In this document: positions 1 to 30,835 of the stretch, one piece after another | How the letters are laid out: the number at the start of each line of letters is the position of its first letter | Position numbering within the stretch: the first letter of the stretch is position 1 | Position numbers and translations under genes: made by a program | Notes under the pieces: generated by a model | Database searches by the model: none | Told to the model about the DNA's origin: nothing | Seen by the model: only the letters and a program-made list of their open reading frames with translations | IMG/VR virus record: IMGVR_UViG_3300008267_000227 | Location: 1 to 30,835 of that record | DNA length: 30,835 nt | Reading direction: 5' to 3' (one strand) | Origin: a virus

Positions 1-40
1 AATATTAAATTATTGAAATAATAAAAGTTATAAAGAAAAA

Positions 41-56
41 TAAATAAATAAATAAA
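41..56. repeat. TAAA tetranucleotide tandem, four copies
   Basis: Four perfect TAAA units run directly into the ATG at 57. The stretch from 1 to 56 is otherwise A/T-rich with no recognisable coding end or promoter box. It probably acts only as the A-rich, SD-less translation leader of the first small gene. It may be simple low complexity in an AT-rich genome. Confidence 0.5.
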
Positions 57-224
57 ATGAAAAATAAAGAATTAGTATTAAGACGGTTAGAGTCTTTAGA
101 AGGTAAACTTAAAAGAATGAGAAGTGCCTTAAATGAACGAAACGTTGAGGCGGCTCGTGGAATTTTACAAGAAATATTAGAATTAAGGGATGATACCCAA
201 TCTATTGTTGAAAGAGAAAATTAA
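57..224 (+). CDS. small charged helical phage protein (55 aa)
   Basis: An ATG-initiated frame of 55 codons ends in TAA, 17 nt before the HD-domain gene. The product is highly charged (many K, R, E) with a leucine-rich helical pattern: LRRLESLEGKLKRM near the N terminus and a closing DDTQSIVEREN. No transmembrane segment, signal peptide or cysteine is present. It resembles short T4-superfamily hypothetical proteins that begin with a RLExLExKLK-type helix and end in VERE, recalled from memory and not checked. The function is unknown; a short coiled coil is the safest structural statement. It lacks a Shine-Dalgarno site and sits at the head of the HD-hydrolase/late sigma factor gene string. Confidence 0.6.
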   Translation: MKNKELVLRRLESLEGKLKRMRSALNERNVEAARGILQEILELRDDTQSIVEREN

Positions 225-241
225 TCTAAAATAAATAAGTT

Positions 242-1039
242 ATGAATTTGACAGCAGAACAAATCCAAGATAATTGGAATGAATTGATGAATTATATTGA
301 AAAATATATTTCTTCCCCTCGTAAAGAAAAACTTTTAGAATTTTATAATCAATATTCTGAACGTATTATGTTAATGCCTGCTTCACATAAAAAGGAATAT
401 CATAATGCTTTTCCTGGTGGATATGTAGAACATGTTTTGCGGGTTATTAGATGTGCTTTAAAACAGTATGATTTATGGGCAAGTGAAGAAGCTGATATGT
501 CTACTTTTAAAGTTGAAGAATTAATATTTTCAGCTCTAAATCATGACTTAGGTAAAATAGGAGATGAAGAAAATGAATCATATATCCCCCAAACTGATCA
601 ATGGAGAAAAGATAAATTAGGAGAAGATTATACTTTTAATTCTAAAATACCATTTGCTTCAGTCCCAGATAGAGGTTTATTTTTGCTTCAAAGCCATGGA
701 ATTTTTTATACATTTAATGAAATGATAGCTATTCAGACACATGATGGCTTGTATGATGATGGAAATAAAAAATACCTTATGACTTATCTTCCAGAACAAA
801 AACCAAGAACATGTCTTCCTTTTATTTTACATCAAGCCGATTTAATGGCTGCACGTATCGAATTTGAACGTGAATGGTTACCAAAATTAAAAGAGGGAAA
901 AAAGTCCGTGGAGGTTAAGAAAGAAAATTTTACATTGGGGAACCAAGCTAAAGCCCAAAATAAAACAACAAAAATTAAAGATAAAGCTTTAGGTTCTATT
1001 AAAAGTGAAGGATTAAAAAACATGTTAAACAACTTATGA
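242..1039 (+). CDS. HD-domain phosphohydrolase
   Basis: This 265-residue protein carries the metal-binding pattern of HD-superfamily phosphohydrolases. His64 lies in GGYVEHVLRV, the His101-Asp102 pair in ALNHDLGK, His167-Asp168 in IQTHDG, and a final His197/Asp200 in LHQADLMAAR. HD proteins hydrolyse phosphate esters such as nucleotides or cyclic nucleotides using one or two metal ions; the substrate here cannot be read from sequence. The N-terminal 50 residues are helical, and the last 45 are a lysine-rich tail that is probably disordered. The stop overlaps the next start in an ATGA junction, suggesting coupling with the small membrane protein and the late sigma factor. A role in nucleotide metabolism or host signal degradation is possible but not shown. 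Confidence 0.85.
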   Translation: MNLTAEQIQDNWNELMNYIEKYISSPRKEKLLEFYNQYSERIMLMPASHKKEYHNAFPGGYVEHVLRVIRCALKQYDLWASEEADMSTFKVEELIFSALNHDLGKIGDEENESYIPQTDQWRKDKLGEDYTFNSKIPFASVPDRGLFLLQSHGIFYTFNEMIAIQTHDGLYDDGNKKYLMTYLPEQKPRTCLPFILHQADLMAARIEFEREWLPKLKEGKKSVEVKKENFTLGNQAKAQNKTTKIKDKALGSIKSEGLKNMLNNL

Positions 1040-1323
1040 CAACATTAATAATAATAACTTGTGCCTTATCAGTTTTAGTCGTGATTCTAGGATTCACGAC
1101 TTTTAACTTGTTAAAGAAAAACGAAAAACAAGAAGACATAGTATCAGGATATCTGATTTATCTTGATAGAATATCTCGTGTTATTGAAATTTCTGATAAA
1201 AAATTAAAAGAACTAGATAGAAATGGGGCTTTCCAATCAGATGATGAAGTTGGGACTATCTTTAAATCAATAGTAAAAATACAAGATATTCTCAATGAAT
1301 TTAATATTAGAAAGTTCAACTAG
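1036..1323 (+). CDS. small single-pass membrane protein
   Basis: The product has 95 residues. Residues about 3-26 (TLIIITCALSVLVVILGFTT) form one hydrophobic segment followed by basic NLLKKNEK, predicting an N-out/C-in single-pass inner-membrane protein. A cytoplasmic helical, charged tail of about 70 residues follows. No enzymatic motif is visible. It starts 4 nt inside the preceding HD gene (ATGA), and its last 29 nt overlap the annotated start of the gp55-like gene, so translation of the three genes is probably linked. I do not recognise a family. A membrane adaptor or tail-assembly/lysis accessory are both conceivable. Confidence 0.65.
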   Translation: MTTLIIITCALSVLVVILGFTTFNLLKKNEKQEDIVSGYLIYLDRISRVIEISDKKLKELDRNGAFQSDDEVGTIFKSIVKIQDILNEFNIRKFN

Positions 1324-2026
1324 GACAGTGCCAAAGAAACCAGCAAATAAAAATTATTTTACTCAAGATACTGAGAATGCTATTGTTTTATATAACAATA
1401 CTGAAGATTTCTTGTTAAGAAGTAAAATATATGAGGAAAGAATTCATTATGCTTTCTTTAAATTAACTCAAAATATAATTCATACTTTTAAATTTTACCA
1501 TACAGAAGTAGAAAACTTAGAACATCTCCAACATGAGATAGAAGTATTTCTACTCTCCAAAATCCACTTATTTAACCCAGATAAGGGAACTAAAGCATAT
1601 TCTTATTTTGGTACTATAGTTAAACGTTGGTGTATTCTATATAATGAAAAAAATTATAAAAGTAAAGTTAGTAAAGTATCTGTTGATGAATTAGCAAAAG
1701 ATGATTCTTATTCTTATACTTTAGATTCATCTAACATAAATGATAAATTATATTTTTTCATGGATCATTACACTGACCATGTTACTAATAACATATATGA
1801 GTATTTCCCTAAAGAGAATGATGCTAAAATAGCAGATGCTATACTAGAGTTATTTAGAAAAAGAAATCAAATAGATGTATTTAACAAAAAGGCACTTTAT
1901 ATTTACATCCATGAGATGGTTCCTGATGTTAAAACTCCTAAGATAACTAAAATAGCTACTGTATTATATGATGTTTTTAAAAAACATTATGTTTTCTATT
2001 TAGAAAATGGGTATATAAATTTTTAA
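1295..2026 (+). CDS. 55: gp55-like late-transcription sigma factor
   Basis: The 243-residue product matches the T4 gp55-type late sigma family, which directs host RNA polymerase core to short late promoters together with a sliding-clamp-linked co-activator. Diagnostic stretches are KNYFTQDTENAIVLYNN (about 19-35) and FNPDKGTKAYSYFGTIVKRW (about 93-112). The latter corresponds to sigma region 2, with the DKGTKAYSYF core shared with cellular sigma factors. T4 gp55 is 185 residues; the extra C-terminal roughly 60 residues have no motif I can name. The ATG at 1295 lies inside the upstream gene. An in-frame GTG at 1328, 4 nt after the upstream stop, is an alternative start and would leave the conserved part intact. 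It is presumably the regulator of the structural genes downstream. Confidence 0.82.
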   Translation: MNLILESSTRTVPKKPANKNYFTQDTENAIVLYNNTEDFLLRSKIYEERIHYAFFKLTQNIIHTFKFYHTEVENLEHLQHEIEVFLLSKIHLFNPDKGTKAYSYFGTIVKRWCILYNEKNYKSKVSKVSVDELAKDDSYSYTLDSSNINDKLYFFMDHYTDHVTNNIYEYFPKENDAKIADAILELFRKRNQIDVFNKKALYIYIHEMVPDVKTPKITKIATVLYDVFKKHYVFYLENGYINF

Positions 2027-2053
2027 AACCCATATACTCTCATATTTATACCC
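2007..2053 (+). other. overlapping inverted repeats at a gene junction
   Basis: Around the stop codon of the late sigma gene, ATGGGT (2007-2012) can pair with ACCCAT (2028-2033). Alternatively GGGTATA (2009-2015) can pair with TATACCC (2047-2053); extending this helix to ATAAAT/ATTTAT needs a 2-nt bulge. The two pairings use the same left arm and exclude each other. There is no T-run typical of an intrinsic terminator. It may be an RNA switch or attenuator, a weak processing or termination site, or chance in AT-rich DNA. Confidence 0.35.
2043..2050 (+). promoter_or_regulatory. TATTTATA motif, candidate late promoter
   Basis: An exact TATTTATA (preceded by A) ends 14 nt before the ATG at 2065. 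The same 8-mer lies before the genes at 5221, 7836 and 27347, and a one-mismatch copy precedes 15620. T4-like late promoters consist of a single 8-bp box near -10 (TATAAATA in T4); the spacing here fits a very short leader. On the opposite strand the motif reads as the T4 box. Confidence 0.4.
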
Positions 2054-2064
2054 AAAATAATAAT

Positions 2065-2403
2065 ATGAGTAATTTAGAATCTAACGTATTCGGCAAGAAA
2101 AAATTCTCAGATCTTCTTAAAGAAATTTACGAAAACCAAAAGAAAAAAGAACAGCAAATTACTGCTTTAATAGGTGAATTAAAACCACTTATTAATGATA
2201 TTGGTGATGCTACCCTAATTGTCCCTTTAATCAAGGAATACATGGAATTAGGAATTAAAAATGATGAACAGCTAATCAAAATGGCTACCATCATCCAACG
2301 AGCTTTAGCTTCAGGTAAATCAGAGGAAGAAGGATTTGGAATGACTGAAGAAGAAAAAGCACAATTACTCTCTGAAGTAAAGAAATTTAATACCAAAGAT
2401 TAA
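2065..2403 (+). CDS. helical protein upstream of the gp5-like spike
   Basis: This 112-residue, strongly charged and predicted all-helical protein has no cysteine, membrane segment or catalytic motif. The N-terminal part (KFSDLLKEIYENQKKKEQQI) looks like an amphipathic or coiled-coil helix. The C-terminal part is acidic (SGKSEEEGFGMTEEEKAQLL). Its TAA overlaps the ATG of the gp5-like gene (TAATG), so the two are probably translated together; the candidate late motif lies 14 nt upstream. In T4, gp53 precedes gp5, but I see no gp53 resemblance. A baseplate assembly factor or chaperone is a guess from position only. Confidence 0.65.
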   Translation: MSNLESNVFGKKKFSDLLKEIYENQKKKEQQITALIGELKPLINDIGDATLIVPLIKEYMELGIKNDEQLIKMATIIQRALASGKSEEEGFGMTEEEKAQLLSEVKKFNTKD

Positions 2404-3728
2404 TGGCTATATTTAGAGAAGGAGTAAAAACATCCCAAGGTTTAATGATTAGTAACCCTGTACAAGATACAGGGGTGTTTAATACTCTAGCTTCAGTTCC
2501 TGGTATTATTAAATTTGTTAGAGTAACAGACATTGTATTAAATGAGCAACATGTCAAATTTAATGAAGTAGGACAATGGAATGGTATAGGCACTATTTAC
2601 TATGAATCCATAGGCAGCAAAGAAAAATTCTCAGGATATGCATATCCATTAAATCCTAATTATAAAATACTCCCATTAGCTAATGAGGTAGTTATATTAT
2701 TTAATCTACCTAGTAAACTTAAAGAAGATGGTACTGGGTTTGAGAATTTTGATTATTATTTTAATCCGTTAAATATATGGAACCATCCTCATCACAATGC
2801 GTATCCTAATGATCTTAGCATAGGTTCTCTTAATTCTGATTTATTAAATGACTATAAAAAAGCAGATGCTTCTAACCCTGATAGTGGGTATGTTAGAAGA
2901 GTTGAGGATGAAGGAACAGATATAGAATTAAATTATAAATATTATTCCAATACATCTCAAAACACATTTGAAGAAAAACCTAATATCCACCCTATATTAC
3001 CTTTTACTGGGGATGTAATAATTGAAGGAAGGCACGGACAAAGTATTAGATTTGGAAGCACAGCATTATCTCCTTCTCTTGTGACTCAACCATCTATGTC
3101 TAACCCATGGTCAAATTATGGTACTAATGGTGATCCAATTACAATCATACGAAATGGACAATCTCCATATTTAAGTGATAAGGGGTGGGAACCTGTAGTT
3201 GAAGACATAAAATATGATCTTTCTTCTATTTATTTGACATCAAATCAACAAATTATAAGCTGTAGTATAGCAAACGAAGAATTCAAATCATTCCCTATTA
3301 AACCAATAGGCCCTTCATCATACGTTAACCCCCAAATAATAATAAATTCAGATAGAATAATAATAAATTCAAAAGTTGATAGTGTATTTATTAGTGGACA
3401 AAAATCAATAGGGATATCTTCTAATGAAAGTGTTAATTTAGAATCATTAAATTCTATAAATTTAGATAGCCCTTTAATTAGACTAGGAGGCCTTGAAAAA
3501 ACCCAACCAGCATTACTTGGAGAAGATACAGTAAAGGTTCTTACTGATCTAGTTAATGAACTTATTTCTCTAACATCAGCTTTAAAATTTATTCAAAAAC
3601 CTTCAGACCCTACACAAGCAATAGTAGACCCGGGGATTTCTAATCCTGCTGGTATAATAGAAGGAAATTTAAATAATATATTAAACAGATTAGAACCATT
3701 AAAATCTAATATTGTAAAAATTAAATAA
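2403..3728 (+). CDS. 5: gp5-like baseplate hub/central spike protein
   Basis: This 441-residue protein has the architecture of the T4 gp5/VgrG/gpV spike. An N-terminal OB-type region (about 35-105) carries IKFVRVTDIVLNE and GQWNGIGTIYYES. A conserved block GDVIIEGRHGQSIRFGS spans about 203-219. A C-terminal repetitive beta segment (about 310-363: IIINSDRIIINSK, SVFISGQKSIGISS, NLESLNSINLDS) is typical of the trimeric beta-helix needle. The protein ends with a helical region around LLGEDTVKVLTDLVNELISL. Unlike T4 gp5 there is no lysozyme domain between OB-fold and helix, so cell-wall penetration would rely on another enzyme or on piercing alone. It would sit at the tail-tube tip in the baseplate hub. 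Confidence 0.88.
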   Translation: MAIFREGVKTSQGLMISNPVQDTGVFNTLASVPGIIKFVRVTDIVLNEQHVKFNEVGQWNGIGTIYYESIGSKEKFSGYAYPLNPNYKILPLANEVVILFNLPSKLKEDGTGFENFDYYFNPLNIWNHPHHNAYPNDLSIGSLNSDLLNDYKKADASNPDSGYVRRVEDEGTDIELNYKYYSNTSQNTFEEKPNIHPILPFTGDVIIEGRHGQSIRFGSTALSPSLVTQPSMSNPWSNYGTNGDPITIIRNGQSPYLSDKGWEPVVEDIKYDLSSIYLTSNQQIISCSIANEEFKSFPIKPIGPSSYVNPQIIINSDRIIINSKVDSVFISGQKSIGISSNESVNLESLNSINLDSPLIRLGGLEKTQPALLGEDTVKVLTDLVNELISLTSALKFIQKPSDPTQAIVDPGISNPAGIIEGNLNNILNRLEPLKSNIVKIK

Positions 3729-3731
3729 AAT

Positions 3732-4154
3732 ATGGCATTAATAAATGGAATAATTTTAGATGAAACTACTGGACTACCTATACAAGGAGTTTCTATTAAA
3801 GAAACTATTTCCCCGGTAATGTTCAATACAGGAAAAATTTTAGGAAGAGATTATGAAATAATCAAAACAACTACTCCTTATTTATTAAAAATAAAATCAA
3901 AATCTGGATCATTTGAACTCTTAAAATTATCAGCACTTGGTACAAATATAAATGTAGAATCTATAGAATCTAAAACGGGAACAAATAAAGAAGGAATTAT
4001 TGTTTTAGAAGGATATACTTTTATCTTTAAAAATGAAAGTAAAAAAGTAATTGAATCTAATACTATAAAGGAAATAATCCTTTTCATTGATGACAACTCT
4101 CAAACCCAATATACTAACTCAGGACTAACAATAGAAAAACTACCAAATGGCTAA
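3732..4154 (+). CDS. spike-adjacent protein with carboxypeptidase-regulatory-type start
   Basis: This 140-residue beta-rich protein opens with LINGIILDETTGLPIQGVSI, the first strands of a carboxypeptidase regulatory-like (transthyretin-like) beta-sandwich: VxGxVxDxxTGxPxxGVxV. The middle (about 35-125) is beta-rich without a known motif. The characteristic second half of such domains (xNxxGxFxIxV...xGY) is absent here but appears at the start of the next gene, which begins 8 nt before this stop in another frame. It could be an independent small structural protein or the N-terminal half of one protein. Its position just after the spike suggests a baseplate hub or needle-tip partner; function is unproven. 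Confidence 0.6.
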   Translation: MALINGIILDETTGLPIQGVSIKETISPVMFNTGKILGRDYEIIKTTTPYLLKIKSKSGSFELLKLSALGTNINVESIESKTGTNKEGIIVLEGYTFIFKNESKKVIESNTIKEIILFIDDNSQTQYTNSGLTIEKLPNG

Positions 4155-5202
4155 TTCAGCTTCAACAAATAATAAAGGGGCATTTTCTATATCAATCAAC
4201 CCCCCTGAAACTAATATGCAGGTACTTCTTACAATAAGTGCTCCTGGGTATGAACCCATAACTATTAATCCTAGAAAAGGCAATGGAGATTTTAAAGAAA
4301 ATTTAGGAGTAATATATTTAACTTCTAAAGTTAAAGGTTTAGAAGAAGAAAAAATTAAAGTTTCGAGAATTACTAAAGAACAAATTAATTCTTTAAATGC
4401 TAGTAAAAAAGATTTAAAATACTATGCCCAAGAAAGATTAAATAAGCAAATTGATAATTTAAAATTTACTATAATACCTATGGTATTAAATATGCTTACC
4501 CAATTTGGATTAAGCAAAACAACAGAACTAGCCCAAAAAGCTGCAGCTGAAATAGCTGAACAATTACTATCAGATACAGAATGCCCCAGTGAAGCTGATT
4601 TATTAGCTATCGTTAAAAAAAAGAATTCTTTGGTAAAACAATTAAATACTATTTTAAACGTAATAAATTCAACTACAACTGTTTTAGGTATAACCTCAAT
4701 AACAATCAATACTACTAAAACAGCTCTCACAGCTGCAGAATCTATCCCATCAATATATAACCCAACCCCACCAGGAGTTATAAAGAAATTAGATAAAACC
4801 CTTAACACATTAAATGCTACTAACTCTGCTTTATCTTCTATTTTAACCTTATTAAGTCAAACTTTAAAACAAGTTATAGATTTATTAAATCTACTTGACC
4901 TTTCAATAGGTAAATGTGCTCAATCTTCTAATATTACTATGGAAGCTATCCCCCAAGAATTAATAAACCTAACCCAACAACAATCCCAACAACAATCCCC
5001 AGTAGTTACTAATATAAATGGGTTTGAAATGGGGGTTGAGACTGAACCTACACTTAATGAGTTAAAACGTAAAAGAGCTATAGCTAGAAACAAACAAGGA
5101 ATAATAATGTTAAAAGGAGAATGGTCTTATAGTTCTATAGATCAAATTTTGATAGATGAATTAGTATTTTATATTCAACAAAATAATTTAAAAGCAGACT
5201 AA
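4147..5202 (+). CDS. predicted baseplate-region protein: beta-sandwich half plus helical bundle
   Basis: This 351-residue protein begins with NNKGAFSISINPP and VLLTISAPGYEPITINP, the second half of a carboxypeptidase regulatory-like domain, whose first half lies in the preceding gene. From about 75 to 265 it is helical, with long hydrophobic-heptad stretches (for example NSALSSILTLLSQTLKQVID), an isolated Cys pair (Cys-Pro near 140, Lys-Cys-Ala near 260) and a Gln-rich linker (TQQQSQQQSP). A basic tail LNELKRKRAIARNKQG leads to the C terminus. No signal peptide is visible. The helical core could be coiled coil or membrane-active; I do not recognise the family. The ATG at 4147 overlaps the previous stop by 8 nt. 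The neighbours argue for a baseplate component. Confidence 0.6.
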   Translation: MANSASTNNKGAFSISINPPETNMQVLLTISAPGYEPITINPRKGNGDFKENLGVIYLTSKVKGLEEEKIKVSRITKEQINSLNASKKDLKYYAQERLNKQIDNLKFTIIPMVLNMLTQFGLSKTTELAQKAAAEIAEQLLSDTECPSEADLLAIVKKKNSLVKQLNTILNVINSTTTVLGITSITINTTKTALTAAESIPSIYNPTPPGVIKKLDKTLNTLNATNSALSSILTLLSQTLKQVIDLLNLLDLSIGKCAQSSNITMEAIPQELINLTQQQSQQQSPVVTNINGFEMGVETEPTLNELKRKRAIARNKQGIIMLKGEWSYSSIDQILIDELVFYIQQNNLKAD

Positions 5203-5207
5203 TTAAA

Positions 5208-5215
5208 TATTTATA
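5208..5215 (+). promoter_or_regulatory. TATTTATA motif, candidate late promoter
   Basis: An exact TATTTATA, in the context AATTAAATATTTATAAACAT, ends only 5 nt before the ATG at 5221. If it is a -10-type late box, transcription would begin at or next to the start codon, giving a leaderless or nearly leaderless message. A similar context (AATTAAATATTTTAATG) precedes the gene at 24482. Confidence 0.4.
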
Positions 5216-5220
5216 AACAT

Positions 5221-5556
5221 ATGAAAAGTACAGATTTTAAAAAAATTATTAAAGAAGCCGTAAGAGAAGCAATTCAAGAAGAATTGAAGGACATTTTATT
5301 AGAAGCAGTAAAATCACCTAAACAAGTAGTTAGAGAATCATACACTCCACCTGCTCGAACACCAGAACCATCATTTACTCAACCTACAATGGACTTAAGA
5401 GCAAAATATGCTGACGTGCTAGGAGAAACTGCTTTAAGCTTCACTACAAATGATTTAAATAAATTTAACCCAGCAGGAATTACAGACCCAGTAAACGGGA
5501 GTTTACCTAGTGGAGAGATAGGAATGGATCAGATTATGAATTTAATGAGTAAATAA
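5221..5556 (+). CDS. tagged small protein upstream of gp25
   Basis: This 111-residue protein starts with an amphipathic basic/acidic helix, MKSTDFKKIIKEAVREAIQE. The same kind of N terminus begins several unrelated proteins later in the window and contains IxE sites of the type cut by T4-like prohead proteases. A Pro-rich, probably disordered linker (about 40-57, with PPARTPEPSFTQP) follows, then a C-terminal region with DLRAKYADVLGETAL and DLNKFNPAGITDPV. There is no cysteine or membrane segment. The stop overlaps the gp25 start (TAATG). Family unknown; a structural or internal protein is inferred from location and tag. Confidence 0.65.
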   Translation: MKSTDFKKIIKEAVREAIQEELKDILLEAVKSPKQVVRESYTPPARTPEPSFTQPTMDLRAKYADVLGETALSFTTNDLNKFNPAGITDPVNGSLPSGEIGMDQIMNLMSK

Positions 5557-5969
5557 TGCCTTTTAACCCACAATATATAGATGTTGCTAATTTAAATCCA
5601 AATGTAGGGTTAGGGATTAGTATACCTTTTAATGGGCCTAATTTATTTACTTCTACTTATGTAACTCAAGAAGCAGTAAAAAATAATCTTATAAATTATT
5701 TTCTTACCAACCCTGGAGAAATCCCAAGTAATCCAACATTTGGTGGAGGGCTTAGGCAATTTATTTTTGAGCAAATTTCACAGCCTTCTTTTGATAATAT
5801 TAAAGCCCATATGCAAAATAAACTATCTACTGTTTTCCCTATGGTAAAAATTACACAGCTAGATATTCTTTCAAATCCTAACAGTGAAAATTCTATTATT
5901 ATAGATTTAAAATATAATTTAATAAATACTAATTCTACGGGTTCACTAACATTTAATTTTAACTCATGA
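5556..5969 (+). CDS. 25: baseplate wedge protein gp25 (GPW/gp25 family)
   Basis: The 137-residue product has the length and hallmark of GPW/gp25-family wedge proteins, which initiate or anchor the contractile sheath on the baseplate. Visible features are an N-terminal VGLGISIPF, a helix leading into NYFLTNPGEIPSNPTFGGGL (residues about 47-66), QFIFEQI, and the beta-rich C terminus ITQLDILSN...IIIDLKYNLI. The TNPGE...PxFGGGL block is the most conserved part of the family. It overlaps its neighbours on both sides (TAATG upstream, ATGA into gp6), matching the conserved gp25-gp6 partnership in contractile tails. Confidence 0.92.
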   Translation: MPFNPQYIDVANLNPNVGLGISIPFNGPNLFTSTYVTQEAVKNNLINYFLTNPGEIPSNPTFGGGLRQFIFEQISQPSFDNIKAHMQNKLSTVFPMVKITQLDILSNPNSENSIIIDLKYNLINTNSTGSLTFNFNS

Positions 5970-7810
5970 CTCCAACTAATAGAGACATAAAATATATAAA
6001 CCGCGATTTCTCTGAATTTAGAGCTCGATTGATTGAGTATGCTCAAACATACTTTCCAAATACATATAATGATTTTTCTCCTACATCTCCTGGGATGATG
6101 TTTATGGAACAAGCATCATACGTTGGAGATGTTTTAAGCTTCTATTTAGATAACCAATTTCAAGAAACATTTATCCAATACGCCCAACAAACAAATAACA
6201 TATTTGAATTGGCATATATGTTTGGATACAAACCCAAAACCACAGGAGTTGCCCAAACTACTGTAACCATATACCAACAACTTCCTTCTAAACTCGTAGG
6301 CTCAGAATATGTTCCTGATTATGACTATGCTCTTACTTTAGGGGAAAATTCAACAATAGCTTCTCAAAATGGTTCTACTTTTTTAATTCAAGATAAAGTA
6401 GACTTTTCTCTTTCAAGTTCTCAAGACCCAACAGAAGTAACTATTTACCAAATTGCAGGTAATGTCCCTCAATATTTTTTATTAAGAAAAACTAGAAAAG
6501 CTATTTCTGCTAATATAGCAACAGCTACTTTTAATTTTACCACCCCACAACAATTTGCTACTGTAAATATCCAAAATAATAATATAATTAAAATTTTAGA
6601 TATCACAGACTCAGATAATAATATATGGTATGAAGTAGATCATTTAGGACAAGAAATGGTATTAGATTCTATTAAAAATACTAATATAAATAATCCTAAT
6701 AAAACTGATGATGTTCCTTATTTACTAAGACTAAAAAAAGCAGCTAGAAGATTTGCTACTAGATTTACATCCCTTACTAACCTCCAACTCCAATTTGGCT
6801 CAGGAACACCAGATACTATAGATGAAGAAATTACTCCTAATCCTAATAATGTTGGGATAGGATTACCATTTATTAAAGATAAATTAACAACAGCATATTC
6901 TCCTTTAAATTTTCTTTATACTAACACTTATGGAATTTCTCCATCAAATACTACTTTAACAGTTAGATATTTAATAGGTGGAGGAGTTAACTCAAATGTA
7001 TTTGCTCAAGAATTAAGTATTTTAAGTAAAACTAATGCTAAATTCCAAAACCTTAATATAAATCCTACTACAGCAAATTACATATTTGATTCATTAACTG
7101 GAATAAATGAACAAGCAGCTACTGGAGGAAAGGGAGGAGATACTTTAGAAGAAATTAGACAAAACACTTTAGCTCTAATTGCATCTCAAAAAAGATCAGT
7201 TACAGCAGATGATTATCTAATTAGAGCTTTAAGTATGCCTTCTGATTATGGTTCTATATCTAAAATATTTGTTGATAAACCTAAGTTAACTGATCAACAA
7301 GTTTCTACTTTAGATACTTTGAATATGTATGTTTTAGCTCAAAATAATCTAGGACAATTAGATTACGCTACTGAAACATTAAAAAGTAATTTAAGAACTT
7401 ATCTTTCCCAATATAGAATGATAGGAGATAGTATAGAAATTAGAGATGCTTTTATTATCAATATAGGAATAGACTTTGAGATTATAGTATTACCTGAATA
7501 TAATAATAGTGAGGTTTTAATTTCATGTATTACTTCATTACAAGATTATTTTAAATTATCTAATTGGCAAATTAATCAACCAATAATGCTAAAGGATCTT
7601 TATATTAGATTAGATAAAATTAAAGGAGTCCAAACAGTTAAAAACGTCATTATTACTAATAAGACTGGAGCCAATATAGGATATTCCCAATACTCATACG
7701 ACATATCTGCAGCCACACAAAACCAAGTAATATATCCTTCATTAGATCCAAGTGTATTTGAAGTAAGATACCCAAATGCTGATATAAAGGGTAGAGTGGT
7801 TCCTTTGTAA
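5966..7810 (+). CDS. 6: baseplate wedge protein gp6 (baseplate J-like)
   Basis: This 614-residue protein matches gp6 of T4-like phages, the wedge component that forms the inner ring of the baseplate. The first 100 residues hold the conserved block DIKYINRDFSEFRARLIEYA, SPGMMFMEQASYVGDVLSFY and ELAYMFGYKPKTTGVAQ. A C-terminal baseplate_J-like region contains GGDTLEEIRQNTLALIASQ, then RSVTADDYLIRALSMPSDYG and a beta/alpha tail (VLPEYNNSEVLISCITSLQD). The length is close to T4 gp6 (660). It starts 4 nt within gp25. The 25-nt gap after it holds another TATTTATA motif, so the following genes may form a new transcript. Confidence 0.92.
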   Translation: MTPTNRDIKYINRDFSEFRARLIEYAQTYFPNTYNDFSPTSPGMMFMEQASYVGDVLSFYLDNQFQETFIQYAQQTNNIFELAYMFGYKPKTTGVAQTTVTIYQQLPSKLVGSEYVPDYDYALTLGENSTIASQNGSTFLIQDKVDFSLSSSQDPTEVTIYQIAGNVPQYFLLRKTRKAISANIATATFNFTTPQQFATVNIQNNNIIKILDITDSDNNIWYEVDHLGQEMVLDSIKNTNINNPNKTDDVPYLLRLKKAARRFATRFTSLTNLQLQFGSGTPDTIDEEITPNPNNVGIGLPFIKDKLTTAYSPLNFLYTNTYGISPSNTTLTVRYLIGGGVNSNVFAQELSILSKTNAKFQNLNINPTTANYIFDSLTGINEQAATGGKGGDTLEEIRQNTLALIASQKRSVTADDYLIRALSMPSDYGSISKIFVDKPKLTDQQVSTLDTLNMYVLAQNNLGQLDYATETLKSNLRTYLSQYRMIGDSIEIRDAFIINIGIDFEIIVLPEYNNSEVLISCITSLQDYFKLSNWQINQPIMLKDLYIRLDKIKGVQTVKNVIITNKTGANIGYSQYSYDISAATQNQVIYPSLDPSVFEVRYPNADIKGRVVPL

Positions 7811-7815
7811 TATTA

Positions 7816-7823
7816 TATTTATA
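7816..7823 (+). promoter_or_regulatory. TATTTATA motif, candidate late promoter
   Basis: An exact TATTTATA in the 25-nt gap between gp6 and the next structural gene ends 12 nt before the ATG at 7836, as in the gap at 2043. The overlapping TATATTTA also resembles the Bacteroidota -7 box TAnnTTTG with one mismatch, but no TTTG box lies at the right distance upstream. Confidence 0.4.
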
Positions 7824-7835
7824 ATAAAATATTAA

Positions 7836-9044
7836 ATGGCTGTATATAAAATATTCCCCACTCAAGATACTACTCTATATTCTGCATACCCTGTAATGAA
7901 TACTGGATTAGACGCTATTTTAGAGGTTTCTAATAAACTTGGGTTAAGCGGAAATCCTGAAGTAGCAAGGTATTTAATTCAATTTGATCAAAATGAGATT
8001 CAAGATATTATTTTTAATAAAATAAGTGGAAGTTCTTATGATATATACCTTAAAAACTTTATTGCTGAAGTTCAAGGTTTAAATCAAAATACATCTCTAG
8101 AAATCTTACCTTTAGCTCAACCTTGGAATAACGGTACTGGCTACTACTTAGATAACCCTCAAGAACAAGATGGGGCATCATGGAACTACTCTAACTACTC
8201 AGGATCGGGGCCGTGGAGCCATTCTGGGTCATATTCATATGTAAGTAGTTCCTTTAATTACACTAGCTCTTTTAATCTTAATTATGGACCTGCTGGGGGA
8301 GGAAATTGGTTTTACGATACATCAGGAAGCTTTTATGTATCTCTAAATTACCTCACTCCTAACTCAATACTTTATTCTGGTAACTCACCATTTAGTGGTT
8401 CTAATACGGTTGATTTCCAATTACGAGACACTAAAGACATTGAAGCTAACGTAACTAAAACAGTTAAAGCATGGTCTTCAGGATCTATTCCAAATTGTGG
8501 GTTTATAATTAAATTAACAGGGTCTCAAGAATTTAACCCTAACAAATTTGTTCAACCTATATTCAAATATTATAGCGTTGATACAAACACAATATACCCA
8601 CCTGAATTAGAATTTAGATGGAGAGATTACTCCACAGTATTAACAGGATCCGCTACAGGTAGTATTGTGAATACAGTAGATATTAAAATGTCTTTATCTG
8701 AAAATCCTGGAGTATTTTATCCAAGTAGTATAAATAGATTTTACATTAATGTAAGTCCTTTATATCCTACTAGAGTATATCAAACATCATCTCTATACAC
8801 TGATTTAAATTATTTGCCTACTGAATCGTACTATGCTGTAAAAGACTTGGATACTAATGAATTTGTTATTAGTTTCGATGATCAATATACTCAAATAAGT
8901 TCTGATGAAAATGGAAACTATTTTGATATATACATGAGCGGGCTTGAGCCTGAAAGATATTACCAAATTTTAATAAAAACTAATATTAAAGGTTCTACTA
9001 TAATATTTGATGATTATTATTATTTTAAAGTTATCAATGAATGA
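7836..9044 (+). CDS. DNRLRE-like structural protein of the baseplate region
   Basis: The 402-residue product opens with VYKIFPTQDTTLYSAYPVMN and ARYLIQFDQNEI (about 45-56), and has a later TKTVKAWSSGSIPNCGFIIK. This pattern is that of DNRLRE-type beta-sandwich domains, which are used in surface and adhesion proteins. Residues about 110-180 are a Ser/Tyr/Gly/Asn-rich segment (SWNYSNYSGSGPW, SHSGSYSYVSSSFNY), probably an exposed loop set. The C-terminal 130 residues are beta-rich and immunoglobulin-like in texture (YYQILIKTNIKG). It follows gp6 and overlaps the next small gene by 4 nt. In T4 this slot holds gp7/gp8; no sequence resemblance to gp8 is visible. A wedge-peripheral or receptor-contact role is inferred. 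Confidence 0.65.
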   Translation: MAVYKIFPTQDTTLYSAYPVMNTGLDAILEVSNKLGLSGNPEVARYLIQFDQNEIQDIIFNKISGSSYDIYLKNFIAEVQGLNQNTSLEILPLAQPWNNGTGYYLDNPQEQDGASWNYSNYSGSGPWSHSGSYSYVSSSFNYTSSFNLNYGPAGGGNWFYDTSGSFYVSLNYLTPNSILYSGNSPFSGSNTVDFQLRDTKDIEANVTKTVKAWSSGSIPNCGFIIKLTGSQEFNPNKFVQPIFKYYSVDTNTIYPPELEFRWRDYSTVLTGSATGSIVNTVDIKMSLSENPGVFYPSSINRFYINVSPLYPTRVYQTSSLYTDLNYLPTESYYAVKDLDTNEFVISFDDQYTQISSDENGNYFDIYMSGLEPERYYQILIKTNIKGSTIIFDDYYYFKVINE

Positions 9045-9403
9045 AACAAAATATAACATTTATTAATTCTGTTACACCTTATTCAAAAAATGAAGTGGAT
9101 CAAACACTTGATACTTCTTTTAATCAATTAGGAGTTAAAACATTACCTCAACAAATTGAAGAACAACCAACAGTTGAAGAATTTTTTAATTTATATAATG
9201 ATTTATTTTATATCATCCCTGAGTTAGGAGCTACTAATTCTCATGAGTTTCTAGTCCAAAAAAGTGGTGAATATATAAATTTTGATCCTAACCAAGATGA
9301 AATAATTGCTTTACAAAATGAAATATCCCAACTAAGAGAAGAATTATTGTCTACTCAAAAACAAATAATTGAATTACAAACATCTTCTCCTAATAACATA
9401 TAA
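9041..9403 (+). CDS. small structural protein with C-terminal coiled coil
   Basis: This 120-residue protein has a mixed N-terminal half (VTPYSKNEVDQTLDTSFNQL) and a clear heptad-like C-terminal helix (about 86-113: IIALQNEISQLREELLSTQ), predicting oligomerisation. There is no Cys and no membrane segment. It is fused by overlap to both neighbours (ATGA with the DNRLRE-like gene, TAATG with the giant gene), so stoichiometric co-translation is likely. It may be a chaperone, trimerising adaptor or small wedge subunit for the giant protein. I do not recognise a family. Confidence 0.65.
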   Translation: MKQNITFINSVTPYSKNEVDQTLDTSFNQLGVKTLPQQIEEQPTVEEFFNLYNDLFYIIPELGATNSHEFLVQKSGEYINFDPNQDEIIALQNEISQLREELLSTQKQIIELQTSSPNNI

Positions 9404-12400
9404 TGGCTATAACAATAACTCCAACAGATATTTCTTCACTCCAACCAGAGCAGTATGGTACTGGAGAATTTTTAGTCTCTGTATTAGAAGGAGAAATACC
9501 GTCTTCCCAATTAGTTTCTTCAAGTTACATCGAATACTTTGTATATGACCCTAATAAAAATCTAGTACAGAGTAATTTAAATTTTACTAATTATTCCATT
9601 GCAAACAATGGTCAAACGCCTATAACGGATAGTGTTTCTTCCATTGAGATTAATCTTGAAGAACAAGTTATAAATAGTGAATTATATAGTGGAGAATATA
9701 TACTATACTTTAATTTCCTTAATCAACAAGTAGGATCCCCTACCCAACAACTCAATATATCAGAAATATCTTCTGATAGAACAGAATTAAGACTAAAATC
9801 AGTTTTTGGGAGTGTTGAAGAAGCCTCTAATTTTATAAATGAAAGAGAAAATAGTAATTATTTTATTCCTTTTTATTTAAATTTTGGGGATAACCAACTA
9901 ATATTAGGGGTAAATTTAGCTCTAGATAATTTAGATCCTTCTAATCCTTCTTTATTAGTAAAATTAAATAATCCTCTCCCTATAAGTTTTAATTTAAATT
10001 CAACTTTATGGGTTGTAACTCAATTTTCTCAACCTTTAGCATATAATGCTGAAATCGAAAATGATGGGGAAATTATAGTAGTAGATAATACTATAAAACT
10101 TAGTCCTCCTAATTTTAATCTTCCCATTCAAGATCAAATTAATAATTCAACTGTTAATTTATCTTATAATGACTTAATTACTACTCAACTTACTAGCTCA
10201 TTTAATCAAATAAGTAGTTTATTAGAAGAAAAAGAAATAGACATAAATATAGATTATACTAATTTTTATAATTTTACACATTTTAGTTCTGTTAAAACTA
10301 GACTTGAAAATTTTTATTATAAAGCTAGTTTAATAGAACAATATTCTTCTTCAATTGCTGTTTTAAATAATACTACAAATTCACCTACAAATATTAGTAG
10401 TAGTGTTTCTACATATGAAGCCAAAATAAATAATATTATAACCAATTTTGATGGATATGATTATTATTTATATTACTCTAGTGGCTCTTGGGCTTGGCCT
10501 AAAACAAATTCTCAACCCCCTTATAACCTCAATACAACAGGTAGTACTGCAGTTTTAACTTGGCTAGGTAGTGATGACCCTGCCTCTTTATATTACGGGG
10601 GAATAATATTATCCGCATCCATATTTGACCAAGAAAACCCAAATAACCTCTATTACGCCATACCAGAATACTTAAGAGATGACCCTGATAATGATCAGTA
10701 TAATCTTTTTATTAATATGATGGGGCAATTTTATGATAATATTTGGATTTATTACAAAGATGTTTCTGAAAAGTATAATGCCGATAACCGTTTAGAATAT
10801 GGTATATCAAAGGATATAGTTGCAGATGCAATACGTGATTTTGGAATTAAATTATATCAAAATAATTTTTCTAATGATGACTTATATACTGCATTTTTAG
10901 GATTAACTCCAAGTGGATCCTTATTCCCATTCCCTAACATAACAGGTTCTTTACCAACCCCTTCAGGATTTGAATATGTTGACATACTAATTTCAGCTTC
11001 TAATGATTATTTACCGTTAGATGATGTAAATAAATCGCTATATAAACGCATTTATCATAACTTGCCATACCTGCTTAAATCTAAAGGTACAATGGCTGGG
11101 TTACGCGCCCTTATTACTTCATATGGTATTCCTGATACTATTTTAAGAATTAATGAATATGGAGGAAAAGATAAAGTAAATTACAATGATTGGGATTACT
11201 GGCAAAATGAATTCAATTATGCTTTTTGTACTACTGGAAGTAATTTTATTTCATCTTCTTGGGGGTTAAATCCTTTATGGAATGCTCCTAATGATGTTCC
11301 TTCAACTTTAATGTTTAGATTTAAAACTGAAGGATTACCTACTACAAATATCCCATACTCTCAAAGCTTATGGTATGGAGATGGTGGATGTGCTATTACA
11401 CTAACATATAATGGAACAGGTTATACTAGTGGTTCTTATCAAGGGTCTATAATTGATCCTTATTACCAATACGCTACATTAGCATTTTATCCTGATGTTA
11501 CTAACTCTACTACAAGTGCTAGTATATATTTACCTTTCTTTGATGGAGATTGGTGGTCTGTTATGTTAACCAGAAGTGGAAGTAATTTTTCCCTTTATAG
11601 CCAAGATAAATACTACCAAGGAGGAGACAATGACACCCAATTAGGATTCCAAGAATCATCATCAATCACTTTTTCAGATACTAATTGGACTAACTCTACT
11701 ACTAGTTATTTCCCAGTAAGTTTTTCCCTCAACGTAATAGGAGGAGGATATAATATAGGATTTTATGACGTAATGTTATACGATTCAGCCACTGGAACTA
11801 CAGCATCATATGACCCATTCGCAGGCTGCTACCAAGAAATAAGATATTACAACTCAGTTATAAGTGAAAGTATATTTACTGATTATACTATGAATCCTTA
11901 TTCAACTGAAGGAAATACATTAAATGAATCCCCTAACCAATTAGCTTTTAGAGCCACAGTAGCAGGTGAATTATACCGTGATAATATTTCTGTACATCCT
12001 AAAGTAACTGGGTCTTGGGTTACTACTAGTTCATTTATAAATGATAGTACTTTTTATTACGACTCAACCCCTGAATTTTTCCCTAATACCGAATATTTCT
12101 TTTTTGACCAACCAATAATAGGAATCAAAAACAGAGTCAGTGATAAAATCAGAATAGAAAATAACCCAATGCCTGAGGGCGATGTATTATCCCCATTCAA
12201 ATCACTAGCTCAAAATTCAGCAATATCTCAAAGTTATACCCCAAATAATAATTATCTTGAAATTGCTTTTTCACCTCAGAATGAAATAAATGACGACATT
12301 ACAGACCAATTAGGATACTTTAATATAGGAGAATTTATAGGTGACCCAAGATTTAGATCATCTTCTGCTTTGACATATCCTGAATTGGATAAATTACGAA

Positions 12401-15400
12401 ATTCATATTTTGAAAAATATACAAAGAATTATAATTTAGTTGACTTTATTAGATTAATTAAATTTTTTGATAATTCTTTATTTAAAATGATCCAAGACTT
12501 TGTACCTGCACGTACAAGCCTAGCTTCAGGAATTGTTATAAAACAACATATCCTTGAAAGAAATAGATACCCTCAACCACAAGTTAATAATCGTTCTACT
12601 ATAGCATTTTATACTACTGGTTCTGGAAGTACTGCTCAAAATAACAACCCTTTAACTTTCCAAAGTATTGTTGTTTCTGGAACATTATTACCACAATGGA
12701 ATGATTATAAACCTAGCACTATATATAAATTTAGTGGAGGAACAGGAGGTACATTTGAACAATTCAACAGCACAACTACTTCCCCTTCAGGATCATTAGG
12801 AACAGGCCCTGATAATATCTTTAATCTTACTCAAAGCTGGTTTGAAACTACTGAATACCTTTCAGGATCAATTGTAACCCTACATGATACTCAAGATGAA
12901 TTTTATGATGGTGAATTTAGTGGATCATATATAATAATTACTACTCAAAGTTTAAACCAACCATACCCAATAAATAATCTATCTTCATCATATAGACCAG
13001 TGTATTACTACGGAGGCTTACTAAGTGAAGCAAATATATTCCAAAGTAATTTTTTAAACGCTAACACATCACCTTATGCCGGTGAAATTTTATTTGATAT
13101 AGGTAAAACTACTGGAGGATTTTTAAGTTTTGATAAATGGGATTACGTAAAAATTGCAAAAATTGATTGTAATGGTAATGATAATACTACTCCTTTAGGT
13201 AATATTAATACTTTATTGATTGAAATTCCTCTTGCGGGGATTGCTAATTTTTGGATAAAATATTCACTTACTGTACTTAATGAATACTCTAACTATTACC
13301 TGTACAAAATTAATAGTGCTATATTAGACCAATACAACACCCCCATAATATATGCTTCTTCATTGTACCCTAACCAAGTATTTAACTACACAGTATCTTC
13401 TTCAGTAACTGCTTCTTACAACGTTGGAAATAGTTCCCCTAAAACTATTATAAATTGGAACTCAACCCTAGCAGGAACTAATTTACCACATTATGGAACC
13501 CCATATTTCAATACCTCATCAGGGATATTAACTTTTGAAAATACCCCTAACACTAGACTATTTATTACAGCTTCTATTGGTATTTTAGGAACTGGCTTCC
13601 CTGGATCTTCTTACCCTATATCACTAATCCAGAATAGAAATAATATTGAAACAACATTAGCAAGCCAATTTTATAGTACTCTTGGCACTACTAATGCAAT
13701 ATTAACTGCATCATTTTACCCTATACAAAATGACCAATACTATATCAAATTAGAAAAGCCATTATCTGGAGGAAGTATAAATATAACTTCAGCCCAATTA
13801 TTACTTACTCAAAGCAGAGCAGTTAGTGCTTCAAATTGTGAACCTATAATCTTAGAACCTTACATTACATCCCCTAATTTTTACAATAGTGATGATAATG
13901 CATTGTTAAATAATACTGAAGACGAAAGAAAAAGTTCTACATACATGGATGTTGATTATACTCCGGGCATATTAGTACCAACTAATTTTGGGTTAATTAT
14001 TAGTGGGAGTGCTCTTAAAGCAGCCGTTCAAGATTCAAATTATACTGCTAAAAAACATATTACTCCGCGATATTTAGGGTCTAAATCCACTTCTCAAAAG
14101 TTAAATGTTTGGACTCCTGGAGATGAAGGGACATATGGTAAAACACCTACTGTAGAAAGTTTAAAAGTAATGGTAGCTTATGGAGATATGACTGGAGGGT
14201 GGTCCCCTGAAAGGATGAATTCTTCCTGTTTTGCTGTTAAATACTTAATCAATGCTCAAGGAGACGTAATAATCCCTAATGTCACTGAAAATTCTTTAGA
14301 AATACTAAAAGGAACATTTGAATCCAGAGAAAGGTTTAAAATACAATCTACAACCCCAGGATTTGGTGACCCAGATTGGCAATACAGAACAATATTTAGA
14401 GCAGGAACAACTATTAACCCTATCATATACACCCAAATAGGCCATTCACCAGCTGCGTGGACTTCATCTATAAACTTTTTACCTACAGATGGTTATATAA
14501 CTACGGCTAGTATCAATGATTATACTGCTAAAGTTAATCAAACTAATGGATCTTACATCCTCCCTGTATCACCTACATATACTACATTTAACCTCACTGA
14601 TCCAATATACCTAGGAGACCCAGCATTATGGTCTACAGATAGATACATTATATCATCTAGCCTAATATCTGATAATGTTACTTTATTTTTTAATTATAAG
14701 TACAATGCTAAAGCCTTCTTAACAACCAATGTCAATGTAGCTAATGTAAATTTTAGAATATACACTGACATACAAATTATTAAAAAAAGGGGAACTCTTA
14801 ATACCATAATATACTCAGACGTTATTGCATCTAATGTTTTAAGTACTAGTAATAACTCATCATATACAGTTCCTCAACAAAATATTTCTCTTACTTTATT
14901 ACCTGTAGATTTAGAGCCTAACGATGAAATTTTCTTACAAACTCGACAAAGCTATGTCTCTTACACATATTATAATGGTAATATTCCTTTTAATGTATTT
15001 TATGATTACTATATTTATAATACAAGATTAAATGTAACCCAAACACCCCTTGCAACTTCTTTAGTTGCAACATCTTCTATACCTAACAGTATATGGGGTT
15101 ATCCTGATCCTATTAATTATAAAAATGTGATAACCTGCTCTAGTTATGTACTTAACCAATTATATGGAACTAACGTAAAACAACAAGACATCTCAGGTTC
15201 TGGATTTAACCCTATAACTTACCCTTGGTCAATAGAATACGGTGATGAATTCAGATTTGAAGGAAGTGAAGATGAAACTTACCAAGTAGGACAAATATAT
15301 GGCCCTGGAGAAGGATCAGGATCAAGGTTATTTGAATCATCATCAATAGAAGTCCACTTCAACAGAGAACTACCAGTATCAGCATCTGCATCATATTTTA

Positions 15401-15579
15401 ATTTAGATCATTTCTTAATTAGAAGATACACGGATGAAGCTTCACAAATTATATTTGAAGGATTTAAACCCCAAGGTTCATCAGGCCCATATATAATAAC
15501 ACCTGAATATGCTTCTCCAGAACTAAATAAATCAATTGATGCATATGTTGTAGATCTTACACAAAAGAGCTTGCTTTAG
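9403..15579 (+). CDS. giant baseplate protein with Tail_P2_I/gp7-like and LamG-like parts
   Basis: The 2058-residue protein occupies the gp7 position. Visible parts in order: an N-terminal beta region with NISEISSDRTELRLKS (about 117-132); a helical FSSVKTRLENFYYKASLIEQ block near 295; and DDVNKSLYKRIYHNLPYLLK followed by SKGTMAGLRALITSYGIPDT (about 540-582), like the Tail_P2_I core of wedge proteins. A LamG/concanavalin-like domain spans about 615-835 (FDGDWWSVMLTRSGSNFSLY, CYQEIRYYN). A second wedge-like helix DFIRLIKFFDNSLFKMIQDF, then VPARTSLASGI, lies near 1015-1045, followed by about 1000 residues of Ser/Tyr/Asn-rich beta modules. T4 gp7 is 1032 residues, so this is roughly double. The frame is unbroken. 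It may combine wedge scaffold and host-contact functions. Confidence 0.75.
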   Translation: MAITITPTDISSLQPEQYGTGEFLVSVLEGEIPSSQLVSSSYIEYFVYDPNKNLVQSNLNFTNYSIANNGQTPITDSVSSIEINLEEQVINSELYSGEYILYFNFLNQQVGSPTQQLNISEISSDRTELRLKSVFGSVEEASNFINERENSNYFIPFYLNFGDNQLILGVNLALDNLDPSNPSLLVKLNNPLPISFNLNSTLWVVTQFSQPLAYNAEIENDGEIIVVDNTIKLSPPNFNLPIQDQINNSTVNLSYNDLITTQLTSSFNQISSLLEEKEIDINIDYTNFYNFTHFSSVKTRLENFYYKASLIEQYSSSIAVLNNTTNSPTNISSSVSTYEAKINNIITNFDGYDYYLYYSSGSWAWPKTNSQPPYNLNTTGSTAVLTWLGSDDPASLYYGGIILSASIFDQENPNNLYYAIPEYLRDDPDNDQYNLFINMMGQFYDNIWIYYKDVSEKYNADNRLEYGISKDIVADAIRDFGIKLYQNNFSNDDLYTAFLGLTPSGSLFPFPNITGSLPTPSGFEYVDILISASNDYLPLDDVNKSLYKRIYHNLPYLLKSKGTMAGLRALITSYGIPDTILRINEYGGKDKVNYNDWDYWQNEFNYAFCTTGSNFISSSWGLNPLWNAPNDVPSTLMFRFKTEGLPTTNIPYSQSLWYGDGGCAITLTYNGTGYTSGSYQGSIIDPYYQYATLAFYPDVTNSTTSASIYLPFFDGDWWSVMLTRSGSNFSLYSQDKYYQGGDNDTQLGFQESSSITFSDTNWTNSTTSYFPVSFSLNVIGGGYNIGFYDVMLYDSATGTTASYDPFAGCYQEIRYYNSVISESIFTDYTMNPYSTEGNTLNESPNQLAFRATVAGELYRDNISVHPKVTGSWVTTSSFINDSTFYYDSTPEFFPNTEYFFFDQPIIGIKNRVSDKIRIENNPMPEGDVLSPFKSLAQNSAISQSYTPNNNYLEIAFSPQNEINDDITDQLGYFNIGEFIGDPRFRSSSALTYPELDKLRNSYFEKYTKNYNLVDFIRLIKFFDNSLFKMIQDFVPARTSLASGIVIKQHILERNRYPQPQVNNRSTIAFYTTGSGSTAQNNNPLTFQSIVVSGTLLPQWNDYKPSTIYKFSGGTGGTFEQFNSTTTSPSGSLGTGPDNIFNLTQSWFETTEYLSGSIVTLHDTQDEFYDGEFSGSYIIITTQSLNQPYPINNLSSSYRPVYYYGGLLSEANIFQSNFLNANTSPYAGEILFDIGKTTGGFLSFDKWDYVKIAKIDCNGNDNTTPLGNINTLLIEIPLAGIANFWIKYSLTVLNEYSNYYLYKINSAILDQYNTPIIYASSLYPNQVFNYTVSSSVTASYNVGNSSPKTIINWNSTLAGTNLPHYGTPYFNTSSGILTFENTPNTRLFITASIGILGTGFPGSSYPISLIQNRNNIETTLASQFYSTLGTTNAILTASFYPIQNDQYYIKLEKPLSGGSINITSAQLLLTQSRAVSASNCEPIILEPYITSPNFYNSDDNALLNNTEDERKSSTYMDVDYTPGILVPTNFGLIISGSALKAAVQDSNYTAKKHITPRYLGSKSTSQKLNVWTPGDEGTYGKTPTVESLKVMVAYGDMTGGWSPERMNSSCFAVKYLINAQGDVIIPNVTENSLEILKGTFESRERFKIQSTTPGFGDPDWQYRTIFRAGTTINPIIYTQIGHSPAAWTSSINFLPTDGYITTASINDYTAKVNQTNGSYILPVSPTYTTFNLTDPIYLGDPALWSTDRYIISSSLISDNVTLFFNYKYNAKAFLTTNVNVANVNFRIYTDIQIIKKRGTLNTIIYSDVIASNVLSTSNNSSYTVPQQNISLTLLPVDLEPNDEIFLQTRQSYVSYTYYNGNIPFNVFYDYYIYNTRLNVTQTPLATSLVATSSIPNSIWGYPDPINYKNVITCSSYVLNQLYGTNVKQQDISGSGFNPITYPWSIEYGDEFRFEGSEDETYQVGQIYGPGEGSGSRLFESSSIEVHFNRELPVSASASYFNLDHFLIRRYTDEASQIIFEGFKPQGSSGPYIITPEYASPELNKSIDAYVVDLTQKSLL

Positions 15580-15582
15580 TGA

Positions 15583-15590
15583 TATTTATT
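15583..15590 (+). promoter_or_regulatory. TATTTATT, imperfect copy of the candidate late motif
   Basis: The 40-nt gap after the giant gene holds ATATTTATT, one mismatch from the recurrent motif, ending 29 nt before the ATG at 15620. The leader downstream is A/T-only apart from three C residues and has no Shine-Dalgarno site. This spacing would give a leader of about 20 nt, the longest of the set. Confidence 0.3.
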
Positions 15591-15619
15591 ACATATAATA
15601 TACACATAATAAAATAAAC

Positions 15620-16285
15620 ATGGGATATTTAAATAATCAAGTAGTAACAGTCGATGCTATTTTAACAAATAAAGGTAGAGAACTCCTAGCAAAAAATGAT
15701 GGCTCATTCAGAATTACACAATTTGCTTTAGCAGATGATGAAATCGATTACACATTATATAATCCAACCCATCCTTCTGGTTCTTCATTCTACGGAGAAG
15801 CGATCCAAAACATGCCTTTGTTAGAAGCTTTTCCCATTGAAACTCAAATAATGAAATACAAATTAGCTACCCTACCTCGTGGAACTGCTAAATTACCAGT
15901 ATTAAACCTAGGATATTCAGCTATTACATTAAAACAAGGAGCATCATTAGCAATTACTCCTCAAACATTAAATTATTTAGGAAACGCTCAAGCATTTGAA
16001 ACTAGTGGATACTCATGTACTATTTCGGATGTTCGTTTAATGAGTACATTTAATGGCATAGGTATTACTTCAACTACTGCTGCTAATACTACTGCTACTT
16101 CAACTACTACATTAGGAGTTAATGTATCTCAAACAGTAATTGGAACTCAAATTAATTTAAGAGCAACTACTGTTAATACTTTATTTGGTAATAATTCTCA
16201 ATTAGGAGCTACTTTAACATTTGTAGGATTAGATAGTGGTGCTCGTTTAACTATCCCTGTTACAATTATAAAAACAAACGCTTAA
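15620..16285 (+). CDS. conserved structural protein (221 aa)
   Basis: The product starts with YLNNQVVTVDAILTNKGREL, then LLAKNDGSFRITQFALADDE, and a further block QNMPLLEAFPIETQIMKYKL followed by TLPRGTAKLPVL. These are highly conserved-looking segments that I associate with tail/baseplate proteins of environmental T4-like phages (memory, no search done). Residues about 145-175 are Thr/Ala-rich low complexity (TSTTAANTTATSTTTLG), followed by a beta-rich C-terminal domain ending SGARLTIPVTIIKTNA. There is no signal peptide or cysteine cluster. It lies between the giant baseplate protein and the two paralogous structural proteins. Exact position in the virion is unknown. Confidence 0.65.
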   Translation: MGYLNNQVVTVDAILTNKGRELLAKNDGSFRITQFALADDEIDYTLYNPTHPSGSSFYGEAIQNMPLLEAFPIETQIMKYKLATLPRGTAKLPVLNLGYSAITLKQGASLAITPQTLNYLGNAQAFETSGYSCTISDVRLMSTFNGIGITSTTAANTTATSTTTLGVNVSQTVIGTQINLRATTVNTLFGNNSQLGATLTFVGLDSGARLTIPVTIIKTNA

Positions 16286-16296
16286 ACATAACATAA

Positions 16297-17307
16297 ATGG
16301 CATTTAAAAGATTTGATCCTCAAGATTTTGTAGTAAGTAGTGACTCCATTACTTCTACAGTATGGTCAACTGGAAACCCTACACTAGCAACATTCTACAC
16401 ATCCTCAATCCAGCTAGCTAGTTCAGCTGGTAATTATTACCTTAGTATTTTTGATACTACTTCATCAGCAGACCAACAAGTCCAGTTTGATATAGTATAT
16501 GCTAATATGGTAGGAAGTGGAAGTGTTTGGTATAACCCTATTGTACCTGGCAATTCATATACTAAAACAATGTATGGACAATACCGTTCATTAATTTTAG
16601 AAGATGAAAACGCAAACTTCATTTTTGGAACAGGAACAAATTACATTACAGGCTCAGATTTTTGGGTATTATCAATTGAAAGAGCCCGCTATAAACAATC
16701 ATTACTCCCAGGATCATTAAATCTTCAAATTTCTGGATCTGGTGGGGTTGTTAATTTAACTGATGACTCCTTAGATACTTTAGTAAGTACATTCATAGGA
16801 TCTACTCGAGTATACCAACTAATCTCAGGATCAAATGGTACTGCTGGTTCTCTTCCTGGTAGTGGATATGTAACTAATTCTGGTTCTTATGGTTTAATAT
16901 TTCCTGATTTAGGTACTATTATAATTAACCCATATGCTCTTAGTCAATCTATAGCAGTAGAACCTAGTAGATCATATAATGCCGATGGACTTAATACATC
17001 TAGATTATATGATGCTATAAATTTAGGAGCTAGTTTCCAATTGAATTCCCAAGAAACTATTACTTCTGATTATGTATTTGTTAGAGCAAGAAATGCCGAA
17101 TTTAACTACTCAGAGAACCCAAGTTTCATTTCAGGATCAAATGGTGAAGTGATATATGATGAGTTTATTAATCAACCTCAAGTTTATATTACAACAGTAG
17201 GAATGTACAATGATAATAATGATTTATTAGCTGTTGCTAAAATGTCAAGACCATTACTAAAAGATTTCACTAAAGAAGCTTTGATTCGAGTGAAATTAGA
17301 TTTTTAA
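16297..17307 (+). CDS. structural protein, paralogue A (336 aa)
   Basis: The 336-residue, Ser/Gly/Tyr-rich beta protein begins FKRFDPQDFVVSSDSITSTV. Its C-terminal module (from about 263) reads RNAEFNYSENPSFISGSNG, then VYITTVGMYNDNNDLLAVAK and a final IRVKLDF. The next gene ends in a clearly related module, so the two share a C-terminal domain while their N-terminal parts differ. The shared end probably docks the protein onto the virion or mediates trimerisation, and the variable part faces outward; this is inference from the conservation pattern. No enzymatic motif, Cys cluster or membrane segment is present. Confidence 0.65.
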   Translation: MAFKRFDPQDFVVSSDSITSTVWSTGNPTLATFYTSSIQLASSAGNYYLSIFDTTSSADQQVQFDIVYANMVGSGSVWYNPIVPGNSYTKTMYGQYRSLILEDENANFIFGTGTNYITGSDFWVLSIERARYKQSLLPGSLNLQISGSGGVVNLTDDSLDTLVSTFIGSTRVYQLISGSNGTAGSLPGSGYVTNSGSYGLIFPDLGTIIINPYALSQSIAVEPSRSYNADGLNTSRLYDAINLGASFQLNSQETITSDYVFVRARNAEFNYSENPSFISGSNGEVIYDEFINQPQVYITTVGMYNDNNDLLAVAKMSRPLLKDFTKEALIRVKLDF

Positions 17308-17312
17308 GATGA

Positions 17313-18239
17313 ATGAGCATATTCAAATCATTTTTAACCTCTGATATCATTTTATCCCCTTTTGGGGTAAATAAATCTTTTTATTTTCAAACCTCAGAAT
17401 TTACACTTTCTAATACCCAAATAGACAGGTATTACGGTATAAATCTTAACCCATCCTTATGGATATCAGGCTCATACCCTACAGGACAAATTAATATCCA
17501 AGACCAAATATTAATATACCACTCAATAAAAGAACTTTATTACTCCAATTATTTATCAGGAAGTAATGGCTCCCCTGTAGCTACAGCTTCTTTTAATTTA
17601 GATGGTACAATAACTGGAGCAGTACAAACTCCTAATTACTACAACTATTTATCTAGTACATTACCTGCTAATAGATATTTCCCTACAGGATCCGGAGATC
17701 AAATAGGAGTATTTACAATCCCTTCAAATCTCTATGGTGAATATCTTAACCCTGGATCCATAGTAATAGTAGATGGAGTATCAAATATTTCTCTTGTAGA
17801 TGATGGAAATGGAAATTTAACTTCTGGATCTATTGATTCTCAGGGTAATTATGTACCTAGCACTACTAAATATGGGGATGTAATATATGAACATGGAATA
17901 ATAACTTTAACTAGTGCCAGTACCCCATTACTAAATGAACTTATTACAGGTTCAGCAAGTTTAGCTTTTGTTAGTAATATAACACTATATGAATCTCAAT
18001 ATAAATGCACTATTAGAGAAAATGAATTTAATTTTACTCAAAATCCAACAGCCATTTCTGGAAGTCCTGGTGATGGGATTTTGTATGATTTTATAACAGG
18101 GTCATATTTTGCTCCATATGTTACAACTATAGGATTATATAATAACAATTATGATTTAGTAGCAGTAGCTAAATTAGCCCAACCATTACCAACATCTGCA
18201 GTAACCGATACAACTATATTAATTAATTTAGATTTATAA
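17313..18239 (+). CDS. structural protein, paralogue B (308 aa)
   Basis: The 308-residue beta-rich protein ends with RENEFNFTQNPTAISGSPGD (from about 235), then YVTTIGLYNNNYDLVAVAKL and ILINLDL. This aligns with the end of the preceding gene product: EFN(Y/F)(S/T)xNPxxISGSxG, (I/V)TT(V/I)G(M/L)YN(D/N)NxDL(L/V)AVAK, and LDF/LDL. The N-terminal two thirds (SIFKSFLTSDIILSPFGVNK, SGSYPTGQINIQDQ) are not obviously related to paralogue A. The ATG at 17313 is used because the ATG at 17309 opens a different frame. It follows its paralogue after 5 nt, suggesting duplication with N-terminal diversification. Confidence 0.65.
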   Translation: MSIFKSFLTSDIILSPFGVNKSFYFQTSEFTLSNTQIDRYYGINLNPSLWISGSYPTGQINIQDQILIYHSIKELYYSNYLSGSNGSPVATASFNLDGTITGAVQTPNYYNYLSSTLPANRYFPTGSGDQIGVFTIPSNLYGEYLNPGSIVIVDGVSNISLVDDGNGNLTSGSIDSQGNYVPSTTKYGDVIYEHGIITLTSASTPLLNELITGSASLAFVSNITLYESQYKCTIRENEFNFTQNPTAISGSPGDGILYDFITGSYFAPYVTTIGLYNNNYDLVAVAKLAQPLPTSAVTDTTILINLDL

Positions 18240-18244
18240 ATTTT

Positions 18245-18700
18245 ATGTCAAAATGGTTTTACAATGGTGGATGGGTAGAGTCTATCCAAAAATTCCCTGA
18301 GGGTACATATGGTTTTGTTTATATTACTACTCATATGCCTTCTGGTAAATCTTATATAGGTAAAAAAGCTTTATATCATAATGTAAAGAAAAAACTTACT
18401 AAAAAAGAATTAGCTGAACAAACTGGTAGAGGAAGAAAAGCTACAACTCAAACTATACAAAAAGAATCTGATTGGAAAACGTATTATGGTTCTGCTAAAC
18501 CTATAGTTGAACTTATAAAACAAGGAAAGCAAGATGATTTTTCACGTAAAATTTTATATTTAGCCCCCAATAAAAAGCTTTTAACATATTATGAATGTAA
18601 GTATTTATTTAAGTTTGGAGTTTTAGAAAACCCTGAAGAATGGATAAATGATAACATTTTAGGTAAATTTTTTACAAAAGATTTTGTTGAGACCAAATAA
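18245..18700 (+). CDS. free-standing GIY-YIG-type nuclease
   Basis: The 151-residue protein contains GFVYI (23-27) and, ten residues on, YIGKK (37-41), the two strands of the GIY-YIG nuclease core. A basic segment (KKKLTKKELAEQTGRGRK) and SDWKTYYGS (75-83) follow. A helix with YYECKYLFKFGV contributes a glutamate (about 117) in the position of the family's metal-binding residue. No extra DNA-recognition domain is present, so it resembles the compact phage versions often labelled Seg-like or homing-type endonucleases. It may be a mobile endonuclease inserted between structural and replication genes, or a domesticated recombination enzyme. Flanks show no visible intron or target-site repeat. 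Confidence 0.78.
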   Translation: MSKWFYNGGWVESIQKFPEGTYGFVYITTHMPSGKSYIGKKALYHNVKKKLTKKELAEQTGRGRKATTQTIQKESDWKTYYGSAKPIVELIKQGKQDDFSRKILYLAPNKKLLTYYECKYLFKFGVLENPEEWINDNILGKFFTKDFVETK

Positions 18701-18718
18701 GTTTTTTACCTTTAAAAT

Positions 18719-19648
18719 ATGGTAAATGAACTTCTAGTCAATTTGGTTAACTCTATCCTAGGCGCTGGTAAACGCACCGCTCGAGGTAATCAAGCATATT
18801 CTTGCCCTTTTTGCCATCATCATAAGCCTAAATTAGAAATTAATTTTACTGAGAATAAACAAGGTAATAACCCTTGGCAGTGTTGGGTTTGTGGAAAACG
18901 GGGAAAAACTATAAAAAGTTTATTCAAACAAATTCAAGTAGATGCTTCTTATTTCCAAGAATTAGGTAAATTAGTCAAAAATACCTCGATTGATTACACG
19001 GATAACAATGTATCTAATCTTCCTACTTTACCTAAAGAATTTAAAACTTTTATAAATAATAAAGATATTATAGCTAGACATGCTTTAGCTTACCTTAAAA
19101 AACGAAAAATTACCAACCAAGACATTCTCAAATATAACATTGGCTATTGCGACTCAGGACCTTTTGCAAATATGATTATTATTCCTTCATATGATAATGT
19201 GGGTAAACTAAACTATTTTACTGCAAGATCATTTGAAAAAGATCCTTTTACTAAATATCGAAACCCTGAGACATCACGTGATATAATACCTTTTGAATTA
19301 TTTGTTAATTGGGATTTACCTATTATATTATGTGAAGGCCCATTTGATGCTATTGCTATAAAAAGAAATGCAATACCTTTATTTGGTAAAAACATTCAAT
19401 CTAATTTAATGAAAAAATTAGTTGAATCTAAAGTACAAAAAATATACATTGCATTAGATAATGATGCTATTAAACAAGCCCTTGGTTTTTGTGAACAACT
19501 TTTAGATATTGGGAAGGAAGTTTATTTAGTTGAACTCCAAGGAAAAGATCCTAGTGACATGGGGTTTGAAAATTTTACTAAGCTAATACAAAGGGTCCAA
19601 CCATTAACCCAATACAAATTAATGGATAAAAAATTATCTACAATATGA
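18719..19648 (+). CDS. 61: DNA primase, DnaG/gp61-like
   Basis: This 309-residue protein combines an N-terminal zinc finger (Cys29, Cys32 in SCPFCHHH; Cys55, Cys58 in CWVCGKRG) with a TOPRIM catalytic domain. The latter has ILCEGPFDAIAIK (Glu206, Asp210), YIALDNDA (Asp247, Asp249) and KDPSD (276-280). The order fits a phage primase that makes RNA primers at the replication fork with a gp41-type helicase. It is about as long as T4 gp61 (342). Between zinc finger and TOPRIM lie the helical linker ITNQDILKYNIGYCD and the RNA-polymerase-type segment NMIIIPSYDNVGKLNYFTAR. Its stop overlaps the next nuclease gene in an ATGA junction, suggesting joint expression. Confidence 0.88.
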   Translation: MVNELLVNLVNSILGAGKRTARGNQAYSCPFCHHHKPKLEINFTENKQGNNPWQCWVCGKRGKTIKSLFKQIQVDASYFQELGKLVKNTSIDYTDNNVSNLPTLPKEFKTFINNKDIIARHALAYLKKRKITNQDILKYNIGYCDSGPFANMIIIPSYDNVGKLNYFTARSFEKDPFTKYRNPETSRDIIPFELFVNWDLPIILCEGPFDAIAIKRNAIPLFGKNIQSNLMKKLVESKVQKIYIALDNDAIKQALGFCEQLLDIGKEVYLVELQGKDPSDMGFENFTKLIQRVQPLTQYKLMDKKLSTI

Positions 19649-20409
19649 TCATTAAAAAACAATACCAACGCATCCTTCAAATTTCAGAAGACGCTAAACA
19701 AATTACTTTACCTGACTCTCGTTACTATCGCCGTAATGGAGAATATTATCCATCAATAACTTATGTTTTGCAATATTACCCTAAAGGGAAATATTTTGAA
19801 GATTGGTTAAAACAAGTAGGGAATAATGCTGACCATATTGTTAAAAAAGCAGCTGAAGAAGGCACTCAAGTGCATGAAATGTGTGAAGCTTACCTAAATG
19901 GAGAAGAATTAAATTTCTTATCCCCTTCAGGTGATATAAAATACGATGTTAATATTTGGCAAATGTTTTTACGATTTGTTGAATTTTGGGAAACATTTAA
20001 CCCCACACTTGTTGAAACTGAAGTTCATTTATTTTCTGATGAATTAAAAGTAGCAGGTACTTGTGATTTAATAGTTGAAATAAACGATGAGTTATGGGTA
20101 TTAGATATTAAAACATCTAACAATTTACACACATCATATGACCTCCAAACTGCCGTTTATGGAAAATGTTACGAAGAATGCTTTGAAAAACAAATCGCTC
20201 GCCGTGGCATTTTATGGCTCAAATCAGCTAAACGAGGACCTAAAAAAGATAAAATGCAAGGTAAAGGATGGGAAGTAGTTGAATCATCCCGCAGTCATGA
20301 TGAAGATTTAAACCTGTTTAAAAACGTAAAAACATTATTTGATTTAGAAAACCCTAACCATTCTCCATCATTTACTGAATTTAGGACGAGTGTTAGAAGA
20401 GAGTCGTGA
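19645..20409 (+). CDS. RecB-type PD-(D/E)XK nuclease
   Basis: The 254-residue protein shows the full motif series of PD-(D/E)XK exonucleases of the RecB/Cas4-like type. These are EEGTQVHEMCEAYL (His77), ELKVAGTCDLIVEIN (Asp141), WVLDIKTSN (Asp154, Lys156) and YDLQTAVYGKCYEE (Gln168, Tyr172). There is no four-cysteine Fe-S cluster, so Cas4/AddB-type Fe-S binding is not supported. It overlaps the primase gene by 4 nt. A role in recombination, replication-intermediate processing or degradation of host DNA is plausible; it could functionally stand in for a phage recombination exonuclease. The nuclease fold call is firm; the substrate is unknown. Confidence 0.85.
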   Translation: MIIKKQYQRILQISEDAKQITLPDSRYYRRNGEYYPSITYVLQYYPKGKYFEDWLKQVGNNADHIVKKAAEEGTQVHEMCEAYLNGEELNFLSPSGDIKYDVNIWQMFLRFVEFWETFNPTLVETEVHLFSDELKVAGTCDLIVEINDELWVLDIKTSNNLHTSYDLQTAVYGKCYEECFEKQIARRGILWLKSAKRGPKKDKMQGKGWEVVESSRSHDEDLNLFKNVKTLFDLENPNHSPSFTEFRTSVRRES

Positions 20410-20420
20410 TATGTATAACC

Positions 20421-20858
20421 ATGATAGACTTAACTATTTTACTAAATGAAATATACGCTGAACCTAACAAATTTAGCTATCCTCCTTTAATCAAGTCACT
20501 TACTCAACATATGGTAGATAAGGGAATGAATATTCGCCCTTTACCTAAAGTTAAATTTATAGATAACGATGAGGAGAATGCAAATGATTTTTTTGGTAAA
20601 ACAGCCTATTATCAACCTGATAATAATTTAATTGTTCTTTATACTTTAAATCGCCACCCCAAAGATGTTATGCGTTCATTCGCTCATGAAATGATACACC
20701 ATGAACAAAAATGTGATGGAAGAATTGGAGGTAAACGCATTAAAACTACTAACATCAATGAGGATGACTACCTAAGAGAAATCGAAGAAGAAGCATACAG
20801 TAAAGGGAATATGACATTCAGAGAATGGTCAGACCAATTAAACCCTCGTAAAAACTAA
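20421..20858 (+). CDS. HExxH zinc-metalloprotease-like protein
   Basis: From the ATG at 20421 the product has 145 residues. It contains SFAHEMIHHEQ, an HExxH zinc-binding and catalytic motif (about 89-93), and a downstream acidic helix REIEEEAYSKGNM that can supply the third, gluzincin-type Glu ligand. N-terminal residues (MIDLTILLNEIYAEPNKFSY) look like a short helix leading into the domain. A GTG at 20406, overlapping the previous stop, would add five residues (MICIT); I prefer the ATG because the extension is odd and GTG starts are not used elsewhere here. It may process a phage or host protein. A prohead protease role is not supported, since T4 gp21 is a serine protease. Confidence 0.68.
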   Translation: MIDLTILLNEIYAEPNKFSYPPLIKSLTQHMVDKGMNIRPLPKVKFIDNDEENANDFFGKTAYYQPDNNLIVLYTLNRHPKDVMRSFAHEMIHHEQKCDGRIGGKRIKTTNINEDDYLREIEEEAYSKGNMTFREWSDQLNPRKN

Positions 20859-20860
20859 CA

Positions 20861-21433
20861 ATGAAGGATTCGATATTAAGAAAAGAGTTTCAAAAAAGAG
20901 ACGTAGAACGTCTTCGTAACCTTGTAAAAGGAAAATATGGTGATAAAACCACTATAGGGGTTGGGTATAATGGCCCATCTGAAGAAGAGCATCAAGAAGG
21001 AGATATATGGGAATCTAATGGTAAGACATGGACTATTAAAGATGGTATTAAAGAAAATATCACTAAATTAGATAAATTTAAAAAAATAGCTATTCCATTA
21101 TTTTGTCCTAAATGCAAACATGTAATGGATAAACAACTAGACTCATTCTACTTCAAAGCATATGGAGAATGTGTTGACTGTAGATCCATAACAGAAACCC
21201 AACTTAAAATCTCAGGAAAATGGGAAGAATATACTAACCAAACATTCAATGCTGAAATTGATCAACAAATAAACGAATACAAAAGTTATTTCGAAAGTGC
21301 CCTTTCAGATGGAGCTGAAGGATATGTTTCTGAAAATGGTGAGGTTCAAAAATGGGTCGGAGGGATTGATAAAAATAAAGCCAAAGAATCATTAGATGAA
21401 ATTGTTAAATATTTAAATTCGCTTAAAAAATAA
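20861..21433 (+). CDS. zinc-ribbon protein (190 aa)
   Basis: The product carries two CxxC knuckles, FCPKC (Cys82, Cys85) and ECVDC (Cys104, Cys107), spaced as a single zinc ribbon. The first 70 residues are conserved-looking: EFQKRDVERLRNLVKGKYGD, then GDIWESNGKTWTIKDGIKEN. The latter hints at a small beta domain. The C-terminal 60 residues are helical and acidic (IDQQINEYKSYFESAL). I associate this N-terminal/zinc-ribbon combination with T4-like environmental phages, without a function assigned. It could bind nucleic acid or act as a structural zinc protein. The stop overlaps the start of the membrane GAF-like gene (TAATG), suggesting a linked pair. Confidence 0.65.
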   Translation: MKDSILRKEFQKRDVERLRNLVKGKYGDKTTIGVGYNGPSEEEHQEGDIWESNGKTWTIKDGIKENITKLDKFKKIAIPLFCPKCKHVMDKQLDSFYFKAYGECVDCRSITETQLKISGKWEEYTNQTFNAEIDQQINEYKSYFESALSDGAEGYVSENGEVQKWVGGIDKNKAKESLDEIVKYLNSLKK

Positions 21434-22065
21434 TGGTAACTTTTAATTTAACTTACATTGCTGTTACAATAATTGTAGCTCTTATTACAGCAGTTATAGG
21501 CCCTATTATAGTTAATTGGGTTAAACTTAAAATGGAAAAACAAGATAAAAAAACACCAATGCGTGAAGCTCTTGAAACTTCTACTTTAATAGACGGACAA
21601 TTAGAAGCAATAATGGACGAATTGTATTGTGATAGAGTATGGCTAGCCCAATTCCACAATGGAGGACACTTTTACCCTACAGGAAAATCAATTCAAAAAT
21701 TCTCCTTTTTCTATGAAAAAACATCTCCAAACACACCCCCTATCCAACATACATTCCAAAACATACCTGTATCTTTATTCCCCAGAGTACTTTCTAAAAT
21801 ATACAATGATGATGAGATTTCAATAGAGGACGTTAGTGCAGTTGAAGATACTTTTGGTTTAGAATATTTAACAACCCAATTCGGTACAAAATCTATATGT
21901 ATGCTTGGTGTATATAGTTTAGATAACCATTTAATAGGTGTATTAGGTATATCTTATAAAGAACCACACCATATGATAAGAGATGAATGGTCTTTCATCA
22001 GACAAAAAGTAGGAGCGATAGGAACACTACTTTCTGAATATTTATACACAAACAATAAAAAATAA
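21433..22065 (+). CDS. membrane-anchored GAF-like protein
   Basis: This 210-residue protein has an N-terminal transmembrane helix (about 7-29: TYIAVTIIVALITAVIGPII) followed by basic VKLKMEKQDKK, so the rest is probably cytoplasmic. Residues about 60-205 look like a GAF-type small-molecule-binding fold. Visible elements are DRVWLAQFHNGGHFYPTGKS, FSFFYEKTSP, GTKSICMLGVYSLDNHLIGV, LGISYKE and a closing helix IRQKVGAIGTLLSEYL. No effector domain (kinase, cyclase, HTH) is attached. A phage membrane sensor could report host state, feed lysis timing, or interfere with host signalling; these are guesses. It overlaps the zinc-ribbon gene by 1 nt and is followed after 1 nt by the acidic protein gene. 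Confidence 0.65.
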   Translation: MVTFNLTYIAVTIIVALITAVIGPIIVNWVKLKMEKQDKKTPMREALETSTLIDGQLEAIMDELYCDRVWLAQFHNGGHFYPTGKSIQKFSFFYEKTSPNTPPIQHTFQNIPVSLFPRVLSKIYNDDEISIEDVSAVEDTFGLEYLTTQFGTKSICMLGVYSLDNHLIGVLGISYKEPHHMIRDEWSFIRQKVGAIGTLLSEYLYTNNKK

Positions 22066-22066
22066 A

Positions 22067-22690
22067 ATGGATAATTTTGACTTAAAAAAATTCTTAAAAG
22101 AAAGCAAAGCTCTTGAGAATTTAAATTCCACATTCAAAACACTTAATGAAAGTGAAACCCCAGAAGAGGGAAAAATGACTAAGGATAAAATGAAAGCAAA
22201 AATCAAAGAAATGATTGTTGCCGAATTAGAAGGGAAAGATAAAATAAAAGAAGAAACAGATACAGACTTAATGGATCCTGTTGAAGAAAATGGAGGTGAA
22301 GATTACGAATTAGAGGATAGAAAAATTAAATATGGAATAAATCCTGAAATTGAAGATGAAGATTATTCTGATTATTTCTTTGATATAAATGCACCTGAAG
22401 AAGATCTTGAAGAGGCTAAAAAGAAAAAAGAAGAAGAAGTAGAAGATGTTGAAGTAACAGATACAACTGAAGAAGTACCTGTTGAAGATACACCTGCTGA
22501 AGATCCAACTACTGATAGTGGTTTGGAAGATATAGCTGCTAATATGGAAGGTGCTGAAAGTGAATTAATGAAAAATTTAATGGATGCTCTTAAAATTGCT
22601 AAAGAGATGGGTAATGAAAAACTTGAAACGCAAGTTGGAAATACTCTTAAATTCTTTGTTAGTGAGTATATTGGTGGAGAAGAACAGTAA
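22067..22690 (+). CDS. acidic, low-complexity prohead-core-like protein
   Basis: This 207-residue, very acidic protein begins with the tag-like FDLKKFLKESKALENL and a second helix KMKAKIKEMIVAELEGKDKI. The middle (about 110-155) is Glu/Asp/Lys/Thr/Pro low complexity (KKKKEEEVEDVEV, VEDTPAEDPTTDS). A conserved-looking C-terminal helix pair follows: LMKNLMDALKIAKEMGNEKL, then TQVGNTLKFFVSEYIG. Acidic, highly charged proteins with cleavable N termini are typical of T4 prohead scaffolding and internal proteins (gp22, gp67, gp68). No sequence identity to these is claimed. Several LxE/IxE sites are present. The prohead-core role is inferred from composition, tag and neighbours. Confidence 0.55.
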   Translation: MDNFDLKKFLKESKALENLNSTFKTLNESETPEEGKMTKDKMKAKIKEMIVAELEGKDKIKEETDTDLMDPVEENGGEDYELEDRKIKYGINPEIEDEDYSDYFFDINAPEEDLEEAKKKKEEEVEDVEVTDTTEEVPVEDTPAEDPTTDSGLEDIAANMEGAESELMKNLMDALKIAKEMGNEKLETQVGNTLKFFVSEYIGGEEQ

Positions 22691-22719
22691 ACAATTAAAT
22701 CTATATAAAAATAAAATCT

Positions 22720-22890
22720 ATGAACACAACAGAAATTTTAAACGCAATTAAAGAACAATTAGCTATTATGGAATCTGAGCATGCTAAAACATCAAAAGCA
22801 GCTCGTGGACGTGCACGCAGTGCAGCTAATAACATTAAAAAACTTGCAGCTGAATTTAAAAAGACTTCAACTGCAGAAGACAAAGCTTAA
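22720..22890 (+). CDS. histone H1/Hc1-like small basic protein
   Basis: This 56-residue protein is encoded in the gap between the acidic protein and the EF-hand protein, where a shorter opposite-strand frame is only a shadow. The core KTSKAARGRARSAANNIKKL, then AAEFKKTS, closely resembles the (K/N)KAAGTRARKxxxxLKxLxxxxRK signature of Hc1-type bacterial histone H1 proteins found in Chlamydiae and Bacteroidota. The N-terminal helix TEILNAIKEQLAIMESEHAK fits the same two-helix plan. Length is typical for the family. It probably binds DNA, either to organise phage DNA within or near the prohead or to alter the host nucleoid. ATG follows an A-rich, SD-less leader. The family call is from motif memory. 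Confidence 0.72.
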   Translation: MNTTEILNAIKEQLAIMESEHAKTSKAARGRARSAANNIKKLAAEFKKTSTAEDKA

Positions 22891-22892
22891 GA

Positions 22893-23999
22893 ATGAAACT
22901 ACATGAGGCATTCTCATCAGAAGAATCTAAACAGATATATGCTAACTTTTTAGCAATCGTAAATGATCCTAAACGTAGGGATAGATTAGTTAGACTTCAT
23001 GGTGCGAATGCCGAAAATGTAGCTTATGGCACTGCTGTTAATCAAGTAAAAAAACAAGCAGCTAATAAAGTTGAAGAACCAACAACTGAAGAACCAATGG
23101 ATAAAGAAACTAAGTTAAAAGAAATGATTCAAGCGGCTTTATCTAAGCCATTGTCTGAGAAAAAAGGTAAAGATAGGGATGGGGATGGAGACATTGACCA
23201 ACAAGATTATTTAATAGCACGTGATGCTGCTATTAAAAAAGCTAAAGGTAAAGTAGACGAGGATATGGATTTAGGTCATGAAGATGATGAACCTCATATG
23301 CTTAAAGCAGATTTATATCGTATTGGAAAATATGCTATGGAACTTTATAAAATGGTTGATCAATTTGATAATGGACAAGAAGTTGATTTTCCACATTGGT
23401 GGCAATCAAAAATAGTTCAAGCTAAATCAATGTTAGTTGCTGCGAAACATTATCTTGACTTTGAATTAAAAGAACCTCAAATCGATGCTATGGTTGATGT
23501 TGCTTCTCAAGAAGGAGCAATTGATGAGAATAAAATAATTAAAGATATTGCTGAAGGAGTATTTGACAGAATCAAAGCCCAAGTTAAAGGAACTACTTCA
23601 GATATAGGACAACGCATTAAAAATGTAGGAGCCGCAATTAAAGGAAAACCTGAAGAATTCCAAAACCCAGCAGTAGCTTCAGGTATGTCTAAAATAAAAA
23701 GTAAAGCTAAAAATTTTGAGTCTGATGTTGAAAATATGCTAAACGACCTTAACATATTATTCCCAGAAGAAAAATTAGGAAAAACCCCTGAAATAAAAGA
23801 ATTAATAGATAGTTACAAACAACTACTTAATTCTGTATTAAAAGTAAACACTACATTAGCAGCTGGTAAACCAGTTAATGTTACTACTAGATCTCAAGCG
23901 TCTGCTCAAGCAGCACCACAATATACCCAAACAACTGCTCAAGCTACATCTGCAAAACCTAGAGATGAAAAAGGTAGATTTGTTTCAACTAAGGAATAA
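22893..23999 (+). CDS. modular core-like protein with EF-hand loop
   Basis: This 368-residue protein contains a perfect EF-hand/dockerin-type calcium loop, DRDGDGDIDQQD (94-105), followed by a helix (YLIARDAAIKKAKGK). A second module follows (about 135-190: HMLKADLYRIGKYAMELYKM, DFPHWWQSKIVQAKSMLVAA, KHYLDFE), a helical block that I recall recurring in environmental phage proteins. A helical region to about 310 and a Gln/Ala/Thr-rich tail (SQASAQAAPQYTQTTAQATS) end in basic KPRDEKGRFVSTKE. The N terminus MKLHEAFSSEE resembles capsid-targeting starts loosely. Charged, modular and Ala-rich, it fits an internal head or scaffold protein. Its stop overlaps the next start (TAATG). Confidence 0.58.
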   Translation: MKLHEAFSSEESKQIYANFLAIVNDPKRRDRLVRLHGANAENVAYGTAVNQVKKQAANKVEEPTTEEPMDKETKLKEMIQAALSKPLSEKKGKDRDGDGDIDQQDYLIARDAAIKKAKGKVDEDMDLGHEDDEPHMLKADLYRIGKYAMELYKMVDQFDNGQEVDFPHWWQSKIVQAKSMLVAAKHYLDFELKEPQIDAMVDVASQEGAIDENKIIKDIAEGVFDRIKAQVKGTTSDIGQRIKNVGAAIKGKPEEFQNPAVASGMSKIKSKAKNFESDVENMLNDLNILFPEEKLGKTPEIKELIDSYKQLLNSVLKVNTTLAAGKPVNVTTRSQASAQAAPQYTQTTAQATSAKPRDEKGRFVSTKE

Positions 24000-24463
24000 T
24001 GGATAAAAACGAGTTAAAAAATAGAATTAAAGTATTAGTTAAACAGGTGTATTCAAATCAAACAGTTACACCTGAAGAAGCTGTACAATATGATGAGTTA
24101 ACTAAATTCCCTGAACTTAAAAAAGTGTTAGTTGACTTATTAACTCCTGAATATGATAATTTTTTAGCTTCAATTGATTGGGTAGCACCTCGCCCTACTA
24201 CATTTAGAATTAATTTACAAAACGATCAAAATTTTTACTTAATTTATGGCAAACGTAGTTGGATTGCTCAAGTAGAAGGTAAAAAATATTACTTATTAAA
24301 TTTACCTGAAGAGGAAAGAGCAGCACAATCTATAGCTAATATATTAAGATATGGCTCTAAAACCGAACCTGGAGAAGCTGGAACCGAACCAATACCAGCT
24401 GAAACTCCCCCAGCTGAAGAAACCCCTCCAGCTGAAACGCCTGAAGAAACCCCTGAATTATAA
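23999..24463 (+). CDS. protein with Pro/Ala/Glu/Thr-rich C-terminal repeats
   Basis: The 154-residue product has an N-terminal amphipathic helix (MDKNELKNRIKVLVKQVYSN), a compact alpha/beta region (about 40-120, with FRINLQNDQNFYLIYGKRSW and KKYYLLNLPEEERAAQ), and a repetitive tail from about 125. In the tail PAETPPAEETPPAETPEET forms imperfect PAET/PEET units. The tail is surely disordered and very acidic. No catalytic motif is visible. It is translationally linked to the EF-hand protein gene and followed after 18 nt by another tagged gene. A scaffold or prohead-internal role is inferred from company and composition. Confidence 0.58.
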   Translation: MDKNELKNRIKVLVKQVYSNQTVTPEEAVQYDELTKFPELKKVLVDLLTPEYDNFLASIDWVAPRPTTFRINLQNDQNFYLIYGKRSWIAQVEGKKYYLLNLPEEERAAQSIANILRYGSKTEPGEAGTEPIPAETPPAEETPPAETPEETPEL

Positions 24464-24481
24464 ATTAAATATTTTAATGAA

Positions 24482-24751
24482 ATGAAAAATGAAGCTTTAA
24501 AAAAAATTATTAAAGAAGAAATTAAAAATCTCCTTAGAGAAGGTGACCAACCTGTAACTACAGGCTCAGCCCTTGCTAAGGATTTAAGACAAACTGCTTT
24601 AGATTTAACTAAAGATACTGGAGGATTTTCTAGTATGGAAGCTTCTGGAGTAGATGAAATAATTAAAAAATTATTGGATAAAGCTAAAGAGGGGAATTTA
24701 AGCCCTATGGTTATGAAACAAATTAATGTTATTTTAGATAGAGTAAAATAA
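24482..24751 (+). CDS. small tagged helical protein (89 aa)
   Basis: The N terminus MKNEALKKIIKEEIKNLLRE is the clearest copy of the recurring amphipathic tag and contains IKE, IKN and LRE, of which IKE and LRE fit the (L/I)xE cleavage rule of T4-like prohead proteases. The body reads TGSALAKDLRQTALDLTKDT, then a final helix VDEIIKKLLDKAKEGNLSPM. It is charged and helical with no Cys. The leader AATTAAATATTTTAATGAA is very similar to the one before the tagged gene at 5221. The stop overlaps the next start (TAATG). An internal or scaffold protein is the working idea; homology is unknown. Confidence 0.6.
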   Translation: MKNEALKKIIKEEIKNLLREGDQPVTTGSALAKDLRQTALDLTKDTGGFSSMEASGVDEIIKKLLDKAKEGNLSPMVMKQINVILDRVK

Positions 24752-25665
24752 TGGATATTTTAGAACAATTCATTCATAGTATAGCCTATAAATTCCCTAA
24801 AGGCTACCCTGATGTTAATAACAGTCAAGACATGTTATTATTAGAGAATGAATTAAAAAAAGTAGGTATTGATTTAAATGAATTAATTAATACTAACCAT
24901 TATGATGAAAGAAAAAAAGAACGAGGAGATGTTACTGACATTGTAAATATCACTAAAAAAATGTTAGGGGATAAATATCAAGTAGAAGATATTAAACCCG
25001 AAATAATAAGTAATATAGAAGGAGAATTAAATAAGCGTTTATCTTATCTTGAAGCTTTAAATTCAATTCCTATTTCATTTACAAAAATAGTAGCATATAA
25101 GGTATTAAAACCTATACTTAGTATTAATAATAACAAACATGAATTATTATTAAAAACTACATATGGTAGTGATGGAGTATCCAAATCGAATGAAGGTACA
25201 TTCTATCTCACCGTTGTCATCAATAACAAACTAATAACCCTACTATTACTTGAATCTAAATCAGATTCTGATATAGAATTCCAATTATTAAAACACTTAG
25301 AAAGAGAAAATCTCCCAATAAAACCTGTAGTGATTCTTGGTTTTGATAACTTTGAATATATTATATCGCTAGATGAACCCTCATCTAAAAAAGAACTTAT
25401 TGATCCTTCAACTTTACCTTATTCTTTAAGAACAGATTATCGAAAAGGAGCTAATTTTGAACATGATGATTATGGTAAAGGTGTTATTGTAAATACTTCT
25501 GCTGGTGCTAGTGGTAAAGGAGATTCTCAAGGTCGATTAGATTGGGTTGAAGTAGATTTTGGGAAACCATACCTTTCTAAAGGTGAATTCAAAAAAACAC
25601 GCATAATCCCAAAAATCTACACCTCAATATCCCCATCTATAGCTGGTGAATCTACTAATGATTAA
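24751..25665 (+). CDS. protein with C-terminal Tudor-like domain
   Basis: In this 304-residue protein the C-terminal 75 residues (about 229-292) read DYRKGANFEHDDYGKGVIVN, then RLDWVEVDFGKPY and KKTRIIPKIY. This matches the pattern GxxVxHxxFGxGxV...VxF...KxL of the Tudor/SH3-like domain at the end of UvrD/PcrA helicases and in CarD-type proteins, which contacts RNA polymerase or nucleic acid. The N-terminal half is helical with NTNHYDERKKERGDVTDIVN (about 48-67) and a beta/alpha region (YLTVVINNKLITLLLLES). No helicase motifs are present. It may bind host RNA polymerase or DNA; alternatively the SH3 fold is a structural module in a virion protein. Confidence 0.55.
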   Translation: MDILEQFIHSIAYKFPKGYPDVNNSQDMLLLENELKKVGIDLNELINTNHYDERKKERGDVTDIVNITKKMLGDKYQVEDIKPEIISNIEGELNKRLSYLEALNSIPISFTKIVAYKVLKPILSINNNKHELLLKTTYGSDGVSKSNEGTFYLTVVINNKLITLLLLESKSDSDIEFQLLKHLERENLPIKPVVILGFDNFEYIISLDEPSSKKELIDPSTLPYSLRTDYRKGANFEHDDYGKGVIVNTSAGASGKGDSQGRLDWVEVDFGKPYLSKGEFKKTRIIPKIYTSISPSIAGESTND

Positions 25666-25728
25666 CAAATCATTTGGATATTTAAGAGTTTTTTCTTAGA
25701 TTTATAATAGTTTTTTTAAAATAAAAAT
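25666..25728 (+). promoter_or_regulatory. intergenic region with Bacteroidota-type promoter candidate
   Basis: This 63-nt gap is the second longest in the window. It contains TTTG (25673-25676), a 20-nt spacer and TAGATTTA (25697-25704). That fits the Bacteroidota sigma-ABfr consensus TTTG / TAnnTTTG except for the final base. A TATAAT (25703-25708) overlaps it. A T-run (25711-25717) and A-rich leader lead to the ATG at 25729, with no Shine-Dalgarno site. A middle-mode start for the phosphoesterase operon is inferred. Confidence 0.4.
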
Positions 25729-26826
25729 ATGAAAGAAAATGAAAAAGTTATTTCATCTGAAGTTACTTCACGAGTAGTAACAGTAGATGATTTACTAACC
25801 ATTTACAGTATATCATTAGATGACTGGGAAATTGAAAAACAAATTGTAAATACTTGGGAAGTAGGAGCAAAAGGACCCGATAATAAAATTGTTACTACTC
25901 CTTTATTTCAAGTTAAAGTTTGGTTAAAAAATAAACAATCATCAATATTTAATAATCTTAGAGAAGAGTTTATTGAAGATATTAAAAAATTATCTCCTAA
26001 AGTTGAAAAAATAAATTATAAGCAAAAAGTAGACAAAGATCCACTTTTATTAGAACTTAATATTTTTGATTTACATCTAGGAAAAATTGCTTGGTCTGAA
26101 GAAACTAACCATGAATATAATTTAGATATTGCAAGTGGTATTTTTAATCAATGTATTGAAGAATTTTTAGATGAAGTATCCAATAAAAATATAGAACGAA
26201 TCGTTTTCCCCATAGGAAATGATTTTTTCAATTCAGACAGATCATTCCCGTTTAATAGTACAACTAAAGGCACTCCTCAAGAAGAAGATGCTAGATGGCA
26301 AAAGACATTTAGATTAGGTAGACAATTATTAGTAGATGCTATTAATAAATTACAACAAATTGCTCCTGTAGATGTTATTATGGTTCCTGGTAATCATGAT
26401 TTTGAAAGAAACTTTTATTTAGGAGATTCATTAGAAAGTTGGTTTTACAACAATGAAAACGTAACTGTAGATAATTCCGCGAATCCTAGAAAGTATTACA
26501 AATACGGCGAAGTATTAATTGGTTATACGCACGGTAATGAGGAAAAAGTAACAGATTTACCTCTAATAATGGCTAATGAAAAACCTACTGATTGGGCATT
26601 ATCAACTCATAGAGAATTCCATTTAGGCCATTTACACCATAAAAAAGAAATCAAATTTAAATCAACCGAAGAATACCAAGGAGTCATTATCCGATACTTT
26701 AATTCACTATCAGGCTCAGATTCATGGCATCATAAGAAAGGATACATAGGAGCTAAACGCTCAGCTGAAGCATTATTATGGGATAAGACTAAAGGCTTAA
26801 AAAATAATATTTACTTTACTATATGA
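25729..26826 (+). CDS. calcineurin-like metallophosphoesterase
   Basis: All blocks of the calcineurin-type metallophosphoesterase fold are visible in this 365-residue protein: FDLHLGK (Asp114, His116), IGNDFFN (Asn164, Asp165), VPGNHDFE (221-224 GNHD), YTHGNEE (His268) and LGHLHHKKE (GHxH near 300-304). The first about 100 residues (VDDLLTIYSISLDDWEIEKQ, IVNTWEVGAK) form a separate N-terminal domain found with such phage phosphoesterases; its function is unknown. The enzyme hydrolyses phosphomono- or phosphodiesters using two metal ions; substrate (DNA ends, RNA, nucleotides) is open. It overlaps a P-loop kinase-like gene by 4 nt, so the two may act on the same phosphate group. A promoter-like site precedes it. 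Confidence 0.88.
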   Translation: MKENEKVISSEVTSRVVTVDDLLTIYSISLDDWEIEKQIVNTWEVGAKGPDNKIVTTPLFQVKVWLKNKQSSIFNNLREEFIEDIKKLSPKVEKINYKQKVDKDPLLLELNIFDLHLGKIAWSEETNHEYNLDIASGIFNQCIEEFLDEVSNKNIERIVFPIGNDFFNSDRSFPFNSTTKGTPQEEDARWQKTFRLGRQLLVDAINKLQQIAPVDVIMVPGNHDFERNFYLGDSLESWFYNNENVTVDNSANPRKYYKYGEVLIGYTHGNEEKVTDLPLIMANEKPTDWALSTHREFHLGHLHHKKEIKFKSTEEYQGVIIRYFNSLSGSDSWHHKKGYIGAKRSAEALLWDKTKGLKNNIYFTI

Positions 26827-27335
26827 AACCAACGGATCTAGTTACCCCTGAACTAATCCAACATTGCTCTCAATTTGATACAATAGTAATTTTAGGATTT
26901 ACTAAAACAGGTAAGCTCCCCATAGCTAAAAAATTAGCTACTGAATTAAACCGCCCTCTATTCATTTCAGATAATTACTTAGAATTAAAAGATCCATTGA
27001 ATGCTTTTATGGAGGATATTAATTACCACCGAAGAATTCAAAATCAAATAATAATTGAAGGTACATTATGTTTTAGATTATTAAGAAAAGGTTTAGAATT
27101 ATCTAATTTTAATACTGATTTAATTATTAAAACAAATTGTAATGAAGAAACCATAAAGTATTTTTATAATCAAGATGGTGAGTCTCATAAAATTAAGCGA
27201 GCTTTTTCGTTTAACCAGGGTTTAAATAAAATTTGGGATGAATACCGAAATATGTTACTTAATGGTTCCCGTTCAAATATACCCCAATACATTGAATTAA
27301 ATACTACATTGCCTGAATTTTCTTATTTTTCATAG
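26823..27335 (+). CDS. P-loop kinase-like protein with degenerate Walker A
   Basis: The 170-residue protein has TIVILGFTKTGKLPIAKKLA (about 20-39). This is a Walker A in which GxxxxGK (Gly25-Lys31) is kept but the usual Ser/Thr after Lys is Leu32. The following FISDNYLEL and IIIEGTLCFRLLRKGLE (about 77-92) match the layout of small nucleoside/polynucleotide-kinase-like P-loop proteins, including an EG(T/V)xxxRLLRKG segment. The C-terminal region SFNQGLNKIWDEYRNML resembles a lid/helical part. The missing Ser/Thr would weaken magnesium coordination, so it may be a weak kinase, a binding protein, or use another residue. It overlaps the phosphoesterase gene by 4 nt. Confidence 0.62.
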   Translation: MKPTDLVTPELIQHCSQFDTIVILGFTKTGKLPIAKKLATELNRPLFISDNYLELKDPLNAFMEDINYHRRIQNQIIIEGTLCFRLLRKGLELSNFNTDLIIKTNCNEETIKYFYNQDGESHKIKRAFSFNQGLNKIWDEYRNMLLNGSRSNIPQYIELNTTLPEFSYFS

Positions 27336-27343
27336 TATTTATA
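27336..27343 (+). promoter_or_regulatory. TATTTATA motif, candidate late promoter
   Basis: An exact TATTTATA begins immediately after the stop of the P-loop gene and ends only 3 nt before the ATG at 27347. As a -10-type box this would start transcription at about the start codon, so either the message is leaderless or the motif acts differently here, for example as an A/U-rich initiation enhancer. It precedes a tagged gene, as at 5208. Confidence 0.35.
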
Positions 27344-27346
27344 AGT

Positions 27347-28213
27347 ATGGAACGATTAAAAAAACTTATTAAGGAAGTACTTTCTACTCCGCCTAAAGAA
27401 AAAGAAGGCTGTGATTGTGGATGTGGAGGATGTAGCGGAACACCTTCTAAAGGTATTACATTAAATGAAAGTTTAGCTCCCAAACAAATACTTTCTGAAA
27501 ATTTAAGATATCATTTAGATAATAAATTACCTATTACTGAAAATACCTTTAGGTATGGATCTGAGGCTTTTCTCAATCTATGGGCTGAAGCTAGATCATT
27601 ATATTTACGTGAAATTATTGATGTAAATAATGATGATAAAGAAATTTTAGAAGAAACTGATCTTGGAAATTACGGAATGTATGAAGGTATTAAAGTGCCT
27701 TTAGATTTACCATTAATAGAAGAAAATATTAGTCTTTCTGTTAGAGCTAATGAAATTCCTTTAATGAAAATTTTAGATAGAGCTCAAGAAAAAGGACATA
27801 ATAAATATCCATTTTATAATGAATTAGTTGCTGAACTAGGCCAAGAATATATAGACATGGATGAAATTAAAGATATACTAAGAGATTATGGAGTATATTT
27901 TGAATATGAAGATTTATTAGGTCTTAATGAAGCTAAAGAAAAAAAGAAAAATCCACCAATTGGAAAACCAAAACGTGGTGGGTCTAAAAAATTTTATGTT
28001 TACGTAAGAGATAAAGGCAAAATTAAAAAAGTATCTTTTGGACAAGTAGGAATGTCTGCTAAAATAAATGACCCAAAAGCACGCCAAGCATTTGCAGCAC
28101 GCCATGACTGCAAAAACAAAAAAGATAAAACCAAAGCATCTTATTGGAGCTGCCGCTTACCAAGATATGCTAAATTACTCGGATTAAAATCGTCCTTTTC
28201 AGGATTTTGGTGA
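27347..28213 (+). CDS. tagged protein with Cys cluster and conserved basic C-terminal module
   Basis: The N terminus of this 288-residue protein, MERLKKLIKEVLSTPPKEKE, is a copy of the recurring tag. A dense cysteine knuckle GCDCGCGGCSG follows (Cys22, 24, 26, 29), possibly a metal site. The middle (about 40-195) is helical and acidic. The last 90 residues form a basic module: GKPKRGGSKKFYVYVRDKGK, KKVSFGQVGMSAKINDPKAR, then ARHDCKNKKDKT and YWSCRLPRYAKLLGL (Cys255, Cys269). I recognise this end as a conserved module of environmental T4-like phages, without a known activity. It could bind nucleic acid. The stop overlaps the next start (TGATG). Confidence 0.6.
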   Translation: MERLKKLIKEVLSTPPKEKEGCDCGCGGCSGTPSKGITLNESLAPKQILSENLRYHLDNKLPITENTFRYGSEAFLNLWAEARSLYLREIIDVNNDDKEILEETDLGNYGMYEGIKVPLDLPLIEENISLSVRANEIPLMKILDRAQEKGHNKYPFYNELVAELGQEYIDMDEIKDILRDYGVYFEYEDLLGLNEAKEKKKNPPIGKPKRGGSKKFYVYVRDKGKIKKVSFGQVGMSAKINDPKARQAFAARHDCKNKKDKTKASYWSCRLPRYAKLLGLKSSFSGFW

Positions 28214-28380
28214 TGAATAGATTACAAAAAATAGTACAAGAAGTACTTAAAGAACGCCCTGGTTTATGGGCAAACATACATGCTAAACGTGAGCGTGGAG
28301 AAAAACCATCCCCAAAAGGATCTAAAGCATATAAGTCTGCGGTTAAAGCTGGTAAAGAAATTAATAAACAAAATGATTAA
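28213..28380 (+). CDS. small tagged basic protein (55 aa)
   Basis: The product has 55 residues, starting MNRLQKIVQEVLKE (tag-like, with VQE and LKE sites) followed by RPGLWANIHAKRERGEKPSP and KGSKAYKSAVKAGKEI. The GLWANIHAKRxRGEKP core is a recurring motif in T4-like phage proteins, where I recall it next to Pro/Lys-rich tails; function is unknown. It overlaps its upstream neighbour by 1 nt (TGATG) and the next gene by 8 nt. It is strongly basic, so nucleic-acid or prohead-core binding is possible. Confidence 0.62.
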   Translation: MNRLQKIVQEVLKERPGLWANIHAKRERGEKPSPKGSKAYKSAVKAGKEINKQND

Positions 28381-28747
28381 ATTAGTTAATGTATTAAAAG
28401 AACTAGTAACAGCAACAGAAATTATCTGTGATAAATGTGGTTGGAACTGGAAAATTAAAGATGGTGGAAATGACTTATACATATGCCATAAATGCAATCA
28501 TGACAACACCCCAAAACAACTAAAAGAATCAACCAAACCAGAAAAATCTCCAGCTTACATGTACTCACCTGTAGGGTTTGGTTGCCATGTTTGTAAATTC
28601 TATTATGTAGAAAATAAAAAGCATATGTGTGGTAATTCATATTATCAAAAACATATGGGAACTGCTGAACTAGTAGATAATGAAGGAAACCAAATTAAAG
28701 ATCCTTCAAAATGGTGTTCAAATTGGTTCTTACCTAAAGGAGAATGA
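28373..28747 (+). CDS. zinc-ribbon plus HiPIP-like cysteine protein
   Basis: From the ATG at 28373 the product has 124 residues; a longer upstream reading from 28280 would add 31 unrelated residues inside the previous gene and is rejected. It begins with a tag-like MIKLVNVLKELVTATE. A zinc ribbon follows (Cys19, Cys22 in ICDKCGWNW; Cys38, Cys41 in ICHKCNHDN). A second four-cysteine set follows: GCHVCKFYYVENKKHMCGN (Cys71, 74, 86) and DPSKWCSNWFLP (Cys115). The spacing and CxxCxFY...WCxxW pattern recall high-potential iron-sulfur proteins. Whether a 4Fe-4S cluster or zinc is bound is unknown. The stop overlaps the cupin-like gene by 4 nt. Confidence 0.65.
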   Translation: MIKLVNVLKELVTATEIICDKCGWNWKIKDGGNDLYICHKCNHDNTPKQLKESTKPEKSPAYMYSPVGFGCHVCKFYYVENKKHMCGNSYYQKHMGTAELVDNEGNQIKDPSKWCSNWFLPKGE

Positions 28748-29004
28748 CACCATACACAGACATAGAAGTTACAGACAGATACATTATTCGTGAATTTAAC
28801 GAAAATATAGACCCAATTGAATTACTATGGCATCGTGACGATGAAAATAGAACAATTGAAATACTAGAAGATACAGATTGGCAAGTTCAATTAGATAATC
28901 AATTACCTACTTCACTTAAAGAACGTATATTTATACCAAGACACGAGTGGCATCGTGTGATAAAAGGAACAGGAACATTAAAATTAAAAATACATAAATT
29001 ATGA
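28744..29004 (+). CDS. small cupin-like phage protein
   Basis: The 86-residue protein has ELLWHRDDENRTIEILEDTD, then WQVQLDNQLP and a closing FIPRHEWHRVIKGTGTLKLK. The His-rich start and the second box (PxxxxHRVIKGxG) resemble a minimal cupin/double-stranded beta-helix with His residues that could hold a metal. It is short for a full cupin (about 100-120 residues), so the fold is tentative. ATGA junctions link it to the HiPIP-like gene before it and the SH3-like gene after it. I recall similar small proteins in T4-like environmental phages, without function. Confidence 0.55.
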   Translation: MTPYTDIEVTDRYIIREFNENIDPIELLWHRDDENRTIEILEDTDWQVQLDNQLPTSLKERIFIPRHEWHRVIKGTGTLKLKIHKL

Positions 29005-29756
29005 ATAGTGAATTCATTAGAATGCAAAAATTAGCTGGAATAATTACTGAAAATAAATCTGCTAAAAAAGATACAAAATTAACAAAATTAATTAAGGAAA
29101 GTCTTAAACGTATTTTAAATGAAAATATGTTTGAAGAAGGTGACATTGTTTCGTATATGGGGGAAAAACATAAAGTGCTTTCCGATGATGGGTACGTAGT
29201 TAAATTAACTACCATGAGAGGAGAAGGAAAAAAAGAAAATAATGTAATGCTTAATTATAACCAAGTTAAAGAAAAAGTACGCACCTCTAAAGATTACATG
29301 AACGAAGCAGATTGGTTTGACTACCTACCAGACCACCCAGCTAACCAATCAGATGATAAAATTAAAAAAGGATATGAGCCTAAGACTTCATCTTTTAACA
29401 TATTAGTCAATACTGGTGAGTCTGCTATTTTTGAAAAAGATGGTAAACTATATTATTTTAACTATAGTGATCTTGATAGAAGTGATTTTGAAGAATACGC
29501 TGACCGTGCAATAATAAGCGTAGAACCAGATGGTGAAGGAGGATACGATGAAGAACTTGATGATGAGTGGGAAATGGATGATGATGTTGTTTCTAATTAT
29601 TTAAATGATAATTATTCTAGATTAAGTACTGGGTACGGTTTAGATGATTATGAAGAAGGAAAAGATTTTGTAGAAATTGATCAATCTCTTAAAAATGAAA
29701 TTTTAGATACATTCAATGACACTAAAATAAAAATTGCTCTAGATAAACTTAAATAA
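29001..29756 (+). CDS. tagged protein with SH3-like region and acidic tail
   Basis: The 251-residue protein starts with SEFIRMQKLAGIITEN and, after a Lys-rich spacer, a second tag-like helix LTKLIKESLKRILNEN (27-42), so two LxE/IxE-type stretches precede the body. Residues about 43-70 (MFEEGDIVSYMGEKHKVLSD, DGYVVKL) look like a KOW/SH3-like barrel. From about 170 the sequence is very acidic (DGEGGYDEELDDEWEMDDDV) and ends with a helix. The FxRMQKLAGIITE start is one I recall from other T4-like phages. It is the last gene before the terminator at 29804. A packaged protein is inferred from the tag. Confidence 0.58.
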   Translation: MNSEFIRMQKLAGIITENKSAKKDTKLTKLIKESLKRILNENMFEEGDIVSYMGEKHKVLSDDGYVVKLTTMRGEGKKENNVMLNYNQVKEKVRTSKDYMNEADWFDYLPDHPANQSDDKIKKGYEPKTSSFNILVNTGESAIFEKDGKLYYFNYSDLDRSDFEEYADRAIISVEPDGEGGYDEELDDEWEMDDDVVSNYLNDNYSRLSTGYGLDDYEEGKDFVEIDQSLKNEILDTFNDTKIKIALDKLK

Positions 29757-29762
29757 TTTATA

Positions 29763-29781
29763 GACAGATTCATAGCCTGTC
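29763..29781 (+). other. weak hairpin ahead of the terminator
   Basis: GACAG (29763-29767) and CTGTC (29777-29781) can form a 5-bp stem with a 9-nt loop, about 20 nt upstream of the strong terminator stem. An A/T palindrome AAAAAAATTTT follows. The 105-nt gap could simply be a structured 3' end of the long transcript or carry a short RNA; no promoter box for a separate RNA is convincing. Confidence 0.35.
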
Positions 29782-29803
29782 GATTAAAAAAATTTTAGGA
29801 GCT

Positions 29804-29837
29804 GTGGCCCAATCTTTGGATTGGGTCACTTTTTTTT
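29804..29837 (+). terminator. strong intrinsic terminator
   Basis: An 11-bp stem, GTGGCCCAATC (29804-29814) with GATTGGGTCAC (29819-29829), has a TTTG loop and one G-U wobble. Eight T residues (29830-29837) follow directly. This is a textbook Rho-independent terminator for + strand transcription, in the only gap above 100 nt. It ends the run of genes up to the SH3-like protein and separates them from the 157-residue protein and FAD enzyme. It is the only such structure I found in the window. Confidence 0.9.
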
Positions 29838-29861
29838 GCATATTTAAATAAAATAAGAGTT

Positions 29862-30335
29862 ATGAATATATTTTATATTAATGAAAATCCAATTATTGCT
29901 GCGCGTGAATTAGCAGATGATCATATTAGAAAAATGCAAATTGAAAGCGCACAAATGTGTAGTACGGCTCATTGGGTAAACGGTTCAACGGCCCCATATA
30001 AACAATCTCATACTAATCATCCTTCATCTAAATGGGTAAGAGAATCTATACAACATTATAGATGGTTAATTCAACATGGATTAGAAATTTGTGATGAATT
30101 TGAAAAAAGATATGGTAAAAAACATAAGACAAAAGATGTACTTGAATGGTTACAAAATAACGAACCTAACATCCCCGATAATGGATTTGTTGACCCTCCT
30201 AGATGTATGCCTGACGAATTTAAATTAGAAGATACTATAGAATCATATAAAAATTTTTATATTAAAGACAAAATTAAAATTAAAAAATTAGATTGGAAAA
30301 AATTAAATAACAAACCAGAATGGATAAACGAATAG
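29862..30335 (+). CDS. conserved phage protein of unknown function (157 aa)
   Basis: The product begins MNIFYINENPIIAARELADD, then HIRKMQIESAQMCSTAHWVN, and contains SHTNHPSSKWVRESIQHYRW and KRYGKKHKTKDVLEWLQNN, with a later PRCMPDEFKL. The HxxKMxxESAQMxxTAH and NHPxSxWVRES blocks are highly characteristic of a family I recall in many phages and a few bacteria. It has a DNA glycosylase-like feel at the N terminus (T4 endonuclease V also has a small helical fold), but I would not assign that activity. It follows the terminator with an A-rich leader (TATTTAAATAAAATAAGAG), probably starting a new transcript. Its end overlaps the FAD gene by 16 nt. Confidence 0.68.
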   Translation: MNIFYINENPIIAARELADDHIRKMQIESAQMCSTAHWVNGSTAPYKQSHTNHPSSKWVRESIQHYRWLIQHGLEICDEFEKRYGKKHKTKDVLEWLQNNEPNIPDNGFVDPPRCMPDEFKLEDTIESYKNFYIKDKIKIKKLDWKKLNNKPEWINE

Positions 30336-30835
30336 TAATAGTAGGAGCTGGAGTAGCAGGCGTAAATGCTGCAACAAAATTAGTTGATAATGGATATCCT
30401 GGAGAATTAATCACTGTAATTGATATGGGTAAAGATCCATACCAACGTAAACCTGAAGAAGTAATGACAGGTTTCTTAGGCGCTGGGGGTTGGTCTGACG
30501 GAAAATTAACATACCATACAGCAATTGGGGGTCAATTATCAAAATATTGCGGTGAGGAAAAAGCAATGGAATTAATGGATCAAGTTATTACCAACTTCAA
30601 ACGATTCCACCCTAAACCAGAGGAAGTACAATGCTCAAATCCTGAAGAGGAACCTGAATTCATTAAACCATATTTTGGTTTACGATTATTCCCAGTATGG
30701 CACGTAGGTACAGATTATTTATCTGAAATTGCTAAAAATTGGTACGATTATTTAGTATCTAAAGGTGTACAATTCCATTGGGAAGCTAAAGTAACATATA
30801 TAGAATTTGATTCAAATTCAATGTTGGTTAAAGAA
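30320..30835 (+). CDS. FAD-dependent dehydrogenase, N-terminal part (cut by window end)
   Basis: An open frame of 172 codons runs off the window. MDKRIVIVGAGVAGVNAATK holds the dinucleotide-binding GxGxxG (Gly9, 11, 14) after a first beta strand, and VIDMG ends the second strand with an Asp that typically holds the ribose. The following FLGAGGWSDGKLTYHTAIGG resembles the GxGGAGxxSDGKL segment of FAD-dependent dehydrogenases of the COG2509 type. A conserved-looking LRLFPVWHVGTDYLSEIAKN lies near 121-140. It could be a phage auxiliary metabolic gene acting in cofactor or cell-envelope chemistry; the substrate is unknown. The ATG at 30320 lies 16 nt within the preceding gene. No frameshift is seen in the visible part. 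Confidence 0.78.
   Translation, partial: MDKRIVIVGAGVAGVNAATKLVDNGYPGELITVIDMGKDPYQRKPEEVMTGFLGAGGWSDGKLTYHTAIGGQLSKYCGEEKAMELMDQVITNFKRFHPKPEEVQCSNPEEEPEFIKPYFGLRLFPVWHVGTDYLSEIAKNWYDYLVSKGVQFHWEAKVTYIEFDSNSMLVKE

Follow-up and report, generated by a model that had tools for sequence, protein, structure and literature searches.

A conserved gene for a tail-less Hc1-family protein in a lineage of aquatic tailed phages

The virus record analyzed here over its whole length of 30,835 bases (the window) carries a real gene for a 56-residue protein, which is a secure though divergent member of the Hc1 domain family (PF07432) as judged by sequence. The gene occupies a fixed slot in a common aquatic phage lineage, is under purifying selection, and encodes the Hc1 domain from end to end with no C-terminal tail. 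With a probability of about one half, we propose that the product is a nucleoid-associated protein of old cellular origin, now borne by phages, that would act on DNA in the infected cell.

Results

An Hc1 gene fills the gap between two larger genes

The open reading frame (ORF) starts with ATG, stops at 22888-22890, and encodes exactly 56 residues (MNTTEILNAIKEQLAIMESEHAKTSKAARGRARSAANNIKKLAAEFKKTSTAEDKA). It is the sole Hc1 match within the record, lying 29 nt after the preceding ORF and 2 nt before the following one (Table 1). The product is mildly basic, with 11 K+R versus 7 D+E and a pI of 9.8, so the description of a 56-residue basic protein in a gene gap, given by an earlier sequence-only reading, is confirmed. 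The net charge is modest (+2 to +4), which counts against our preferred explanation. A G-run resembling a Shine-Dalgarno sequence was looked for in the leader of the window copy and none was found. The T4-type late promoter TATAAATA is likewise absent upstream of the window copy, a further point against the preferred explanation; it occurs in 13 of 78 relatives and, the leader being AT-rich, is not persuasive as a promoter for Hc1.

Table 1. Coordinates of the Hc1 gene, its predicted parts, and its neighbors in the window
Feature	Position	Strand	Basis
Hc1-family (PF07432) gene, tail-less form, 56 aa	22720..22890	+	ORF, Pfam match, relatives, shuffle test
Leader, 29 nt, A/T-rich, ending AATAAAATCT before the ATG	22691..22719	+	Conserved in 78 relatives
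Predicted helix 1 codons (residues 3-22), net acidic (family mean -3.7)	22726..22785	+	AlphaFold, charges
Predicted helix 2 codons (residues 26-55), net basic (family mean +5.7)	22795..22884	+	AlphaFold, charges
Upstream neighbor, 207 aa, acidic, no family match	22067..22690	+	Orthologue in 73/80 viral loci
Downstream neighbor, 368 aa, no convincing family match	22893..23999	+	Orthologue in 77/80 viral loci

The product is a divergent member of the Hc1 family

The H1-like assignment had originally been made from the residues alone, with an HMM search against PF07432 suggested as a check. Scanned against 24,736 models, the window protein matched PF07432 with 22.2 bits (E 1.3e-4), 1.3 bits short of the curated Pfam cut-off of 23.5 bits; residues 7-55 align with positions 4-56 of the 57 in the model. 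Orthologues with 52-63% identity to the window protein reach 33-43 bits (up to 42.6, over positions 2-56), and 10 of 19 related contigs lie above the cut-off. Each of the 18 aligned viral relatives matches PF07432, the best with an E of 5.5e-11, and none matches another family convincingly. A profile built from 33 cellular homologues gave the window protein 43.9 bits, and 20,000 shuffles that preserved its composition reached no more than 14.7; with a profile from Bacteroidota homologues only, the corresponding values were 16.3 and 12.7. Across 30 proteins from phages and cells, residues R31, A32, R33, K40, K41, L42, K48, and S50 do not vary, and the basic pattern RAR......KKL.....K.S is common to both sets, which are 36-46% identical to each other. 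Membership in the family is secure because the Pfam matches of the relatives, the shuffle test, and the invariant residues all point to it, and the original assignment is upheld. PHROGs and NCBIfam yielded no family for this Hc1.

The gene is nearly universal in its lineage and under purifying selection

With the 56 residues as query, IMG/VR yielded 80 viral loci, and the gene order 21433, 22067, Hc1, 22893, 23999 (genes named by position) was found again in nearly all of them. Median identity across the loci is 88% for Hc1 versus 50% and 60% for its two neighbors, a comparison somewhat inflated for Hc1 by its use as bait. Hc1 is under purifying selection, with a median dN/dS of 0.24 relative to the window copy and 0.20 across all pairs. 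Because of the bait effect, a second search was run with the neighboring ORF 21433-22065. Hc1 lies downstream in 54 of the 61 loci with room for it and is missing in 7; it is therefore nearly universal in the lineage yet can be absent. Judged by the bait gene, the loci lacking it belong to the more remote relatives (57-60% identity), and a search through six of these contigs, one of them 160.9 kb long, turned up Hc1 at no other place. The existence of a sub-lineage without Hc1, including the 160.9-kb contig, means that the gene is not indispensable, which weighs against the preferred explanation. The Hc1-less relatives are L195-L198, L199, L201, and L202. In L199, the one inspected, the downstream gene (5147-5677) encodes a different protein of 176 aa with a lysine-rich C-terminus, which might replace Hc1.

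The protein lacks a tail and is predicted to form a two-helix hairpin

Phage Hc1 copies are 56-57 aa long, and none of 77 exceeds 57 aa. The window protein ends where the Pfam Hc1 domain ends and has no C-terminal nucleic-acid-binding region, which again counts against the preferred explanation. For chlamydial Hc1, PMC3469542 reports the C-terminal region as the DNA-binding part and cites a 1996 paper for the dimerization part. Since the phage protein ends at the domain end and has a matching size, it corresponds to the reported dimerization part. DNA compaction is not simply transferable from Chlamydia because the C-terminal region is lacking, and the label "histone H1-like" does not stand for demonstrated DNA compaction.

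With 30 aligned sequences, AlphaFold predicted a two-helix hairpin with a mean pLDDT of 96.9 (Table 1). The predicted helix 2 contains all the invariant residues, and its charge moment is directed away from the hydrophobic face (p = 0.025). A linker-histone fold was considered and rejected, as the model has neither strands nor a winged helix. No solved relative by sequence or fold is present in the PDB copy searched, another point against the preferred explanation: the family profile gave a chance hit only (E 1.4), and Foldseek with the model returned varied helical hairpins, none with E below 1 (no PDB match at E <= 0.001).

The neighbors are not recognizable prohead-core genes

The Hc1 gene had been placed between predicted prohead-core genes, and this placement is not borne out. 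Both neighbors were compared with Pfam and PHROG, and neither convincingly matched prohead-core proteins or any other known family. In six longer relatives, the genes for TerL, the prohead protease, and a T4 gp23-type capsid protein lie on the same strand beyond Hc1, at about 8-13, 15-20, and 17-22 kb, respectively. A T4-type prohead core or internal protein was also rejected as an identity for Hc1 itself, the core genes not being adjacent and the protein having no N-terminal extension as a capsid-targeting peptide. On the other side, the window encodes gp25-like (5556-5969) and gp6-like (5966-7810) baseplate wedge proteins, with primase and exonuclease genes at 18719-20409 between these and Hc1.

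Several other features of this region were noted. Six ORFs with no assigned function, starting at 5221, 22067, 24482, 27347, 28207, and 29001, have similar N-termini (MKSTDFKKIIKEAV, MDNFDLKKFLKES, MKNEALKKIIKEEI, MERLKKLIKEVL, MNRLQKIVQEVLKE, and MQKLAGIITEN); these may be peptides for capsid targeting or for processing by a gp21-type protease. The protein of 22893-23999 contains an EF-hand-like calcium loop (DRDGDGDIDQQDY) and a C-terminal RDEKGRFV motif. An ORF with cysteine pairs at 28280-28744 overlaps 28207-28380; it may be mobile or duplicated, because its homologues in many relatives sit elsewhere, between the 20406 and 20861 genes. The top PHROG match of ORF 18245-18700 is "NAD synthetase" (E 3.9e-29), and homing-endonuclease families match it too (2e-10); the former name, also used in the record of Flavobacterium phage immuto, looks like an annotation error. 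In G002, the contig of L004, the gp23-type capsid match at 12249-13727 runs across two TAA codons, possibly reflecting an intron, an insertion, or an assembly error.

Hc1 occurs in other phages and in cellular genomes

A tblastn search of phage records with the window protein itself returned nothing, and a more typical relative used as the query led to immuto, to a 635-kb uncultured phage (LR745206), and, with weak matches, to Lak phages. The immuto protein, 61% identical to this query, is gp196 (YP_010114487.1), a 57-aa product annotated as "hypothetical protein". Its gene (NC_055915.1 42260-42433; L102 15001-15174) directly follows GroES-GroEL, and about 60 of 80 related contigs have the same order, GroES-GroEL-Hc1-endolysin/holin. 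In LR745206, Hc1 comes after a RecA-like gene, as read by eye. In one contig filed as Deltaproteobacteria (L082, JAJFLM010000040.1), a phage-type Hc1 gene lies amid small ORFs of unknown function; this is probably a mis-binned phage contig.

Immuto is the closest cultured relative found; it infects Flavobacterium and shares with the window the gp6-like baseplate wedge protein (46% identity), so the host of the window phage is probably in Bacteroidota. PF07432 is present, mostly in single copy, in 177 of 296 genomes sampled from the phylum of a Flavobacteriales metagenome-assembled genome (MAG). Together, these observations agree with the host lineage at which the sequence-only reading had hinted. 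The cellular Hc1 proteins examined, from Bacteroidota and Fidelibacterota, are about 55-67 aa long, and their genes lie in varied, unrelated settings; in one Flavobacteriales MAG (L083 10001-10162), reading by eye placed the gene within a ribosomal-protein/EF-Ts cluster, with rpsB on one side and tsf on the other.

In a poorly resolved tree, the window falls in a supported all-phage group (20 rows, 95/89) beside a set formed by immuto and Flavobacteriales. At least three changes between phage and cell labels are forced on this tree, whose bacterial rows are a biased sample of best Pfam scorers or finds made with phage-derived motifs. With its few columns, the alignment does not single out an exact donor.

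Discussion

Proposed function and its alternatives

In the explanation that we prefer, the protein is one of the short Hc1 proteins (56-60 aa), a family of nucleoid-associated proteins of the Bacteroidota type, and its gene would have been acquired from a cell in the distant past and inherited vertically since. The hydrophobic faces of the hairpins would join them into dimers or larger assemblies, leaving the outward basic face of helix 2, as modeled, to hold DNA and perhaps RNA too. These contacts would be made with the backbone, without sequence preference, and the protein would coat or bridge DNA in the infected cell, its most likely target being the replicating DNA of the phage before packaging. 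In three other phage settings the gene has different neighbors, and for this reason a stand-alone DNA protein fits better than a component of one machine.

The main rival is action directed at the host, whereby Hc1 would compact the host nucleoid, silence host genes, or poison the host Hc1 through mixed dimers. The frequency of Hc1 in the sampled phylum (177 of 296 genomes) favors it, as do two points on the chlamydial protein. HctA compacts the nucleoid of E. coli and slows its growth (PMC3469542), and the phage protein has roughly the size of the dimerization part of chlamydial Hc1 reported in the 1996 paper cited there. We consider host take-over unlikely, however, as the gene lies in a virion-gene region with no evident early-gene block and the phage proteins are far from their cellular counterparts in sequence (36-46% identity). 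Proteins in contest with a host protein frequently diverge, whereas this Hc1 is strongly conserved. Genomic position is also what speaks for a virion protein that would be packed with the genome, condense DNA inside the capsid, or be injected: Hc1 has its strand and region in common with the baseplate genes upstream and with the terminase, prohead protease, and gp23-type capsid genes that follow 8-22 kb downstream. Packaging into virions has also been proposed for moraphages (PMC12619734). Nevertheless, the immediate neighbors are not prohead-core genes, the N-terminus aligns with cellular homologues and leaves no extension for a T4-type capsid-targeting peptide, and in the immuto group the gene sits with GroEL and lysis genes. 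Virion packaging is possible but unsupported, and we rate it as quite improbable. Least probable is a protein that binds RNA and tunes translation, as might be suggested by the homologue between rpsB and tsf; the other cellular homologues are found in unrelated settings, and we know of no RNA role for the short Hc1 family, which makes this reading very unlikely.

Relation to known proteins

The short Hc1 proteins of Bacteroidota and Fidelibacterota (Marinimicrobia) consist, like the phage protein, of the same domain end to end with the same invariant basic residues; the inter-helix loop of the phage proteins is 3-4 residues shorter than that of the Fidelibacterota proteins. Eukaryotic linker histone H1 has a winged-helix globular domain, in contrast to the predicted two-helix hairpin, and has only the name and a lysine/alanine-rich make-up in common with the window protein. 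Chlamydial Hc1/HctA has the Pfam Hc1 domain at its N-terminus but is about 125 aa long, with a C-terminal DNA-binding region that the window protein lacks. Phages of Candidatus Accumulibacter encode H-NS (PMC3097231), also a host-type nucleoid protein carried by phages, although of a family unrelated to Hc1.

That PF07432 occurs in large phages is already known. In the literature searched, phage-encoded Hc1 has been reported once, in a 2025 survey that describes histone H1-like proteins in four complete genomes of moraphages (PMC12619734). The moraphages resemble the window lineage in being tailed and aquatic, with predicted Bacteroidota hosts and a protein of the same Pfam family whose function is not known. 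They are, however, a jumbo-phage group, whereas the largest contigs seen in the window lineage are about 160-174 kb, and what the present lineage adds to the four genomes is a conserved Hc1 slot in the virion-gene region. Immuto (vB_FspM_immuto) has both the Hc1 and the baseplate wedge protein in common with the window, but its Hc1 gene is located after GroES-GroEL and before the lysis genes, in contrast to the stretch from primase/exonuclease to terminase occupied by the window gene. New here are the constant location of the gene and its almost general occurrence in a common aquatic lineage, the tail-less architecture, the second Hc1 group that includes a cultured phage with the gene still annotated as "hypothetical", and the correction of the prohead-core claim.

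The activity of the widespread tail-less Hc1 of Bacteroidota is not simply inferable from chlamydial Hc1. A broader and doubtful proposal is that large phages of Bacteroidota share a tail-less Hc1 chromatin protein that would assemble through its helix faces alone, on replicating phage DNA or in the capsid; if true, genome organization by such a hairpin would be a mode not yet described for a protein named after histones. The finding raises the question of a phage that brings its own chromatin protein, and of whose DNA that protein acts on. As immuto infects Flavobacterium sp. LMO8, this question is testable on a laboratory host.
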